Origin: Paenibacillus amylolyticus
GTDB taxonomy: Bacteria; Bacillota; Bacilli; Paenibacillales; Paenibacillaceae
Assembly: GCF_001570725.1 (NCBI RefSeq)
Contig: NZ_BCNV01000001.1
Location: 2,852,001-2,916,000 of the forward strand
Length of the DNA: 64,000 nt
Direction: 5' to 3'
Positions 1 to 64,000 of this stretch are shown here, in pieces. Below the pieces are notes generated by a model. That model saw only the letters and a list, made by a program, of their open reading frames with translations. It did not search any database and was not told the origin of the DNA. Positions within the stretch are counted from its first letter, which is position 1. Each line of letters begins with the position of its first letter. The translations under genes were made by a program, and so were the position numbers.

Positions 1-1408
1 TTTCGTTTACTTTCTGTGAAGAGTTATTGACCATATCAATGATCTGATCAAACGCCTGTCCTGTCATGGAAGACTGCTCAACACTGGCGGCTACAGCCTG
101 GACGCTTTGTCTCGTGTTTTCCTGCATTGCTTTGATGATGGCTGTAATTTCTTTGGTCGCCTCACCGCTTCGCTCTGCAAGCTTCCGGACTTCATCTGCG
201 ACTACGGCGAATCCTCGTCCTTGTTCTCCGGCACGTGCCGCTTCAATGGCTGCATTCAGCGCAAGCAGATTGGTCTGTTCAGCGATATCGTCAATCACTT
301 CAATGATGTCACCAATTTTACGGGAATCATCTTCAAGCTTGGTCATTTTCGTATTAACAGCTTGCATACCTTCCAATGATGTCTGTACAACAAGTCCACC
401 TTCACGAGCAGTTTTCACGGTATCATTGGACAGTTCGGCAGCTTCTTCCGCACTTGCAGCAACAGAGTTAATAGCCAGTGAAAGCTCCTTGAACAATTCG
501 GAGATGTTTCCTGCCTCGCTGGATTGGCTTGTGCTGGTACTTGCAATTTCCTGTGTGCTAGCTGAGATCTGTTCCGAAGAAGCGGCGACACTTTGGGAGT
601 TCATCACGATATTGTTGATTAAGTCTTTCAGGTTGTCGACCATACGATTCAGTGCCGCTGCGAGTTGACCCACTTCATCTTTACTGGAGATGTCTGACTT
701 GAGGGTCAGATTTCCGCCGGCAACTTCCGTAGCCAGACCCAGCATAGCCATGAGTGGCTTCGAAATGGAGCGAGAGATGATATATCCAATAAGGATACTG
801 AAGAGTACGGATGCAACTACCATAACAATGGTTACTGCAAAGGCAGTTGTGTAGGCTTCTTCAGACTTCGTGTTGGCCTGATCTGCCAACGTTACATTGA
901 GATTCACCAGGTCCGCGAGCGTTTTTACAACCTCATCACCAGGGGGTTTCAATGTCCCTTTCAGGAATGTAATAAACGCCGCATCATCATTTGATAACGC
1001 CATAGTGACACCTTGATCATAAATTTTCATATAGCTTGTATATTGGGTATCTAATCTACGAAGCAATTCCGTTTCTTCCGGGGTAGTGGCAAGAGGACGG
1101 TACGTAGCAAGTCGCTCCTCCATGGATTGACGAATCGTGGCAATACTTTCTGTAACTCTGGTTTGTTCTGCTGCTACCGTTTCGTAATTCAAATCACGTA
1201 CGTTAACCCGCAATCTCTGATATTCAACCTGAGCAGAAGAGAGCTCTCGAACCGAGATCAGATTGTTGTTGTACATCTCTTGCATCCGTTCGTTCGTACT
1301 TCTTAATGTAACCACTGAGTAGATTCCAAGGGCCGCAAGGATCATCGACACAATTAAAAACGCTGAGATAATCTTTGTTGCTGTTTTCAAATTTCCAAAC
1401 CACTTCAT
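1..1408 (-). CDS. Methyl-accepting chemotaxis protein (3' end outside window)
   Basis: Membrane chemoreceptor that signals to the CheA/CheW complex. Translation from the ATG at 1408 gives a start [12 protein letters not shown], a first membrane segment near residues 13-33, an extracellular four-helix-type sensor region, a second membrane segment near 187-209, a HAMP domain, then the cytoplasmic signalling coiled coil. The conserved hairpin tip is clear ([19 protein letters not shown], followed by [18 protein letters not shown]). AGGAGG lies a few bases before the ATG, which decides the start. About 469 residues are visible and the last part of the signalling domain is cut off by the window edge. 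The ligand cannot be inferred. The gene stands alone, with a long AT-rich upstream region. Confidence 0.95.
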
Positions 1409-1948
1409 GTAATCTCCTCCTAGGCATCGTAGTGTCCAGTTATGTATATAACGCTTGGTAAACCCTTCTCTAGGTCGCGCTCCAGACAACTTACGATTTA
1501 TTTCGACAGAAATATATCAAAACTGAATAGGGAATTTTTAATTCTATAAATTTGCACTATTACGAATTTTTATTTTAGATATTAAGTTTCTACTTTTTTA
1601 TTAAGTAAATAACTAATTACCTGTTTATTGAAATCAACATTTTCACATATACGAAATTCAGATATTTTTCAATCATATTACATATGATTTATTAGACATA
1701 ACGCTAGCAAAATGTACGACTTCATTTTTATGATTTGGTAAGATACACTCTTGTAGTTCTTCAGACTAACGAAGATTATAATTCGTTAAAAATTGATGCC
1801 TTATTTTCATATATTCACAGTTCAACCCATGACTTAAGTCTAATAATTTGCAACTTTAACTAATGCCTTTGACATACAAAAAAATCAAACCCACATAAGG
1901 TGAGTTTGATTAAATACGTATCAATTCTATGGATTAGCATGAATAAAG
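1409..1948. other. Long AT-rich intergenic region
   Basis: About 540 bases without a convincing gene, strongly AT-rich between 1540 and 1880. It should hold the promoter of the chemoreceptor. I looked for a sigma-D type motif (TAAA, about 15 bases, GCCGATAT) and found none with correct spacing. The only other structure seen is the terminator of the next gene near 1883-1911. Confidence 0.6.
1878..1911 (-). terminator. Rho-independent terminator after the Vps62-like gene
   Basis: A 12-bp stem (1883-1894 with 1900-1911, one G-T wobble) and a 5-base loop are followed on the minus strand by a run of T residues (A residues 1878-1884 on plus). It lies about 40 bases past the stop codon of the 1949-2629 gene. 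Confidence 0.8.
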
Positions 1949-2629
1949 CTACGTGCCGTACAACTGCTCCAGTTCGACTAGGCGGTCCTTAATCCGCTGT
2001 GGAATAATGTGAAACAACTGGTCCCAAGTCATAAACATTTCCGGTTCCAACAGATACTCTTCGAACGCCATGGAAGGCACGAACGCCTTGGTCTGCAGAT
2101 AAGTCATTACTTGTGCATCAATCTGCTCATTCGTTTCAAAATACCCACGGAATAAATCATTCACGAGTAACCCATCACATCCGGCTTTGGTACCGGCAGC
2201 ACTATATAAGTCTGGCAATAATTCAAACACAACTGGCAGCGGTGAGAAAGCATGCTTGCCAGGCTGTGAATACAGACATACATGACGTCCAACCACATTA
2301 ACTCGATCCTTCAGCAACCCCCGCAGCACTTTACCATGAAAGCTGGCTTCACAGTCCACAACTTCACCGTCATGACCCACATATATCCACACATGTTCCA
2401 TCTCATACAGATGACCAATCTCATAATCCCACCAGATCGCAAACTCAATTACATATTGAACTGCTTCAGCCGGGAATTGAATATCCCTCTTGAACGAAGG
2501 CGATGGTCCTGAACGATCCAGCACAGAAACGCCAACAAAATCAGGATAAAAGGGTTCGTTCCGGTCAAACATCAATACAGGTGCAAAACTCATTGCAGTT
2601 TCAAGCATTTCTGTTTCGGACATTGCCAT
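1949..2629 (-). CDS. Hypothetical protein, Vps62-like
   Basis: A 226-residue soluble protein of unknown function. No signal peptide or membrane segment is visible. The central part (residues about 15-130) has an early 'APVLMFDRNEPFYP' segment, then YEIGHLYEMEHVWIYVG, CEASFHGK and later GKHAF. These resemble the conserved blocks of bacterial members of the Vps62-like family, which also have an E-H-x-W-x-Y segment and a later histidine. I judge that similarity by eye only. The C-terminal 60 residues have no recognisable motif. The gene is monocistronic with its own terminator. Confidence 0.6.
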   Translation of the reverse strand: MAMSETEMLETAMSFAPVLMFDRNEPFYPDFVGVSVLDRSGPSPSFKRDIQFPAEAVQYVIEFAIWWDYEIGHLYEMEHVWIYVGHDGEVVDCEASFHGKVLRGLLKDRVNVVGRHVCLYSQPGKHAFSPLPVVFELLPDLYSAAGTKAGCDGLLVNDLFRGYFETNEQIDAQVMTYLQTKAFVPSMAFEEYLLEPEMFMTWDQLFHIIPQRIKDRLVELEQLYGT

Positions 2630-2702
2630 GGTCGGTATCCCCCATTTTCATCGATGTTACAACTATATTAACAGAGAATTGTATAGGTGTTAACGCATAG
2701 AA

Positions 2703-2737
2703 TAAGCCCACAACCGAATAAGTTCCAGTTGCAGGCT
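2703..2737 (-). terminator. Probable terminator after cupin gene
   Basis: An imperfect inverted repeat of about 11 bp (AAGCCCACAAC near 2706 and GTTGCAGGCTT near 2727; mismatches become G-T pairs on the minus-strand RNA). It lies downstream of the 2772-3365 gene. The following T tract is poor, so this is a moderate call. Confidence 0.45.
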
Positions 2738-2771
2738 TGAATGGTTCTATTTTATTAGAGAGGAATTGTCC

Positions 2772-3365
2772 CTAGTCTTTAGATCCTTTGGTTGGTTTGG
2801 ATGCATTGGATGGTTGGGTAGACAGGTCAGAAACAGCAGTATCACACCCTATTGGAGGGCCCAGAATGGCATCATTTTTAATGGATGCAACGGCTCTGGC
2901 ATATGCCTCTTCATCCAAACAGTACGCGCGGTGAGCCACCTCCGGCGGTGTAGCTGCCAAGAAATCCGCTCCAAACACAATATCAGGCGTTGGTTGATCA
3001 AAGATAGTTAATACATATACATCATCTGTCTCAGCCACAAACCAGTGAAACCAGCCTTTCGGAAATACCACAACCTGACCTGGTTTCAGACGGTATGTCA
3101 ATCGTTCACGTGTAAAAGGGTTGAATACTGACGCTGTAATTTCACCGGTGATGACCACAACCATCTCCGTGACATTGGTGTGCCAGTGCGGCTGCACAAT
3201 AATTCCTTTGCTTAAGTACACGTTGAAGAAACCATTTGCAATGGTCGGCAGCTGTTCTCCAAACAACTGGGTTATATAGTTGCGTGAATCCCTCTGATAA
3301 TTGACAACCGCATTAGAATCGGCAGCTAACGGAACATTCGGAGCTTGCAAAATCGGATCAATCAT
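2772..3365 (-). CDS. Cupin domain protein
   Basis: A 197-residue protein with one cupin beta-barrel at about residues 45-135. It shows the metal-binding first motif (PHWHTNVTEMVVVITGE, with two His and a Glu) and the second motif (PGQVVVFPKGWFHWFV). Small oxalate-decarboxylase-like and spore-associated cupins have this form. No signal peptide is present. It is a paralogue of the cupin at 33515-34336: both share the N-VVxPHxHxNxTE core, the 'FNPFT' segment, PGQV..P.GWxH, and a C-terminal 'YCLDE' segment followed by 'GPP'. The tail after residue 180 is Ser/Thr/Lys-rich. Substrate unknown. Confidence 0.8.
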   Translation of the reverse strand: MIDPILQAPNVPLAADSNAVVNYQRDSRNYITQLFGEQLPTIANGFFNVYLSKGIIVQPHWHTNVTEMVVVITGEITASVFNPFTRERLTYRLKPGQVVVFPKGWFHWFVAETDDVYVLTIFDQPTPDIVFGADFLAATPPEVAHRAYCLDEEAYARAVASIKNDAILGPPIGCDTAVSDLSTQPSNASKPTKGSKD

Positions 3366-3606
3366 ACGGTTATTTCTCCTCCTTGGGCATACATCTCATT
3401 GTTGTACTGTATGCCGAGGAAATGCGACTCATACCTGTGTCCGTAGACATCGTTCCTTTTTATAAAAGTATTCAAGCAAGTCAGACTCTATCTCAAAATG
3501 GAAGTCTCTGAATGGCTTTGATATAATTCATCTATTATTAGTTATACAGGATACTTGGTGCAATAGTAGCTTAGCTTCAATTGGTACAGAACGAAAGGAG
3601 CATACC

Positions 3607-5145
3607 ATGATTCCTAATGTTGGAGATATATACTGCGTGTACATCGAAAAATTACAACAATATGCCGCCTGCCAGGTAACTGGACTCAAAGAAACGGAGG
3701 GTAAAACGTCCGACACGCTTGCCTCAGTTCTTCAATTGGATTGGACTGGTGACCAACTGCCTAATGAAATGCAGCTTCATCAGATGAAGCCATTGATCTG
3801 TAATTTCTATTTCTGGAATGACAGAGTTGATCATAGTTTCGTGAGTGCTATTGTTCCTTCACAGTATGTGCTTGCAGGCAACCTCCCTCCACTCTTCACC
3901 GAGGAAACGAATACGTATGGGGGAGGCTGGCCGATCGGAGAAAAGCTCTATCTCCAGCGTGAATGGGAAGGTATCGATGCGATCCGAAGAGCAGAGTTCA
4001 AACAAGCTGTGCATGATGACGAAGAAGTCATGATTGGCGATCGTGTAATGCGGCGCAGTACGAGTACACTCCGCGATTTCAGCCCTAAGTCTGAGGAAGA
4101 TGTAACCGAGCTCGCACAGCTACATTGTCTAACACATATTGAGATGAATGGATATACGGAATCGATCTTTCCATTTATAGAGGACAACCCGTTTATTAAT
4201 GAACTTCATATCATAGATCATAGTCAAAGGATTCTGGATATCAGCAAGAGCCACCTGACCAAACTTATTGTGGATGTCAGCGGGTTGAGGGAGTTAATTT
4301 TGAACACGAAAATGACGAGTCTGAATTTCACAGGTGAGCTGTCTCCAGATCTGCGTATCGTGGCTCTCAAAGACGGTAAATGCATCACTCTCAATGTTCC
4401 ATCGGGCCTGCCACAGGTCACGGGTATCTCACGACTTGAAGGTCTGCATATCAGAGATATCACGGAGCTCAATCTGGAGCCACTTGTGCAGTATTATCCT
4501 GAGCTTTCAGAGTTGCGATTGTGGGGTAAACCCGGCAATGTATCCCATATAGAATCGATTCAGCATTTGGCGAATTTGCAAACCTTCACTACATATGACC
4601 TGTTCGACTTCAATGGTGATCAATTCCCTGATCCAGAGCAGCTTCCAAAATTGACTACGCTGTGGCTAACCAGTCTGCCTGCCGATGCAGCCAAGTCGAT
4701 CAAAACAAAATATAAAAAATTTGCTGCTGCCGGATTTGATGTGGAGATCACCAAAGGACGCAAACCGGAATGGCTTGCGGAGAACCTGAACAATCCGTTT
4801 CGGGATTGGGATGGACGGGACCACATTAAGGCAGCTCACGCCAAAAAAGCAGCCCAATTGTACAAGCAGTGCTTGAAGGAAATCCGTCAATTAAGTCAAG
4901 ATTGCAACAATCAGGAAGCTTTGCAAAAACAACTCGTCTCCATGGTTGAGAACTACACACAAACCTTCAACAAGGTGGATGCCAAGACCGGCTTTATTGA
5001 AACTGTTGAGCGGGAAGAGATTTATGTTGTTCTTGAGGGGTTACTGGATCAGTTGCAGCAGAATTTGGAACTGCGTCAACATGATTCGTTCAAGGTTAAT
5101 CACGAGGAATTATATGAGGTATTTGATCGTTTGAGGGATTTCTAG
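3607..5145 (+). CDS. LRR-like hypothetical protein
   Basis: A 512-residue soluble protein without a signal peptide. Residues 1-130 form an unrecognised beta-rich region. Residues about 170-370 contain leucine-rich-repeat-like lines (for example LTKLIVDVSGLRELIL, YPELSELRLWG, LPKLTTLWLTSLP). The C-terminal 110 residues are helical and Gln/Lys-rich, probably coiled coil. AAAGGAG stands about 7 bases before the ATG. It faces away from the upstream cupin gene and ends in a strong hairpin. LRR proteins of this sort are usually binding scaffolds; the partner is unknown. Confidence 0.65.
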   Translation: MIPNVGDIYCVYIEKLQQYAACQVTGLKETEGKTSDTLASVLQLDWTGDQLPNEMQLHQMKPLICNFYFWNDRVDHSFVSAIVPSQYVLAGNLPPLFTEETNTYGGGWPIGEKLYLQREWEGIDAIRRAEFKQAVHDDEEVMIGDRVMRRSTSTLRDFSPKSEEDVTELAQLHCLTHIEMNGYTESIFPFIEDNPFINELHIIDHSQRILDISKSHLTKLIVDVSGLRELILNTKMTSLNFTGELSPDLRIVALKDGKCITLNVPSGLPQVTGISRLEGLHIRDITELNLEPLVQYYPELSELRLWGKPGNVSHIESIQHLANLQTFTTYDLFDFNGDQFPDPEQLPKLTTLWLTSLPADAAKSIKTKYKKFAAAGFDVEITKGRKPEWLAENLNNPFRDWDGRDHIKAAHAKKAAQLYKQCLKEIRQLSQDCNNQEALQKQLVSMVENYTQTFNKVDAKTGFIETVEREEIYVVLEGLLDQLQQNLELRQHDSFKVNHEELYEVFDRLRDF

Positions 5146-5168
5146 TTCACCAATAAACCGTTGTTTAC

Positions 5169-5210
5169 GCAAAAGGGTCCTGTTATGAACATGGCAGGAC
5201 CCTCTTTTGC
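5169..5210. terminator. Bidirectional terminator
   Basis: Stem GGGTCCTG (5175-5182) with CAGGACCC (5195-5202), flanked by A and T runs that extend the pairing (GCAAAA/TTTTGC). It separates two convergent genes, the LRR-like gene and the GntR operon, and can serve both. Confidence 0.9.
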
Positions 5211-5220
5211 ACCCCCGACC

Positions 5221-5943
5221 TCAAGTGTCGTAGCTCACCAGATAATGATGAAGTTCCGTGTTGTAACAGCCGATACTGTGCTCAATTAATCTGCCTTCTC
5301 CATCGAAGGAGTTACGCAGGCGCTTGAGCACATGTGTCCCCGGGGGAATCTTCAACAGTTGGCATACCTCAGGAGCTGCAGGTTCTACAAAGAAACGGTC
5401 TTTGAAGTTCTCCAGCAAAATGTCGTTCTCCTCCAGTGAGTCATACAGCGATTGGATATCTCCATTCATTTCTTCTTTGCCTCCGCCGGGCAATGCAGCT
5501 GCTGCCAAGAAGTGTATCAGATGAATATAAGGTTGTCCGTTAAGAATGTAGAGCCTTTCAATACGCTGGCGATGCGGCCCATAGAGACCATATTCCTCCG
5601 TTCCAGTATTATTGGTGAGTAAACGGGAATTCAGAACTTTCTTTTCCAGCTTTTGACCCTCTTCTACGAGCAGCTCCGTAAACCGTTTGCCCTTTGAGAG
5701 CTTCTGATGAGAGGTATTGCGCATCACAATTGTGCCAACACCGCTTTTCTTCTGCACGTAACCTTCCTGCGCCAGCTCTTGGACCGCACCGCGGACTGTC
5801 ATTTTACTGACGCCAAATTCTTTCTCCAGCTGTGGTTCAGAGGGGATGATGCTTCCAAGAGGATATACTCCATGTAGAATCCGATCTTTAAGAATTTTTT
5901 GGATTTGCTGATATAAAGGACCTTGCTTGCGCTTCAGAGACAC
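5221..5943 (-). CDS. GntR-family (UTRA) transcriptional regulator
   Basis: A 240-residue regulator. A winged helix-turn-helix occupies about residues 8-75 (PSEPQLEKEFGVSKMTVRGAVQELAQEGYV). It is followed by a UTRA ligand-binding domain at about 95-232, the HutC subfamily arrangement that usually binds a sugar or sugar phosphate. The start is a GTG at 5943, since an in-frame stop precedes it directly. It is the last gene of the amidohydrolase/lyase/aldolase/kinase operon, 10 bases after the kinase, so it probably senses a pathway intermediate and represses the operon. The promoter should be upstream of 9899. Confidence 0.9.
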   Translation of the reverse strand: MSLKRKQGPLYQQIQKILKDRILHGVYPLGSIIPSEPQLEKEFGVSKMTVRGAVQELAQEGYVQKKSGVGTIVMRNTSHQKLSKGKRFTELLVEEGQKLEKKVLNSRLLTNNTGTEEYGLYGPHRQRIERLYILNGQPYIHLIHFLAAAALPGGGKEEMNGDIQSLYDSLEENDILLENFKDRFFVEPAAPEVCQLLKIPPGTHVLKRLRNSFDGEGRLIEHSIGCYNTELHHYLVSYDT

Positions 5944-5953
5944 TCACTGTTCA

Positions 5954-6967
5954 CTACCTTTCAACATCTGAGGGATGGTCCGACAGCGCGCGGAGCACCT
6001 CATTCTCGGTAAAAAGCGCTGTATCGCCTTGAGTGGTATGGGCCAGCATCGCTGCCGCCACTGCCAAATTAACCGTGTACTCGTGTGGGTATTCCTGCAA
6101 TTCTCCATGGATGATGGTGCTAGCAAATACATCGCCGGCACCGATCCGGTCGTACACCGGGAAAGTCATCTTGCGGGAAAATACGAACGTACCTTGATGA
6201 TAGATATATCCTGTCAAGGAATGCGTATGGTCCGTGTTAATCTCTCGGTGGGTTCCTGCTACCGTTCCGATTCCGAAGCGCTTTGCAACTTCAGGGATCG
6301 CTTGTTTCATCTGTGTTATTCTATCATATTCTCCGGTTCCGATGCCAAGAATACACTTCGCATCCCTCTCATTCATTAGCACCAAATCTGCCAGCCCCAG
6401 CAGTTCCTCATAATGCGGGCGGGCCTTGACATAACCATCTGTCCCCCATAACGCGGGACGGTAATTACAATCAAATACAACCTTCCCCCCAGCATTCCTC
6501 ACTTCCTCAGCAAGCCGTTTCATCTGCTTGCGCACGCCATCATTCATAGCCAGCGTAATACCACATAAATGAAGAACATCGATCCGGGATGCAAGATCCT
6601 TCATATCATAATTGGCCGCGTCCGCGGTATTGAAACTGCTGCCCAGCCGGTCTGTGTAAGTGACTCTGCCAGGGCGGGCTCCAAAACCATTCTCCAGAAA
6701 GTACATCCCAAGGTGTTTACCACCCAGGCTAATAAGAGAGGTATCTACCCCCAGCTTGCGCAGATAAGCGAGAGCCGCTTCACCCACCGGAGTTTCCGGT
6801 AAAGTCGTAATAAGAGCACCGTTATGGCCGTATCTCGCTAGTGCCGCCGTTACATTCACCCCGCTGCCGGAAAAAGAATACTCCAGCCTGCTGCTCTGGA
6901 CCAGTGTTTCGTAGCCCGGAACCTGCAGCCGCATCATCACTTCACCAAATGCAGCAACCCTAGGCAT
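5954..6967 (-). CDS. PfkB-family sugar kinase, probably 2-keto-3-deoxygluconate kinase
   Basis: A 337-residue ribokinase-fold kinase. It has the N-terminal substrate motif (SGSGVNVTAALARYG, near residue 33) and the C-terminal signature DRIGAGDVFAS, whose GAGD carries the catalytic Asp. Its length and its 'FDCNYRPALW' segment fit the 2-keto-3-deoxygluconate kinase branch. The start overlaps the end of the aldolase gene by 8 bases. In context it would phosphorylate the 2-keto-3-deoxy acid released by the PLP lyase so that the aldolase can split it. If the substrate enters already phosphorylated, its role would differ; the sequence does not decide this. Confidence 0.85.
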   Translation of the reverse strand: MPRVAAFGEVMMRLQVPGYETLVQSSRLEYSFSGSGVNVTAALARYGHNGALITTLPETPVGEAALAYLRKLGVDTSLISLGGKHLGMYFLENGFGARPGRVTYTDRLGSSFNTADAANYDMKDLASRIDVLHLCGITLAMNDGVRKQMKRLAEEVRNAGGKVVFDCNYRPALWGTDGYVKARPHYEELLGLADLVLMNERDAKCILGIGTGEYDRITQMKQAIPEVAKRFGIGTVAGTHREINTDHTHSLTGYIYHQGTFVFSRKMTFPVYDRIGAGDVFASTIIHGELQEYPHEYTVNLAVAAAMLAHTTQGDTALFTENEVLRALSDHPSDVER

Positions 6968-7715
6968 ATCGGTCCACCAGTGATTTCATTGTTTCGAGCA
7001 GTCTGCGGACATCCTGTACGTTTGTATTCCCGGTCTGCGTCTCAATAATTGAAGAATAGACATGTGGTATAACCTGAGGTACGCCTGCCTGTAGTGCAAT
7101 CTCTAGAATGGGTCCAAAGTTGTCCAGATCGATTCCGCCTGTAGGCTCCAGAGCAAAAGACGCTTCTCCACAAGCCTTGGCAACAGCACGGTACTCCTCT
7201 TCCAGTTTCAACCCCTGCATCGGATAATATTTGAGCGCGTTCCCTCCCATGTCACGAACCAGTGCAATGGCGGCATGAACCGGAACAATGGCCTGCGGAG
7301 TGGTTGCTGAACTGATGGGGCCAGTCGATATATTTACATAGCCTGGCTGTCCGCACGGAGATACCAGGCAGTTAATCCAACTATCTTTAGGTCCCAGGTT
7401 GACACGGGTTGCCCCCACCGCCGGGAATACCTGATTGATATGGCTTCCCGGATAACTCGCTGCAATCTCCGCCACAACTGCAGCCTGACGGCTGTCTCCA
7501 GCCCCGAGTCCGATAGATACGGCATCTTGAATCGCCTGACCATATTCAGCCATGGCGACTACAGCTTCCTCCGACGTAGCATAATTTTTGGAGAGCACAC
7601 CAACAAGTACATATCCTTCCGCAGCCTCGTACACATCCTTGGCGTTCCCGATACTGCCGGCCAGTACATTAATTGCGGCCCTGTTCTTATACAGACACTG
7701 CTGAATATGACTCAT
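6960..7715 (-). CDS. dgaF: KDGP aldolase, DgaF-like
   Basis: A 251-residue class I aldolase-type protein. It resembles the DgaF family, which cleaves 2-keto-3-deoxygluconate 6-phosphate to pyruvate and glyceraldehyde 3-phosphate in D-glucosaminate catabolism. Visible family segments are SIGLGAGDSRQ, the 'VSPCGQPGYVNISTGPISS' stretch, GGNALKYYPMQGL (with the probable Schiff-base Lys) and LEPTGGIDLDNF. GGGAGG precedes the ATG at 7715. The start overlaps the stop of the SelA-like gene by four bases (ATGA), typical of translational coupling. It is distinct from the short Eda-type KDPG aldolases. Confidence 0.85.
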   Translation of the reverse strand: MSHIQQCLYKNRAAINVLAGSIGNAKDVYEAAEGYVLVGVLSKNYATSEEAVVAMAEYGQAIQDAVSIGLGAGDSRQAAVVAEIAASYPGSHINQVFPAVGATRVNLGPKDSWINCLVSPCGQPGYVNISTGPISSATTPQAIVPVHAAIALVRDMGGNALKYYPMQGLKLEEEYRAVAKACGEASFALEPTGGIDLDNFGPILEIALQAGVPQVIPHVYSSIIETQTGNTNVQDVRRLLETMKSLVDRYA

Positions 7716-8821
7716 TCCGGTTTGCCTCCCACGATTTCATGTATTCTGCTGACTATGACCTGCATATCATCCCCTTGCAGCGACCTTGGATCAATATCAA
7801 AATAACCCTGCTTGACGCCATAGTCTCGGGTATATACCGCAATTAATCCTTCACGTAACTGGTCATTCACTTTCTTCGCATCCACCCCAGCAAGAGAGGA
7901 ATCAATTTGGACACGCCCCCGAAAAATCGATCTGCCGGCTTCATCCTGCACGATGCGGACCGAAACACCAGGAAGTCTATCCAGTGGCTGAAGACCCTCC
8001 AGAATCTGCTTCTCTCGTTCGCTATTATCCGCTTTGTTTTGGTATTCATCTAGCGCTTGAAGTAACCCAAAAATAGTCTCTTTGCCAACCTTCATGCTGC
8101 GGCCAATCCCGTGTAGCTGCACCTTAAGCCACTCCACATATTTCTTTTTGCCAGCGACAATGCCGGAACTAGGGCCTTCAATAGCTTTCGAGCCGCTGTA
8201 AATGGCCAGATCCGAAAATTGGATATATTTGTGCAGATCCTCTTCCGCTGCCGCATCAACAATCAGCGGCACCCCTCTATGCTGTGCAACCTCCCAGGCC
8301 TCTTCCAAAGAGATCATGTTTTTCTGGACAGCGTGATGGGATTTAACATAAAGAATGGCTGCAGTACGTTCACCAATTGCCTGATCGATATGCTCCTTAC
8401 GGCCTTCATTGGCGTATCCGACTTCCACTACCCGGCCGCCGCCAAGGAATATCATGGTTTCAACCGGCGCTCCATAGTGCACATTATGACCCTTTAGCAT
8501 AATAATTTCATTTTTCAATACCGGTTCCTGGTGCAGACGAAGGCTGAGACGTGGATCTCCGCCAGTCACCATGGCTGCTACCGACAGCGTAATACCACTG
8601 GATGCGGAGTTCGCCACAACCGCGCTTTCCGAACCAAGTAACTGTGCAATATATTCTCCGGATTTGTCCACAAGATCCGCAATCTCCACGTAACGCTGTC
8701 CGCCCTGTTTCATCGCATCCATGACGGAATCCGTTGGTGCGGAAACGCCAAGGATGCTCATTCTCCCACTGGCATTAATAACACGCTTCAATCCATATTT
8801 AGCTTGTAATGAGTGACCCAT
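7712..8821 (-). CDS. dgaE: SelA-like PLP lyase, DgaE-like
   Basis: A 369-residue pyridoxal-phosphate enzyme of the selenocysteine-synthase-like branch that includes D-glucosaminate-6-phosphate ammonia lyase. The start MGHSLQAKYGLKRVINASGRM fits the family, and GGAGT stands 7 bases before the ATG at 8821, so I prefer it over longer upstream forms. The PLP lysine is probably that in IYSGSKAIEGPSSG. An Asp-rich 'LIVDAAAEED' cofactor segment precedes it. It overlaps the amidohydrolase by 23 bases. Expected reaction: loss of ammonia from a 2-amino-2-deoxy sugar acid, giving a 2-keto-3-deoxy acid. The exact substrate is an inference. Confidence 0.8.
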   Translation of the reverse strand: MGHSLQAKYGLKRVINASGRMSILGVSAPTDSVMDAMKQGGQRYVEIADLVDKSGEYIAQLLGSESAVVANSASSGITLSVAAMVTGGDPRLSLRLHQEPVLKNEIIMLKGHNVHYGAPVETMIFLGGGRVVEVGYANEGRKEHIDQAIGERTAAILYVKSHHAVQKNMISLEEAWEVAQHRGVPLIVDAAAEEDLHKYIQFSDLAIYSGSKAIEGPSSGIVAGKKKYVEWLKVQLHGIGRSMKVGKETIFGLLQALDEYQNKADNSEREKQILEGLQPLDRLPGVSVRIVQDEAGRSIFRGRVQIDSSLAGVDAKKVNDQLREGLIAVYTRDYGVKQGYFDIDPRSLQGDDMQVIVSRIHEIVGGKPE

Positions 8822-9899
8822 TAGCAAAGACTCCTTTAGCCTCAATATAGTGTTGCGTAACCCGGACATCACCTTCCGAGTCCTCAAGTTGCTTTTCGCC
8901 TGCTTCCAGGGAAAACAAAGTCAGGTTCGCCTGCTGTCCCACCCTAATCAGCCCGAGCTCCGGCTTACCAAGCCACTCGGCCGGACTTCTTGTAACCGCG
9001 CGGATGACTTCTTCCAAACTGTAGCCGAGGTATAGAAATTTCGTCAGCACATTCGACATACTGTATACCGGACCATTCATACGATTGCCTCGGTAAATGT
9101 CCGTACTGATTGTATTTAGCGCAATGCCTGCAGCCTTGGCCTGTTCTGCGATGCGGAAGGAGAAGCTCGCTGTGCCATGCCCCACATCCAGATGAACTCC
9201 CCGAGCAGCAGCATCCAGTAATTCTTGCATCGGTGTGCCATCCGGATGAAACAGATTGTTGGACTTGCCGTTAAGGTAATGGGTGATTACATCGCCCGAC
9301 TGTAGCAGCTCCAGCACATCAGAGATAGCGGGCGGGGCAGAACCGATGTGAACCATAAGCGGAAGCTTCGTTTCTTCCGAGAGTGTGCGTGCCAACTTGA
9401 GTGGCTGTATGCCGCTGTCTTTGACCACACTTTGGCTGATGCGGGCTTTCAGACCAACAATGAAATCAGGATAAGCCGCTGCTGCCTCCAGGACCTTGCG
9501 CCGGTCAATCCATTCCAGCTGCGACAATTCATCCGTCCGTTCGAGCCCGATGCTTGAAATGTTCAACAGAGCAAATACTTGGGTGGCAGCCTGTAGTCTT
9601 GCGGCATAAAAAGCTCCAATTCGGTCTGCACCGCAGCTTCCGGCATCTACAAGCGTTGTTACCCCCTGCTTCACACCAATTTCGTCGATATCATCGCCAT
9701 AGGGATCAAGCTCCTGGACGGCATGCACATGCAGATCAATCCACCCACTGGACACATATAACCCTGAACAATCTAGCTCATTTTCTCCTTCAGCCTGTCC
9801 TGGCGGTGTAATGGCGGTGATGATCCCTTCCTGAATGGCAATATCCATAATCCGCCCGTCAACAAGCTGCAAATTACGCAGCACATTCTCTGTGCCCAC
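8799..9899 (-). CDS. Amidohydrolase/deacetylase-family metallohydrolase
   Basis: A 366-residue metal-dependent amidohydrolase. The HxH metal motif is in GWIDLHVHAVQELDPYG (near residue 55). A probable carboxylated Lys is in the segment FIVGLKARIS, further His ligands in PLMVHIG and DVITHYLNG, and the late Asp in TISTDIYRGN. These fit the amidohydrolase/deacetylase family often annotated dihydroorotase-like and found beside SelA-like lyases. It is the first gene of the operon. Its likely job is to remove an N-acyl group from an amino-sugar acid before the lyase acts; that substrate is inferred from context alone. Confidence 0.85.
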   Translation of the reverse strand: MGTENVLRNLQLVDGRIMDIAIQEGIITAITPPGQAEGENELDCSGLYVSSGWIDLHVHAVQELDPYGDDIDEIGVKQGVTTLVDAGSCGADRIGAFYAARLQAATQVFALLNISSIGLERTDELSQLEWIDRRKVLEAAAAYPDFIVGLKARISQSVVKDSGIQPLKLARTLSEETKLPLMVHIGSAPPAISDVLELLQSGDVITHYLNGKSNNLFHPDGTPMQELLDAAARGVHLDVGHGTASFSFRIAEQAKAAGIALNTISTDIYRGNRMNGPVYSMSNVLTKFLYLGYSLEEVIRAVTRSPAEWLGKPELGLIRVGQQANLTLFSLEAGEKQLEDSEGDVRVTQHYIEAKGVFANGSLITS

Positions 9900-10131
9900 T
9901 CATCCCATCTCCTTTGTCAACCCCGGTTTACAGGCAAAATTCAAAAAAAAAAAGATTCATGACATGAAATCTGTACTTCTAATTAGTTGAAAATAAGCCT
10001 GATGATCTACTTTATTCTAAAGATTATAATGTTATAATGTTTATACTAGCACAAGAGTAATCCAGAAGAGAACACTGATTTCTAATTCAAAAGTTTTAAT
10101 CCGAATATCTTAACACGGGAGGGAATGCTTC
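9900..10131. promoter_or_regulatory. Divergent promoter region with possible GntR operator
   Basis: About 230 AT-rich bases separate the amidohydrolase operon (minus) from the AraC-type regulator (plus). An imperfect palindrome, GATTCATG A CATGAAATC at 9954-9971, lies about 55 bases upstream of the amidohydrolase start and is a candidate operator for the GntR protein of the same operon. TATAAT-like hexamers occur near 10026-10040 on the plus strand. This is inferred from position only. Confidence 0.35.
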
Positions 10132-12462
10132 ATGGCAAATTCGGCACTCAAGCCATCCTTGCTCAACAGATTCAGACTCAGCTGGAATCATTTCAAATCA
10201 AGGCTTCTGCTGAAATATGCCTTTTCTTACATTCTCATATTTCTGATCCCTCTGACTGGTGTAACTATTTTTGTATATGAAAACGCTGTCAAAGGATTGC
10301 GTGTAGAGATTGAACAATCAAATGTCAATCAGCTTAACCAGGTGAAGAGCACTATAGATAACCGTATGAATGAGCTTCAGGAGATAGCGGGAAGAATCGC
10401 CTATGACAAACACCTGACCCCTTATATGGTACAGCATCCCTATTACAGTTTGGAGGCGATTCAGGCGCTGGCCAATTACAAAGCTAGCAGCAGCATTGCA
10501 GAGGATCTGCTTCTCTATTTCCATAACGATTCCAACATCTATTCGTACCGCGGGCTGGCTAATCTAGATGTCACCTTTGATAACCTCTACCAGTTCGAGC
10601 ATTGGAATCCGGAAGAATTGCGGCAGGACTTGAATGAAACTAGGCAGCCCCTGGTCCGTCCCGCTGAGAGCGTGAAGGTTAATTCCCGAATGGAGCCGAT
10701 GCTCGTCATGCTTGTGCCCGTTAAACCGAATGACCCGTTTCCATATGGGACCGTTGTTTATTTAATGAAAGAATCCAACCTTACTGGGGTCATGGATTCG
10801 ATTTTGAGTGATTACTCAGGAAGCAGTTATATTTTCAATCCCTCCGGAGAGGTGTTGACCGCAAATAGCCATGGCATCAGCCTTCCCCAGGACGAAATTG
10901 AGAATTTAGCTACACTTGAGCCCGGTATTCATAATTTGAAGATGGACGGAGAACAATACTCCGTTGTTTCTGTTCAATCTGAAGAAAATGGCTGGACCTA
11001 TGTGACCACGATGCCAAGCTTCCAATTCTTCAGCCGTGTCGCCCATGTCCAGACCCTCATCCTGATCGTCTTCTGTATTACCGTCATTACTGGCATAGCT
11101 GCTGCGCTGCTGTTAGCCAAACGGCAGTACCATCCAATTAGGGATTTAATGGACAAGATGAAAGGCAGCGGCGATGATACTCCCAAGCTCCGCAATGAAT
11201 GGGAATGGATACGCCAGACCCTCCACAATTACAGTGTTAAAATTGATTTTCAGGAGCCCTTTGTTCGCAATCAGTGTATGCTACTGTTACTCAAGCACGG
11301 CAAGCCGGATGATCCAGAGATCGAACAAATGATCCATAGCGCAGGATTTAGGCATCCTCAAGGACAAGGTCTCTATTTCTCGGCTATTCTGTCCTGGGAT
11401 GATACTATGCCCAGCGGCAAGTCCTGGCAGGAACGCCATCTGCTGCAGGATATACTCAGCAATGTATGTCTTCCGGGTACCAGTGCTCAGATCTTCGGTG
11501 TAGAATTCTCGGTCAAGGACCAGTTTGCCCTGATTATTTCACTTCCCGATGATGCGGACAAGCCGATTCAATGCCAATTGGAACAGGTGATTGAAGCCAT
11601 TCAAGCTCTAATTCGCGAGCACTCGCAGCTGTCTCTGAGTATCGGTGTCGGTATGGCCTACAGAGACTTGGCCCGCATTAACCAATCCTTCATTGAAGCC
11701 GCTGCAGCTCTGGAGCACCGGATCATCCGGCGCAGCGGTCAGGTAACTTACTTCGAGCAGCTTGCAGAGTTGAACCCTTCTGCTGCCGAGAGCTTCTGGA
11801 TTCCACGCAAATCCATGCTGAAAATGGAGCAGAGTCTAAAGCAGGGCAACGAATCAGTAGCCGTCCAAATGATTGCCGATACCATTCATATGATCAAAGA
11901 CGAGCCGTTGCAAGTTCATCTACTGCGCTGCATCTGTTTCGATCTGCTGAACACTTTTCTACGGACCGCTTCCGAGCTTGGTATGAACGAAGTGTTCGCC
12001 AATATGCCGGAATTGACTTCCTTCGAAACACTTGAAGAGCTGGAGAGTCGTTTGCTCAGTCTGGCCGCTAACATATGCGCACAGGTGGAGCTGAATACAA
12101 AGACAAGTGAGTCAACATTAATGGACGACATTCTGGCTTACGTGGATCAACAGTTTGCAGACTACATACTCAGTCTCGAGCATGTGGCGCTTAAGTTTGC
12201 CATTTCAACTTCTTATTTAAGCCGGAGCTTCAAAGAGAAGACCGGCAGCAATTTCTCACAATATATCTGGCAGCGGCGTGTGGATGAGGTCATGCGGCTG
12301 CTGGAGAACACTAGCGCACCGCTCAAAGAAATTATTGAGCAAGTCGGTTATATGGATGCGCCAAATTTCATCCGCAAGTTCAAAAAAGAAATCGGTCTGA
12401 CACCAGGGCAGTATCGCAAGGAACATGCCTTGAGAGGGGTTACTACGAAAAGACCTGTTTAA
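10132..12462 (+). CDS. AraC-family regulator with extracellular sensor domain
   Basis: A 776-residue membrane-bound transcriptional regulator of the type common in Paenibacillus. It has a membrane segment near residues 28-50, an extracellular Cache-like sensor region to about 300, a second membrane segment near 305-328 (LILIVFCITVITGIAAALLL), a cytoplasmic linker, and two AraC helix-turn-helix units at about 670-768 (ALKFAISTSYLSRSFKEKTG and IIEQVGYMDAPNFIRKFKKE). GGGAGGG precedes the ATG. It lies between the amino-sugar-acid operon and the GH130/ABC operon, so it probably activates one or both when an extracellular sugar is sensed. Confidence 0.93.
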   Translation: MANSALKPSLLNRFRLSWNHFKSRLLLKYAFSYILIFLIPLTGVTIFVYENAVKGLRVEIEQSNVNQLNQVKSTIDNRMNELQEIAGRIAYDKHLTPYMVQHPYYSLEAIQALANYKASSSIAEDLLLYFHNDSNIYSYRGLANLDVTFDNLYQFEHWNPEELRQDLNETRQPLVRPAESVKVNSRMEPMLVMLVPVKPNDPFPYGTVVYLMKESNLTGVMDSILSDYSGSSYIFNPSGEVLTANSHGISLPQDEIENLATLEPGIHNLKMDGEQYSVVSVQSEENGWTYVTTMPSFQFFSRVAHVQTLILIVFCITVITGIAAALLLAKRQYHPIRDLMDKMKGSGDDTPKLRNEWEWIRQTLHNYSVKIDFQEPFVRNQCMLLLLKHGKPDDPEIEQMIHSAGFRHPQGQGLYFSAILSWDDTMPSGKSWQERHLLQDILSNVCLPGTSAQIFGVEFSVKDQFALIISLPDDADKPIQCQLEQVIEAIQALIREHSQLSLSIGVGMAYRDLARINQSFIEAAAALEHRIIRRSGQVTYFEQLAELNPSAAESFWIPRKSMLKMEQSLKQGNESVAVQMIADTIHMIKDEPLQVHLLRCICFDLLNTFLRTASELGMNEVFANMPELTSFETLEELESRLLSLAANICAQVELNTKTSESTLMDDILAYVDQQFADYILSLEHVALKFAISTSYLSRSFKEKTGSNFSQYIWQRRVDEVMRLLENTSAPLKEIIEQVGYMDAPNFIRKFKKEIGLTPGQYRKEHALRGVTTKRPV

Positions 12463-12465
12463 GTT

Positions 12466-12490
12466 GGTGGAGCTTCCACCCTTTCTGTTC
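12466..12490 (+). terminator. Small terminator-like hairpin
   Basis: Stem GGTGGA/TCCACC with a 3-base loop, followed by a pyrimidine-rich stretch, directly after the AraC regulator stop. The stem is short and the T run weak. It lies between convergent genes. Confidence 0.5.
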
Positions 12491-12522
12491 TACATTCTTA
12501 TATTTGAAGATTCAACTTCATT

Positions 12523-13554
12523 TTATGGTTTATTTTGCTGCTGTCCTTCCTGGAGGATGTGCTCTACCAGCTCATCCAGAGGAACTGTTGCAAGGGCAAT
12601 CGCCGTATCTGTTACCCCGTAATAGATATAGAGCAGTCCATCTTTGACCACATTTCCGGTCGGGAAGATGACATTGGGGATCTGGAACCCAAATTTCTCA
12701 TAATACGTCTCCGGCTCCATAATATAATGATGCGTCCGGGCAATGATTTTCTCCGGATGCTCCAAATCCAGCAGCATGGCCCCCACACGGTAGACAACAT
12801 CCTCATCGACGCCATGATAGAGCACCAGCCAGCCCTTGTCCGTACGTATCGGGGGTGTAGAGCCACCAATCTTCCGCGATTCCCAGGAGAGGTTCTGGGC
12901 GGTAGCTAGCAGCTTGGGCTCTTCCCAGTTCACGAGATCCTCGGAGTAGGTAATCCACATGGCCGCCTTTTCCGTACCGTAGGCTTCTCCCACATATTCC
13001 TCGGGGCGGCGCAACAGTACAAATTTGCCACCTATTTTCTCGGGGAACAGAATGTTGTCCCGATCATTAATATCAAGAGGTGTCGTGTCCGCCACATACT
13101 CCCAATCCAGCAGATTATCTGATTTCAAAATAGAGGACCGGGTTAGCCAATGTCCCTCCTCGTCCCCCCACCCGTCCGGATATTCCGGTATAGAGCGAAG
13201 GGGGACGCCTGCCCCGGTAGGGTAATAACTCATGGCACAAGGGCGAAGGGCGTAGTTAAGATAGAAGGTCCCGTCAATTTTTACAATCCGCGGGTCCTGT
13301 ACACTACCATAAGGGAATCCCAGCATGTCTGGCGTCACAATTGGCTCATCCTTCACGTGGGTAAAGTTTACCCCGTCTTCACTCTCTAGCAGCCCCAAGT
13401 AATTTTTGCATGGCGTTAGGGAACCAGCGGTGCGCTCAATCATATAAAATTTGCCGTTATCGATGATAACTGCAGGGTTGAAAACCGTAACCTTGCGCCA
13501 TTCATAGTCGCCCGGGACGACAATGGGATTATTCGGATGTCTCGTGATTTGCAT
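12523..13554 (-). CDS. GH130-family glycoside phosphorylase/hydrolase
   Basis: A 343-residue five-bladed beta-propeller enzyme. It has repeated blade motifs such as FNPAVIIDNGKFYMIERTAG, SVQDPRIVKIDGTFYLNY and IGGSTPPIRTDKGWLVLYHGV. These match GH130, whose members act on beta-mannosides by phosphorolysis or hydrolysis. The conserved Asp of the QDPRI segment is the expected catalytic acid. No signal peptide is present, so it acts inside the cell on imported oligosaccharide. A gap of 85 bases separates it from the solute-binding protein; it is probably the last gene of the ABC operon. AGGAGG precedes the ATG. The sub-branch, and so the exact linkage, cannot be fixed here. Confidence 0.88.
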   Translation of the reverse strand: MQITRHPNNPIVVPGDYEWRKVTVFNPAVIIDNGKFYMIERTAGSLTPCKNYLGLLESEDGVNFTHVKDEPIVTPDMLGFPYGSVQDPRIVKIDGTFYLNYALRPCAMSYYPTGAGVPLRSIPEYPDGWGDEEGHWLTRSSILKSDNLLDWEYVADTTPLDINDRDNILFPEKIGGKFVLLRRPEEYVGEAYGTEKAAMWITYSEDLVNWEEPKLLATAQNLSWESRKIGGSTPPIRTDKGWLVLYHGVDEDVVYRVGAMLLDLEHPEKIIARTHHYIMEPETYYEKFGFQIPNVIFPTGNVVKDGLLYIYYGVTDTAIALATVPLDELVEHILQEGQQQNKP

Positions 13555-13639
13555 GTCTAATCCTCCTGCATTTAATGTTCAGGAACGCGTTTAATGCTTA
13601 TATCTCATTTTTACAGCAAATTGATGCGCATAGACCTGG

Positions 13640-15250
13640 TTAGTTGGATTTCCAGCGATCATAGGCAGCCTGATTGATTTCAACCATACGCTTTCCGCCC
13701 ATTTTTTTAACGGTCGCCACATAATTGTCCCAGCCTGTAAGCGGCTCGGCTCCGGTGATAAATTTCGCCTCCATCTGATTCACATATGTCTTCAAATCAG
13801 AATTCAGGCTACTGATTTCTGTCTGCTCTTCCACGGTAAGGAACAGAGTTGGAAACGGAATCCGTGCGCCTTTATCGAGAAGCTTTTGCTTGGTCTCCTG
13901 CTCTACCCAGAGGTCAAAGTCTGTCTTCAGCCCCTTATTAATATCATCCATGGACAGGGTTGGAGCGGGTATGCCGTAGTTAGGTGTCAGCGTTGCCCGG
14001 TAATCTTCCATTTCCTTGCCGTCTGGTACCGGCAAGTACTGTTTGACACGGTTCTCTTTATCGGTGTACTCCCAGAGAATTCCCTCTGGACCTTTATTAA
14101 AGAACATGGCACCCTCATAGGAATAGAGATAATCCACCCAGCGTAGAGAGGCTTCCGGAGCAGGATTACTCTGCGTGATCGCAAAAGCGCCACTTGTAAT
14201 CCCCCTGTTCTTTGCAATCGCTGGAGCAGCAACGGATTCACTGTGGACAGGTGCAAACATCGGATCTGCGGTAGAAGGCTCTCCACCTTTGCTCATGTAG
14301 GCATGCCAGTCCGAAAAGAGGGCAATTTGATTGTTCTGTGCTTTGGCCTTCTTTTGCTCCGCTGTCTGTGAGAAGCTCTCATGATCCAGCAGATCTTCAG
14401 ACCACAGGCGGTTCATATAGGTCAAATATTCCTTGTAGCCTTCTTCAAGTGGTGTAAAATGCACCTTGTCCGCATCGTCCACATAAATTTCTTCTTCATA
14501 AATACCGAAGGCACCAAGCAGCCATGTACGGATATCGCGGAGGTTCGCAGCAGGTGTAGTCACCGAAGAAATCGGAATTTCATCGGCTATGCCATTGCCG
14601 TTGGGATCTTCCTCTTTCACACGTTTCAGATAGGTATACAACTCCTCTGTCGTTTCGGGAAGTTTATCGATATTGAGCGCCTTCAGGAAATCCCCGTTAT
14701 ACCACATCGGATTGCGGTACCAGTGCTGGCTAAGTTCTACTACGGGCAAGGAATAGATATGCCCGTCCGGTGCAGTAATCGATTTGCGGACATCCGGATT
14801 CTCTTCCAGCAGCGCCTTGAAATTCGGAGCATACTTTTCAATCAGATCCTCCAGTGGAATGAGGATACCCTGCTCTCCATAATTCATCTGCTCTGCAGTA
14901 GTCAAACCGGCGGCATAGAGGATATCCGGGTAATCCCCACTGGCGAGCACCAGATTTTTCTTGGTTTCGAAGCTATCCTTCGGTGCATTCTTGTATTCCA
15001 GCGTAATACCGGTCTTCTCCTGCATCTGCTGAAGCACCGCCATGTTCTCCCAGTTCTGAATCCCTACATCTGGCGCCATAAGCGATAGAGTAACCGGTTC
15101 ATTAACAATCGGAAAACCTTCATTGTTCACAGCGACTTTTCCGAGATTGTTGTTCGCTTCACCTTCGTTTGAATTGCTGCAGCCTGCCAGTAGTGTAAGA
15201 ACCAAAGCCGAAGATAACAGAAGCTTCCATGGTTTGCGTGTGGTCGGCAT
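13640..15250 (-). CDS. ABC sugar importer, solute-binding lipoprotein
   Basis: A 536-residue extracellular substrate-binding protein of the LipO/YtcQ type. The signal peptide ends in a lipobox (LLAGC, Cys at about residue 24), so it is anchored to the outer face of the membrane. A long charged linker (SNSNEGEANNN) follows, then a two-lobe family-1 binding fold. The large size is usual for this subgroup, which takes oligosaccharides. It is downstream of the two permeases and upstream of the GH130 enzyme. GGGAGG precedes the ATG. Confidence 0.93.
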   Translation of the reverse strand: MPTTRKPWKLLLSSALVLTLLAGCSNSNEGEANNNLGKVAVNNEGFPIVNEPVTLSLMAPDVGIQNWENMAVLQQMQEKTGITLEYKNAPKDSFETKKNLVLASGDYPDILYAAGLTTAEQMNYGEQGILIPLEDLIEKYAPNFKALLEENPDVRKSITAPDGHIYSLPVVELSQHWYRNPMWYNGDFLKALNIDKLPETTEELYTYLKRVKEEDPNGNGIADEIPISSVTTPAANLRDIRTWLLGAFGIYEEEIYVDDADKVHFTPLEEGYKEYLTYMNRLWSEDLLDHESFSQTAEQKKAKAQNNQIALFSDWHAYMSKGGEPSTADPMFAPVHSESVAAPAIAKNRGITSGAFAITQSNPAPEASLRWVDYLYSYEGAMFFNKGPEGILWEYTDKENRVKQYLPVPDGKEMEDYRATLTPNYGIPAPTLSMDDINKGLKTDFDLWVEQETKQKLLDKGARIPFPTLFLTVEEQTEISSLNSDLKTYVNQMEAKFITGAEPLTGWDNYVATVKKMGGKRMVEINQAAYDRWKSN

Positions 15251-15288
15251 TCATAATTCCTCCCTTGTTATCATCACATTTTAACGGT

Positions 15289-16200
15289 CTAGCCTTTAAC
15301 AGAGCCGATCATGACTCCTTGGACAAAGTAACGCTGTAGGAACGGATAGATTGCCACGATGGGCAGTGTGGAGACCACAATGACTCCATATTTAATCAGC
15401 GATGCCGTTTCTGCCTTATTATTCATGGCGGTTGCCACTTCGCCGTTGATTGATGAGCCCGTAGTTTCCGCCGTCATTTCTTGAAGGACAAGGATCTGAC
15501 GCAGAACCATCTGCAGCGGATACTTCGCTTCATCATTTAAATAGATCAGGGACGGGAAGTAGCTGTTCCAATGGCTCACCCCGTAGAACAGGGCCATAAC
15601 AGCTACAATTGGTGCCGACAGCGGTAGCACAATGCGAATGAACAGCTTTAGATTTGTACAGCCGTCAATGTGCGCAGCTTCCTGAAGTTCTTTTGGGATA
15701 GTCGTCTGAAAAAAGGTGCGGGCCACAACGATATTCCAGACCGAAGCAGCCACCGGTAGAATCAATGCCCACATGCTGTTCATGAGTCCAAGGTTCTTGA
15801 CCAGCAGATACGTCGGTACAATTCCGCCGCTGAAGAACATCGTGAACAGAATGAGGCCCATGAACAACTGGCGCCCGACAAAATCAGATCTGCTGAGCGC
15901 ATACGAGGCCGGCAGAGTGACGACGAGATTGAGTAGAGTCCCCACCACCGTGTAAATAATGGTGTTCCAGTAACCACTCCATATCTTCGGGTTCTCAAAT
16001 ACAAGCTTGTAGCCGTCCAATGTTACATTCTTCGGAAACAACCACATTGCTCCCGAATTGACGTCCTGCGGTGAACTAATTGAAGCGCTGAGAATGTAGA
16101 TGAGCGGATAGAGAACAACCAGAAGTGAAAGACCTAAATAAATATAAGTGCTGATCAGAAAAAGCTTGTCCCCCCTGGATTCTTTCATCGCAGTAACCAA
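15289..16200 (-). CDS. ABC sugar importer permease, LplC/YtcP type
   Basis: A permease of about 303 residues with six predicted membrane segments and the cytoplasmic EAA loop (EAAHIDGCTNLKLFIRIVLPLS), which docks the ATPase. It ends with PFLQRYFVQGVMIGSVKG, the usual C-terminus of this family. AGGAG is spaced 9 bases from a TTG at 16200, which I take as the start; ATG at 16188 is the alternative. No ATPase gene is in the window. Importers of this class normally share a MsmX-type ATPase encoded elsewhere. Confidence 0.92.
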   Translation of the reverse strand: MVTAMKESRGDKLFLISTYIYLGLSLLVVLYPLIYILSASISSPQDVNSGAMWLFPKNVTLDGYKLVFENPKIWSGYWNTIIYTVVGTLLNLVVTLPASYALSRSDFVGRQLFMGLILFTMFFSGGIVPTYLLVKNLGLMNSMWALILPVAASVWNIVVARTFFQTTIPKELQEAAHIDGCTNLKLFIRIVLPLSAPIVAVMALFYGVSHWNSYFPSLIYLNDEAKYPLQMVLRQILVLQEMTAETTGSSINGEVATAMNNKAETASLIKYGVIVVSTLPIVAIYPFLQRYFVQGVMIGSVKG

Positions 16201-16216
16201 AGACTTCAACTCCTTT

Positions 16217-17167
16217 CTACCAGAGGCTGTTCTCACTGGTTCGTTTGGCGATCTGGTTAACCGTAACAAGCAAAATAACGTTGACTACCGAGTTGAATAA
16301 TCCCACAGCCGTTGAGAAGCTATATTGGGCGTTCACCAGACCGGCGCGGTATACATAGGTGGATATTACATCGGAAGCTTCCATATTGAGTGAATTCTGC
16401 AGCAGCAAAATCTTCTCGAAGCCAAGGCCCAGTATATTACCCATATTCAAGATCAGCATGATCGTAATTGTGGGTAATATCGTTGGCAGATTGATATGCA
16501 GCACCCGTTTCATTCGGCTTGCGCCATCCATAATGGCCGCTTCATGGAGCTGGGGATCTACGCCTGACAGAGCCGCGAGATAGATAATGGTTCCCCATCC
16601 GGTGCTCTGCCAGACGCCGGAGAATACATACACTGTCTTAAACCATGCGGGATCAGTCAAAAATTGTGCTGGTTCAAGACCAATGAACTCAATGAACCGA
16701 ACAATCATTCCGCTGGAAGGTGATAAAAAGGTAATGATCATGCCTGCCATGACAACTACAGAAATGAAATGAGGTGCATAGGTCACCGTCTGGACCGATT
16801 TCTTGAATGGGCCGTTGCGGACTTCATTGAAGGCCAATGCCAGAATGATAGGCAGGGGAAATCCGATGGCAAGTTCATAGAAGCTGATACTGAATGTGTT
16901 CCAGAGCAGATCCCAGAAAAAATAAGAATTGAAGAACCGTTCAAAATGGTCAAAACCAACCCATTCGCTGCCTGTAATTCCTTTCGAAGGTACGAAATTC
17001 TTAAAAGCAATCTGAATGCCGTACATCGGACCATAATGAAAAACAAGGAAATATAACAACGCGGGAAGCATGAACAGATAAAGCTCCCAGTTTTTCCAAA
17101 TTCTTTTGCCAAGGGAATTCCTCTTCAATGAAGGATTTACGGGTTCTACAATGTGACTCTCCTTCAT
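16217..17167 (-). CDS. ABC sugar importer permease, LplB type
   Basis: A permease of about 316 residues with six membrane segments and an EAA loop (EAAIMDGASRMKRVLHINLPTI). The N-terminus with 'WELYLFMLPALLYFLVFHYGPMYG' is typical of LplB-type partners. The ATG at 17167 has AAAGGAG seven bases upstream, so I prefer it over a start 57 bases earlier. It is the first gene of the importer operon (LplB-LplC-binding protein-GH130). A cre site lies about 75 bases upstream. Confidence 0.92.
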   Translation of the reverse strand: MKESHIVEPVNPSLKRNSLGKRIWKNWELYLFMLPALLYFLVFHYGPMYGIQIAFKNFVPSKGITGSEWVGFDHFERFFNSYFFWDLLWNTFSISFYELAIGFPLPIILALAFNEVRNGPFKKSVQTVTYAPHFISVVVMAGMIITFLSPSSGMIVRFIEFIGLEPAQFLTDPAWFKTVYVFSGVWQSTGWGTIIYLAALSGVDPQLHEAAIMDGASRMKRVLHINLPTILPTITIMLILNMGNILGLGFEKILLLQNSLNMEASDVISTYVYRAGLVNAQYSFSTAVGLFNSVVNVILLVTVNQIAKRTSENSLW

Positions 17168-17242
17168 TCTCCCACTCCTTTCTATATCTTTTTCGTTGGA
17201 TAGGAATATGTTGCTATCTTGCATTCTTGCTAACTCCCTTTT

Positions 17243-17256
17243 TGATAACGCTTACA
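17243..17256 (-). promoter_or_regulatory. cre site (CcpA operator) for the ABC/GH130 operon
   Basis: On the minus strand TGTAAGCGTTATCA matches the Bacillus cre consensus TGWNANCGNTNWCA at every position. A TATACT -10-like hexamer lies just upstream (17263-17268 on plus), which puts the cre site around the transcription start. From there CcpA would block RNA polymerase when preferred sugars are present. Confidence 0.75.
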
Positions 17257-17486
17257 ATTCGAAGTATAGTGAAATTAGGATGACACCGTAAATATGTAGG
17301 TTCTGGATTGTCATGTATAGGTCATGTAAAACCGCGCTACTGCGGTACTTTCCGTTCAGCCCTGATGTGGATGGTTCCACATGGACAAGGCTGTAAATAT
17401 GTGAATTACGAACCTCTCTTCACCCTGCAAAGGATACACATTGTGATCACCGAGCGTACCTAAGATACGGTTCAACATACGCAAAT

Positions 17487-17518
17487 GGAACGAAGCAGAA
17501 AACACCCTGCTTCGTTCC
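17487..17518 (-). terminator. Hairpin after glycoamylase-like gene
   Basis: A perfect 12-bp stem (17487-17498 with 17507-17518) and an 8-base loop, about 40 bases past the stop of the minus-strand gene. The T tract that follows is short. Confidence 0.7.
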
Positions 17519-17553
17519 GTTTAAACAATCAATATGGCAATTTTTTCTCCCAT

Positions 17554-18906
17554 TCATTGAATAGAAAACACTTCTTTTTTCAATAATTCTTCTGGCTTCT
17601 GCCCTATCACATCACTGTGAAAATAATCGCGGATAACGCCATCTTGAAGATAGTTGGCGATCGATACCATAATCATCCCTTGATCCAGTGCCAGATAAGC
17701 TTTTGCAATTTCTCCCGTTTCAACATTGACTGAGTCATAGAACCCATATTTGCCAAGCATTTTAAAATTCTTTAAAGCTTTAATGTTCTTTCGAACAGCT
17801 TCAGGGGCGTAATCCAGGGCAAGGAATGTTGCGTGTGCTGTTACCGTTGCTCCATCTTTATAACCTGAGGTACCTAATGGCGTTGCTGCAAACTCACTGT
17901 AACCTGTCGGCGTTGCAGAAGGTGAAAAGCCCCATGCGGCGTACCCTTTTTCTTTGGCATATTCGATTTGCAATTCGACATGACGCTGGTTGTTCAATCC
18001 CAAAGCTTGAGTACCCAGCTCTTTTTCCTTTATGACCATACCGGGCATAAGAGCTTCAAACATACTGCCTCCCCAGCTTGGCACGAACTTTTTGTCCTTG
18101 TATACATAACTTCCTTCAAACACATCCACTCCATCGTATTTAACGGACTTGCCTTGAGGAATCTGAGCCTGCCAATCCCATTCTTGAGGTAATGTACGAT
18201 ACATCTTCCACCAATGATCTTGGGGAACATCACCTTTCCCAATAGCAATATAACTGCCTACACGTGGTTCCGTGTAAAACATTCCATAATGGTGGTCCGT
18301 CAGCGCGCCTTTAGCCACATCATAGCCTCCGCGGAATTGGCCGACTTCAGGATCATATACCGGAGTGTAATTCATATTTTTAACCAGCTTGCTTGTTTCC
18401 CCATGAAGTTCTTCATAGGCTTGCCCAACAACAATTAAACCAGCGGATAACCAGCCATTATCGACTTGGGAAATAAATTGTCCCCAATCTTTCTTCACTG
18501 AACCGTCATCCGTGTTATACCAGTTATAAAATAGGCCGTTCCACTTTTTTAACTTTTCGAGGGAATGTATAGTCGTTTGCAGGCGTTGTACAGCTTCTTT
18601 CTTTGAAATAATACCCAATTGTTGCGCTGAAACGGTACTCATCATATACATGGCGATGTTCGTGGGCGAAGTACGTTTAGCTTCTTCTGTCCCGTTTTCA
18701 GTGTGCCGTACTTCATCGTAAGTCAAGCCAGTATTCTGATCTGTATAGTCCTCAAAAAACGTATAGGTCTTATATGCAATCGCTTTCAATTCTGCTCGAA
18801 ATCCAGTTAAATTGCTTGATTCACCTGCTGAAGCCATAGGAGTTAAAGCTAGATTAGCTAACAGACAAAAATTTAAAATAAAGCTGAATTGTTTTACTTT
18901 TTTCAT
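17554..18906 (-). CDS. Secreted glycoamylase-like (GH144-type) glycosidase
   Basis: A 450-residue protein with a signal peptide (hydrophobic core at residues 8-22, likely cut after MASA). The mature part resembles the glycoamylase-like (alpha/alpha)6-barrel family, which includes beta-1,2-glucan-active GH144 enzymes. Early 'YTFFEDYTDQNTGLTYDEV', then VDNGWLSAGLIVVGQAYEE, AAWGFSPSATPTGYSEF, GFYDSVNVETG and ALDQGMIMVSIANYL are the family blocks. The Asp and Glu in these blocks are the probable acidic catalytic residues. It is monocistronic, with two copies of one operator upstream. The exact glucan is unknown. Confidence 0.78.
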   Translation of the reverse strand: MKKVKQFSFILNFCLLANLALTPMASAGESSNLTGFRAELKAIAYKTYTFFEDYTDQNTGLTYDEVRHTENGTEEAKRTSPTNIAMYMMSTVSAQQLGIISKKEAVQRLQTTIHSLEKLKKWNGLFYNWYNTDDGSVKKDWGQFISQVDNGWLSAGLIVVGQAYEELHGETSKLVKNMNYTPVYDPEVGQFRGGYDVAKGALTDHHYGMFYTEPRVGSYIAIGKGDVPQDHWWKMYRTLPQEWDWQAQIPQGKSVKYDGVDVFEGSYVYKDKKFVPSWGGSMFEALMPGMVIKEKELGTQALGLNNQRHVELQIEYAKEKGYAAWGFSPSATPTGYSEFAATPLGTSGYKDGATVTAHATFLALDYAPEAVRKNIKALKNFKMLGKYGFYDSVNVETGEIAKAYLALDQGMIMVSIANYLQDGVIRDYFHSDVIGQKPEELLKKEVFSIQ

Positions 18907-18927
18907 AATTTTCTCCCTTCAAATGGA

Positions 18928-18940
18928 TTCGAAACGTTTC
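18928..18940. promoter_or_regulatory. LacI-type operator, copy 1
   Basis: TTCGAAACGTTTC, with a central CGAAACGTTTCG palindrome, lies 22 bases upstream of the glycosidase start, close to the expected +1 region. The same 13 bases recur 107 bases further upstream. The form fits a LacI/GalR-family operator. It does not fit cre, because the outer TG/CA positions are missing. Confidence 0.7.
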
Positions 18941-19034
18941 GTGTATATGTTATCATAAATTTCCCATTTCCGTAAACAAGAAAATAGAACGCTTACAAAC
19001 ATTGATTATAGTGTGGATCATTTATAAATATAAT

Positions 19035-19047
19035 TTCGAAACGTTTC
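19035..19047. promoter_or_regulatory. LacI-type operator, copy 2
   Basis: An exact second copy of TTCGAAACGTTTC. With copy 1 it brackets the probable promoter of the glycosidase gene, a typical repression-loop arrangement. No LacI-family gene is in the window. Confidence 0.7.
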
Positions 19048-19137
19048 ATTACTGGACCACATCTAGCCAGCACACACAGGATTATATGACGTATTTAATT
19101 GTTTGAGGAACTTTTAGATTCTAAATTGAGTAGATAA

Positions 19138-19164
19138 AAGCCTGACTCCATAGGAATCAGGCTT
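19138..19164 (-). terminator. Terminator of the SPFH/zinc-ribbon operon
   Basis: A 12-bp stem (19138-19149 with 19153-19164, one wobble) with a 3-base loop, followed on the minus strand by a T-rich stretch. It lies 30 bases past the stop of the last operon gene. Confidence 0.85.
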
Positions 19165-19194
19165 AATCCTTTCTCATATCCATTTTGATCCGTT

Positions 19195-19689
19195 CTAAGT
19201 TGCTACAACTGTTGTTCCACAATACTCACAGTCTGTTGAATGCTTGGGAAGCACTTTTGCCTTCGCCCCACATCCCGGGCAACTCACTGAAATAGGCCTT
19301 TGTGGCTCTTCAACTTTTTGTTCGACTTTCTCTTCAACGTTTTCCTTATCTGAAAAATTGATCTCTGTATAGTTAATGGTATTATGACTGCTGTAACTCA
19401 CGGTGTTGCTATTGTAGCTTGCATAAGTATGCGGATTCGCACTCTCACGATCAAGATGACCGCCATAATCTCCCCCATAAAACTTTCGTTCAGGGACATG
19501 CTTTTTCTTAACACGTTTTTTCCTAAGCAATTTAATACCAAAAAACAAAAATAAAAATTCAACGATAATAATTTCAACTACAAGAACTATATTCAATTGA
19601 TCTAGAATATTCTCTTCCATAAGTAATCGTATGGGTATAGCAATGGCATAAAACATGAAAAAGAGTCCAAATAACTTCCTTAACAACAC
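19195..19689 (-). CDS. Membrane protein with C-terminal zinc ribbon
   Basis: About 164 residues. Two membrane segments lie near the N-terminus (LFGLFFMFYAIAIPIRLL and IVLVVEIIIVEFLFLFFGI), then a basic patch, a Ser/Asn-rich linker and a C-terminal zinc ribbon (CPGCGAK, then CEYCGTT). AGGAGG is followed by GTG (19689) and TTG (19686), either of which is a better start than an ATG lying inside the upstream gene. It is the last of five same-strand genes. It shares its C-terminal zinc ribbon with the next two proteins. Confidence 0.75.
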   Translation of the reverse strand: MLLRKLFGLFFMFYAIAIPIRLLMEENILDQLNIVLVVEIIIVEFLFLFFGIKLLRKKRVKKKHVPERKFYGGDYGGHLDRESANPHTYASYNSNTVSYSSHNTINYTEINFSDKENVEEKVEQKVEEPQRPISVSCPGCGAKAKVLPKHSTDCEYCGTTVVAT

Positions 19690-19706
19690 GATTCCTCCTA
19701 TGCAGT

Positions 19707-20078
19707 TTACGAGATCCTCATCGTTGTTCCGCAATACTCACAATCCGCAGACAAAGTAGGATATACCTTTACCTTGGCTCCACACCCTGAACAATTCACG
19801 GCTACAGATTCTTGAGGTGTCTCATCATATTTCTCATGATGCTGATCTTCGTAATATTGCTTATCATTCGAATCGTAAGGATGGTATTGATCAGTCTTAG
19901 AATGAGATTTAGGTCGACCACACATTTTAATGCCCGTAACGAGAACGATAACCCCTGGGATAAAAAGAATTATCGTACTTATAATGGCCGTTTCTGTTCC
20001 TTCGGATATTAATATTAAAGATAACAGGATCGTCACGGACGAAAGGATAATAAATAAAATGCCAAAAAATTTCTTCAC
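19707..20078 (-). CDS. Small membrane protein with zinc ribbon (paralogue A)
   Basis: A 123-residue protein with two N-terminal membrane segments (residues 4-25 and 30-52), the 'IKMCGRPKSHSK' motif, a hydrophilic His/Asp/Tyr-rich linker and a C-terminal zinc ribbon CSGCGAKVKVYP...CEYCGTTMRIS. The start is GTG at 20078 with AAGGAGG upstream. It is a clear tandem duplicate of the following gene at 20165-20545. Function unknown. The context with an SPFH protein suggests a membrane-stress or membrane-domain complex, as for the ydjGHI genes of B. subtilis. Confidence 0.75.
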   Translation of the reverse strand: MKKFFGILFIILSSVTILLSLILISEGTETAIISTIILFIPGVIVLVTGIKMCGRPKSHSKTDQYHPYDSNDKQYYEDQHHEKYDETPQESVAVNCSGCGAKVKVYPTLSADCEYCGTTMRIS

Positions 20079-20164
20079 CGCGTTTCCTCCTTAAACACCA
20101 TACTCTACCTAGCAGTGTATATTACAAGTATCCGTAAAAGAAATCATTTAGTCCGCTACACGGT

Positions 20165-20545
20165 TTACGAGATCCTCATTGTTGTTCCGCAATATTCACA
20201 ATCCGCAGACGAAGTAGGATATACCTTTACTCTAGCTCCACACCCTGAACATATTAAGGATAAAGGTTCTTGAGATTCCTCGACTTCTTCATACTCCTCG
20301 TGATAGTTACCTCCGTCATATTGCACATTACTACTAGAATCGTCATCATAATGTTGATCGGCTTTAGGATGAAATTTAGGTCGACCACACATTTTAATTC
20401 CTATTACAAGCAAAACAATTCCACTAACAAAAAGTACAAATGCATTAATAATTGCCACATCAGTTCCCTCAGATAGTTCAAATAAAGAGAACATAATTGA
20501 TATACATGAAATTATAATAAATATAATCCCAATTTTCTTTTTCAA
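20165..20545 (-). CDS. Small membrane protein with zinc ribbon (paralogue B)
   Basis: A 126-residue duplicate of the 20078-19707 gene. It keeps the two membrane segments, the IGIKMCGRPKFHPK motif, the acidic linker and the nearly identical zinc ribbon (CSGCGARVKVYP...CEYCGTTMRIS). The start is a TTG with GGAGG seven bases upstream. The two copies differ most in the linker, the usual pattern after tandem duplication. Confidence 0.75.
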   Translation of the reverse strand: MKKKIGIIFIIISCISIMFSLFELSEGTDVAIINAFVLFVSGIVLLVIGIKMCGRPKFHPKADQHYDDDSSSNVQYDGGNYHEEYEEVEESQEPLSLICSGCGARVKVYPTSSADCEYCGTTMRIS

Positions 20546-20563
20546 AGTTTCTCCTCCTGCAAT

Positions 20564-21304
20564 TTATGATTTGCTTGTCATGATCTGTTGATTGCGCTCT
20601 TTCAAACGGAACCTTAACTGGGAAAGTTGCGAAGCAAAACGTTCACTATTTACCAATTCCCCTGCTTCATACTGATTTGCAAGTTCACTGTTCATCAATT
20701 CAATGTCCATCAAGATCTGGCGGTCATTTTTCTCAAGGGAATTCGGTGTGATTGGGTCACTGTACTTCACCAGTTCAATTAATGATTGAACGGTTTTCCG
20801 TTCCTCTTCCACAGTTAGAACGGGATGTTGCATCATGGTGTGAAGCAATTGCTGTAACGCTTTTTCGATTAAATGTAAATTTTCGATTTTAGTCTGTTCA
20901 TTTGCTTCATGACTTCGCACACTGTGAATGTAGATCATAATGATTCCACACAAAATAGTGGCGATCGCAATCGTTACCGTATGTAACAATACGAACCAGC
21001 GAAGCGCATGATCTGCTGAACCTGTTAACATCGTATAGATCATCACACAAATTAGATAAATAACCAATACTACACCTAACGCTGTGTAACCCGGAACAAA
21101 CCGTTTAAACCGATCCATATTTTGCATGATGAACCGTGCGTAGATCCAAATAGCCGTAATGGCGACATAAGAAGCCACGAGATTCATCCAAAAAGACAAC
21201 GATAGTAGCGCATGATTAAACAAAGTAAAAGAAACGATTGTCGATACGAGCATGCATATTAGATAGACGACATCCAAAATCAGGAGATTGCTGCGTTTTA
21301 CCAT
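20564..21304 (-). CDS. Four-helix membrane protein of SPFH operon
   Basis: About 246 residues. Four membrane segments span residues 8-140 (LLILDVVYLICMLVSTIVSF, LVASYVAITAIWIYARFI, YTALGVVLVIYLICVMIYTML, VTIAIATILCGIIMIYI). A cytoplasmic helical domain with likely coiled coil runs to the end. GGAGG stands about 12 bases before the ATG at 21304, which directly follows the stop of the SPFH gene, so the two are translationally coupled. No named family recognised. Confidence 0.7.
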   Translation of the reverse strand: MVKRSNLLILDVVYLICMLVSTIVSFTLFNHALLSLSFWMNLVASYVAITAIWIYARFIMQNMDRFKRFVPGYTALGVVLVIYLICVMIYTMLTGSADHALRWFVLLHTVTIAIATILCGIIMIYIHSVRSHEANEQTKIENLHLIEKALQQLLHTMMQHPVLTVEEERKTVQSLIELVKYSDPITPNSLEKNDRQILMDIELMNSELANQYEAGELVNSERFASQLSQLRFRLKERNQQIMTSKS

Positions 21305-21306
21305 CA

Positions 21307-22614
21307 CTATGCCTGTCCTCCTTCTTGCAGATTGTTTCCGCAATCAAGACAGAACTTCTGGCCGGGTTTTACTTCATGTTGGCACCGACTGCATTTCAAG
21401 CTTAAACTTGTGCCACAGTTGCCACAGAATTTTGTATGACCGGAATTCATATGGTTACAGTTAGGGCATGGGCTAGGCATCGGTTGATGACATTGAATAC
21501 ATTCCAATGCGTCCTCAGCATTATCCGCTCCACAGGATGGACACGCATGGTATTTGTCACCACAGTTAGGACAGAATTTGGTTCCCTTTGGCAAAGCATG
21601 TCCACAATTGTTGCAATCTGTTGTTACAGCGGATTTTTCGGTTAATGAATTGCCACATTTGCTGCAAAAAGAGCTGTTATCCTGGTTTGCATGATGGCAC
21701 TGCTTACATATACTTACTGCAGGTGTTTCCTTCGTAGACATCACTTTAGACATCTGGGACATCTCGCTACTGAAAGAACCACCCAGACCAACCCCCATGC
21801 CCATACCAAGCCCTGCACCCATGATGTCTGACTGCATGCTTCCTTCATTCTTCGCTGCACCTTCAAGCGTATCAAACGAACGTTCTTGCTGATATGTGTA
21901 CCCAATGATATCCATCTCAGCTTTGCGTGCCAAGGCTTCTCTTAATCGAATGACTGAAGGATCTTCTTCGGGCAGATTGACATTGTGAATATACAGGTTG
22001 ATTAACTCAATACCAAATTCTTCAAAAGTAGAAGCTATCGTATCTGCAAAATGTCGTGATATCTCGGCGATATAGGCATTGATCTCCAAAACGCTTACTT
22101 TTCTATGTATTAGATAGGATGACAACATCGAATTAATATTCATGATAATTAGCCCACGGAAGTAATTAATCATATTAACTTGGTTAAACTCAGGCAGTGT
22201 TCCCACAAGCTTGACCAAAAATTTTCGTGAATCCGAAATTTTAATTCCCATTTGTCCAAATGTTCTTACAGGAACAATAATATTATACTTGGGATCCTGG
22301 ATCTGAATCGGATTCGCCGTTCCCCATTTAACGTCCAATGCGCTTACTTGATTGACATACCATACTTCTGCTGCAAAAGGTGATTTTCCTCCGAACGGAA
22401 GGTTAACGAGTCGGTTCAAGATCGGGATATTCGCAGTACTAAGCGTATGTCTTCCGGGTCCAAACATATCAAGTGCTCTTCCATCCTTGAAAAGAATTGC
22501 TTGTTGAGATTGATTCACAATTAACTGGGTCCATGTTCCCAGTTCAGTCTCAGGATGTTTCCAAGCAAACACATCAGGTGAGCCATCATACTTAATTACG
22601 TCAATAATCGCCAT
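21307..22614 (-). CDS. SPFH-domain protein with zinc ribbons (YdjI-like)
   Basis: About 435 residues. Residues 1-245 form an SPFH/flotillin-like domain of the virion-core type (QAILFKDGRALDMFGPGRHTL; FEEFGIELINLYIHNVNLPEE). A Gly/Met-rich hinge follows (GAGLGMGMGVGLGGS). The C-terminal 140 residues carry a row of CxxC pairs making about four to five zinc ribbons (CKQCHH, CSKCGN, CPNCGD, CPSCGA, CGNCGT, CLDCGN). B. subtilis YdjI has the same order and works with PspA-linked membrane stress; that parallel is by family. ATG at 22614 has GAGG eight bases upstream. First gene of the operon. Confidence 0.85.
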   Translation of the reverse strand: MAIIDVIKYDGSPDVFAWKHPETELGTWTQLIVNQSQQAILFKDGRALDMFGPGRHTLSTANIPILNRLVNLPFGGKSPFAAEVWYVNQVSALDVKWGTANPIQIQDPKYNIIVPVRTFGQMGIKISDSRKFLVKLVGTLPEFNQVNMINYFRGLIIMNINSMLSSYLIHRKVSVLEINAYIAEISRHFADTIASTFEEFGIELINLYIHNVNLPEEDPSVIRLREALARKAEMDIIGYTYQQERSFDTLEGAAKNEGSMQSDIMGAGLGMGMGVGLGGSFSSEMSQMSKVMSTKETPAVSICKQCHHANQDNSSFCSKCGNSLTEKSAVTTDCNNCGHALPKGTKFCPNCGDKYHACPSCGADNAEDALECIQCHQPMPSPCPNCNHMNSGHTKFCGNCGTSLSLKCSRCQHEVKPGQKFCLDCGNNLQEGGQA

Positions 22615-22832
22615 GTTCAATTCCTCAATTCAGTATTAGATTACTATAATTTGCATAGAAGTTCTTTTGCTAAAACACTGATTCTACACTATTTCCTATA
22701 TTTGATTATCTCTCATCTATTTATTCCATGTTTAGCCATTGATATTTTACCATTTCTAACCTTATTACGCACTAACATAGTTCATTTTTCATATGATATT
22801 TTTCCTATATTAGCATATTCATAATGGTAAAA

Positions 22833-22864
22833 AACCTCTTCCATATGTTAATAGGAAAGAGGTT
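22833..22864 (-). terminator. Terminator after ankyrin gene
   Basis: Stem of about 10 bp (22833-22842 with 22854-22864, one unpaired base) flanked by an A run at 22828-22834, which is a T run on the minus strand. It is 38 bases past the stop of the 22902-23969 gene. Confidence 0.8.
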
Positions 22865-22901
22865 AATAAAAATTTCGTGAACAATCCATTAAGTTCAGGA
22901 T

Positions 22902-23969
22902 TCAGTTCAGGAAACTCTCTATAGCTGAAACCGGATCTGCTATGAACTCTTCAAAGGTAGCTATCGTTCCATGTTCTTGATGTTCAATATCTGCATATCC
23001 AATCATTTTTTTGCTCGGATTCCAGACAATCAGAATATGTGAGTATTGATCGACGTCCGAGGATATACGCAGCAGCTTCTGTCTACCCATTTTCATCTCC
23101 ACGGTGTCAATCAGATGAAAGAATTCTATATATCGAATGCCTGATTCATTATCGGGCAAGTCCATTCTTCTATGAGTGCCGGTTAGAAAATCAATAAGCT
23201 GCTGGGGTAGTTTATACGATTTCAATACATGTAATTTGTTGCTTAGATCATGAAATTCTTGAGGTTCAAGCCCCTTTAGATATTCGGCCATCTCTTCATT
23301 TTTCTGACTCACTGCAATTGTGTACGCCCGCTCTCCATCCTTCTCCTGAACGGTCACATCTGCTCCTTGGTCCACCAGATATCGAATTATCTTCATGTTA
23401 TGAAGTCGTGCAGCTACCGTGAGAGGTGTGGCTTTGTACGGATATACCATATCTGGTTCATTGTAATTGACGTCTACCCCTTCATCCAGCAAATACTGGA
23501 CTGTCTTCATATCGTGATCAGCTACCGCTTTGCGTAACGTTTTGCCTCCATATTTCCGAATATCCAATCCCAGTTCATTCAGCACGGTTATATTCTTTTT
23601 GTTACCATAGTAGGCTTCATCATATGCACTAGATTTAACCCGATTAAGTCCATTTAACTTAGCACCTTGCTGGTACAGGTATCGCACCATTTCTTCTCCA
23701 CAATATCTAACTGCCTTAAGAATCGCCGGATTATTTTTGACATTCAGATTAACTCCATGCTCTACCAACAACTTAACCACTTCCGGTAGATTACAGATTA
23801 AGGCAAGGTCGAGTGGCGTTAAGGCTATATATTTACTGAGCGTAATCTCTTCTTCGAGATCCATGCCCTGTTTAATGAATCCTTCTACAGCATCGGTATC
23901 TCCCTCATATATTGCCCTGGCATGATTAGGAAGCGTTTCAAACGATCCTTGATTTCCGATTTTGAACAA
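22902..23969 (-). CDS. Ankyrin-repeat protein
   Basis: A 355-residue soluble protein. About six ankyrin repeats cover residues 10-230, for example TPLDLALICNLPEVVKLLVEHGVNLNV and TPLTVAARLHNMKIIRYLVDQGADV. The C-terminal 110 residues form a separate domain that is beta-rich and looks like a SMI1/KNR4-type or similar fold (ESGIRYIEFFHLIDTVEM, SHILIVWNPSKKMIGYADIE, then FEEFI near the end). The start is a TTG at 23969 with AAAGGAGG well placed. Ankyrin proteins beside SUKH-like domains are often immunity-type proteins; here that is only a suggestion. Confidence 0.75.
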   Translation of the reverse strand: MFKIGNQGSFETLPNHARAIYEGDTDAVEGFIKQGMDLEEEITLSKYIALTPLDLALICNLPEVVKLLVEHGVNLNVKNNPAILKAVRYCGEEMVRYLYQQGAKLNGLNRVKSSAYDEAYYGNKKNITVLNELGLDIRKYGGKTLRKAVADHDMKTVQYLLDEGVDVNYNEPDMVYPYKATPLTVAARLHNMKIIRYLVDQGADVTVQEKDGERAYTIAVSQKNEEMAEYLKGLEPQEFHDLSNKLHVLKSYKLPQQLIDFLTGTHRRMDLPDNESGIRYIEFFHLIDTVEMKMGRQKLLRISSDVDQYSHILIVWNPSKKMIGYADIEHQEHGTIATFEEFIADPVSAIESFLN

Positions 23970-23998
23970 AGGTATATCCTCCTTTCATTTACTTACTT

Positions 23999-24784
23999 CT
24001 ACACAACGATAAGTCTTTTTTTCATACTCCTAGCTACCAGTATACCTGCCATAATCTGAATAAGTAATGATATAACCGATAATCGATAGTCTAGAAATAT
24101 TATAAGAGGAGATAGAATCATACTCAGTTTGAGTAACGAATCTCGTTTCTCCCTGATAACCAATTCACCGTCTATCCACAACACAATAACCGCAAATAAA
24201 AATGTAGCACTAAGCGAAGTTGTTATAAAGGTAGTCCCTATAAAAAATCTATCCCACATGTTATTTTCTAGCGATGCGCGTATAACGAACCATAACACAA
24301 CAAAAATGATGAAGAACACAATTAGAATTGGGTTCATTGGTCTATATAATCGAAGAATAAAATCCATTGCGTCGCCGGAAACTTCATGAGACTCTACCTT
24401 ATTTCTTTGCCTGTCCAGCTTATTTAACTCAACTTGTATCAGAATCATAATCGTTCCTAAAATCTCAATATTACGTCTAAGATAGAAATCTCTTATCAAT
24501 TGTCTCATATCTTCTGAAAAGTAAGAGCTACACTCTCCCAATTTATCGTACAGGTTCTGTAGTATCCCTGTATTGGCAGGTTGAGCCTGAACACTCGCTA
24601 TGGCAGCCTCGACTTTAATGTATGAGTCCATATGCTTCTGAATCTTGGCCAGTTTATTTTGATTATCTCTTTCAATCATGACTTTAAACACTTTATAAAG
24701 CCAGATAATAGCTGTGCAAACAATAGTGGTAACGATTGAAAATTCAGGATTTGCTTTAAAATAAGTCAGTAACTGTTGAAGCAT
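23999..24784 (-). CDS. Hypothetical membrane protein
   Basis: A 261-residue protein. It has one N-terminal membrane segment (residues 17-36), a cytoplasmic helical region (about 40-140) with many charged residues, then three to four C-terminal membrane segments (PILIVFFIIFVVLWFVI, ITTSLSATFLFAVIVLWI, LSPLIIFLDY, VISLLIQIMAGILVA). No family recognised. It lies just upstream of the ankyrin gene (30 bases), so the two are probably one operon. AAGGG precedes the ATG. Confidence 0.65.
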   Translation of the reverse strand: MLQQLLTYFKANPEFSIVTTIVCTAIIWLYKVFKVMIERDNQNKLAKIQKHMDSYIKVEAAIASVQAQPANTGILQNLYDKLGECSSYFSEDMRQLIRDFYLRRNIEILGTIMILIQVELNKLDRQRNKVESHEVSGDAMDFILRLYRPMNPILIVFFIIFVVLWFVIRASLENNMWDRFFIGTTFITTSLSATFLFAVIVLWIDGELVIREKRDSLLKLSMILSPLIIFLDYRLSVISLLIQIMAGILVARSMKKRLIVV

Positions 24785-24963
24785 AGATACATCACCCTTA
24801 CTTCTGAAATATACTACTTACGTTATGTACCTAGCAGTTTTTACAAGCTAAGTTTTAACACTAATCAATTACGCTTGTTGAGCCCTACCTCGGGAGTATG
24901 CTACGATATGGACACCTATTTCCTCAAGTTCCTATAACAAATCAACCGTACAGAAAGGACACT

Positions 24964-25944
24964 ATGAATCCTTCATCACTGTCATCCAAGTTACAACAGA
25001 TCATTCCACCGCTGGATCTGCGAAGCTGCCTCGTCAGCATACGCGGTGAGGTTATGTACGAACACTACCGCAACCGCGAGGCTGCGACTGATATTACAAA
25101 AATAAATTCATGTACCAAGAGTGTGTTGTCCGCACTCATCTGTATAGCGATGGATAAGGGAATTTTGCCTGCGGCATCTACCCCAATCTCCACCTTTTTC
25201 CCGCAGTTGACATCCGATCCTGACCCGCGCAAACCAGCGATCACACTGGAACAACTGCTCACCATGACAGCTGGGTTCAACTGGGACGAGTTCGGCGGGC
25301 AGAATTCATTCCCTCGCATGACCCGCACCGATCATTGGGTGGATTTTGCGTTGGAACAACGGTTAAGTCATGAACCGGGTACATATATGGAGTACAACTC
25401 AGGAGTCTCGCAGGTCCTATCCGCCATCCTGATGCAAAATGTAGGTATGAACGTAGCCGAGTTCGCAGAACGTTTTCTTTTTGGCCCGCTAGGAATCAAG
25501 GATTATGAATGGGAAAGTGACCCACAAGGTGTTCATACTGGCGGATTTGGCCTTAAGATGTTACCCGTAGATCTGCTGAAATTCGGTCAACTCTTTCTAC
25601 AACAAGGGATGTGGGAAGGGCAGTCTCTCATTTCAAGTGATCTCGTCACCCGTTCTACGCAGCCTTTCATTACAGTCACTCCACCGAATCACGGTAGTTA
25701 TGCTTGGCATTGGTGGGTGGATGTCTATCCCAACGAAAGGTCACACTCCGAAGATATTGATGCTGAAAACGACAGACCCAATCTCCATTATTACTACGCA
25801 CGAGGGTTTGGTGGTCAGTATGTATACATTGTCCCAGAGCTGGAACTTGTTACGGTGTTAACCAATGACAAACGAAAGAAAGAGAAACCTCCGCTGGATG
25901 TTTTCCCTCGTTTAATCGCCCCTGAGCTATGGAAAATGTTATAA
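24964..25944 (+). CDS. Serine hydrolase, beta-lactamase/class C family
   Basis: A 326-residue cytoplasmic serine hydrolase of the beta-lactamase/EstB superfamily. The nucleophile motif SxxK is SCTK in INSCTKSVLSALI, the Tyr motif is YNSG, and a GGQY segment near the end takes the place of KTG. It has no signal peptide, so a classical antibiotic-degrading role is unlikely; esterase or peptidase activity is more probable. AAAGG precedes the ATG at 24964, which I prefer over an upstream start 66 bases earlier. Confidence 0.85.
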   Translation: MNPSSLSSKLQQIIPPLDLRSCLVSIRGEVMYEHYRNREAATDITKINSCTKSVLSALICIAMDKGILPAASTPISTFFPQLTSDPDPRKPAITLEQLLTMTAGFNWDEFGGQNSFPRMTRTDHWVDFALEQRLSHEPGTYMEYNSGVSQVLSAILMQNVGMNVAEFAERFLFGPLGIKDYEWESDPQGVHTGGFGLKMLPVDLLKFGQLFLQQGMWEGQSLISSDLVTRSTQPFITVTPPNHGSYAWHWWVDVYPNERSHSEDIDAENDRPNLHYYYARGFGGQYVYIVPELELVTVLTNDKRKKEKPPLDVFPRLIAPELWKML

Positions 25945-25997
25945 ACGCAGGCTGTCCTTCTATCCTGTCCGACCAATGAACCCCCAACCTTATGTAG

Positions 25998-26022
25998 GCA
26001 TTAACCAGCCCATAAGCTGGGG
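25998..26022. terminator. Hairpin between convergent serine hydrolase genes
   Basis: Stem CCAGC/GCTGG extended by flanking AA and TT pairs, between the ends of two convergent genes. Short but well placed; probably shared. Confidence 0.5.
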
Positions 26023-26030
26023 TTTATTCG

Positions 26031-27053
26031 TCATGCCAAAGCTTCTTCGATGGCAATCGTTATTGGATACGGACCAGACTCTTGATTAGAGATCACAACC
26101 AGTTGCAGATCATAGTCCGGATACACGGAAGACATGAACGACACCCCTGGATCGAACCCCATAACATGAAATTTGAAAATGTCTTCCCCCTTGCGGTCAA
26201 TCCAGATACCCTGCCCATAGTACTCTTCATCCTCTTGATGGACATGTGGAGTTAATAACTGCTGTGTCGTCTCTGCATTCAACAATTGGTGACCCAGCAA
26301 AGCATCCCAAAATCGAATCATATCCAGTGCCGTAACATAGGCCCCGCCATCTGATCCACCTTTGACAGGAATGGAGAACATATTGGTGTTCCAGGAGCCG
26401 TCTTCATGATCGATATAGCCTAAAGCTGTGTTGCGTGGAAGCTGATCTGTTACGAAATAACCGGAGTCCTTCATGCCACACCGTTTGAAAATGTGCTCTT
26501 CCACATAATCTGTAAACGACAGTCCTGAATGCTGTTCCACGATAAGCCCTAGCACAATGAAACCCGCATTATTGTAATGAAAACGTTCACCCGGAGCAGA
26601 CTTCATTGGCATATCCTGAAACATGGACAGAAAGTCACTTAATCGCCTCATCGCGTAAACGGGTCTCTCTTTCCACAATGCTGAAAAGTCTTCCATCACA
26701 TCTTCATCAAAATAATCTGGAATACCTGACGTGTGTGTTAACAACTGATGAATGGTAATTCCTTTGTCCCACAGTGGAAACTCCACATCTAACACTTCGT
26801 TCAGCTTGGAATCAGCAGATAACTTACCCGCTTCAATTAGTTGGCATATACTCACTGCCGTGAAGATCTTACATCCTGATGCAATTCCGAAGCGTGTATC
26901 CACCTGATTGGCAAGCTCTTCGCTACGATTCGCATAACCACGTTTCATATTCAAAAGGGGTTCACCGGCTTGCTGGAGTAATACAACACCCGAAAAATTC
27001 ACACGTTCCATGACTTCTTCTACTTTTGTTGTCAGCTCTAATACATTCAACAT
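26031..27053 (-). CDS. Serine hydrolase, beta-lactamase family
   Basis: A 340-residue serine hydrolase of the same superfamily as the neighbour at 24964, in the branch with SGCK as SxxK (FGIASGCKIFTAV) and YNNAGF as the YxN motif. A late 'HVMGFDPG' segment stands where the KTG-like triad is expected. The two are not close paralogues. No signal peptide. The ATG at 27053 is nine bases after AGGTG and is preferred over the GTG at 27065. Confidence 0.85.
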   Translation of the reverse strand: MLNVLELTTKVEEVMERVNFSGVVLLQQAGEPLLNMKRGYANRSEELANQVDTRFGIASGCKIFTAVSICQLIEAGKLSADSKLNEVLDVEFPLWDKGITIHQLLTHTSGIPDYFDEDVMEDFSALWKERPVYAMRRLSDFLSMFQDMPMKSAPGERFHYNNAGFIVLGLIVEQHSGLSFTDYVEEHIFKRCGMKDSGYFVTDQLPRNTALGYIDHEDGSWNTNMFSIPVKGGSDGGAYVTALDMIRFWDALLGHQLLNAETTQQLLTPHVHQEDEEYYGQGIWIDRKGEDIFKFHVMGFDPGVSFMSSVYPDYDLQLVVISNQESGPYPITIAIEEALA

Positions 27054-27143
27054 TTTAATATTCACCTACTTGTCTATGTATTCTTAATACTCTCATTTTT
27101 AATTCTTCGTCATATCCTGCATACCTGCCACATTTTCGTAAAA

Positions 27144-27181
27144 AGAAGGGTTACTCCCTCATAAAAGGAAATAACCCTTCT
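27144..27181 (-). terminator. Terminator hairpin
   Basis: A 10-bp stem (27144-27153 with 27172-27181) plus partial inner pairing. The A run at 27141-27144 gives T residues on the minus strand. It lies 113 bases past the stop of the DUF1361 gene and upstream of the serine hydrolase. Confidence 0.75.
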
Positions 27182-27293
27182 TCATACGACTTAAGATTAA
27201 GTTATACAAAACATGCTCAACCGCCGTTCAATCACTTGTTCCAATCGTTTTACCTTAAGTCTATCTGGCTGCATGCCTTCTAAACACCATGAA

Positions 27294-28022
27294 TTAGCGC
27301 AACGCTTGCAGGTCCGCCTCAGGACTTCCTGCACTCTTCTTCGTTTCACGGGGAGCCCTCGTATTAATCAGATAATACAATGTGGCATAGATTTTAGTAA
27401 TAAACATGCCAAAAAACAGGCAAAAAGCAAGAGACGGTCGACTTACACTTTCGTGCATCAGCTCAATCAGCGTCTCGCGATTCGTCAGTGCATCCCAGCT
27501 ATTCAATCGATATACGCGTCCAAGCAATACCCCGTAACTTCCCAAAGCACAGCCTGCGAGTACAAAGATCCAGGATGCGAAGCGTCCAATTCGGTGATAG
27601 ATCACTTCCTGAAGCTGATACATCGATAGGAATCCAAGTAGGAGCCCAGTCCAGACAAACATTAATACAACACTCAAGTCGTACCAATACGTGTAGTCCA
27701 CTCCATTCCCACCATAATACCGGGAACTTCTCGCTGTCAGATGAACCAAGTCCGTAACGATGTAGGAAGAGTTCGGGAAAAATAACAACCACAGCAGTCC
27801 ACTTGCGACTGCAAGCCATGCAGCACCTTTCCATTTCACACCACTTAGAAGATAGGCTGCATAAGAGAACACAAAAGGAATCCAGCCCAAGAACAGATTC
27901 CAGATCAGGAAGCGGAAATAACGCTGATCCAGCCAATCTGCGGCTACATAGTACAACCCAAGCGTTACTACAGTAACCACACTAAGGAAAATAAATATGC
28001 GAATATAATTCAGTTTTCTCAA
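27294..28022 (-). CDS. DUF1361 membrane protein
   Basis: About 242 residues with six to seven membrane segments (for example IRIFIFLSVVTVVTLGLYYVA, FLIWNLFLGWIPFVFSYAAYLL, WLAVASGLLWLLFFPNSSYIVTDLVHL). The 'WNLFLGWIPF' and 'FPNSSYIVTDLVHL' blocks are the signature of DUF1361. Function unknown. GAGG lies nine bases before a TTG at 28022, a better start than the GTG at 28037. It follows the 28052-28588 gene closely and is probably cotranscribed with it. Confidence 0.8.
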   Translation of the reverse strand: MRKLNYIRIFIFLSVVTVVTLGLYYVAADWLDQRYFRFLIWNLFLGWIPFVFSYAAYLLSGVKWKGAAWLAVASGLLWLLFFPNSSYIVTDLVHLTARSSRYYGGNGVDYTYWYDLSVVLMFVWTGLLLGFLSMYQLQEVIYHRIGRFASWIFVLAGCALGSYGVLLGRVYRLNSWDALTNRETLIELMHESVSRPSLAFCLFFGMFITKIYATLYYLINTRAPRETKKSAGSPEADLQALR

Positions 28023-28051
28023 TGATTCTGACCTCACTTGATAAAATTCAT

Positions 28052-28588
28052 TTAATTTCGAAAATATCGGATGATTTCTTCCTTATTCTTTTCCACACGC
28101 AAATTCAATCCACGTTTATCCTTTAATCCATACTGCTGTAATTCATGGCCTGGATCAAGAACCAACGGTTTAGTCGCCACATCAACCAGCAAGTCCATCG
28201 TCAATTGATAGGTTTCCCGTAACTTGTCCATCGGCAGAGAGGATTCATATCGTTTAATCAGCTCAATCAGTCGCTCAGCATACACAAGACGAACCATACT
28301 GTCCGCACTCTTCAATTGTCTCGAAGCAAATGCTGTAATTGCCGTAATAATACTGGGTTCTGTCCGATGTTTGGCAATCAACGCAAGTTCGTCCACCGCA
28401 TCCCAATTCATAATAGACAGCTCGGAACTTAATTGTTGAATCCGCTCCCCTATCCATTGTTCCTCTAACTCTTGGGGTACGTCCCATCGCTTATAGTCCG
28501 AATACACGCCTTCTCGATGCATCTGTATAGCGCTCCCGTAATGTTTGACGAACAAATCCTTTGCTACACCCCAATCAGTCTCTTCCAT
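28052..28588 (-). CDS. Hypothetical protein
   Basis: A 178-residue soluble protein, predicted mostly helical. No motif recognised. The N-terminus (residues 1-60) is acidic with several Trp, and the middle carries HEAT-like helical hairpins (WDAVDELALIAKHRTEPSIITAITAFASRQLKS). A G-rich ribosome site precedes the ATG. The DUF1361 gene follows within 30 bases. Confidence 0.6.
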   Translation of the reverse strand: MEETDWGVAKDLFVKHYGSAIQMHREGVYSDYKRWDVPQELEEQWIGERIQQLSSELSIMNWDAVDELALIAKHRTEPSIITAITAFASRQLKSADSMVRLVYAERLIELIKRYESSLPMDKLRETYQLTMDLLVDVATKPLVLDPGHELQQYGLKDKRGLNLRVEKNKEEIIRYFRN

Positions 28589-28708
28589 CTTTAACCACCA
28601 CCATGCATATTCCTATTTGTGCGTATACTCCTAACCATATTACATAATTTTACTACTCTCCAAGCATACTAGAATCATACCATTTACCAAAGGAGAATCA
28701 AATTTACA

Positions 28709-29365
28709 ATGAATCCGAATTCGATGCACCCTCAAAATTTAGTACAACCCACTTTGAATGCAAATCCAAATGTTACTCCTAACATAAATCATGGCGGTCA
28801 TGAGATGTTCGATGTGCATGAGATTCTGTCCTCCACCATTAACGTGCTGGATCAATATATGATCTTTCGTACATTCGTGCAGAGTCAGGAACTGATTGGC
28901 ATTTTGGACCGGCAGTACGATTTCATTTTATCCCAATACAATCTGACAGCAGAGTGTTTTGCCTCCGGACAGAAGCCTCATCAAGAAACGGCAACCTATA
29001 TGATCCCCAACATCGTACCACCGGTATATGGCCTTAAGCCCTCGGCACCGAAAAAGCCAAACCAGAGCTTATCTGATGTAAAGGATGCCGGGATTAGCGG
29101 TCATATGCTGGGACTGATCAAGTCACATGCGAGTCTGCTCGGCATGTCCTGTAGCGAGATCACAAATGGAACGGTTCGTCGGGTTATCGCTTCGCAGATC
29201 CAGCATTTTATCGAGATGGCCTATGAAATTTTCATGTTCCAGAATAAAAACGCCTATTATCAAGTACCTCAACTCACGCCAAGTGATACACAACAGATGC
29301 TTCAGGCATATATTCCAGCAACCGGAGCACCTCAGATGCCTATCAGCAATAAACCACTTCATTAA
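28709..29365 (+). CDS. CotF-like spore coat protein
   Basis: A 218-residue protein. The N-terminus is rich in Asn, Pro, Gln and Met. A coat-F type helical domain follows at about residues 30-190 (MFDVHEILSSTINVLDQYMIFRTFVQSQELIGILDRQYDFILSQYN). It resembles the CotF-like spore coat family, with a C-terminal Pro/Gln-rich tail (YYQVPQLTPSDTQQML). Its product would be deposited in the spore coat late in sporulation. AAAGGAG stands about 13 bases before the ATG. A strong terminator follows. Confidence 0.82.
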   Translation: MNPNSMHPQNLVQPTLNANPNVTPNINHGGHEMFDVHEILSSTINVLDQYMIFRTFVQSQELIGILDRQYDFILSQYNLTAECFASGQKPHQETATYMIPNIVPPVYGLKPSAPKKPNQSLSDVKDAGISGHMLGLIKSHASLLGMSCSEITNGTVRRVIASQIQHFIEMAYEIFMFQNKNAYYQVPQLTPSDTQQMLQAYIPATGAPQMPISNKPLH

Positions 29366-29392
29366 CTTATAAAATAAAATCCGCTTCCCCAG

Positions 29393-29435
29393 AACAGTCT
29401 CTTCAACCCATACGGGTTTTAGGGACTGTTTTTTG
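29393..29435 (+). terminator. Terminator after spore coat gene
   Basis: AACAGTC (29393-29399) pairs with GACTGTT (29424-29430), with an inner AACCC/GGGTT stem, followed by TTTTTT. It is 28 bases past the stop. Confidence 0.92.
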
Positions 29436-29607
29436 GTTATTTATAATCATTTTCCTGCTGAAGACCCTTGATTCGGTTACCAGAAACTGGTTTAATCAAA
29501 GACAAACCCGTACATATTCAACTTACCGATCATACATATAGAATGCGGTAAAATACCGCTATACGAGAATTCAAATGGCTTTTTCTTCATTATGGGGAGG
29601 TATACGA

Positions 29608-30564
29608 ATGAAATGGAAGCAACCTGCTAAACTTGGTTTACTGGCTATGGCTCTCGGCTGTACTGCCATTGGCTCAACACTGACGACCTCAACAACACTG
29701 GCCGCACCTGTTCCCGCTTCCAAAGCGGTGTATCATCAATTCCAAACCTATCGAACAGAAGCAGTGAAGTCCACAGAAAGTCTGATTAAAGCACGTAAAT
29801 ACTTGATGAATCATATCGACAAAGTCGGTCCTTGGCAGGCAACATTAATGACCCTGCAATTGGAGAATATGCAGAACGTGAAGCTGGCTGATATGGATCA
29901 CCGAATGTATACAGAACAGTTTCAACAGGCCGTATCTCAAGCCCATGAACAACTTGGTTACGAACAGAAGCTTACATATAGTCGTCTGCTCAAAGAAATT
30001 AAAGATCCGGCAGTGAAGAAGCTTCTGCAGGAAGCATCTGATCTCGGGTTCAAACTGGAAACCAGTGAAGGCTTGTATTACCCCATCATTAATTATGAGA
30101 TATACCAAAAGTTCAAACCTTTTGTTAAGGCTGATATTGCTGCATACATTGATATTATGACTACCGAGTCCAACCAAATGACAACTTCAGATGGTGGCAT
30201 TATCATCCCTTGGAACGAATTAATCCAGCGTGCATTGGAGAAAGAAGCCTTTTTGAACAACTTCCCGAATTCCAATCGTACATCAGCAGTGAAGCAGTGG
30301 ATATCGGTGGATTACCTGTTTTACGGAAGTGACAACACGCCTGCATATGATTGGTACACGGACGACGAAGAAATCCGCACCATAGACCCTGAGGTGAAAA
30401 AGGCTTACGAGAAAGCTTTGGCTAAGCGGGAGCCTAATACGGAGAGTGTTCTTCTGGATACCATGGAAAAGATTTTGCTGGTCCTCAATCAGAACAATGA
30501 TGAGCTTACACCTGAAGTCAGAGCAATCATCGAAACTGTTCAACAACAATTTGCCCCGGAGTAA
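29608..30564 (+). CDS. Secreted hypothetical protein
   Basis: A 318-residue exported protein. The signal peptide (MKWKQPAKLGLLAMALGCTA...) ends near AAPVPASKA. The mature part is helical and charged. It is largely alpha-helical over residues 45-280, with YTEQFQQAVSQAHEQLGYEQKL and other amphipathic helices, and an acidic C-terminus. No family recognised. GGGGAGG stands 7 bases before the ATG at 29608, so the longer form 33 bases upstream is rejected. It ends in a terminator. Confidence 0.75.
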   Translation: MKWKQPAKLGLLAMALGCTAIGSTLTTSTTLAAPVPASKAVYHQFQTYRTEAVKSTESLIKARKYLMNHIDKVGPWQATLMTLQLENMQNVKLADMDHRMYTEQFQQAVSQAHEQLGYEQKLTYSRLLKEIKDPAVKKLLQEASDLGFKLETSEGLYYPIINYEIYQKFKPFVKADIAAYIDIMTTESNQMTTSDGGIIIPWNELIQRALEKEAFLNNFPNSNRTSAVKQWISVDYLFYGSDNTPAYDWYTDDEEIRTIDPEVKKAYEKALAKREPNTESVLLDTMEKILLVLNQNNDELTPEVRAIIETVQQQFAPE

Positions 30565-30596
30565 TTGAGTGCTGGATAACAAAATGTGAATGAAAA

Positions 30597-30632
30597 AAAG
30601 CGGCAATCCTCCTGACAGAGGGTGCCGCTTTG
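30597..30632 (+). terminator. Terminator after secreted protein gene
   Basis: Stem AAAGCGGCA / TGCCGCTTT over about 30597-30635, with a 16-base loop. The gene's stop is 35 bases upstream. An A run precedes and a T-rich run follows, so it may also serve the convergent sigma gene. Confidence 0.8.
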
Positions 30633-30662
30633 AAGTTTACATATCAAGTCCTTACGTTTGGA

Positions 30663-31598
30663 TCAAAGAATTGAAGTGTCTATTGATGTAAGTTTGTTCG
30701 GATTTACGACGAGATACACGCCCTCAATCCGCTCTCCAGAAGCGTCCAACTCCAAACAGAGTACTTCGGACAATTGCCCTTCTTTCATCAACGCAAGTTG
30801 AAGCTCACCATTGATCCACATGGGCACCCATTCTCTTTCACGCAATCGCGTAAGGACTCGCCGTGAGGTCAGGAGTGCAAGCACACCTCTGTGAACGTTC
30901 ATTGTTCTCATAACCGTATGCACAACACCACCGCCATCTGCTGTAAATACAGGCTGATCTGCCAGTAACTCCAGCATGGCAGAGACGTCATAACGAAGGA
31001 ATGCCGTTGTAAAGCGGCTCAGCAATTCACCTTTGGCAATCATATCCGCATCACTCTGCTCGATCGGCGGAAGCCTTTCGGGGAGATTTCGTCTGGCGCG
31101 GCTAAAGATTTGACGGCAGTTACTCTCCGTTTTGCCCAGCCAATCCGCTATTTCGGAATAATCATATTGGAACGCTTCACGAAGGACAAAAACAGCCCGT
31201 TCCATGGGCGATAGACGCTCCAACATGACCAGATAGGCGTAGGAGATAAGCTCTTTTTTCTGCATCGTTTCCTCTGGCATGTTCCCCACGTCACTGTCCC
31301 CCATCGGCTCTGGCAGCCACTCACCAACATAACTTTCCCGCTGATTACGGGCAGAATTTAGCAGGTTCAAGCTTCGGTTCACAATCAGTCTGGCGATGTA
31401 GGACTTGGGGTTACGAATATCTTGAGCAGACGTACTCTGAATCCCCGCAAAGCAATCCTGTACAATATCTTCAGCTTCTACCACACTGCCGAGCATGCGG
31501 TAAGCTATTGAAAATGCATATTTTTTATAACGAATATACAGCTCACCAACATCCAGAGAAGACACTTCTGGCTCATTGGCGTGGAGATTGGAATTCAT
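30663..31598 (-). CDS. ECF41-type sigma factor with C-terminal SnoaL-like domain
   Basis: About 311 residues. Sigma region 2 lies at about residues 20-90 (YAFSIAYRMLGSVVEAEDIVQDCFAGI) and region 4 at about 130-180 (YSEIADWLGKTESNCRQIFSRARRNL). A 110-residue C-terminal SnoaL-like domain carries a DGGG element (FTADGGGVVHTV), the ECF41 hallmark that tunes sigma activity. The ATG at 31598 has AGAGGAGG eight bases upstream. It follows an AhpD-like gene by 35 bases; ECF41 genes are typically linked to such carboxymuconolactone-decarboxylase genes, which they are thought to control. Confidence 0.9.
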   Translation of the reverse strand: MNSNLHANEPEVSSLDVGELYIRYKKYAFSIAYRMLGSVVEAEDIVQDCFAGIQSTSAQDIRNPKSYIARLIVNRSLNLLNSARNQRESYVGEWLPEPMGDSDVGNMPEETMQKKELISYAYLVMLERLSPMERAVFVLREAFQYDYSEIADWLGKTESNCRQIFSRARRNLPERLPPIEQSDADMIAKGELLSRFTTAFLRYDVSAMLELLADQPVFTADGGGVVHTVMRTMNVHRGVLALLTSRRVLTRLREREWVPMWINGELQLALMKEGQLSEVLCLELDASGERIEGVYLVVNPNKLTSIDTSIL

Positions 31599-31632
31599 GA
31601 GAATGGCCTCCTCTGGCATGGTGCATGTAGTT

Positions 31633-32079
31633 TTAGTTAAAGCAGCCCGGATACATCCCTGTTGTAATCGCAATCCGGTTCCAGTTGTTAATCGTGTTAA
31701 TGGCCAGGATCAGATCCACCAGTTCGGATTCACTGAAATGTTCACGAACCTTATCGTACAACGTAAGTGGTACACCGTGTTCCGAGATTCGAGTCACCGC
31801 TTCAGCCAGCTCCAGCATAACACGTTCTTGATCCGTGAAGAAAGGCACTTCACGCCACACACTTAGCAAAAGAATATGATCCGCGTAATCTCCCAGTTTC
31901 ATCAGATCTTTGGCATGCATATCGAGACAAAAGGCACAGCCATTGATCTGGGACACACGGATTTTCAACAACTCGTATAACACTTTATCCTCAAATTGCC
32001 CGGATATATATTGCTCCATCGCCATCATCGCTTTAAAAGCACCTGGACTCACTGCTCTGTAGTTCGTTCTTAAATTCAT
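31633..32079 (-). CDS. AhpD-like carboxymuconolactone decarboxylase family protein
   Basis: A 148-residue helical protein of the AhpD/CMD family. The active CxxC-x3-H motif is seen in CAFCLDMHAKDL. The Cys pair and His suggest peroxidase-type redox activity. It is upstream of the ECF41 sigma gene and its regulatory partner by context. GAGGAGA-type ribosome site precedes the ATG at 32079. Confidence 0.88.
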   Translation of the reverse strand: MNLRTNYRAVSPGAFKAMMAMEQYISGQFEDKVLYELLKIRVSQINGCAFCLDMHAKDLMKLGDYADHILLLSVWREVPFFTDQERVMLELAEAVTRISEHGVPLTLYDKVREHFSESELVDLILAINTINNWNRIAITTGMYPGCFN

Positions 32080-32361
32080 TTCTCATTCTCCTCCGTCATT
32101 TGGTCTACATACTGAAGACAAACGACCGCAGGGATCTGTGACATTCTTTCCGAAATTTTCACTATTAACATCTGACGTAAGAAAAATCCGGATTTTCCGT
32201 ATCCATGTACGGTTTTAACTGAGCTGTTTGTGATTTTAACCAAAAGTAGGTTGGATATATTGATACATCGACCAAAAGAGTAGTAACATACGGCTAATCA
32301 AGTTAACTTTTCTAACATTAAAAAGAAAATCGTTTATTCATATCAGCAAGGAGTGTTTCAT

Positions 32362-33408
32362 ATGATAACTTCCAACGCAAACCGTAATGTGACATCCGAA
32401 TTGCCTAGAGGCTGTACGTTCACCGCTGAAGACTGGCATGTATTATCCCAATATTGGTACCCGGTAGCCCAAGCAACTGAAGTAACCGACAAACCACTGG
32501 CTGCTCAATTGCTCGATGTGAAGCTGGTTCTTTATCGCAGTAATGATCAGGTTGTGGTAGCCAAGGATCTTTGTTTTCACCGCGGGGCTCCACTTAGCAA
32601 AGGTTGGGTAGAAAATGGCGAGATTGTCTGTCCTTATCACGGTTTCCGTTACAATTGTGAAGGAAAATGTACCGCAGTACCTGCGCACCCAAGCTCCAAA
32701 ATCTCACCTAAGCTCAAACTCATTGTGTACCCGGCAGTCGAACGTTATGGCTTAATATGGACTTCACTGGCGGGAACGGAAGAACAGATTCCATCCTTCC
32801 CTGGATGGGATGATCCGGATTATATCAATATTTTAATACCCAACTTTGATATTGCTGGTTCCTCTGGAAGACAAATGGAGGGATTCCTGGATGTATCTCA
32901 TTTTGCCTATGTGCATACCGAAACGTTTGGTGACCGAAACAACACAGAAGTCCCTCAATACAAAGTGAAACGCGAGGGGAATGAGTTGTTAGCTGAGTAT
33001 TGGAGTACGGTGAGCAACTACGGCAAAGGGCAAGATCTCGTTGCACCTGAAGGTTTCCAATGGTTGCGCGAGTTTCGGGTGTTCCCACCCTTTGCGGCTT
33101 CTCTGACGGTACATTTCCCTGGAGACGACAAGCTAAATATTCTGAATTGTGCTTCGCCGATCTCTGCACGTTATACACGTCTATTCTGTCCAATCACACG
33201 CAACTTCGATAAAGATGCTCCGATTGAAGACACGATCAAGTTCAACTTGCAAGTATTCGAAGAAGACCGCGAGATGGTCGAGTCACAGAAACCGGAGGAT
33301 CTCCCCCTTGATCTGCATGCCGAGGCCCATATTCCCGCGGATCGTACTTCGATTGCCTATCGTCAATTATTAACGGAAATTGGTTTGGGACGAAATTACA
33401 CATCGTAA
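32362..33408 (+). CDS. Rieske non-haem iron oxygenase
   Basis: A 348-residue oxygenase alpha-subunit-like protein. The N-terminal Rieske domain has CFHRGAP...CPYHGF (CxH and CxxH ligands of the [2Fe-2S] cluster). The catalytic domain has DVSHFAYVHTE, the D-x2-H-x4-H mononuclear iron motif. It resembles the VanA/pheophorbide-oxygenase side of the family. No reductase gene is adjacent. AAGGAG stands eight bases before the ATG at 32362. It is divergent from the ECF41/AhpD pair; a link to that regulon is possible but not shown. Substrate unknown. Confidence 0.88.
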   Translation: MITSNANRNVTSELPRGCTFTAEDWHVLSQYWYPVAQATEVTDKPLAAQLLDVKLVLYRSNDQVVVAKDLCFHRGAPLSKGWVENGEIVCPYHGFRYNCEGKCTAVPAHPSSKISPKLKLIVYPAVERYGLIWTSLAGTEEQIPSFPGWDDPDYINILIPNFDIAGSSGRQMEGFLDVSHFAYVHTETFGDRNNTEVPQYKVKREGNELLAEYWSTVSNYGKGQDLVAPEGFQWLREFRVFPPFAASLTVHFPGDDKLNILNCASPISARYTRLFCPITRNFDKDAPIEDTIKFNLQVFEEDREMVESQKPEDLPLDLHAEAHIPADRTSIAYRQLLTEIGLGRNYTS

Positions 33409-33418
33409 ATGAATAAAA

Positions 33419-33455
33419 AAGAAGCGTTCCGTTGCGGACGCTTCTTTTTCTATAC
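33419..33455 (+). terminator. Terminator after Rieske oxygenase
   Basis: Stem GAAGCG/CGCTTC (with inner mismatches) flanked by A6 and T5, 12 bases past the stop. May also serve the convergent cupin gene. Confidence 0.85.
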
Positions 33456-33514
33456 CTAATTCAACTGAAATACTAGCGTGTATTAGAGAGACCTTGCCAC
33501 TAGGCCTTCATTCG

Positions 33515-34336
33515 TCATTTTTCCTCTTGATTAATCGTATTCACAGGAAGCTCTCTATAATACGGACAGCCCGGCTCATGAATAATTCGTGGATCAACCC
33601 AAGTGCCCCAGTACGGAAGACGGTTCACGTAAGGTTGCATGTTTGGTTGCATATTTGGCTGTGTGTTGGGCTGCATGTTTGGTTGTACATTGGGTTGTGT
33701 GTTTGGTTGCATGTTTGGCTGTACATTGGGTTGTACATTAGGCATTACGTAAGGCTGGTGATTCACATTTGGAGCACTGTTAGAGGCAGGAGCAGTTGAA
33801 GGCTGGCAATCTGCCGGTGGGCCAATAATCACTGTTTTTTGAATGGGAGCCAGCGCTTCTTGCACTTTTTTCTCATCCAGACAGTACGTATAAGCCAGAA
33901 GTTTTGCAGGTGTAAGACGTAATGTGTCTGAGCCAAATATCGCTTCAGGAACAGGAGCATCAAAGATCGCGAGTAAGTGCGTATGATCCACAGTAGCCAC
34001 TTCATAGTGCCACCAGCCTTGAGGTACATTAGCTACTTGCCCTGGAGTAATCGGGAAATGAAGCAACTCGTTGGTAAACGGATTGATGAGGGACACAACT
34101 GCCGAACCACTGATGCAGTAAACCAACTCGGTTGCATTCGGATGCGTATGTGGCTCAACTACATTGCCTGTGCTGAGGAAAATATCCAATAAAGACGTAT
34201 TACCCAGTGTGTTTAACTGTTTGATGGAAAGGGAGTTAATATAGTTATTCTCATCCTTCTTAAATAACGGATTATTGCTCAAATCGTAAGTAAATTCGGT
34301 GGTTGGTAAAGTGTAATCCATGGTTGAGGTTGCCAA
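33515..34336 (-). CDS. Cupin protein with Asn-Pro-Gln repeat tail
   Basis: A 273-residue protein. The cupin domain occupies residues about 40-140 (VEPHTHPNATELVYCISGSAVVSLINPFT; PGQVANVPQGWWHYEV) and a 'YCLDE...GPPADCQ' segment like that of the cupin at 2772-3365 follows. Residues about 190-245 are a low-complexity tail of (Q/M/V/T)QPN units. Repetitive tails of this kind occur in spore-surface proteins; here that is an inference. The start is uncertain: TTG at 34336 or ATG at 34321, neither with a clear ribosome site. Confidence 0.8.
   Translation of the reverse strand: MATSTMDYTLPTTEFTYDLSNNPLFKKDENNYINSLSIKQLNTLGNTSLLDIFLSTGNVVEPHTHPNATELVYCISGSAVVSLINPFTNELLHFPITPGQVANVPQGWWHYEVATVDHTHLLAIFDAPVPEAIFGSDTLRLTPAKLLAYTYCLDEKKVQEALAPIQKTVIIGPPADCQPSTAPASNSAPNVNHQPYVMPNVQPNVQPNMQPNTQPNVQPNMQPNTQPNMQPNMQPYVNRLPYWGTWVDPRIIHEPGCPYYRELPVNTINQEEK
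33633..33740 (-). repeat. Nine 12-bp repeats coding QPN units
   Basis: Nine near-identical 12-base units (GGTTGCATGTTT and variants on plus) code, on the minus strand, for Gln-Pro-Asn plus Met, Val or Thr. They keep the reading frame, so the copy number can change without a frameshift. They lie in the tail of the cupin gene. Confidence 0.85.
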
Positions 34337-34451
34337 AATAAAACGCCTGCCCTTCGCTCTCGGTTTAGGTCATAACCTATATGCCCAGCTTATGCCCAGT
34401 GCCCACATGCGTGAGCCCATTTCCGCTATGTTTGCTGCGCATGACAAATAT

Positions 34452-34477
34452 CCCTGACTCGGACATCCCGAGCAGGG
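34452..34477 (-). terminator. Hairpin after LRR gene
   Basis: Stem CCCTG-CTCGG / CCGAG-CAGGG with one bulged base and a 5-base loop, 12 bases past the stop of the minus-strand LRR gene. Weak T tract. Confidence 0.6.
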
Positions 34478-34488
34478 CTCATTTGATA

Positions 34489-35538
34489 TTAAGATTCTTC
34501 CTCGCTCAAGATGTGCTGCAAACTAATTCCCAATGGAGTACTGTTCAGATTCACACCCAGAAGCCAGGTCATTCGCTTCACCATGTCCGGCGTTCCCTCG
34601 ATTAAACCATTAGTTACACTCAAATAACGCAGCTTCTTCAGTTGCTCCAGTTCAGGCGGAAGTTCACGAATACCCGAGTACCCTATATCAAGATTTACGA
34701 GTTCACTCAATTCACCAATCTCGGCAGGAATATGCTTCAGACCAAGGTCCGACTTTTCCTTCGGCTTCCACCCAGTCGGAACATGATATGAACTGCCACA
34801 ATAAATTCTAAGCTCTCGAAGTTGTTTCAATTTTCTAATGTCTTGGTGAATACCTTCCAAATCCGCCGTCATAATCTCCAATTCTTCCAATGATGTCAGT
34901 TCAAAAAGGGCTGGAGGAAGCGTATAAACATCCTGCTCAAAAATCGTCAAACGTTTCAAGTGCTTTAATTCCCGAATACGTTCCGGAATCTCTTTCAAGT
35001 AATGTGAACTAATATTCAGCACATCCGCCTGATGTCTGATCGCATCGTCCAGTAAGCGATGAATGTCCTGATGTCGATCTAATCTAAAGAACAACCCAGT
35101 GATTCGCTCCATTAGCTCAATTGCTTCTTCTTGTGTAATATGCATCCCATACATATTCTCATGAGCAACAGTGTAGAAGTAGTCACTTCCATCCTCGTTC
35201 AAAAAACAAAGATCATCTGGCATTGAGGGATAACACCAGTCATGAAAGCGGTTGGCTTCCTCCTTAAGGATCTGCCCTGATTCCGGTGTGCAACGGTATA
35301 TGTAGTAGATCCCCTCTGAGTACATGGCACCACTTTGCATCATCATTTCTTCCATCGTACTGTTTTCAATCAGATACGGCTCGAGTCTCTGTAACACTTT
35401 GGCAACTCTTTCAGGTCTAGCTTCTTCAGCATACTTCCTGTCAACTAGCATGAAACGATCTGTCTTCTCGATCAATTCGTCAATCAACAGTTCATAGGCA
35501 GTTCCTCTTGGATCGGTGTGAAAAGCTATGGCTACCAT
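34489..35538 (-). CDS. Leucine-rich-repeat protein
   Basis: A 349-residue cytoplasmic protein. The first 155 residues form an unrecognised helical domain. Residues about 175-335 hold seven or so LRRs of the 'PxxIxxLxxLxxLxI' type, for example ERIRELKHLKRLTIFEQDVYTLPPALFELTSLEELEIM and IPAEIGELSELVNLDIGYSGIRELPPELEQLKKLRYL. Unlike the LRR-like protein at 3607 its repeats are regular. Likely a protein-binding scaffold. GGGGGAA-type ribosome site precedes the start, and the ORF starts upstream of the Gly-rich gene on the other strand. Confidence 0.78.
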   Translation of the reverse strand: MVAIAFHTDPRGTAYELLIDELIEKTDRFMLVDRKYAEEARPERVAKVLQRLEPYLIENSTMEEMMMQSGAMYSEGIYYIYRCTPESGQILKEEANRFHDWCYPSMPDDLCFLNEDGSDYFYTVAHENMYGMHITQEEAIELMERITGLFFRLDRHQDIHRLLDDAIRHQADVLNISSHYLKEIPERIRELKHLKRLTIFEQDVYTLPPALFELTSLEELEIMTADLEGIHQDIRKLKQLRELRIYCGSSYHVPTGWKPKEKSDLGLKHIPAEIGELSELVNLDIGYSGIRELPPELEQLKKLRYLSVTNGLIEGTPDMVKRMTWLLGVNLNSTPLGISLQHILSEEES

Positions 35539-35646
35539 AGGTTCCCCCTCATTACTCTATATTCATTAATCTTCAATCTGCTGTATCACCTGAAACCACT
35601 GTGGCATAGGCTGATATCATCAATCCAGTCATTGGAGGCTTGTTAC

Positions 35647-35988
35647 ATGGCATACGGCCCTGGTTCAGTGTCATCCCCGCAACCTGCGGGTTATCCTTAC
35701 CCTTATTATCCACCACCTCCACCGTACCCTTATCCATATCCCTATCCATACCCGCCCATTGTTCCTTTTCCACTGCCATTTCCAATCGGTGGTCCTTGGT
35801 GGCATGGTGGATATCCAGGAGGCGGTTATCCCGGCGGTGGCTATCCCGGTGGGCACCATGGTTCTTTCCCTGGAGGTGGCTATCCCGGCGGACCTCACGG
35901 AGGTGGACCTGGCGGTCCGGGTGGCCCAGGTGGGCACGGAGGTCCTCCAGGCGGAGGATTTCACGGACATCGCTTCTTTCAGTGGTAA
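35647..35988 (+). CDS. Gly/Pro/Tyr-rich low-complexity protein
   Basis: A 113-residue protein. The first half is Pro-Tyr-rich (PYPYYPPPPPYPYPYPY). The second half consists of GGGYPGG, HGG and GPGG units, ending in HGHRFFQW. Such proteins are frequent among spore-surface or cell-surface proteins of Paenibacillus; the role here is unknown. GGAGG stands eight bases before the ATG at 35647, and a terminator hairpin follows. The minus-strand frames over it are low-complexity shadows. Confidence 0.75.
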   Translation: MAYGPGSVSSPQPAGYPYPYYPPPPPYPYPYPYPYPPIVPFPLPFPIGGPWWHGGYPGGGYPGGGYPGGHHGSFPGGGYPGGPHGGGPGGPGGPGGHGGPPGGGFHGHRFFQW

Positions 35989-36032
35989 TCGTACTCATTA
36001 GACTTATCCAAAGTCCAGGTTCAGATCAAATG

Positions 36033-36060
36033 AAGGAGCTGCTTCGGCAGCTTCTTTATT
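36033..36060 (+). terminator. Terminator after Gly-rich gene
   Basis: Stem AGCTGC (36037-36042), TTCG tetraloop, GCAGCT (36047-36052), extended by GAAG/CTTC and followed by TTTATT. 45 bases past the stop. Confidence 0.9.
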
Positions 36061-36090
36061 ATTAAAATCTAATGTCTGATCGTGCAGTAT

Positions 36091-36705
36091 TTAATATGTG
36101 ATCTCATCCATCATCTTCAGATTACGGTTCGACATGCTGAGCAGATCTGTAAAGGTAGGTGTGAGGTAATAAACAAAGTCCGGATCGTGTACGTACATAA
36201 TAATCTGCCCATACGTGCCTTCCGCCGTTGGATCAAAATCGAGCATCAGATAGAGGGAACCTCCCGCAATCGTTGCAAAAGGAATCCATGATTTATGAAA
36301 CAGGTATGGTTTGATCTCCGGGTCCAATTGCTTAATCTCCTCCGCAGAATAATACGCTTCGAGCTTCTCATCTACTTCACAGAAGTATTGTTTGGTCTCT
36401 CGAATCTCTTCCAATGACATCAGATAAAAAGGGGTACAACGTCCACCCTCGGAATCACCCGGGTACAGCACATGCAACCCGTAGCTACTGCCGTCTTTGC
36501 GTTGGTAAAAGGTACGAAAATCGTCAGGCAGCCGGACGCCATACTCCTTTTCGAATAGATCCAGACTTTCCTCGGATGCACCTTCCCGTTGTTGATATTC
36601 TTCGAACAATTGCCGAATCTCTTGATCCTGTATTCTCTCATCTAACAAGTGGTTCATCTCGTCCATTAGCACGTTTAATGATACATTCCGCTCCACGCTC
36701 ACCAC
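36091..36705 (-). CDS. SMI1/KNR4 (SUKH) family protein
   Basis: A protein of 201-204 residues with a SUKH fold (SLDLFEKEYGVRLPDDFRTFYQRKDGSSYG, then a late YFCEVDEKL... LYLMLDFDP). SUKH proteins bind and block polymorphic-toxin domains or act as bacterial signalling modules. A start at GTG 36696 has the better spacing after GGGAGG than GTG 36705; I list the longer form. No toxin gene is next to it. It is the first of several immunity-like genes on this strand. Confidence 0.82.
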   Translation of the reverse strand: MVSVERNVSLNVLMDEMNHLLDERIQDQEIRQLFEEYQQREGASEESLDLFEKEYGVRLPDDFRTFYQRKDGSSYGLHVLYPGDSEGGRCTPFYLMSLEEIRETKQYFCEVDEKLEAYYSAEEIKQLDPEIKPYLFHKSWIPFATIAGGSLYLMLDFDPTAEGTYGQIIMYVHDPDFVYYLTPTFTDLLSMSNRNLKMMDEITY

Positions 36706-36716
36706 ACCTCCCTATC

Positions 36717-37139
36717 TCAGCCCTTCTCTTCTTGCACATATTGATGATATTCCCAAAATGCTTCTTGCTCTCCGCCGCCTTCAATCAGAATCATGACTGC
36801 ATAAGATAACAAATTAAGCCATTGTTCCATCAACGCCACCTGTTCATCCGAAATGAGGTTGTTGCTGCGAAGCATACCCTCAGGTTCAACAGCCCAAGCA
36901 CGTGCCATGTGAGTGATTCCCCATAGACATGCCATGACTTCCCGATCAAGTGAAGGCCGTGCAAGTTCTGGTGCCAGAACCCGCAATATCTCCATCAACT
37001 CATGGAAATTCTCCTCAATCAAATGTCCACGGAAAGGACGCAGACTGCCAATAAAACCGTTCTCCATCTTAGGATGACTCAGATCATCATAGGAAAAAGC
37101 ATGACATTTTAATAACATTACTGCCTCTTCACTTTTCAT
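36717..37139 (-). CDS. Hypothetical protein
   Basis: A 140-residue soluble helical protein. It has charged surfaces and one Trp-rich stretch (ACLWGITHMARAWAVEPEG). No motif recognised. Its C-terminus is acidic. AGGGG-type site precedes the ATG. It sits between a SUKH gene (12 bases downstream) and a beta-propeller-like gene, in a same-strand array. Confidence 0.55.
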   Translation of the reverse strand: MKSEEAVMLLKCHAFSYDDLSHPKMENGFIGSLRPFRGHLIEENFHELMEILRVLAPELARPSLDREVMACLWGITHMARAWAVEPEGMLRSNNLISDEQVALMEQWLNLLSYAVMILIEGGGEQEAFWEYHQYVQEEKG

Positions 37140-37171
37140 TCCTTCACCCCTAACTAGGTCAAAATGCTACC

Positions 37172-38473
37172 TCACCAGCGTAGAGGCTCTTCTCCACGCC
37201 ACAACACATATCGCTCAAGCTCACGAAGAGTGCCTGTACCGATCCCGTACTCGTCCATTTCTTTGGAACGAAGATCGAGCACATGCAGCATGCCACCATA
37301 TGTGCCAACTGCAAGTTTGGACTGCTCAGGGGATACAGCGAGAGAATAGATCGTACTGCCTACAAAATGACGCCATACTTCCTCACCCTTGCCATTCACA
37401 CAATACAGATAACCATATGCATCCCCAAGCACCATGCCCGCCTCTATTTCCACCGCTGCATACACTCGTGCATTCTCATCCATCACTGGCCAATTTTCCT
37501 TCGTTTCGTTACCGGCAATTGACCCCAGCGCGACCTGTATTGTGGCTCCATTATAGAAATGACATGCGTTAAACCAGACGGTCTGGTTATCACTGGTGAA
37601 TGCTGCATAATGAGGATAGCTTGATTCCGGATATAGGGAGTATGTCTTGCTCAGATGACGGCCCATCACCATATGATTGCTCCCTTGGCTGCCATAGGCA
37701 ATCCATCGACCATCCCGTGATACAGCTGCATGTCCCATATCTATCTGTGTATCCTCTAGCTCATATTCTTCGATCTCTGCCAGATCGGGATGAAGTAAGG
37801 TCACCTCAGCTTGCGTTACCAGATATATCCCGTATCGTGAAAGTATAAGTAGTGCTCTGCCTTCGTCCATAGGTATAAGTCCTTCAAGTGTCCGTTCGGG
37901 ATGCTCACAGTCCGCAAGTGATTCAATCCGAGGTAAGGAAGACTGTATCCGGGATTGAATATCCTCCCAACGATATGTCGCTATCTCCTGTCCTTCCAGC
38001 TTGCGATCAGGCTGACGGATAACACGAATACCTTCCGGTCCTGCAAGCGCATAGTCCAATCCATCTGATGAGCAACCTGCAAAAGTATACGAAGAAATCA
38101 ACTGCCATCCGTGCTGATCCATCGTATATATCTGACCATTCTCCGTGAAGATACCCGTATTGCATACACACGTCTCTTCGTTCAGATAACCTACAACTTT
38201 GACCGCCTGCATGGAAGCCTGAAACGCCTCGCTCAATGGCCACGTCGATGCTGGCAGCTCACGTCGGAGCATCTCCAAGTCACCTTGGAGATTGGCCTGT
38301 CTCACCATATGTAAAACCTTAGTACTCATACCACTTCTGGAGTCTCCCTCCAGCTCGGATTCATCTGGCTGCTCTCCCTGCATGCCTCTCCGTACAAATG
38401 CATTGACATCCCTTGCATAACGCTTGCCCTCATTGCGCCATTGTTCAGCGATGTCTTTCTTTAACCAACTCAT
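37172..38473 (-). CDS. Beta-propeller-like (WD/PQQ-type) protein
   Basis: A 433-residue protein. From residue 105 on it shows repeated strands ending in W- and D-rich turns, typical of a six- or seven-bladed propeller (for example AAVSRDGRWIAYGSQGSNHM, AAFTSDNQTVWFNACHFYNG, YSLAVSPEQSKLAVGTYGGMLHVLDL). The first 100 residues are helical. No signal peptide, so it is cytoplasmic. GGAGG precedes the ATG. It is embedded in the SUKH-rich array, which suggests a protein-interaction role. Confidence 0.7.
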   Translation of the reverse strand: MSWLKKDIAEQWRNEGKRYARDVNAFVRRGMQGEQPDESELEGDSRSGMSTKVLHMVRQANLQGDLEMLRRELPASTWPLSEAFQASMQAVKVVGYLNEETCVCNTGIFTENGQIYTMDQHGWQLISSYTFAGCSSDGLDYALAGPEGIRVIRQPDRKLEGQEIATYRWEDIQSRIQSSLPRIESLADCEHPERTLEGLIPMDEGRALLILSRYGIYLVTQAEVTLLHPDLAEIEEYELEDTQIDMGHAAVSRDGRWIAYGSQGSNHMVMGRHLSKTYSLYPESSYPHYAAFTSDNQTVWFNACHFYNGATIQVALGSIAGNETKENWPVMDENARVYAAVEIEAGMVLGDAYGYLYCVNGKGEEVWRHFVGSTIYSLAVSPEQSKLAVGTYGGMLHVLDLRSKEMDEYGIGTGTLRELERYVLWRGEEPLRW

Positions 38474-38494
38474 ATGTTGTCCTCCACTCTGCCC

Positions 38495-39229
38495 CTATTC
38501 ATATGTCGTACAATGATGTGCTTGCAAAAACAGACTGATTTCGTTATCCGTCGCCTCCTCCGCACCATTCTTTTCTTCATAGAACAGGGCAACTTCTCTC
38601 CCAGTTGCATAGTTAAATCGTAAATATCCTCCCATCGACGCCATAAACAGCTTGCACATGTACTCATTCTCCAACACAGCGTCCCACTTAAATTCCGTCT
38701 TGCACGTATCCGCGAGTTCCTTCATGGAGCTTCCCTGTTCCGTCCCCGTAAAGTGATAAAACGTATGCTTCCGTAGCTCATTCCACGGTTCGTAGTATAG
38801 TGGAGATATCGGTTTATCCTGACGGTAATACCCGCAATAGATCCGGTTTAGCGTTTCGCCAAATTCAGTCTCCGAGCACGTCCACAAGGTAATATGCTCA
38901 TCATGGCGTGGTAGCCACAACAGTCCCTCTACTTCCGAATGAACAGCAAGAAAATCTCCATCCACAGAACTGCCAATTGTGATGCATTGCTCAAGTTGAT
39001 GCTGACTTATGGGCGAATCGTCCGTATGTATCCAAAAATCATATTCAACAAAAGGCTTCAGCACTTCCGGGTCCGGTCTCTGCACATTCATCCAGCCCGT
39101 ATATGTACCTTCTCCGTATTGTTCAATCCAGGTACGGTATGACGAAGGTAGCGAGATGGCGTGCTGTTGTTCAAAGTGATCCAGTTCCTCTGCTGGAACC
39201 GGCTTAAGTGCACGGGATACGATATACAT
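38495..39229 (-). CDS. SMI1/KNR4 (SUKH) family protein
   Basis: A 244-residue SUKH protein: PAEELDHFEQQHAISLPSSYRTWIEQYGEG is the family N-terminal motif, followed by VDGDFLAVHSEVEGLLWLPRHDE. It differs strongly from the other SUKH protein at 36091, so it is not a recent duplicate. GGGAGATG precedes the ATG at 39229. It is close upstream of the beta-propeller gene. Confidence 0.82.
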   Translation of the reverse strand: MYIVSRALKPVPAEELDHFEQQHAISLPSSYRTWIEQYGEGTYTGWMNVQRPDPEVLKPFVEYDFWIHTDDSPISQHQLEQCITIGSSVDGDFLAVHSEVEGLLWLPRHDEHITLWTCSETEFGETLNRIYCGYYRQDKPISPLYYEPWNELRKHTFYHFTGTEQGSSMKELADTCKTEFKWDAVLENEYMCKLFMASMGGYLRFNYATGREVALFYEEKNGAEEATDNEISLFLQAHHCTTYE

Positions 39230-39273
39230 TTGTTCACATCTCCCATCTCAGTTTGATTCATTGGTTTACAGAT

Positions 39274-39831
39274 CTAAGCCAGTTCTTCCTGTACAATGTC
39301 AGTCCATATCCCTTTACGATTCAGAATACGAATGGCATAGGCATCATATCCATCACGCTTGACCTGATCAAAATGCATGCGTTCTCCCGTGATCAGTTCA
39401 TACGTACCACGCTCATCTACTTCTTCGCCAAACTCATCATCCCAAGGCACATTGTAATAGGCCGTCAACTCGACCTCAAAAATATCCTCTCCTTCAACGT
39501 CCAGATAAGGACGAAGGGGTCTGTCATTCAGTGCTTCTTCCGAATAGGTCTCACATAACATGGCATCATATCCGTGCTTGGCGGCATCAATGAGCAGATA
39601 GCGTTCACCCGTGACGGTATGCTCCGCATATACAAGAAGCGGTGTCGAATCATGCCAAGTAATCAGATCATCTTCCGTTAAGTCACCATAATAAAAAATA
39701 TGGAATTTATTATGACCATCGCTCATTTGAAGTTTGCCTTTCCACTCCACTTCATCGGACTTTATGTCCTCTTCCTTCCTTATTAATCCTTCCAGATACG
39801 CAGGTCCGTGTTGCACACCATACTCGTTCAT
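39274..39831 (-). CDS. Hypothetical protein of immunity-like array
   Basis: A 185-residue acidic soluble protein. Its pattern of alternating strands and acidic loops (LITWHDSTPLLVYAEHTVTGERYLLIDAAKHGYDAMLCE; FEVELTAYYNVPWDDEFGEEVDERGTYEL) suggests a compact beta-rich domain, but no family is recognised. It overlaps the upstream gene's stop as ATGATGA. The second ATG at 39831 is spaced seven bases after GGAGG. The tight coupling argues that the two act together. Confidence 0.6.
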   Translation of the reverse strand: MNEYGVQHGPAYLEGLIRKEEDIKSDEVEWKGKLQMSDGHNKFHIFYYGDLTEDDLITWHDSTPLLVYAEHTVTGERYLLIDAAKHGYDAMLCETYSEEALNDRPLRPYLDVEGEDIFEVELTAYYNVPWDDEFGEEVDERGTYELITGERMHFDQVKRDGYDAYAIRILNRKGIWTDIVQEELA

Positions 39832-40484
39832 CATCTCGCCTCCGATTTGTTCATTCGAATGGTAACCACTTTGTGTTCCTCATCCACCGTCAGTTTCACA
39901 TCGATGTTTAGCTTGTCGCGAAATAACGCCGTAATATTGATATATGGATCGCGCACGGCTTCACCCCCACCACCATTCGTAGAACGGCTCATCCCCTGAT
40001 GAATAATGGATTCTACCAGCTGTTTATCTCCCTTGCCGGTGTTATTGTAGGTGTAGATCACCTGCCCATCCTGATCATAGAGATTCAAAACCGTTGTGAA
40101 ATCATTGGCGTTCTCATACTGTCTCTCGGTCTGCACATAGTTGTGATCTGTGCGTTGATAATTTACTGTACCAGCTAGATACGGATTGTCCCCGCCGGGC
40201 TTCACATCATACTCCTGATAGGCCAGATTAAACAGGTATTGGATGTGATTCATATCAATCCGGTAATAAAACTGACGGTTATCTTCCTCTTTGTCCATCG
40301 CTGCAAAACTGTTAATCAGCGGCCAGGCTTCATAAGACTTCCCATTAACATCAACGGCGAGAGCATAGTCAGATAATACGGTCTCTTTTTGAAATACACC
40401 AAATGCCTGTAAAATAAAATAAGCCGGAATCATCAACATACCCAGAATGACTGCAAAAATAGTAAGTTTCACGCGTAGTTTCAT
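39831..40484 (-). CDS. Membrane-anchored hypothetical protein
   Basis: A 217-residue protein with one N-terminal membrane segment (VKLTIFAVILGMLMIPAYFILQAFG, residues 5-28). The rest is probably extracytoplasmic (DLYDQDGQVIYTYNNTGKGDKQLVESIIHQG). No family recognised. AAGGAGAG precedes the ATG. It ends in the 4-base overlap with the 39274-39831 gene, the same arrangement as toxin-immunity or accessory pairs, although no toxin motif is visible. Confidence 0.6.
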   Translation of the reverse strand: MKLRVKLTIFAVILGMLMIPAYFILQAFGVFQKETVLSDYALAVDVNGKSYEAWPLINSFAAMDKEEDNRQFYYRIDMNHIQYLFNLAYQEYDVKPGGDNPYLAGTVNYQRTDHNYVQTERQYENANDFTTVLNLYDQDGQVIYTYNNTGKGDKQLVESIIHQGMSRSTNGGGGEAVRDPYINITALFRDKLNIDVKLTVDEEHKVVTIRMNKSEAR

Positions 40485-40529
40485 ATCTTCTCTCCTTGCG
40501 GCTTTAAGGCTTCATCTTCAATTTCATTC

Positions 40530-41138
40530 TCATCCAGTCTTGTGCTGAAGCTTTGACAGTGTACGCACAACCACATCCCTGTTCTTCGCATCCTTGATAT
40601 AAGCCGGGATACTGTGTGACGCCGTTCTTATAGGCATATTTCCATGTTTTACACGCAGATCTGCGGAAACATAAGCGATGAGATAATTCAGGTGCTCCCG
40701 ATTCACAGCCCATATGATTTTTCCCCTGAAATCATCCATGAAGTATAATTCCAGCCCGAATACAGGATCTTTTCCTGCACGAATCTCGGGAAAATATCTT
40801 TGATATGTCGACTTGGCATGTAATTCAACCTGATTAATAGAACTACAATGTGGACATTCCACATGCGTTGATCGGTGAGACGTCTTCTTCTCGTCTGTGA
40901 CTTCCACGTTAAACCAGCGTTCACATACAGCGCAATTCCCCTTGGCTTTATATTGATATACTGGTTCTTCAAAAGCTTGAGCGTAACATTCGTAACACTT
41001 CCATCCCAGTTGATCTTTCTGTTGTTCAATCGAAGCGTGACCACCGCATTTGGGACATTTCACATCAATCCGCTCTCCCCGTCGAAGCACCGAATAGAAA
41101 CTATACTTATACGCACCTTCATCTTCAAAACGTTTCAT
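40530..41138 (-). CDS. Zinc-ribbon protein
   Basis: A 202-residue protein with three CxxC pairs at the N-terminal half (CPKCGG, CYECYA, then CAVCERWF and CPHCSS). These make two zinc ribbons, a form used in nucleic-acid or protein binding. The C-terminal half is alpha/beta with no motif. GGGGCGG-type site precedes the ATG. It is the first gene of the same-strand array running to 36091, so its product may regulate or scaffold that group. Confidence 0.65.
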   Translation of the reverse strand: MKRFEDEGAYKYSFYSVLRRGERIDVKCPKCGGHASIEQQKDQLGWKCYECYAQAFEEPVYQYKAKGNCAVCERWFNVEVTDEKKTSHRSTHVECPHCSSINQVELHAKSTYQRYFPEIRAGKDPVFGLELYFMDDFRGKIIWAVNREHLNYLIAYVSADLRVKHGNMPIRTASHSIPAYIKDAKNRDVVVRTLSKLQHKTG

Positions 41139-41417
41139 ACCCCATCCGCCCCTCTCCTGAAACTACGACACATACAGCATGAAAATACGCAACATTTACC
41201 AATTCATCTCTCTAAAATTATATGAAACTCCGTTCCTCAGCACAAGAATTGCAGGCAGATTATTGAAAATGTCTCTAATACGACATACCCAAGTGTGTGC
41301 CTCATCACACCCGTCTCCTCCTCAATAACGTAATCTATAACTAAATAACTACTGAAATGAAAGATTACCTACTTTTTAGTTTGTGAAAAACATCACTTGA
41401 GTAAAGGTTGTGTCCCT
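41139..41417. promoter_or_regulatory. nirK upstream region with two Fnr-like boxes
   Basis: About 280 bases. Box 1, TGTGT-N6-TCACA at 41294-41309, is one base off the consensus. If active at -41.5 it predicts a -10 at 41331-41336 (TAATCT, three of six matches; TATAAC lies five bases further). Box 2, TGTGA-N6-TCACT at 41382-41397, is only 28 bases from the ATG by its centre and cannot be a class II activator site; it may block transcription or be accidental. Confidence 0.6.
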
Positions 41418-42410
41418 ATGTTTTCCTTAATGAATGTATATAAATGGTCACTTGTATTCGCCATATTTACAGCAACTCTCTCTCACTGTAGTACAACTGA
41501 TACGGTTAAACCAGTTCACCACAATGAAGTATCCCCCTCCTCTGCAGTCAGTCAACCTCCGGTGGACCCGATCATTCGTAGAGAAGGGACTACGGTATAT
41601 ATTGAAATGACGGCTCAGGTTACGAATATTGAAATTTCCGAAGGCGTGATCTACAACGCTTGGACATTTAATGGTACCGTCCCCGGACCGGTACTTCGTG
41701 TGACGGAGGGAGATACCTTGGTGTTCACGTTAAAAAATAAAGATTCCAGCTTGCCTCACTCCATGGATTTTCATGCTGTACATGCTGCTCCCAGCAGCAA
41801 ATTTATTGATGTTATGCCAGGCGAGGAAGGCACGTTCACCTATCCCACCTCCTCACCCGGTGTATTCATGTATCACTGCGGAACCAAACCGGTTCTTGCC
41901 CATATCGCTAACGGTATGTACGGCATGATTATTGTTGAATCCAAAACAGGATACCCCTCCGACCACTTGGTTGATCGTGAGTATACCCTTGTTCAGAGTG
42001 AATGGTATAAAGAGCATGATTACGAAGCTTTTTTGAACGGGGAACCGGATTATGTCGTATTTAACGGCAATGATTATGGATTAGTAAAACATCCCCTGTT
42101 AGCCAAAATAGGAGATACGGTTCGGATTTATGTCAGTAATGCCGGACCCAATGAAGTCTCATCCTTCCACGTTGTGGGTACCCTTATGGACCGTGTGTAT
42201 ACCGACGGGAATCCACGCAACATCCAGTATGGAATACAGACGGTTATGCTTCCCGCAAGTGGTGGAGCTGTTGTAGAGTTCACTGTGACCGAAGAAGGCG
42301 ATTATGCGATTGTAACCCATCAGTTCAACCATGTAGCCAAAGGCGCTGCGGCTGTTCTGCGTGTGACCAAGGATGGTACGGATCATGGTGGACCCGCCGT
42401 GTCTCACTGA
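41418..42410 (+). CDS. nirK: Copper nitrite reductase
   Basis: A 330-residue two-domain cupredoxin protein. It reduces nitrite to nitric oxide outside the membrane. Ligands seen: PHSMDFHA (first type-1 His, the catalytic Asp and the first type-2 His), MYHCGTKP...HIANGM (type-2 His, then type-1 Cys, His, Met). FHVVG corresponds to the second active-site His, and FNHVA to the third type-2 His. A signal sequence precedes a Cys in LSHCSTT, a poor lipobox, so lipid anchoring is uncertain. AAAGG stands about ten bases before the ATG at 41418. It is followed by an Fnr-type regulator. Confidence 0.9.
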   Translation: MFSLMNVYKWSLVFAIFTATLSHCSTTDTVKPVHHNEVSPSSAVSQPPVDPIIRREGTTVYIEMTAQVTNIEISEGVIYNAWTFNGTVPGPVLRVTEGDTLVFTLKNKDSSLPHSMDFHAVHAAPSSKFIDVMPGEEGTFTYPTSSPGVFMYHCGTKPVLAHIANGMYGMIIVESKTGYPSDHLVDREYTLVQSEWYKEHDYEAFLNGEPDYVVFNGNDYGLVKHPLLAKIGDTVRIYVSNAGPNEVSSFHVVGTLMDRVYTDGNPRNIQYGIQTVMLPASGGAVVEFTVTEEGDYAIVTHQFNHVAKGAAAVLRVTKDGTDHGGPAVSH

Positions 42411-42466
42411 GACATGGCAATAGATAGTGGATATACCCATCCTGAATAATTCGAGGTGATTGAACG

Positions 42467-43153
42467 ATGATCTGTGCGCACGAAGCGAAGGAAGCCTGTT
42501 TCTCCAAAGTATCTCTGTTCCAGCATCTTGATCCATCCGAAGCTGCATTGCTGACCTCCCTTTTGCATAACCGCAAATATAACAAAGGCGAAGTTGTCGT
42601 CCAGGAGGGAGAACGCTCAGATACGCTTTACGTGGTTCATCAGGGATGTGTGAAGTTATCCAAATACAATGAAAATGGCAAGGAACATATTATCCGGTTT
42701 CTGTTTCCCGGAGATTTCTTCGGACAAGATTCTCTTTTACATCAAAAACCACATGCCGCAAACGCCGAAGTTCTGGAGCCTTCGGCCATCTGCTCGATCA
42801 GCAAGCATGACTTTGACCAGTTACTTGAACATGATCCGAAGCTTGCTTATCATTTCCTGCTTGCCATTTCCAATCTGCTCCGTGAAACAGATGAATGGAA
42901 TAGCTCGCTCAGTGCGATGACAACGGAACAGAAGATTGCCAAGTTGCTTTTGTATTTTCATACCCGAAATCATGCAAAGCATGAGATCCGCTTGCCTGTT
43001 TTCAAAAAAGATATGGCTCTGCTACTCGGGATCACACCCGAAACCCTTAGTCGAAAACTCGCCATAATGCAAACTCAGGGACTGCTTCAGGTTACAGGGA
43101 ACTGTATCCTTATTCTTCAACTGGAACAGTTAAGGGAAATGGTTCCGTCCTGA
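42467..43153 (+). CDS. Crp/Fnr-family regulator with FNR-type helix and cysteines
   Basis: A 228-residue regulator. Cyclic-nucleotide-type beta barrel at about residues 15-125, dimer helix at about 125-150, helix-turn-helix at about 175-195 with recognition helix ITPETLSRKLAIMQ. The E-x-x-S-R pattern is that of E. coli FNR (Glu209, Ser212, Arg213), which reads TTGAT. Cysteines lie at 3, 11, 61, 109 and 213; Cys109 aligns with FNR Cys122 (AICSIS against MVCEIP). An iron-sulfur cluster is therefore plausible. GAGGTG stands before the ATG at 42467. Probably cotranscribed with nirK, since no promoter is evident between them. Confidence 0.85.
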   Translation: MICAHEAKEACFSKVSLFQHLDPSEAALLTSLLHNRKYNKGEVVVQEGERSDTLYVVHQGCVKLSKYNENGKEHIIRFLFPGDFFGQDSLLHQKPHAANAEVLEPSAICSISKHDFDQLLEHDPKLAYHFLLAISNLLRETDEWNSSLSAMTTEQKIAKLLLYFHTRNHAKHEIRLPVFKKDMALLLGITPETLSRKLAIMQTQGLLQVTGNCILILQLEQLREMVPS

Positions 43154-43271
43154 ACTAAAGATTATTTGCACGAACAACACGAGGGCAGAATGACCTTCCC
43201 CTCACTGTTAACGTGTGAATGATTAGTTCAGCTTATATAGCTTTGGGACAAGTATTATATTTCACATTGGA

Positions 43272-43287
43272 TGTGAGTATCGTCACA
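43272..43287 (+). promoter_or_regulatory. Fnr-type box upstream of YlbF-family gene
   Basis: A perfect TGTGA-GTATCG-TCACA. Its centre (43279.5) predicts at -41.5 a start near 43321 and a -10 at 43309-43314, where TACAGT is found (4 of 6 matches). The gene starts at 43344. Confidence 0.85.
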
Positions 43288-43343
43288 GTGCAGCCTAGCG
43301 TTACAGTATACAGTTAAGAAAAGATCTTCAGGAGGTTTATGCG

Positions 43344-43769
43344 ATGAATACGGTTGTTAAATTGGACAAACAGATCATTATGCACAAAATGCAGGAGCTC
43401 TGTTCACTGCTGTTACAGGATGAAGGATATAAAGAAATGCGAGACATGATTGATCAGTTTGCAGCAGATGAGCAGGCTACGACTCAGTATGAGAAATTTA
43501 TGGAGAAGCATCAGGCACTGGAAGAAAAAGAACGGCAGAATATTGAGTTGCTTGCCTCTGAAATTCAGGTATATGAAGAGGAAGAACGCGCACTCTATGA
43601 TCATCCCCTCATTCGCCGGTTCATCTATGCACAACGCGAGTTCAGCCAGCTACATCAGCAGATCAGCCACTATTTCACGAAATCCGTGGAATTGAACCGC
43701 CTGCCCGAATCCAATGAACTAGGTAAGGAAGCTTGCGGGTGCGGAGGAAGCTGTTCCGGCAGCCATTAA
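43344..43769 (+). CDS. YlbF-family protein with Cys-rich tail
   Basis: A 141-residue, mostly helical coiled-coil protein of the YlbF/YmcA family (long helical hairpin over residues 10-120). In B. subtilis, family members form an iron-sulfur-containing complex with YaaT that affects RNase Y. The C-terminus is CGCGGSCSGSH, a tail that could bind metal. Its promoter carries a perfect Fnr-type box, placing it in the anaerobic regulon. AGGAGG stands before the ATG. A terminator follows. Confidence 0.8.
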   Translation: MNTVVKLDKQIIMHKMQELCSLLLQDEGYKEMRDMIDQFAADEQATTQYEKFMEKHQALEEKERQNIELLASEIQVYEEEERALYDHPLIRRFIYAQREFSQLHQQISHYFTKSVELNRLPESNELGKEACGCGGSCSGSH

Positions 43770-43792
43770 TATCATCCTGCGTTTAAATAATA

Positions 43793-43840
43793 AAAAAGAG
43801 TATCCGATCAGAAATCACGCTGTTCGGATACTCTTTTTAT
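43793..43840 (+). terminator. Terminator after YlbF-family gene
   Basis: A 15-bp perfect stem (43793-43807 with 43824-43838) with A run and T run on the outer sides, so it can act in both directions. It is 24 bases past the stop. Confidence 0.93.
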
Positions 43841-43955
43841 ATAAATTTAACTAATATTTACACAAAAATAGAGAGGACAGAAATAAGCTGAAGAAGCGAA
43901 GTGTGCGCCTTAAAGCTTTCTGAAAGAAAGCTGCATCGGAATCTTATTCTGTCAT

Positions 43956-44678
43956 CTACAGATCCAACAACAGCGATACGAGCAATCCCATGGATGCAAT
44001 CAAACCCACAACTGGCCCACCCTCTTCAAAGGCTTCCGGCATCATCGTTGAGCAGATCATGGCAATGATTCCGCCACCTGCAAATGCACCAATCGCTGCA
44101 CCCATCTCCTCTGGAAGCTGTTCCAGAAACAGATATCCACCCAAAGCCGCAAGCGCGGAGATCAATAGTACACTCAGCCACATTAATATGATTTTGCCAC
44201 GACTGTACTTGCCCTGTAGTCCAACCGTACTGGACAGACCTTCAGGAATGTTGCTGACAAAGATCGATACTACCAGCACCACACTGACACCGTTGCCAGC
44301 CAGCAAGCTGGCGCCAAGCATGATGGATTCCGGGATAGCATCCATTACCGTGCCTGCAAAGATCCCAAGGCCGCTTTGATTCGAGTCTCCTGACCTTCCC
44401 GAGCGTTTACGCCCTGCCCCTCCCTTTGCAGAAACGAGCAGGTCAAACAGCGTATACACGACGGCACCCGCCGTAAATCCGATGGCTGTAGGGACAATCC
44501 CTCCATCATTCAGTGCATCTCCGAGTAGTTCAAAGGTAGCTGCCCCAATTAATGTACCTGTCCCAAAAGCCATAATCCAGCCTATCACTCGTTTGGGTAT
44601 CTTCAGAAACAATGCTGCCAGTGCGCCTATGACAACAGCTGAGGCAGAGATGCCGCCCCACATGAATGCAGTCCACAT
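43956..44678 (-). CDS. ZIP-family metal transporter
   Basis: A 240-residue protein with about eight membrane segments of the GufA/ZIP type. The family's TM4 motif HNIPEG reads SNIPEG here (VSIFVSNIPEGLSSTVGL), so the metal-binding His is replaced by Ser; the second motif is also degenerate (STMMPEAFEE). The substrate may therefore differ from zinc or iron. GAGGGGTC precedes the ATG at 44678. An Fnr-like box lies about 97 bases upstream. Confidence 0.82.
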   Translation of the reverse strand: MWTAFMWGGISASAVVIGALAALFLKIPKRVIGWIMAFGTGTLIGAATFELLGDALNDGGIVPTAIGFTAGAVVYTLFDLLVSAKGGAGRKRSGRSGDSNQSGLGIFAGTVMDAIPESIMLGASLLAGNGVSVVLVVSIFVSNIPEGLSSTVGLQGKYSRGKIILMWLSVLLISALAALGGYLFLEQLPEEMGAAIGAFAGGGIIAMICSTMMPEAFEEGGPVVGLIASMGLLVSLLLDL

Positions 44679-44767
44679 CCGGGCCGACCCCTCTCTTGTT
44701 CAATCATGTTCTATCTTCTATCATTCCATTAACCCCCGCTGACCAATCAAAAACAATCCTGTAACGT

Positions 44768-44783
44768 TGTGATCTATATCACC
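44768..44783 (-). promoter_or_regulatory. Fnr-like box upstream of ZIP gene
   Basis: TGTGA-TCTATA-TCACC, one base off a perfect palindrome. Its position relative to the ZIP start does not give a -10 at the expected class II distance, so activation from here is not supported. It may act as a repressor site or from another position. Confidence 0.5.
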
Positions 44784-44823
44784 TGTTGTGTTCAAAAATC
44801 ACGCTATGATGAAATGATGCGGA

Positions 44824-45552
44824 TTACAACAGAATAGACCAGAGCAGGAACTGCACGGCTCCAATGATTTCAATCATACCGACCTTCATAGGGCGCAATG
44901 TTCTGCCTGCATACATGAAGGTGCGCACAGCGGAATAGACATAGGCCAAAGACATCCATGGGTATCCGATCACCATCGGTATGAAGATTAGAAGAATATG
45001 TACCAGGCGAGTTAGCATCAGCCAACGCTTATTCGTTCGCTCTCGAAAGACCGATTTCACAAAGAACGTACTTCCTGTAAAATGTAAGAAAGAAAACAAA
45101 ACTACGATTGCCATTCGATAGTCCCAGTGCCCGCCTCCAATGAGATAAGCAGCTGCTCCCCCTAGTGAGAACATCAGCATGGCACACAGATCATTGGTAA
45201 GCGAGCGTTCTACTTTGTGTCTTACATGCCAGATGTTCACGAGCAACAGTCCGCCCAGAACCGGGCCAAAGAATAGTAGTGAGGTCTGACCCAGAACGGG
45301 TGGGATTAGACAGATTAGAGCCACTATACCGTAGATTGCAGCCCACTTGTATAAGCGATGTCGATTGGCATTTCTTTTTAAAGACTGCAGTAACGGATAC
45401 GCGGTTAGATATAGTCCAAGCCAGGCTACAAATAAGGGCAGATGTAACCACTGCGGCCCACTTGCAATCATACCTACCAGAAAAGGTACACTAACCATGG
45501 CCCAGCCGCCATGTTCATGAGGGATAACGATTGTATGCGTATTGGTTTTCAC
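44824..45552 (-). CDS. ywiC: YwiC-family membrane protein
   Basis: A 242-residue protein with about seven to eight membrane segments and the family start PHEHGGWAMVSVPFLVG. In B. subtilis ywiC lies beside fnr and the nar genes, and the same holds here; its biochemical role is not established. The start is a GTG at 45552 with AGGAGG eleven bases upstream. It is divergent from the regulator at 45624. Confidence 0.88.
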   Translation of the reverse strand: MKTNTHTIVIPHEHGGWAMVSVPFLVGMIASGPQWLHLPLFVAWLGLYLTAYPLLQSLKRNANRHRLYKWAAIYGIVALICLIPPVLGQTSLLFFGPVLGGLLLVNIWHVRHKVERSLTNDLCAMLMFSLGGAAAYLIGGGHWDYRMAIVVLFSFLHFTGSTFFVKSVFRERTNKRWLMLTRLVHILLIFIPMVIGYPWMSLAYVYSAVRTFMYAGRTLRPMKVGMIEIIGAVQFLLWSILL

Positions 45553-45623
45553 TTCACAGTTAACCTCCTAGAATTGAGTGATATCGTAATTCTGAAATAT
45601 GAACACAGAGAGGAAAGATTCTC

Positions 45624-46325
45624 ATGAGCAGGGTAAACAAAGATACAGCAGCGGAGTTTCTACAACAGTTCCCCATCTTCCAGGACCTTAGCCCCGAGGA
45701 ATTAAAGCAGGTCGAAGATATCGCCATTTCCAGAAGCATTCACAAGAAAACGGTTATTTTCAGCGAAGGTAGCGAAAAAGAAGCTGTTTTTTTCATTCGT
45801 ACCGGCATTGTAAAAGCTTATAAAACGGATGAGAATGGACATGAACAGATTGTCTCTTTCCTCAAAACAGGGGATATGTTCCCACACACCGGCTTTTTTA
45901 ACGCACACCCCTACCCGGCTACCGTTGAAGCGATTACCCCTACCGAACTACTGGCCATTCCTGTCAGATTATTCGAACGATTAATGCTCAGCACACCATC
46001 GATTGCGATCAAAATTATGCGTGTACTCGGAGACAAAATACGTGAACTACAGGACAAATTACAGGTGCTCTCTGGTCAGGATGTGCGCAATCGTGTGCTC
46101 TCCTTCCTTCTCATGCTCGCAGAGCAGCACGGGCAGACGCATGGAGATCAGATTGTCATCAACCTGCCCATGACACATCAGGAGTTTGCCAATTCCATCG
46201 GAACTACAAGGGAAACAGCGAACCGGCTTCTAAACCAGCTTATGAAAGAGCATTTGCTCGAAGTGGATCGCAGTCGGATTATCATTCTTGATTTACAAGC
46301 ATTGAAGCAACAGAGGGATGCTTAA
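45624..46325 (+). CDS. fnr: Crp/Fnr-family regulator, cysteine-free, CRP-type helix
   Basis: A 233-residue regulator. The beta-barrel effector domain runs from about 15 to 130, with the C-terminal helix-turn-helix at about 180-205. Its recognition helix IGTTRETANRLLNQLM carries R-E-x-x-x-R as in CRP (Arg180, Glu181, Arg185), which reads TGTGA, the half-site of the boxes found here. It has no cysteine at all, so it cannot hold a cluster through Cys like B. subtilis Fnr. AGAGGA precedes the ATG. It is divergent from ywiC, the B. subtilis fnr position. Confidence 0.88.
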   Translation: MSRVNKDTAAEFLQQFPIFQDLSPEELKQVEDIAISRSIHKKTVIFSEGSEKEAVFFIRTGIVKAYKTDENGHEQIVSFLKTGDMFPHTGFFNAHPYPATVEAITPTELLAIPVRLFERLMLSTPSIAIKIMRVLGDKIRELQDKLQVLSGQDVRNRVLSFLLMLAEQHGQTHGDQIVINLPMTHQEFANSIGTTRETANRLLNQLMKEHLLEVDRSRIIILDLQALKQQRDA

Positions 46326-46383
46326 CCACCCAGTTCCACTGCTGGTTTCCCCCACGCCCCTTACACCAATCTCTGTGTGCAAA

Positions 46384-46422
46384 AAGAGACCTTAACGCCT
46401 GCAATCGATGTTAAGGTCTCTT
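46384..46422. terminator. Bidirectional terminator between fnr and narK
   Basis: A perfect 13-bp stem (46384-46396 with 46410-46422), A run on the left, T residues on the right. It lies between the convergent regulator and the nar operon. Confidence 0.93.
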
Positions 46423-46450
46423 GCTGTATGCACAATTACCGATACATGTA

Positions 46451-47962
46451 TCAGGCTATTGTGAGCTCTGGCCTGCCCATATCACTGAACATGCCCGCAT
46501 AATATTTGACTTCGCCGGCTTCATTACGGATCGCTGTAATACTCAGCCATTCCTGATAGACTTCTCCGTTTTTCTTCCGATTCCAGATCTCGCCCTGCCA
46601 ATATCCTTTCTCACGTAATTCCAACCATAATTGGTCATAGAAACGTTTATCCTGCTTGCCGGATTTCAACAGACTTGGCTTCTGTCCAACCGCCTCTTCA
46701 GCGCTATAACCAGTGACTGCAGTAAAGGCCGGGTTCACGGAAGTAATAACACTGTTCGTATCCGTGATCAGAATCGCTTCAATTGTATTCTCCAGAATGC
46801 TGGCAGATAACTGAAGCTTCTCTTGGTAGAACATCCAGATCACAAGTACCAGGCTGACCAGCGCAATCTGTGACAACGCCATGAAACCAATGGCATAATG
46901 CCCCGTCATGCTATACAGCAAAGTCAACATCAACGGAGGGAAGAATCCGCCCAGACCACCCATAGCCGAGATCATCCCATTCGCTACACCTGGTTGTTTA
47001 ACGAAATACATTGGCACTAATTTGAAAATAGTCCCGTTACCTGTCCCTGCGCATAATGCCACAGTCAGGCACCCAATGGTGTAGATATAGAATGACGGCG
47101 CGAAGGATAATACAATCGCTGCAATCGTTAATCCGCCGAAGACAAACATTAATATTTTGAACGGATTAAATCGATCTCCAAGCCAGCCTCCAACAGGTCG
47201 CATGATGGTAGCAACGAGAATGAACCCCGCTGTACGAATACCTGCATCGACTTTGTCCATCTGGAAGTGACTGACTAAGAAGTTTGGCAAATATACCGTA
47301 AACGCCACGAACGAGCCAAATGTCAGAAAATAAAACAAGCAGAGCAACCATAGTTTATTGTTGCGTGATATGGCCTTCAGTTGTTGCATAAGCGGAACAT
47401 TAACACGAGTTTCCTTTTTGTCCCCCAGAGCAAAATTCAGCGCTGCCATCCCTAGTAGCAGAAAACTGTATAGCAGAACTGTCGTAGACCATCCCATACG
47501 ATCAGCAATCAGCGGGGCTCCGAATGCAGACAGTGCTGTACCCAGGTTACCAATTCCGTAGATCCCGTTAACAAAGCCATGTCGCTCTTTCGGATAATAT
47601 TTCGGTAGTGAAGTTACACCAACGGAGAAGACAGCTCCCCCAATACCGAGGAACAGTCCACCAATCACCAGATCACTGAACGATGTTGCACGGCTAATCC
47701 ACCATACAGGAGCCAGCAACAATACAAAGCTAATCATAAAAATATTGCGTGCTCCATATCGATTCGTCCAATAACCAATCGGAATACGGGCAATCGATCC
47801 GATCAATACGGGAATTGCTGTCGCCCATGCGAGCTGAGAAGACGTAAGCGCAATATCCTCTTTAATAAATGGCATCAGAGATGATAGGATAACCCATACC
47901 ATGAAACCAAGAACCAGACTTGCGGTTTGCAAGGGCAGTTGAACCTTACCTTTATGTTGCAT
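46451..47962 (-). CDS. narK: NarK-type nitrate/nitrite transporter fused to PAS domain
   Basis: A 503-residue MFS transporter of the nitrate/nitrite porter family with about 12 membrane segments over residues 12-380 (WATAIPVLIGSIARIPIGYWTNRYG is the NarK-type first loop; GTGNGTIFKLVPMYF the late signature). After the last segment a PAS domain follows at about residues 388-498 (ILENTIEAILITDTNSVITSVNPAFTAVTGYSAEEAVGQ...). Normal NarK ends without it. The start directly follows the narI stop, ribosome site GGAAAGGG. It is the last gene of the nar operon. Whether the PAS domain gates transport is not known. Confidence 0.92.
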   Translation of the reverse strand: MQHKGKVQLPLQTASLVLGFMVWVILSSLMPFIKEDIALTSSQLAWATAIPVLIGSIARIPIGYWTNRYGARNIFMISFVLLLAPVWWISRATSFSDLVIGGLFLGIGGAVFSVGVTSLPKYYPKERHGFVNGIYGIGNLGTALSAFGAPLIADRMGWSTTVLLYSFLLLGMAALNFALGDKKETRVNVPLMQQLKAISRNNKLWLLCLFYFLTFGSFVAFTVYLPNFLVSHFQMDKVDAGIRTAGFILVATIMRPVGGWLGDRFNPFKILMFVFGGLTIAAIVLSFAPSFYIYTIGCLTVALCAGTGNGTIFKLVPMYFVKQPGVANGMISAMGGLGGFFPPLMLTLLYSMTGHYAIGFMALSQIALVSLVLVIWMFYQEKLQLSASILENTIEAILITDTNSVITSVNPAFTAVTGYSAEEAVGQKPSLLKSGKQDKRFYDQLWLELREKGYWQGEIWNRKKNGEVYQEWLSITAIRNEAGEVKYYAGMFSDMGRPELTIA

Positions 47963-48688
47963 TTACATCGCCCTTTCCTTTTTTTGTTCCTGATTCGGAT
48001 ACACAGCTCCATCTCTTCTGCGATACAACACATAACTGCGTTTCAGGTAACCCAGTGGCATACTTAGCATGTGAACCAGACGAGTAAATGGAAAGACGCA
48101 GTATAGTACAAAGGTAAGCAGAATGTGTACTTTGAAGTTCAGCGGTACCGTCTGCATCAGAACCGGATCAGGCTGGAATACGATCAGACCGCGCAACCAA
48201 GGATTAATTGTTGTTCGATAGTCGAAACCTGTGTGATTCACCGCATTGGCCGAGGTCGCCAGTATGCCAGTGACAATGACAATGATTAACATGGCAAGGG
48301 CCAGCCAGTCCCCGATACTGCTTGTGGCCCGTACTCTCCGAGCAACATAACGGCGAACCAACAAAATGACCGCACCTGCAAATGCAATGATCCCCGCAGG
48401 CAGTCCTCCTGCAACAGCCATCAAGTGATATCCTTCATCACTCAGGCCGATCCAGCGATAGAACTCCACCGGAACAAGCAAACCTGCAATATGTCCGCAG
48501 ATTACGGCGAATATTCCAATATGAAAGAGTAAGCTACCCCATTTTAGCATTCGTTTCTCCAGCATCTCACTGGACTTGGACGTCCAACTGAAGGGATTCG
48601 TCACATATCTCCAGATTGTCGCCGTAATACAGAAAACAATGACCATATAGGGAAGAGCACCCCATAACAACAGTTCCAGTGTACTCAC
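47963..48688 (-). CDS. narI: Respiratory nitrate reductase, cytochrome b subunit
   Basis: A 241-residue membrane protein with five membrane segments. It takes electrons from menaquinol through two b haems to NarGH. The His ligands lie in LLFHIGIFAVICGHIAGLL and in the C-terminal LLTFVLYCVFPFTRLVHMLSMPLGYL. The start is GTG at 48688 with GGAGGGGG upstream, overlapping the narJ stop (GTGA). Family length and operon order are normal. Confidence 0.95.
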   Translation of the reverse strand: MSTLELLLWGALPYMVIVFCITATIWRYVTNPFSWTSKSSEMLEKRMLKWGSLLFHIGIFAVICGHIAGLLVPVEFYRWIGLSDEGYHLMAVAGGLPAGIIAFAGAVILLVRRYVARRVRATSSIGDWLALAMLIIVIVTGILATSANAVNHTGFDYRTTINPWLRGLIVFQPDPVLMQTVPLNFKVHILLTFVLYCVFPFTRLVHMLSMPLGYLKRSYVLYRRRDGAVYPNQEQKKERAM

Positions 48689-49362
48689 CGATTCCCCCTC
48701 CTCATCTGAGCCGCGATCTGCATGAGATCTTCTGGTTGTTGGTTAACTGCTTCTTCTTGTTTGGGTACATCAGGAGCCGGGGGCTCTGGAATGACCTGTA
48801 ACATGAGACTGAGCATTGGTCCATATGGGCTATTCTGTCCTGTAATGCTTTCGGTCATCGTGACCAGAGCCTTATGACAACTGGAGAGCACCCCCAAGAC
48901 ATCTTCCTCGGGAGCCTCAGCTACAAATTCAAGCACCATAGGCAGATAATCCGGCAACTCACTTACTTCCATATAAAATCCCGCAGCTTCATATCTGCGT
49001 TTCAATTCAATCAGAGCCGGGCCCCGATCCCGCTCATCTCCATGAAGAGCATACGTGAGATAGAGGTTACACTTTTTATCAAAATCGAATGTTCGAACAT
49101 AGGCATCCTGCCACTCAATCGAGCTAACAGCCTGTGCTTCATCTACAAATGTCAGCAAGATCTGGTTCACCGTTTCATCGGAAATGGAATGTATAGCTTC
49201 CTTCACTCCCTGCAGCCCTTCTCTCCAAGCTGTATCGGGATATTGCAACAGATAGGAGATCAGTTTACAGACCATTCTTCTCGTATTCGTCTCGTAAACC
49301 AGAGCCTGACCTGTTCCTTCATTGGGTTCGATCGTCATCGTTGTCGTTGTCTCCTCTCCCAT
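48685..49362 (-). CDS. narJ: Nitrate reductase assembly chaperone
   Basis: About 225 residues, all helical, of the NarJ/DmsD chaperone family, which inserts the molybdenum cofactor into NarG. Typical blocks are LISYLLQYPDTAWREG and DYLPMVLEFVAEAPEEDVL. The ATG at 49362 overlaps the narH stop by one base (TGATG) and has GGAG seven bases upstream. The C-terminal 35 residues are Pro/Glu-rich. Confidence 0.94.
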   Translation of the reverse strand: MGEETTTTMTIEPNEGTGQALVYETNTRRMVCKLISYLLQYPDTAWREGLQGVKEAIHSISDETVNQILLTFVDEAQAVSSIEWQDAYVRTFDFDKKCNLYLTYALHGDERDRGPALIELKRRYEAAGFYMEVSELPDYLPMVLEFVAEAPEEDVLGVLSSCHKALVTMTESITGQNSPYGPMLSLMLQVIPEPPAPDVPKQEEAVNQQPEDLMQIAAQMRRGNR

Positions 49363-50831
49363 CAGAATACTCCGCAAGAACCTGGCCCCCCTGCAAAATC
49401 AAGTCCGCAGCTGCCCTGTTCGCTGAAGAGAACTTCCACTTCCTCACGGTGAGCTGGCGGGATGACAAAACGGTCATTGTATTTCGCAATAGCGAGCAGT
49501 CGGTACATGTCCTCCACTTCCTGAACATCCATGCCTACTCTTTCCAGTAATTCCGATTCACTGGTCTTACCCGTCTGCTGGTTACGCATGTGAATGCGCA
49601 TAACGGCCATTTTCCGCAGTACTTCACGGATTCGATCCGTATCTCCTGCCGTGAGCAGATTGGCCAAATATTCCACGGGAATACGCATGTTATCAATCGC
49701 CGGGAAAATATCGTTGGCCTCCAGCGAACTTCCCTGTCCTTCTACTCGATTGGTAATCGGGCTAAGTGGTGGAATGTACCATACCATTGGCATGGTGCGG
49801 TATTCTGGGTGAAGCGGGAGCGCAATTTTCCAGTCGATGACCATTTTATAAATAGGGGACTGCTGCGCTGCAATAATCCAATCCTCTGGAATTCCGGCTT
49901 CGCGCGCTTCGCGAATCACCTCAGGGTCATTCGGATCAAGGAAAATATCCATCTGGGATTCATAGAGATCCTGGTCATTTTCAACCGAAGCAGCGGCTTC
50001 AACACGGTCTGCATCATACAGCATCAGACCGATATAACGGATACGTCCCACACAAGTTTCGGAACAGATCGTTGGCAAGCCCGCTTCAATCCGTGGGAAA
50101 CAAAGGGTACATTTCTCGGCTTTGTTCGTCTGCCAGTTGAAATAGACCTTTTTGTAAGGGCAACTGGATACACAGAATCTCCATGCACGGCATGCATTTT
50201 GGTCAACCAATACAATCCCGTCTTCTTCCCGTTTGTACATCGCTCCGGAAGGACAGGAGGACACACAGGCCGGGTTAAGGCAGTGTTCACAGATCCGTGG
50301 CAGGTACATCATAAATACCTGTTCAAAATCCATTTTGATTGAGTCCTCGACACCCTTCATATTGGGATCTTCCATCCCCGTTACATGGGCACCTGCCAGA
50401 TCATCTTCCCAGTTCGGACCCCACTCCAGATTCATATATTCACCGGTAATCTGGGATTTCGGTCTTGCTATAGGCTGATGTTTTTTCTCAGGACTGTTCG
50501 TCAGTTTCTCATACTCGTATGTCCATGGCTCGTAATAATCGTCAATGGTAGGCTGATCCGGGTTATGGAAAATGTTAAGCAAGCGTCTTGCCCGTGTGCC
50601 GGACTTCAATTCCAGTTTGCCATTCTTCATCTCCCAGCCACCGCGATAACGCTCCTGGTCCTCCCATTGTTTCGGATAACCGACCCCGGGCTTGGTCTCC
50701 ACATTGTTCCAGTACATATATTCTGCACCTGGACGATTGGTCCAGGTGTTTTTGCACGTTACGCTGCATGTATGGCACCCGATACATTTGTCCAGATTCA
50801 TGACCATACTGACTTGTGCTTTAATCTTCAA
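49362..50831 (-). CDS. narH: Respiratory nitrate reductase, iron-sulfur subunit
   Basis: A 489-residue electron-transfer subunit with four Fe-S clusters. Cys motifs are in CIGCHTCSVTCKNTW (residues about 18-32), CEHCLNPACVSSCPSG, CRAWRFCVSSCPYKK and CTLCFPRIEAGLPTICSETCVG. It hands electrons from NarI to NarG. The start is a TTG at 50831 after GGAGGTGG; it overlaps the narG stop by 11 bases. Family size and motifs are complete. Confidence 0.96.
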   Translation of the reverse strand: MKIKAQVSMVMNLDKCIGCHTCSVTCKNTWTNRPGAEYMYWNNVETKPGVGYPKQWEDQERYRGGWEMKNGKLELKSGTRARRLLNIFHNPDQPTIDDYYEPWTYEYEKLTNSPEKKHQPIARPKSQITGEYMNLEWGPNWEDDLAGAHVTGMEDPNMKGVEDSIKMDFEQVFMMYLPRICEHCLNPACVSSCPSGAMYKREEDGIVLVDQNACRAWRFCVSSCPYKKVYFNWQTNKAEKCTLCFPRIEAGLPTICSETCVGRIRYIGLMLYDADRVEAAASVENDQDLYESQMDIFLDPNDPEVIREAREAGIPEDWIIAAQQSPIYKMVIDWKIALPLHPEYRTMPMVWYIPPLSPITNRVEGQGSSLEANDIFPAIDNMRIPVEYLANLLTAGDTDRIREVLRKMAVMRIHMRNQQTGKTSESELLERVGMDVQEVEDMYRLLAIAKYNDRFVIPPAHREEVEVLFSEQGSCGLDFAGGPGSCGVF

Positions 50832-53800
50832 GCCAATCCACCTCCTGCAGTTTTCTTATGATGACGTTGAGGTCACGCTGGTTGCCTGTCGGGCCATAGT
50901 AGTTGAAGCCATAACTTAACTGGGCATAACCACCGATCATATGTGTTGGCTTCACATGAATACGTGTCGGACTGTTATGCGTACCCCCACGTGTCTGTGA
51001 TATTTTGGTACCCGGAACGTTAATGTGACGGTCCTGGGCGTGATACATGAATGCCATACCGCGAGGAATACGATGTGTCACTACGGCTCTGGCAACGACT
51101 ACCCCGTTACGGTTGAAGCATTCGATCCAGTCGTTGTCGACCAGTCCGGCTTCTTCTGCATCTTCGTAGTTCATCCAGATTGTCGGGCCGCCTCGGAACA
51201 AGGTCAACATCGGCAGCGCATCATAGTACATACTGTGAATTGACCATTTGTTATGTGGTGTCAGGTAATTCAGGACAATTTCCTTGCCACCTTCAATCGG
51301 ACGTTTGCTTTTCGGATGGAACGGCGTATGCTTCAACACAGGTTTAAATGTCGCTAATGTTTCTCCGAATTCGCGTAGCATCGCATGATCAATGTAGAAC
51401 TGCTGTCTGCCCGTCAATGTACGCCATGGAATCAGGCGCTCCACATTGGTGGTGAATGGCGAATAGCGGCGTCCGCCTTTTTCCGATCCGCTGAAGGCAG
51501 GCGAGGTAATGACCGTTTTCGGTTTGGAAGTGATCTCGTCAAATGTAAAACATTCCTCAGAACGTTCCTCAGCCAAATCTTTCAAATGCAATGCGGTTTT
51601 CTGTTCCAGCGCTTCCCACGCACGTACCGCCATCTTGCCGTTCGTTGTACTAGACAAGGTCAGAATAGCCTCCGCAACATTACGGTCTGTGCTCAGATCG
51701 GGACATCCTTGTCCAACGCCATCTCTACGGTGCACGCCCAGAATACCCTTGAGTTTTTCATACTCTTCACTGGCAGACCAGGATATGCCTTTGGTTCCGA
51801 TTGGTTTATCTTTCACCACAGGTCCTAGACTGATCATTTTGTTATATACGGCAGCATAATCACGTTCCACGACCTGAATATGCGGCATCGTTTTCCCCGG
51901 GATCGCTTCACATTCTCCCGCGCTCCAGTCTTTGATCTCTCCGTACGGTTGAGCAAGCTCATCCGGTGAATCATGCAAGAGCGGAGTAGCAATGATCTCC
52001 TTCTGCGGCCCATCGAATTGCTGTGCAGCCATCTCGGAGAATACACGAGCGATTTCCTTGAAGGTATCCCAGTCGGAACGGGATTCCCATTGCGTGGCTA
52101 CCGCCGGGTTGAATGGATGAACGAACGGGTGCATATCCGTACTGCTCAGATCGCTTTTCTCATACCAGGTCGCTGCTGGCAGCACAATATCGGAATACAT
52201 CGCTGTACCTGCCATACGGAAATCCATGTTAATCATCAGGTCAAGCTTACCTTCCGGTGCTTCATCCACCCACTCTACATGCTCTGGGCGCAGGCCATGA
52301 TCGTCATCATTAAGCAATCCGTTCGTTGCACCGAGCAGATGTTTCAGGAAATACTCATGCCCTTTGCCGGAACTTGAGATCAGATTCGCTCTCCAGACAA
52401 ATAGTACACGCGGGAAGTTCGCCGGATCATCCGGTTGCTCGATCGAGAACTTCAGATTTTTGTTCTGTAGCTCGGAAGCAACATAAGCGCCAATCTCTTC
52501 CTTCGTCGTTGCTCCGGCCTGTAGCGCATCCTGATGCAGATCAATCGAGTTACGATTAAATTGTGGATAGGATGGAAGCCAGCCCATACGCGCAGCCATC
52601 ACATTATAATCAGCCACATGCTGGAACCGCGGTTCACCTTCAAGCGCTGAGGTCAACTCTCCGACTTGGGTCTCCTCGTATCTCCATTGATCTGTTGCAA
52701 AGTAGAAGAAGGAGGTTCCGTTTTGCAGACGTGCAGGTCCGGTCCAGTCACGAGCAAAGGCAATCGTCTGCCAGCCTTCAGCCGGACGCAGTTTTTCTTG
52801 ACCGACATAGTGGGCCCAGCCTCCGCCGTTCACACCCTGACACCCTGTCATCAGAATTAAGTTAATAATGGCGCGATAGATGACGTCGGAGTTGTACCAG
52901 TGATTAATACCGGCTCCCATGATGATCATGGAACGACCTTGGGTATCGATCGCATTCTGTGCGAACTCGCGTGCAATCTGTACGACAGTCTCTTGATCCA
53001 CACCAGTGATTTTCTCTTGCCACATTGGAGTGAATGGTTTTATCTGTGGTGCATGCAAGATGTCGTCTCCATGGTTAACACGTACACTCAATTGCTCCAT
53101 ACCAGTAACTACTTCTGCTGAATCCGCAGAACGCGTCATTTCACGTTCAATTCCGTATTTGGCAAGTACCAGATCGTATACGGCTGTTACTGTAATCCTT
53201 CTGTCCCCTAACCAAATCTGACGTACAGGAATCTGCCGCTCCATGACATGTTTTCCCTCATCATCAAAGTACGGCAGTTGAATCGTTACAAGATCATGAT
53301 GGACGCCAAGCATGGATAGTCTTGGATCAATCGGCTCACCGTTCTCTACCTGTTCCATTTTGAGATTCCATGTGCCTTCTTCACCCCAACGGAAGCCCAA
53401 ACTTCCTTTTGGCATCGCATAAGTACCACTGTTTTCATCGTAAACGAGCGTTTTCCAAGCCATGTTATTACCTGTAATGCCCAGATCTTCCCCAACGAGA
53501 AATCTGCCTGCTGTGTGTACGCCGTCCTTTTCTTCCACAATCAGCAGATTTGGAAAGTCCGTATACTGTTTGGCATATTGCATGAAATAGTCCGTAGGTT
53601 TTTCAATATAAAACTCTTTTAGAATGACATGGCCCATCGCCATCGCCAGAGCGCCGTCCGTTCCTTGTTTTACCGACATCCATGTATCTGCGAATTTCAC
53701 ATACTCCGCATAATCCGGGCTGATCGACACCACTTTTGTTCCCCGATAACGTGCTTCAGCCAGGAAGTGGGCATCCGGTGTCCGCGTCATTGGCAGATTG

Positions 53801-54573
53801 GAGCCCCATACCAGAATGTATCCCGAGTTGTACCAGTCACTGCTCTCCGGCACATCCGTTTGATCGCCCCAGATTTGAGGTGAAGCCGGTGGCAGATCCG
53901 CATACCAGTCGTAGAAACTGAGCAATGGTGACCCCATCAAGGATAAGAACCGTGATCCTGCTGCATAACTGACCATCGACATGGCAGGAATCGGAGAGAA
54001 ACCAATAATCCGATCCGGCCCGTATTCTTTAATCGTATGAATTAGCGAAGCGGCGATAATCTGTGTCACTTCACCCCATGAAGCGCGAATTAATCCACCT
54101 TTACCCCGCACCGATTTGTATCTTTTCACTTTGGCCGGATCATCCGCAATGCTGGACCATGCTTGAACCGGATCACCATGCGTCTGAAGCGCATCTCGCC
54201 ACATGTCCAGCAGCGCACCACGTACGTAAGGATGTTTGACACGCAGCGGGCTGTACAGATACCATGAGAAGCTCGCTCCACGTGGACATCCTCGTGGCTC
54301 AAATTCCGGCATATCCGGTCCGGTTGAAGGATAGTCGGTAGCCTGCGTTTCCCAAGTGACAATGCCGTCTTTCACATAGATCTGCCAGCTGCATGATCCG
54401 GTACAATTGACTCCGTGTGTGGAACGCACCACTTTGTCATGCTGCCAGCGGCGGCGGTAGACATCTTCCCAATCCCGGTTGACCGGGGACATTTCACTCC
54501 AGCCCTCCGCACTTTTTTCACGTTTGGCAAAATATTTGAGTTTGCCCATCCAGGGCATGCTTTTGTTACTCAT
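50821..54573 (-). CDS. narG: Respiratory nitrate reductase, catalytic subunit
   Basis: A 1250-residue molybdopterin enzyme that reduces nitrate to nitrite on the cytoplasmic side of the membrane. The N-terminal cluster motif is HGVNCTGSCSW. Further family blocks are RGCPRGASFSWYLYSPLRVKHPYVRG, YAGSRFL-type molybdenum-cofactor segments and the C-terminal GGTHNSPTRIHVKPTHM. Length is that of NarG. No twin-arginine signal, consistent with the cytoplasmic location. GGGAGG precedes the ATG. Second gene of the operon after moaA. Confidence 0.97.
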   Translation of the reverse strand: MSNKSMPWMGKLKYFAKREKSAEGWSEMSPVNRDWEDVYRRRWQHDKVVRSTHGVNCTGSCSWQIYVKDGIVTWETQATDYPSTGPDMPEFEPRGCPRGASFSWYLYSPLRVKHPYVRGALLDMWRDALQTHGDPVQAWSSIADDPAKVKRYKSVRGKGGLIRASWGEVTQIIAASLIHTIKEYGPDRIIGFSPIPAMSMVSYAAGSRFLSLMGSPLLSFYDWYADLPPASPQIWGDQTDVPESSDWYNSGYILVWGSNLPMTRTPDAHFLAEARYRGTKVVSISPDYAEYVKFADTWMSVKQGTDGALAMAMGHVILKEFYIEKPTDYFMQYAKQYTDFPNLLIVEEKDGVHTAGRFLVGEDLGITGNNMAWKTLVYDENSGTYAMPKGSLGFRWGEEGTWNLKMEQVENGEPIDPRLSMLGVHHDLVTIQLPYFDDEGKHVMERQIPVRQIWLGDRRITVTAVYDLVLAKYGIEREMTRSADSAEVVTGMEQLSVRVNHGDDILHAPQIKPFTPMWQEKITGVDQETVVQIAREFAQNAIDTQGRSMIIMGAGINHWYNSDVIYRAIINLILMTGCQGVNGGGWAHYVGQEKLRPAEGWQTIAFARDWTGPARLQNGTSFFYFATDQWRYEETQVGELTSALEGEPRFQHVADYNVMAARMGWLPSYPQFNRNSIDLHQDALQAGATTKEEIGAYVASELQNKNLKFSIEQPDDPANFPRVLFVWRANLISSSGKGHEYFLKHLLGATNGLLNDDDHGLRPEHVEWVDEAPEGKLDLMINMDFRMAGTAMYSDIVLPAATWYEKSDLSSTDMHPFVHPFNPAVATQWESRSDWDTFKEIARVFSEMAAQQFDGPQKEIIATPLLHDSPDELAQPYGEIKDWSAGECEAIPGKTMPHIQVVERDYAAVYNKMISLGPVVKDKPIGTKGISWSASEEYEKLKGILGVHRRDGVGQGCPDLSTDRNVAEAILTLSSTTNGKMAVRAWEALEQKTALHLKDLAEERSEECFTFDEITSKPKTVITSPAFSGSEKGGRRYSPFTTNVERLIPWRTLTGRQQFYIDHAMLREFGETLATFKPVLKHTPFHPKSKRPIEGGKEIVLNYLTPHNKWSIHSMYYDALPMLTLFRGGPTIWMNYEDAEEAGLVDNDWIECFNRNGVVVARAVVTHRIPRGMAFMYHAQDRHINVPGTKISQTRGGTHNSPTRIHVKPTHMIGGYAQLSYGFNYYGPTGNQRDLNVIIRKLQEVDWLED

Positions 54574-54630
54574 TGTTGTCCTCCCACATATATGACCTGT
54601 TGATGCAAGTCGAATCCTGAACTGCTGTTG

Positions 54631-55632
54631 CTAACCTCCGATTTGCGACATATGTCGCAGCGTTGGCGTGCCGTCGATCTGTTGCCCGTTTAAGGCTTTT
54701 AACATGTCATGTGTTTCGGGTTTGGCTCCGAGTGCCTTGTAAAATAAATCCCGCACCGCCTTGTCATCACCTACGAGTGGACGAACATTGAACTCATCCG
54801 ACCAGTAGAGACAAGGTTTGATATTTCCATCTGCCGTCAGCCTGAGCCGATTGCAATTTCCGCAAAAATGGCTGCTCACCGGGTGAATCAAACCAAACGT
54901 TCCTGCAGCTCCCACAATGCGATAACTATCTGCAGGACCATTCCCGTAAATCTCTCCACAGCTTTCGTAATCCCATCGTGCTCCGCATGTTTCCAGCACA
55001 TGTTCGAGGGGCATATACCCTGATCTCCAACCATCTCCACTTTCTCCAATAGGCATGTACTCAATAAAACGAATATGAAGGGGTTCATCCCGGGTCATCC
55101 GCAGAAAATCTTCCACCTCATCGTCGTTCACGCCTTTCATCAACACCACGTTCAGCTTGATCGGATAAAATCCGGCCTTTTGGCTAGCCTTAATTCCATC
55201 CAGCACACGCTGTACCTTGCCGCCTCGAGTAATGCTTGCGAATCGATCTGGCTTCAAAGAATCCAGGCTTATGTTCACCCGGGTTAACCCCGCAGTCTTC
55301 AGCAGATCCGCATAAGCTGCCAAATAGATGCCATTGGTTGTCAATGCGATGTCCTCAATTCCCGGAATAGCGGATAACATTGCAATCAGTTGATCCAGCC
55401 CCTTGCGAACAAGAGGCTCCCCTCCGGTCAAACGCAATTTCCGAATGCCCAGTGGAGCAAGCGCCTTAACGATGGACGTGATTTCTTCATAGGACAGGAT
55501 GCGTTCTGTCGGTTCAAACTGCATTCCTTCCTCCGGCATGCAATACACGCAGCGGAGATTACAGCGATCCGTAACCGAAATTCTCAAATAATCATGCTCT
55601 CTTCCAAACGGGTCCATTAATGTTGATTCCAT
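54631..55632 (-). CDS. moaA: GTP 3',8-cyclase, molybdenum cofactor synthesis
   Basis: A 333-residue radical SAM enzyme that makes the first intermediate of the molybdenum cofactor used by NarG. The N-terminal cluster motif is CNLRCVYC (in ISVTDRCNLRCVYCMPEE). The C-terminal second cluster motif is CGNCNRLRLTADGNIKPCLYW. It lacks only the C-terminal GG variant detail: the end reads HMSQIGG, as usual. GGGAGG is seven bases before the ATG at 55632. It is the first gene of the moaA-narGHJI-narK operon, downstream of an Fnr-type promoter. Confidence 0.95.
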   Translation of the reverse strand: MESTLMDPFGREHDYLRISVTDRCNLRCVYCMPEEGMQFEPTERILSYEEITSIVKALAPLGIRKLRLTGGEPLVRKGLDQLIAMLSAIPGIEDIALTTNGIYLAAYADLLKTAGLTRVNISLDSLKPDRFASITRGGKVQRVLDGIKASQKAGFYPIKLNVVLMKGVNDDEVEDFLRMTRDEPLHIRFIEYMPIGESGDGWRSGYMPLEHVLETCGARWDYESCGEIYGNGPADSYRIVGAAGTFGLIHPVSSHFCGNCNRLRLTADGNIKPCLYWSDEFNVRPLVGDDKAVRDLFYKALGAKPETHDMLKALNGQQIDGTPTLRHMSQIGG

Positions 55633-55721
55633 ACACGTACCTCCCTTCTCTAAGGTGCTGTCTTAACATCAGCCGAAGGAGGAACCTATGCTTCCTCTCA
55701 TCCAGTGTCATCTTGACGCTA

Positions 55722-55764
55722 AATATAGAGATGTCTCGATCAGCGAACTGTGCAAAATATCACA
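55722..55764 (-). promoter_or_regulatory. Fnr-type class II promoter of moaA-nar operon
   Basis: TGTGA-N6-GCACA on the minus strand at 55749-55764 (one mismatch). Its centre is 55756.5, so a -41.5 site gives a start near 55715 and a -10 at 55722-55727; that hexamer reads TATATT (5 of 6). The leader to moaA would be about 83 bases. Confidence 0.88.
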
Positions 55765-55868
55765 AGAAGTGAAACATAGCGCACAGTTGCACATTTATAT
55801 ATGCTCGGCAACGCCTTTCCAAACAGGATTCTAGTCTAAATAAGGCAAAATTATGGCAAAAGAAAATG

Positions 55869-55911
55869 TGTGAGCAGGCTCACACAGACCCCTCTTCACC
55901 TTTTCTATAAT
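55869..55911 (+). promoter_or_regulatory. Fnr-type class II promoter of DUF2249 operon
   Basis: TGTGA-GCAGGC-TCACA at 55869-55884 is a perfect palindrome, extended to 55867-55886. Its centre is 55876.5, so a -41.5 site gives a start near 55918 and a -10 at 55906-55911, where TATAAT (6 of 6) stands exactly. The first gene starts at 55954. Confidence 0.93.
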
Positions 55912-55953
55912 CAAATTGCAACACCACACTATCCCTATCTGGAGGAATGACAC

Positions 55954-56187
55954 ATGAACACATACGCAGCAACCATTAATGCCACGGAGTATCCACCGCA
56001 TTTGAAACATAAAGTTATTTTCGAAACGTTTGATCAATTGCAACCACAGGAATCCATGCTGCTCATTAACGATCACGATCCTAAGCCCCTTCGATTCCAG
56101 TTCCAGTCCACACATCCCGATGGCTTCAACTGGGAGTATATTGAGCAGGGCCCTACAACCTTCCAGGTCAAAATCAGCAAATTATAG
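55954..56187 (+). CDS. DUF2249 protein (single domain)
   Basis: A 77-residue alpha/beta protein of the DUF2249 (SirA/TusA-like) family: 'TEYPPHLKHKVIFETFDQLQPQESMLLINDHDPKPLRFQF' has the family's conserved D-HDPKPLRFQF stretch. It lacks a Cys in the TusA-type position, so direct sulfur transfer is unlikely. GGAGG precedes the ATG. DUF2249 genes often lie near denitrification genes in Bacteria and Archaea. First gene of the Fnr-driven operon. Confidence 0.85.
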   Translation: MNTYAATINATEYPPHLKHKVIFETFDQLQPQESMLLINDHDPKPLRFQFQSTHPDGFNWEYIEQGPTTFQVKISKL

Positions 56188-56204
56188 ATTGGAGCTGAAC
56201 CGCT

Positions 56205-56579
56205 ATGGCGCACGTTGAAATCATTGACGATACTACACTCCGCATCACGCTGCGGCTGGAAGACGCTACGACCATGGTTCAAATGGCACAGCGTGAGCAA
56301 GCGGAATATGCGCAAGAGATTATCACCATTTACGAAAAAATGCCTGTGTTCGAATATACTCATTTCTGTTTTTACGCCTATGACAGTGCAAGACTTTTTG
56401 AGCGTGTGCTCGGCATGGACCCCAAAGCATACCTGTCCTTCTCCCTCGATGCGCCGGAGTCATTCTTCTATGCGCTGTTCGGTGGAATGGCCGCCCTGTA
56501 TGAATCATCTCTACAGTTGGTACAGCAGGCGGATGCAGCTAGTGCAGGATCGGATGTGAACGCACATGTCTCCATCTGA
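56205..56579 (+). CDS. Hypothetical protein of DUF2249 operon
   Basis: A 124-residue soluble protein, alpha/beta with several aromatic residues (YEKMPVFEYTHFCFYAYDSARLFERVLGMDPKAYLSF). No motif recognised. It has one Cys, no metal motif and no membrane segment. It begins 17 bases after the first DUF2249 gene and overlaps the next gene by 14 bases, so it is cotranscribed and probably coupled in translation. Its invariant place between two DUF2249 genes is the best clue to function. Confidence 0.65.
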   Translation: MAHVEIIDDTTLRITLRLEDATTMVQMAQREQAEYAQEIITIYEKMPVFEYTHFCFYAYDSARLFERVLGMDPKAYLSFSLDAPESFFYALFGGMAALYESSLQLVQQADAASAGSDVNAHVSI

Positions 56580-57177
56580 TGTCCATATTGTTGAATTGGA
56601 TGTGCGTCCTCATCTGAGTAAAAAGTTGGAGCCGTTTCAACTGATCATGGACACGGTCAAAGGCCTTCAGCATGAAGATGTCTTTGTACTCCATGCTCCA
56701 TTCAAACCCACGCCTCTGCTTGGTATTCTCAAGATGAAAGGATACTCAAGCACATCGGAACGAAAGGGTTCGGATCACTGGGTTACCACGTTTGTGCACA
56801 AAAAAAACAAAACCGGTGCAAAAGCCTTATCTGCAATGGTTTTATCTGGATCGGAAGCTGATTCTACGTCTGAGCCCGGTTCAGACGTAGAATCAGCTTC
56901 ATGCAAAGGACATCCGGAGGAACAAGCTGTTGCGATTGAAAACCTTGAACTTCTACAGGCGCCCACCGTTATACTGGACAATCGCGGATTGGAACCGCCA
57001 CAACCCATGATGCGAACACTTGCCGCACTGGAGCGTTGCAAACCTGGGGAAGTCGTGCTGATCCACAATGACCGTGTGCCTGTCTTCTTGATAGAAGAGT
57101 TAAATAATCTCGGTTGCCCCTACACCGTTGAGGATCAAGCCGATGGTACGGCCAAAGTGAGAATTGAAAAAGGGTAA
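56566..57177 (+). CDS. Tandem DUF2249 protein
   Basis: A 203-residue protein with two DUF2249 domains, residues about 6-80 (VHIVELDVRPHLSKKLEPFQLIMDTVKGLQHEDVFVLHAPFKPTPLLGIL) and 123-200 (PTVILDNRGLEPPQPMMRTLAALERCKPGEVVLIHNDRVPVFLIEELN). The linker between them (residues 97-112) is coded by a 47-bp perfect or near-perfect palindrome and reads EADSTSEPGSDVESAS. The domains keep the family's LDVRP/LDNRG start and the Asp-rich HND segment. Function unknown. It overlaps the preceding gene by 14 bases. Confidence 0.85.
   Translation: MSPSDVHIVELDVRPHLSKKLEPFQLIMDTVKGLQHEDVFVLHAPFKPTPLLGILKMKGYSSTSERKGSDHWVTTFVHKKNKTGAKALSAMVLSGSEADSTSEPGSDVESASCKGHPEEQAVAIENLELLQAPTVILDNRGLEPPQPMMRTLAALERCKPGEVVLIHNDRVPVFLIEELNNLGCPYTVEDQADGTAKVRIEKG
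56854..56900. repeat. 47-bp near-perfect inverted repeat in coding linker
   Basis: Two 20-base arms (56854-56873 and 56881-56900) are exact reverse complements, separated by 7 bases (GCCCGGT) that are themselves mostly pairing. The repeat is in frame in the linker between the two DUF2249 domains and translates to the same peptide on either strand. The product is a small palindromic insertion or an RNA hairpin site. Confidence 0.95.
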
Positions 57178-57190
57178 GGAGGCAAAGGCC

Positions 57191-58423
57191 ATGTCCAGGT
57201 TGCCGTTTCTTTTTATCATCACGGGCATCTTTGGATTTGTAATGTATCACGCATTCTCCCTGCTCTCGCTGACAGGCTGGCTTGGTGATGAACTCAGAGG
57301 ACCCGAAGGCTGGTTTCATGCCCATCTGTTTGTGCTCGGATGGGCAACCATGCTAGCTATGGGTGCCATTTATCAGTTGATACATGTTATTTTGCAATCC
57401 AATATCTACAGTCTGATTCTCGGTTATTGTCATTATTTCTTGTTCAGTATTGGAATCGCGGGCATGTTATACGGCTTCATTCGTGCAGATGTCATCTGGA
57501 TTGCCGGTTCTGCTACACTCGCGCTCTCGGGCATTCTATTGTTCGGATGGAATATGGGCGCTACCCTTCTCCGTGCCTCACAGTGGAATCCGGTGACGAT
57601 CAGTGCAGCTTGTTCCTGTCTTTATCTGGTTCTTACCGGGCTGTCCGGTATGCTGATGGGTCTGAATTTTGCCTTTGGTGATTGGAACGGTCTGCATGAA
57701 CGCTTATTCGGCGCACATATCTGGATGGGAACACTCGGCTGGTTTGGCATGTTAATTACCGGCTTCAGTTACAAAATGCTGCCCATGTTCTACCTGTCCC
57801 ACGATTATTCCATTCGACTGCAAAAAGTGGTCTTGGTTCTGTGGAATGCAGCTGTAGTTACAGGTGTTGTCGCATTTCTGACAGGTATTAAAGGAGGCTT
57901 GCTCTGGTTTGCGCTCTTACTTCTAACCGCCGCCCTTCTCTTCTATGTGTATCACTTGGAGCAAATTCAGGAGAAACGGCACAAAAGTAACCCAGGTCCG
58001 GGCATCCGCTGGTCTGTGTATGTAAGCCGTGCGTTTGCTGTATATGCTGTTGCACTACTGATCTATTCTTCGCAAGGGACTGAACTGCTGCTCCATCCAC
58101 GTGTTGTTCTGCTGTCTGGATGGGTATATCTCGGGGGGTGGGTGTCTCTCACCATACTTGGCTATGCCTCCAAAATTGTGCCTTTTCTATGGTGGACCCA
58201 CAAATATGGCAAGCAGGCCGGCAGACCCGGAACACCGCTGATGGCAGGTATGTTGAGTGAACGTCATGTCAATTGGGGTATGCTCGCAATGGTTGCTGGA
58301 AGCCTTCTGCTTGTCAGTGGAATTCTGATTAATCTGGCTGAGGTCATGATGGTTGGAGGGACGATTTTGTCTCTTGTCTCCATCCTTTATATAACAAATA
58401 TTGCTTTGGTATTCAGACGTTAA
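57191..58423 (+). CDS. Haem-copper-oxidase-like multi-spanning membrane protein
   Basis: A 410-residue protein with about twelve membrane segments. It resembles the small subunit-I-like proteins related to haem-copper oxidases and NnrS-type proteins found near denitrification genes. Conserved His groups are GWFHAHLFVLGWATM (early), FGAHIWMGTLGWFGML (middle) and HPRVVLLSGWVYLG with WWTHKYG (late), candidate haem or metal ligands. It lacks the full six-His set of a classical oxidase. AAGGAGG is well placed before the ATG at 57191. Possible roles are NO handling or electron transfer; neither is proven. Confidence 0.7.
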   Translation: MSRLPFLFIITGIFGFVMYHAFSLLSLTGWLGDELRGPEGWFHAHLFVLGWATMLAMGAIYQLIHVILQSNIYSLILGYCHYFLFSIGIAGMLYGFIRADVIWIAGSATLALSGILLFGWNMGATLLRASQWNPVTISAACSCLYLVLTGLSGMLMGLNFAFGDWNGLHERLFGAHIWMGTLGWFGMLITGFSYKMLPMFYLSHDYSIRLQKVVLVLWNAAVVTGVVAFLTGIKGGLLWFALLLLTAALLFYVYHLEQIQEKRHKSNPGPGIRWSVYVSRAFAVYAVALLIYSSQGTELLLHPRVVLLSGWVYLGGWVSLTILGYASKIVPFLWWTHKYGKQAGRPGTPLMAGMLSERHVNWGMLAMVAGSLLLVSGILINLAEVMMVGGTILSLVSILYITNIALVFRR

Positions 58424-58454
58424 CATAAATAAGGTGGACTGGAGAGTGAACAGG

Positions 58455-58754
58455 ATGGAACAAACCACGCATTTGCTAGAATGTCTCAAGGAAGTGTATG
58501 ACCCTGAATTAGGTGTCAATATCGTTGACCTGGGTCTCGTATATGAAGTAAGGGAAGAGCCTGAACGGGTACATGTACGGATGACGCTGACTACACCAGG
58601 TTGCCCGCTGCATGATACAATTGTCGGTGCGGTGAAATGGGTTTTGCAGGAGAATACAAATAAGACCGATATTGATGTACAAGTGGTGTGGGAGCCACAA
58701 TGGTCTCCACAGCTGATGTCGAATGAAGCCAAAGAAATGCTGGGATACTTCTAG
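58455..58754 (+). CDS. SufT-like (DUF59) iron-sulfur assembly factor
   Basis: A 99-residue DUF59/MIP18 protein: 'EVYDPELGVNIVDLGLVYEV' and MTLTTPGCPLHDTI are the family blocks, with the conserved Cys in PGCP. Such proteins help to mature iron-sulfur or related clusters, which fits an operon linked to nitrate respiration. The ATG at 58455 stands ten bases after GGAG; a GTG nine bases earlier is the alternative. It ends the operon before a terminator. Confidence 0.85.
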   Translation: MEQTTHLLECLKEVYDPELGVNIVDLGLVYEVREEPERVHVRMTLTTPGCPLHDTIVGAVKWVLQENTNKTDIDVQVVWEPQWSPQLMSNEAKEMLGYF

Positions 58755-58803
58755 GTAGAATGACCAGTGACCGGATGAATGAACAAATTGCTGCCGGAAT
58801 ACG

Positions 58804-58853
58804 AAAAAGCATACCTAAGCTCTGATGTTCTCAGACCCAGGTATGCTTTTTGT
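58804..58853 (+). terminator. Terminator of DUF2249 operon
   Basis: A 13-bp stem (58804-58816 with 58839-58851) with a 22-base loop and T run, 50 bases past the SufT-like stop. Confidence 0.92.
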
Positions 58854-58942
58854 TTTGCGATGGAAGCCACACTTGATATACACCCCGGAGATTGCTAGAA
58901 GGACGAATGTTGGAGCAGAGTATTCTTGAATAAAAAATAAAT

Positions 58943-58970
58943 AAGGAAACTCCAGAATAGAGTTTCCCTT
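58943..58970 (-). terminator. Terminator after cupin gene
   Basis: Stem GGAAACTC (58945-58952) with GAGTTTCC (58960-58967). On the minus strand it is followed by TTATTTATTTTTTA. About 50 bases past the end of the cupin gene. Confidence 0.85.
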
Positions 58971-59019
58971 ATATTAGTGCCGATCAGTGAATCATTTATC
59001 GCTTCCTTGATATTAGATG

Positions 59020-59361
59020 TTAGATGTCCTTTGCATAGGATGCTGCTGGCACTTTATTTAACACCACGAACAAACGAACCTCCTGCTCTCCTGTATTATG
59101 GAATGCGAACTCTACTTCACCGCCACAATGGATCACATCCTCTTGTTTCACCGCTTGTTCTATTCCATCCAGAATAAGTGTACCTGTGCCTTCGACTACC
59201 AGCAAAATAACGTCTGTGCCCGGATGTTTATGAACAGGAAGCTGCTGACCTGGTAGAAAATGAAGGACAAAAGTCACTCCACCATCCTGCTGGAATAAAA
59301 CCCTTTTTGTAAAACGGTCCTCACTAAATGCTTTGACTTCTTGCAATGACGTAATACTCAT
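59020..59361 (-). CDS. Small cupin protein under an FNR-type box
   Basis: A 113-residue single-domain cupin. Motif 1 is LPGQQLPVHKHPGTDVILLVVEGTGTL; motif 2 is EDVIHCGGEVEFAFHNTG. Its residues His, His, Asp and a later His could bind one metal. The ATG at 59361 stands eight bases after GAGGAGG, so I prefer it over an earlier start 42 bases upstream. A perfect TTGAT-N4-ATCAA box lies 75 bases upstream at the right distance for activation. Function in anaerobic metabolism is inferred from this. Confidence 0.88.
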   Translation of the reverse strand: MSITSLQEVKAFSEDRFTKRVLFQQDGGVTFVLHFLPGQQLPVHKHPGTDVILLVVEGTGTLILDGIEQAVKQEDVIHCGGEVEFAFHNTGEQEVRLFVVLNKVPAASYAKDI

Positions 59362-59401
59362 ATAATCGTCCTCCTCGATAATATAATCTGTGAATACATT
59401 C

Positions 59402-59443
59402 ATCTTAACGCAGGAAAGCCCGCGTTTCCTTGATCTGAATCAA
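59402..59443 (-). promoter_or_regulatory. FNR-type class II promoter (TTGAT box) of cupin gene
   Basis: A perfect TTGAT-CTGA-ATCAA at 59430-59443. Its centre 59436.5 gives, at -41.5, a start near 59395 and a -10 at 59402-59407; that reads TAAGAT on the minus strand (4 of 6). This box differs from the TGTGA boxes elsewhere in the region. Confidence 0.85.
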
Positions 59444-59504
59444 GAAAATGCGAGCAATGAACAGATCATGAACGGTTAAATATGATCATTTGTTTCCTGG
59501 ATGA

Positions 59505-61463
59505 CTAAACCATCATTTTGCGAAGAGAAGATATATATCTGGAACGGATAACAAAGAAATAAAACGTCTGTGCAAGGAGAAACGCACCAAATACAGTCAA
59601 CACCGGAACCGTATAATTGGTAATACCGAATTCAGTCAGGAATGGCTTAACCACTACCAAAGTTTCAATGATGGCAACACCGATCGGTAAGAAGAACAAA
59701 ATGGCAATCTGAACGGTAGATGATCGTTTCATCTCCTGAAAACTGAGACCCATTTTCGAAAGAGAGTGCACCATTTTCCCATCTGCTTCAAGATCGGTAT
59801 GCAGTCTGAAATATAGAAAGCTTGCGGACGAGATCGAGAAGATCAATCCGATAAATATGCCTAGGAAGGTAAAGAGTGCTGTATCCTGTCTGTATCTCTC
59901 AAAATCTCCATATCGAGTGCTTAGATATCCGGAGTAATTATCATCCGAAGCATTATCGCTTTGAATAGTATCTGCGGAAGACAGAATCTGATCGCTAACC
60001 ATGGCTTCCGAGGAGTGCCGGTCAGGTACAGCATGACCCCAGGCAGGAATCTGATACAGAACCTTGCCAGATAACCTGTTTCCTTGGATCGGTTGTGTGA
60101 TCTCTTCAAACTTCTTATCCGGGAGGACAACCACAGCAGTTGAATAGATCAAGGTTGCAAACCGTGTCTCAACATCCGTAGCTGTAACTGTTGCTTGCAT
60201 TGAGCCAGCTTCCAGATTCAGGGTCAAGGTGTCTCCTTCCGCATAATTGCGAAACCTGTTGCGATCAATCTGATCCTGATCCTTCTCATTACGCGAATCT
60301 ACGAACAATGCTGCGTCTGAATCCAATTGGAATGTCTTTTTTCCCAGGATTGTATTGAATCGGTTGTAATGACTAAGCGGCATGACCGAGACAGCACTCT
60401 GATCCGCATCAGACCAGAAGTGCTCCAGATACACTTGCTGATAATCCAAGCCTGCGGCTTCAAATCTCGAATCAACGGCGCTCATATCCAATTGATCCGA
60501 AGGTGTGTATACATTGTATTGGACTGCAAAATCATTATTGGTAAACTGCTCCCGGTTCTCCTGATCCAGTGACAAAATCACCACCGCACTCATTGAAGCA
60601 ATCGCAATCACCACGGTCACCATAAAGAGCATGCGAGCATTATCCTTCATTTTGTAACTCATCTCTGACATCCATAAGAGACGTGTACCATGCCATACCG
60701 TTTTACGATTACGCTTCAATAAACGGATGATGAGCACGGAAAGCTGTGAATAGAAAAAATACGTTCCCGCTATGCCTGTCACTGCTGCGAGCAAGATCGT
60801 TCCGCCATTCAACTCACTGCGCAGTACCACAAAGCCGACTGTAAGTAATGCCAATCCCAGAAGTGAGAAGAACCACGAAGCTTTGGGCTCTTTTTTAGGT
60901 TTGCTCGTACCCGTCAATAACTCTAACGTCCGTTTGTTCCCGATAAAGAGCAGTGTGAAGAGCGAAATACAGAAGAATAATAACAGAAAGGCTGCTACCG
61001 TAATCAGAATTGCTTTAATCGGAAAATAAAAGGGCAGGTCATCCATCCCGATAAAACGAGTGGTTAACATCAGGAACAACTTGGACAACAACATGCCTCC
61101 GCCTATACCGGCAATAATGGACAAGCAGCCGATCAACATGTTTTCCAAAATGACCAATCTCCGAATCTGTGCGGGCTCTGCACCGAGTATGGTCAGAATG
61201 CCAAACTCCTTGTTCCGTGATTTGAGAAAAGCACTGATGGAATACATAACAAAGAAAAATGCAAACACATACACGATAATCGAAGCCACCTGCATCCCCG
61301 TAGCAGTTGTGTCACCCATCGGCAACTCTTTCACATACGGATGATAGATAAACACCGCATAGGCGAAGAAAATCATGACCATAAACACACTACTTAGAAA
61401 AAAAGCAATATACGCTCGCCCATTTCGACGAATATTGTTAAACGCGAACTGAGGAAAGCTCAT
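59505..61463 (-). CDS. Bce-type ABC transporter permease
   Basis: A 652-residue FtsX-type permease with ten membrane segments and a large extracellular domain between segments 7 and 8 (about residues 300-500), the BceB arrangement. It senses and removes cell-wall antibiotics such as bacitracin together with its ATPase. 'FLKSRNKEFGILTILGA' is the family segment. The ATG at 61463 has GGGGAGGG upstream and overlaps the ATPase gene by 26 bases, so the long upstream extension is rejected. Confidence 0.93.
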   Translation of the reverse strand: MSFPQFAFNNIRRNGRAYIAFFLSSVFMVMIFFAYAVFIYHPYVKELPMGDTTATGMQVASIIVYVFAFFFVMYSISAFLKSRNKEFGILTILGAEPAQIRRLVILENMLIGCLSIIAGIGGGMLLSKLFLMLTTRFIGMDDLPFYFPIKAILITVAAFLLLFFCISLFTLLFIGNKRTLELLTGTSKPKKEPKASWFFSLLGLALLTVGFVVLRSELNGGTILLAAVTGIAGTYFFYSQLSVLIIRLLKRNRKTVWHGTRLLWMSEMSYKMKDNARMLFMVTVVIAIASMSAVVILSLDQENREQFTNNDFAVQYNVYTPSDQLDMSAVDSRFEAAGLDYQQVYLEHFWSDADQSAVSVMPLSHYNRFNTILGKKTFQLDSDAALFVDSRNEKDQDQIDRNRFRNYAEGDTLTLNLEAGSMQATVTATDVETRFATLIYSTAVVVLPDKKFEEITQPIQGNRLSGKVLYQIPAWGHAVPDRHSSEAMVSDQILSSADTIQSDNASDDNYSGYLSTRYGDFERYRQDTALFTFLGIFIGLIFSISSASFLYFRLHTDLEADGKMVHSLSKMGLSFQEMKRSSTVQIAILFFLPIGVAIIETLVVVKPFLTEFGITNYTVPVLTVFGAFLLAQTFYFFVIRSRYISSLRKMMV

Positions 61464-62208
61464 GTGAATTCCCTCCCCAGAAAGATAAGGTGTCGATGAT
61501 CCGCTGGAAGAACGTCTGTCGATTATCTCCGCGGTGCACTTCGGCTGCCAGTTTTCCATCCTTGATGAACACGATTCGGTTGCAATAACTTGCAGCAAGG
61601 GGATCGTGTGTAACCAGCATAATGGTCGTTTTCTCCTGCTGGTTCATCTGTTCAAGCGACTCCATGACCGCCTGAGATGACGTAGAATCCAGGGCGCCGG
61701 TGGGTTCATCCGCCAATACAATCGAAGGCATATTGATCATGGATCTCGCAATGGCTGTGCGCTGTCGCTGTCCGCCCGAGATTTCGTAGACTCGTTTATC
61801 CAGAATGTGATCAATCCCGAGCTTGGCTGTAATTCGTTGTAGTCTGCTCTCCATCTCCTTCAGTTTGACCTTGTCCAGTGTCAATGGAAGCACAATATTC
61901 TCAGCAACCGTCAGTGTGTCCAACAGATTGAAATCCTGAAAGACAAATCCGAGTTCCCGACGTCGGAACATGGCAAGTTCTTTCTTTTTCATATCAAACG
62001 GATTCATGCCATTAATCAGCACCTTGCCCGAGCTTGGTTCATCAATGGTCGAGACCATGTTTAACAACGTGGTTTTGCCGCTGCCCGACGGACCCATAAT
62101 ACCCACAAACTCACCTTGCTTGATTGTCAGATGAATATCACTAAGGGCTTGGGTTTGCACTTTGCCCTGATACACTTTATTGAGTGCCGATACCTGTAAC
62201 ATTTCCAT
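61438..62208 (-). CDS. Bce-type ABC transporter ATPase
   Basis: A 256-residue ABC ATPase of the BceA/MacB-like group. Walker A is GPSGSGKT, the Q-loop is VFQDFN, the signature ISGGQRQR, Walker B IVLADEPTGALDS, and the switch His is in LVTHD. AGGAGGG stands before the ATG at 62208. It is followed by the permease with overlap. The promoter region 62209-62365 carries an inverted repeat that is a candidate site for the response regulator. Confidence 0.95.
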   Translation of the reverse strand: MEMLQVSALNKVYQGKVQTQALSDIHLTIKQGEFVGIMGPSGSGKTTLLNMVSTIDEPSSGKVLINGMNPFDMKKKELAMFRRRELGFVFQDFNLLDTLTVAENIVLPLTLDKVKLKEMESRLQRITAKLGIDHILDKRVYEISGGQRQRTAIARSMINMPSIVLADEPTGALDSTSSQAVMESLEQMNQQEKTTIMLVTHDPLAASYCNRIVFIKDGKLAAEVHRGDNRQTFFQRIIDTLSFWGGNSHELSSVRV

Positions 62209-62294
62209 GCGTAATTCCCTCCTGATCCATCATTCTATATACGTTTATTTCTATTCTTATCCTAACTGACCTCCTGTAACGGTGCTATCGAATT

Positions 62295-62326
62295 ACCTTA
62301 AACTTCTCTTACAACGCGTTTAAGGT
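62295..62326. promoter_or_regulatory. Inverted repeat, candidate Bce response-regulator site
   Basis: Two perfect 9-bp arms, ACCTTAAAC (62295-62303) and GTTTAAGGT (62318-62326), with 14 bases between. It lies about 90 bases upstream of the ATPase start, where the regulator of the same locus should bind. The arms differ from the known TNACA/TGTNA-type BceR arms, so this is by position only. Confidence 0.55.
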
Positions 62327-62370
62327 TCTGTTCCCCTGCCTTCTCGATCACACTTCTGTGCATTAAAAAA

Positions 62371-62396
62371 AGCACCTCACCCATGGGCAAAGCGCT
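62371..62396 (-). terminator. Terminator of Bce two-component operon
   Basis: A 12-bp stem with four G-U wobbles in the RNA (62371-62382 with 62385-62396) and a 2-base loop, followed by seven T residues on the minus strand. It lies directly after the kinase stop at 62399. Confidence 0.9.
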
Positions 62397-62398
62397 CT

Positions 62399-63397
62399 TT
62401 ACTTCGGATATTTCGTATGAACCCAGCTGAATCTGACCAACGTTCCCTCATTCGGCTCCGAAAACAACTCGACACGGTTATCCAGGCGGGCACTGATCTC
62501 ACGGACTAGATATAACCCCATTCCCGTAGATTCGTGGTATTGTCTGCCCCGTTCGCCTGTAAAATAGGGATTGAACACGCGATGAATATCCTCGGACGAG
62601 ATACCGATTCCCTCATCCTGAATGTCCAGGATTGTACGATCTTCCTGCTTATAGCCAGTAATAATGACTTTTTTGCCTGATTTGCTATCGGAATAGTTCA
62701 CGGCATTGGTTAAAACCTGGGTGAACATGAACCGTAGCCACTTGGAATCACTGTAGATCTGAAGGTCGCCCTCCATACGGATATCCGGTGTAATACCTCT
62801 GCGAATAAATAAACGTCGGTTCTCGGCTATACTGCTCCGAAGTACTCCTTGCAAAGACAACAGCTCCACACGAAAATCCCCTTCGAACTGTTCAAGCCGT
62901 GATGAATGCAAGACCATTTCAAGTCCTTTGCGCAGCTTATCCAGCTCATCCTGAATACTGCCAGCCGTCTCATCGTCCACATCCTCCAAGGTCAGTTGAA
63001 TGATGGACAACGGTGTCTTCTTCTGATGAACCCAGCGATTCATGAATACCACCTGCTGTTCCTTGCTAGTACGTAATTGACCCATCTCATTCTGTCGATT
63101 ACGCTCCAATTCATGTAACAATTCCTGGATGGCTTCCGCCACGACCGAATTTCCAAGTGTTTGGAAAGGCTCGTTTACCCGTTTACGTGGTTGTTGAAGT
63201 AGACGATAATACGCTCGCAACTGGAAGTAACGTATGACCAGATAGACCATCAGCACCACGGTACTAATCAGCATGCCATAGAGGACAATTTTCATCGGAC
63301 GGCCCTCACCAGAAAGCCAATACACACACGGAACCAGCAGCATCTGCAGCACATAAAATCCAACTAACATCTGGTGGTCTTTCAGAAAAAGTCTCAT
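62399..63397 (-). CDS. Bce-type sensor histidine kinase
   Basis: A 332-residue intramembrane-sensing kinase: two membrane segments at residues about 10-55 with almost no extracellular part, which is the BceS form. The phosphorylated His is in MNRWVHQKKTPLSIIQL; the ATP-binding boxes are NAVNYSDSKSG (N), DEGIGIS (G1) and GTGMGLYLV (G2). It overlaps the regulator gene by 4 bases. The ABC transporter of the same locus is expected to act as its sensor. Confidence 0.94.
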   Translation of the reverse strand: MRLFLKDHQMLVGFYVLQMLLVPCVYWLSGEGRPMKIVLYGMLISTVVLMVYLVIRYFQLRAYYRLLQQPRKRVNEPFQTLGNSVVAEAIQELLHELERNRQNEMGQLRTSKEQQVVFMNRWVHQKKTPLSIIQLTLEDVDDETAGSIQDELDKLRKGLEMVLHSSRLEQFEGDFRVELLSLQGVLRSSIAENRRLFIRRGITPDIRMEGDLQIYSDSKWLRFMFTQVLTNAVNYSDSKSGKKVIITGYKQEDRTILDIQDEGIGISSEDIHRVFNPYFTGERGRQYHESTGMGLYLVREISARLDNRVELFSEPNEGTLVRFSWVHTKYPK

Positions 63398-64000
63398 ATC
63401 CCTTTCCCCTGATCGGATGAACCCAGATCCAACACACGATAACCCGCTCCGCGAACCGTCTCCAAAATCTCTTCTGCACCCAGCTCCTTCAACTTCCGGC
63501 GAACACGTGTAATATATACATTCAACGTATTGTCATCAATAAAATGCTGATCTTCCCACATCTGTTCAAGCAATTTTTCCCGACTCACAACCCGCCCTGC
63601 CTTCGCCATTAGTGCTTCCACCAATATGGCTTCCTTTTGTGTTAGCTCTGTAGAACGTTGATCATATTCCAATACGAATCGCTCAGGATAAAGGATCATG
63701 GGACCGTTCTTCACCTTCACTTCCTGCTGCACAGCAGCATAAGAACCATAGGCTCTGCGCAGCTGACTACGGACTTTGGCAAGAACGACTTCATATTGAA
63801 AAGGTTTCGTAATATAATCATCCGCTCCATGTTCCAACGCCATAATCTGATCCATACCACTATCACGAGCCGATATGAATAAAATGGGACATATGGAATG
63901 TGTGCGTATCTGCCTGCACCAATAGTATCCATCATATTGAGGCAAATTCACATCCATCAGCACAAGGTCCGGCTTCACTTCCACAAATTCATCCAGTACA
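63394..64000 (-). CDS. OmpR-family response regulator (5' end outside window)
   Basis: The visible 202 residues lack the first 30 or so. The receiver domain has the phosphorylated Asp in PDLVLMDVNLP, the Ser of ISARDS and the Lys of DYITKPF. A winged-helix output domain follows (residues about 120-195 of the visible part), with REKLLEQMWEDQHFIDDNTLNVYITRVRRKL. It is the first gene of the Bce operon here and overlaps the kinase. It should activate the ABC operon downstream. Confidence 0.95.
   Translation of the reverse strand, partial: VLDEFVEVKPDLVLMDVNLPQYDGYYWCRQIRTHSICPILFISARDSGMDQIMALEHGADDYITKPFQYEVVLAKVRSQLRRAYGSYAAVQQEVKVKNGPMILYPERFVLEYDQRSTELTQKEAILVEALMAKAGRVVSREKLLEQMWEDQHFIDDNTLNVYITRVRRKLKELGAEEILETVRGAGYRVLDLGSSDQGKGI

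Follow-up and report, generated by a model that had tools for sequence, protein, structure and literature searches.

The window that we analyzed, a 64,000-nucleotide (64-kb) stretch of the Paenibacillus amylolyticus genome, carries an operon of five open reading frames, all on the plus strand. In order, they encode D1, a single DUF2249 protein of 77 aa (55954 to 56187); U124, an orphan protein of 124 aa (56205 to 56579); DD, a double DUF2249 protein of 203 aa (56566 to 57177); OX, a 410-aa membrane protein homologous to haem-copper oxidases (57191 to 58423); and a SufT-like (DUF59/MIP18) protein of 99 aa (58455 to 58754). The intergenic distances are +17, -14, +13, and +31 nt, with negative values denoting overlap. 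The operon stands back to back with moaA (54631 to 55632, minus strand), which heads the nar genes (narGHJI and narK). These coordinates, taken from the window sequence and its ORF calls, bear out a preliminary description of five tightly packed or overlapping genes beside moaA-nar. A likely terminator hairpin (AAAAAGCATACCT / AGGTATGCTTTTT) lies 3' of the operon at 58804 to 58851 on the plus strand. It consists of a 13-nt inverted repeat (58804 to 58816 and 58839 to 58851) that ends in T's, and was read from the sequence; its loop exceeds the length allowed by our terminator scan, which therefore did not list it. An Rfam search found no RNA element. Elsewhere in the window (41397 to 42410, plus strand) lies nirK, the gene that co-occurs with OX. 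Its product is a lipoprotein-type copper nitrite reductase that matches the solved copper nitrite reductase 3wi9 (E of about 6e-120) and contains the motifs DFHAVH, YHCGTK, SSFHVV, and THQFNH.

Upstream of D1, we located an exact, zero-mismatch CRP/FNR-type operator, TGTGAGCAGGCTCACA, at 55869 to 55884 and a -10 element, TATAAT, at 55906 to 55911, both on the plus strand. The operator is centered 41.5 bp upstream of a predicted start site at 55918, which is the arrangement of a class II CRP/FNR promoter (TGTGA-N6-TCACA at -41.5) and agrees with the earlier claim of a perfect palindrome at this distance from a perfect TATAAT. By arithmetic, about 0.06 perfect matches to these 10 bases are expected by chance in 64 kb. 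Conservation carries more weight than this estimate. A perfect operator precedes 51 of 74 orthologous operons, its central hexamer taking 33 different forms. Among the 49 loci that have at least four of six matches to TATAAT, 43 place the -10 element at identical spacing (37 nt from the first base of the box). Judged from these sequence features, the operon is under the switchable control of a CRP/FNR-type class II promoter. The preliminary description had called it Fnr-driven; the promoter type and its conserved spacing support control by a CRP/FNR-family regulator, for which Fnr is a candidate, and the window itself contains two genes of this family.

Domain searches of the soluble proteins confirmed the proposed DUF2249 and SufT partners of the membrane protein, with DUF2249 (PF10006) in D1 (E = 2e-23) and twice in DD (E = 1.3e-29), and DUF59 (PF01883, FeS_assembly_P) in the SufT-like protein (E = 9e-17). 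D1 has two invariant residues, H19 and H41. We considered a role for the DUF2249 proteins as TusA sulfur carriers and rejected it, given that the catalytic Cys is absent; DD has LDVRP and LDNRG where the N-terminal Cys motif would be. The SufT-like protein resembles SufT/MIP18 proteins in being a single domain with a TxPGCP cysteine (TTPGCP here; C50, invariant in 77 of 77 sequences), but differs from SufT in being encoded with denitrification genes rather than suf genes and in scoring below the NCBIfam equivalog cut-offs. SufT proteins act in Fe-S protein maturation (PMC4982691, PMC9045647), and DUF2249 genes are induced during haloarchaeal denitrification (PMC11218638). U124 has no match in Pfam, NCBIfam, or PHROG, and its confident structural model (pLDDT 90.6) has no structural match in the PDB. 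We class it as a dispensable accessory and rejected it as a core part of the module, since its gene is deleted in frame in P. xylanexedens (L010) and the operons of Thermus and Rhizobium lack it.

The AlphaFold2 model of OX (pLDDT 92.6, pTM 0.91) has the 12 helices of the oxidase fold, and its best PDB matches are haem-copper oxidases (bo3, cbb3) and an NO reductase (cNOR), with TM-scores of about 0.75 (mostly 0.70 to 0.78, the highest being 0.78). The oxidase-like character previously proposed for this protein is thus confidently predicted at the level of fold, although its sequence match to COX1 (PF00115) is weak (E = 0.0016, below the Pfam cut-off). OX, U124, D1, and DD were also compared by sequence with the PDB, which returned no matches. 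In contrast to the overall fold, the ligand set of the haem-copper oxidases and NO reductases is not retained. Their six His, which serve the low-spin haem, the high-spin haem, and CuB/FeB, are not present as a set in OX or its 161 relatives, all of which lack the CuB ligands and the full complement of haem-ligand His. Only H45 and H176 are invariant among these relatives, and both are also kept in Thermus, Rhizobium, Mesorhizobium, and haloarchaeon relatives at 18 to 33% identity; H204 is additionally conserved in operon-type OX proteins. The "His-rich segments" noted previously are thus not conserved as such; only these few residues are. Retention of only two His across phyla rules OX out as a canonical oxidase or NO reductase; it could hold one haem. 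The residue spacings W51/W184/W317 and Q62/K195/K328 are exact at 133 residues, but profile self-comparison did not single out an internal repeat of this length, which we dropped as evidence.

NnrS proteins are likewise oxidase-related membrane proteins encoded in NO-linked gene clusters, and NnrS is reported to be involved in NO detoxification (PMC7415380). We rejected OX as a member of this family: none of 57 OX relatives matches PF05940, and the two occur as separate neighboring genes in Rhizobium, Mesorhizobium, and Gemmobacter. True NnrS neighbors score 349 to 372 bits against the same profile. OX also resembles the haem-copper oxidase homology (HCOH) families that Pei et al. reportedly described in 2014 as linked to denitrification and DUF2249. 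With the three-unit HCOH family, in which a single haem is expected, OX shares the oxidase fold, 12 helices, and two conserved His.

A survey of OX gene neighborhoods placed the module in Bacillota (Bacilli), Deinococcota (Thermus), and Alphaproteobacteria (Rhizobium, Gemmobacter), with partial relatives in archaea. The equivalent gene set in Thermus lies near nar, and its first two genes are drpA and drpB. D1 is 43% identical to the product of the drpA-position gene, DD is 33% identical to that of the drpB-position gene, being homologous to the DUF2249 part of DrpB, and the SufT-like protein is 48% identical to the product of the last gene of the Thermus operon. In T. thermophilus AA2-2 and SG0.5JP17-16, homologues of OX and the SufT-like protein are among the genes after drpB. 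As in the window, where DrpA-type and DrpB-type genes occur together beside nar and nir, the Thermus report describes a DUF2249 gene followed by a double-DUF2249 gene near nar, co-regulated with nitrate respiration (PMC6282519). The passages of that report considered here call the drp operon bicistronic and leave OX and SufT aside. DrpB of Thermus has an extra domain, DUF1858, that is absent from DD, and the apparent Thermus operon contains two further genes, one for a 144-aa protein that partially matches COX1 and one for a protoglobin. The modules of Rhizobium etli and Gemmobacter adjoin nnrS-nirK, and in R. etli OX occurs alongside a nor-type cluster. An NO- and FixLJ-induced Sinorhizobium operon, reportedly described by de Bruijn et al. 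in 2006, is possibly the pSymA copy. Given the Drp homology and the oxidase-homologue families of 2014, the operon is not wholly "undescribed" as first suggested. DrpA/DrpB and those families were already known; the new elements are the conserved operon that joins them, the promoter of this operon, and the way it co-occurs with NirK.

Across 181 Paenibacillaceae genomes, OX tracks NirK at nearly 1:1 (26/28 versus 1/153, p = 5e-28), and the OX/NirK counts outside the window's own genus are 14/2/0/145. One genome, G177, has an intact nirK without OX. In this family the two genes are usually found within about 20 kb of each other on one contig, so part of the co-occurrence reflects gain and loss of an island. 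The OX-SufT pair, mostly with DUF2249, was found in 61 of 399 Bacilli genomes and is enriched with NirK and qNor. Outside the family, 26 of 47 genomes with the triad lack NirK, and in 15 neither NirK nor qNor was detected, which shows that the module is not confined to settings with NirK-derived NO. An exclusive link to nitrate reductase was rejected, as 43 of 61 narG genomes lack OX. OX is likewise not an exclusive substitute for qNor, which it accompanies in 9 of 28 Paenibacillaceae genomes, and Paenibacillaceae genomes with qNor only lack OX, as do norZ-positive genomes without nirK. Overall, these associations and the nar/nir neighborhoods uphold the description of the operon as nitrogen-oxide linked. 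The host genome has NirK and no haem-copper NO reductase, and it encodes a flavohaemoglobin. The suggestion that the cell may handle its NO by means of this operon is not borne out in that form, given this flavohaemoglobin, the missing CuB and high-spin-haem ligands, and the presence of the module in genomes with qNor or norCBQD.

The module probably aids a cell living with nitrogen oxides rather than reducing NO itself. We favor, tentatively and with slightly less than even confidence, an accessory module of nitrogen-oxide respiration rather than a pathway enzyme. A single haem would most likely sit in OX between H45 of helix 2 and H176 of helix 6, close to the outer face of the membrane, where NirK releases NO, and OX would serve to bind NO or to sense it (or its redox state). 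The signal would pass to the cytoplasmic DrpA/DrpB-like DUF2249 proteins and the SufT-like protein, which may keep the metal cofactors of the nitrogen-oxide enzymes mature or repaired. Our best guess is thus that the module is non-catalytic, responds to NO or nitrite as a sensor, and serves to protect or mature metal cofactors, although the reported periplasmic location of Thermus DrpA conflicts with a purely cytoplasmic partner role.

A sensory or regulatory module, in which the DrpA/DrpB-type proteins and membrane-bound OX respond to nitrate, nitrite, or NO by adjusting nar/nir transcription as proposed for Thermus, is an unlikely alternative. The gene-by-gene homology and order shared with the drp locus and the lack of catalytic ligands in OX are consistent with it. 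Thermus drpAB deletion strains lose nitrate-dependent control and make NarG that is poorly active (PMC6282519), a result that also counts toward the accessory module. However, none of the five proteins has a DNA-binding or kinase/phosphatase domain, the operon itself sits under a CRP/FNR-type promoter, and its most constant partner, the SufT-like gene, would be needless for a pure sensor.

The poorly active NarG of those deletion strains and the SufT homology could instead point to a maturation factor that inserts copper, haem, or Fe-S/Mo cofactors into a single enzyme, NirK or NarGHI. This is improbable given the many narG-positive genomes without OX, the intact nirK of G177, and the absence of OX from norZ-positive Paenibacillaceae without nirK. 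Marginally less credible is an electron route from menaquinol through a haem in OX to the lipoprotein NirK, with a CuA-like lipoprotein as intermediary in some species. The near 1:1 link in Paenibacillaceae, the many loci that nirK immediately adjoins, and the P. timonensis group, in which a cupredoxin lipoprotein (C-x3-C-x3-H-x2-M) adjoins nirK-DD-OX-SufT, argue for such a route, and the menaquinol path to Bacillus NirK has been called unresolved (PMC3475470). It leaves DUF2249 and SufT with no obvious role, however, and is at odds with the triads without NirK, the Thermus triad beside nar, and the location of the cupredoxin away from the operon in most species. A new type of NO reductase replacing norB, which the predicted fold and the lack of another haem-copper NO reductase in the genome might suggest, is very improbable and was rejected given the lost catalytic ligands and the co-occurrence of OX with qNor and the R. 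etli nor-type cluster.

In the accessory-module reading, DUF2249/DrpAB proteins, oxidase homologues without a reaction center, and SufT, which have been studied apart or ignored, are united as one module. The genes behind drpB in one apparent operon include those for a SufT protein and an oxidase homologue, and our analysis therefore suggests that the Thermus drpAB results merit re-reading. It is conceivable, if doubtful, that the DUF2249 pair, OX, and SufT form a single system for NO tolerance, ancient, widespread, and separate from NnrS, Hmp, RIC, and the NO reductases, that lets NirK bacteria without an NO reductase live with their own NO, and that the Thermus DrpA/DrpB "nitrate sensor" is two of its parts. 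Many soil Bacilli, including members of the window's genus, have nirK but lack a haem-copper NO reductase, and their means of surviving NO or disposing of it matter for the release of NO and N2O from soil. The single operon, with its conserved promoter and its link to nirK in Paenibacillaceae, offers a concrete target for deletion.

The gene calls in the window bore out the preliminary description of five tightly spaced ORFs divergent from the moaA-nar genes. In this 6.76-Mb Paenibacillus genome, the ORFs encode a single-DUF2249 protein (gene 1), a 124-residue protein (gene 2), a double-DUF2249 protein (gene 3), the 410-residue membrane protein OX (57191-58423) and a SufT-like protein (gene 5). 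The proposed CRP/FNR-type operator, TGTGAGCAGGCTCACA at 55869-55884, was indeed an exact palindrome, centered at -41.5 relative to the start based on the -10 element TATAAT (55906-55911). We scanned the 220 bp preceding gene 1 or its counterpart in 74 related loci and detected a perfect box in 51, with 33 differing central hexamers among them. Of the 49 loci that match TATAAT at four or more of six positions, 43 had an identical distance from box to -10 element. Because of this recurrence and fixed spacing, the palindrome is not due to chance, and the promoter is a conserved one of the class II CRP/FNR type.

Within the window, a CRP/FNR-family gene is located at 42467-43153, and another CRP/FNR-family regulator is encoded next to ywiC (45624-46325, forward strand); the latter has no cysteine and is therefore not an Fe-S Fnr. 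A second perfect TGTGA-N6-TCACA box lies directly upstream of a gene for a YlbF/YmcA-family protein (43272-43769, forward strand) with a cysteine-rich tail, CGCGGSC, homologues of which were found near the operon in other species. Beside nar, a NarK-type nitrate transporter (46451-47962, reverse strand) combines MFS_1 at residues 16-341 with a C-terminal PAS domain at 388-495, a transporter-sensor fusion.

OX has 12 hydrophobic helices, and its closest records were from Paenibacillus sp. LS1 and relatives (97 to 99%). Among 57 aligned relatives, 38 matched COX1 weakly and none matched NnrS, one of the families proposed earlier for an HMM search. Compared with the PDB, the AlphaFold2 model (pLDDT 92.6, pTM 0.91) matched cNOR as well as oxidases of the bo3, cbb3 and aa3 types, with most TM-scores between 0.70 and 0.78. 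Fragments and one Tyr aside, H45 (helix 2) and H176 (helix 6) were the sole invariant histidines in 161 relatives, in which Q62, K195 and K328 were also nearly invariant; H204 was invariant in operon-type OX proteins only. The Tyr replaces H176 in the P. elgii protein (L054, 8001-9233), the sole full-length relative with this change. H45, H176 and Q62 were kept in homologues from Thermus, Rhizobium, Mesorhizobium and Halobaculum at 18 to 33% identity. As judged from its residues, OX has lost the CuB site and no longer has a complete set of haem ligands, which rules it out as a canonical oxidase or NO reductase, and the proposal that it stands in for a missing NO reductase was not upheld. OX belongs with the HCOH-type oxidase homologues (haem-copper oxidase homology families) and is neither oxidase, NO reductase nor NnrS; a single haem could possibly sit between H45 and H176. 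A second, divergent paralogue without a SufT neighbour (OX2) occurs in L034, L037, L056, L061, L066 and L069, and at several OX2 loci there is also a gene for protoporphyrinogen oxidase (hemY) or a radical-SAM gene of TIGR04053, which is related to haem-synthesis enzymes.

The lack of a recognised nitric oxide reductase, first noted for the window, extends to the whole genome for the haem-copper type, as the only two COX1 proteins are CtaD-type and QoxB-type. A genome search also detected a flavohaemoglobin above the curated cut-off and did not find RIC. Nearest solved relatives and motifs identify NirK as a genuine copper nitrite reductase.

Among 181 Paenibacillaceae genomes, OX was present in 28, a NirK orthologue in 27 and both in 26 (p = 5e-28), although the genomes are related and OX and nirK share a contig, at most about 20 kb apart, in nearly all. 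Outside the host's genus, 14 genomes had both, two OX only, none NirK only and 145 neither. NarG was present in 61 of the 181 genomes, just 18 of which had OX, and the NO reductase qNor in 13, nine with OX and NirK and four with neither. More widely, OX relatives occurred in 77 of 399 Bacilli genomes, spread over 48 of 145 genera. SufT was encoded near OX in 61 Bacilli genomes (own-family members taken from earlier loci, others found in the 399-genome sample); NirK (35/61) and qNor (27/61) were both strongly enriched. Outside the family, 15 of these OX-SufT loci, mostly with DUF2249, were in genomes with NirK and qNor, six with NirK only, 11 with qNor only and 15 with neither. The module thus tracks nitrogen-oxide respiration as a whole, and in Paenibacillaceae its specific companion is NirK. 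In one Paenibacillus clade, the gene next to nirK-DD-OX-SufT (DD, gene 3), convergent to the SufT gene, encodes a small cupredoxin lipoprotein whose C-x3-C-x3-H-x2-M motif is CuA-like (at about 9.7-10.3 kb in L018, L021, L024-L026, L031, L032, L042 and L053).

Domain-profile searches confirmed DUF2249 in gene 1 and in each half of gene 3, the only such domains found in the genome. In the latter, TusA-like half of gene 3, invariant His, Arg and Asp residues are retained and the sulfurtransferase cysteine is missing. The gene 5 product, in which one cysteine is invariant, is of the SufT/MIP18 type (DUF59). Gene 2 matched no known family and no PDB entry despite a confident structure model; in P. 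xylanexedens (L010, 7226-7341) an in-frame internal deletion leaves 38 codons beside an intact promoter and remaining operon genes, and gene 2 is therefore not core.

Using tblastn against annotated plasmids, we found the complete core set grouped in Thermus. Strains AA2-2 and SG0.5JP17-16 of T. thermophilus encode drpA, drpB, a 144-residue protein, a protoglobin, an OX homologue and a SufT homologue in one direction near nar, with overlaps or short gaps. Identity to the Paenibacillus proteins was 43% for drpA (gene 1), 33% for drpB (gene 3), 33% for OX and 48% for SufT (gene 5), and on sequence grounds the operon's DUF2249 genes belong with drpA/drpB. The Thermus locus differs in its extra 144-residue protein and protoglobin gene (L179, 14578-15854; L185, 7545-8821); the former has a partial COX1 match and is perhaps a single-unit oxidase homologue. 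Published work describes Thermus drpAB as bicistronic and its products as nitrate sensors, with NarG made but little active after deletion (PMC6282519). Genes for an OX homologue, a double-DUF2249 protein and SufT adjoin nnrS in Rhizobium etli p42f, Gemmobacter, Mesorhizobium and Sinorhizobium meliloti pSymA, together with nirK in the first two; in Mesorhizobium, nos genes adjoin and the SufT gene is several genes off. On a haloarchaeal plasmid, genes for an OX homologue and a DUF2249 protein lie close to each other, without SufT, and denitrification induces DUF2249 genes in Haloferax (PMC11218638).

The module had been proposed to be undescribed, which holds in part. DrpA/DrpB, the association of DUF2249 with denitrification and denitrification-linked oxidase homologues are already known, the last reportedly from Pei et al. 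in 2014. In a literature search that misses most subscription journals, we found no published description of an operon that unites DUF2249, OX and SufT, of its promoter or of its co-occurrence with NirK.

We tentatively favor a mechanism in which the putative membrane haem of OX would sense or buffer NO or nitrite, while the DUF2249 and SufT proteins would protect or mature metal cofactors. A regulatory role for the operon is rather unlikely, and cofactor insertion for one enzyme is improbable. An electron route to NirK, attractive because published work describes the path from menaquinol to NirK in Bacillus as unresolved (PMC3475470) and a CuA-like lipoprotein adjoins nirK-DD-OX-SufT in one clade, is the least probable of these. 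Most safely, the operon can be described as a module with an accessory role in nitrogen-oxide respiration.
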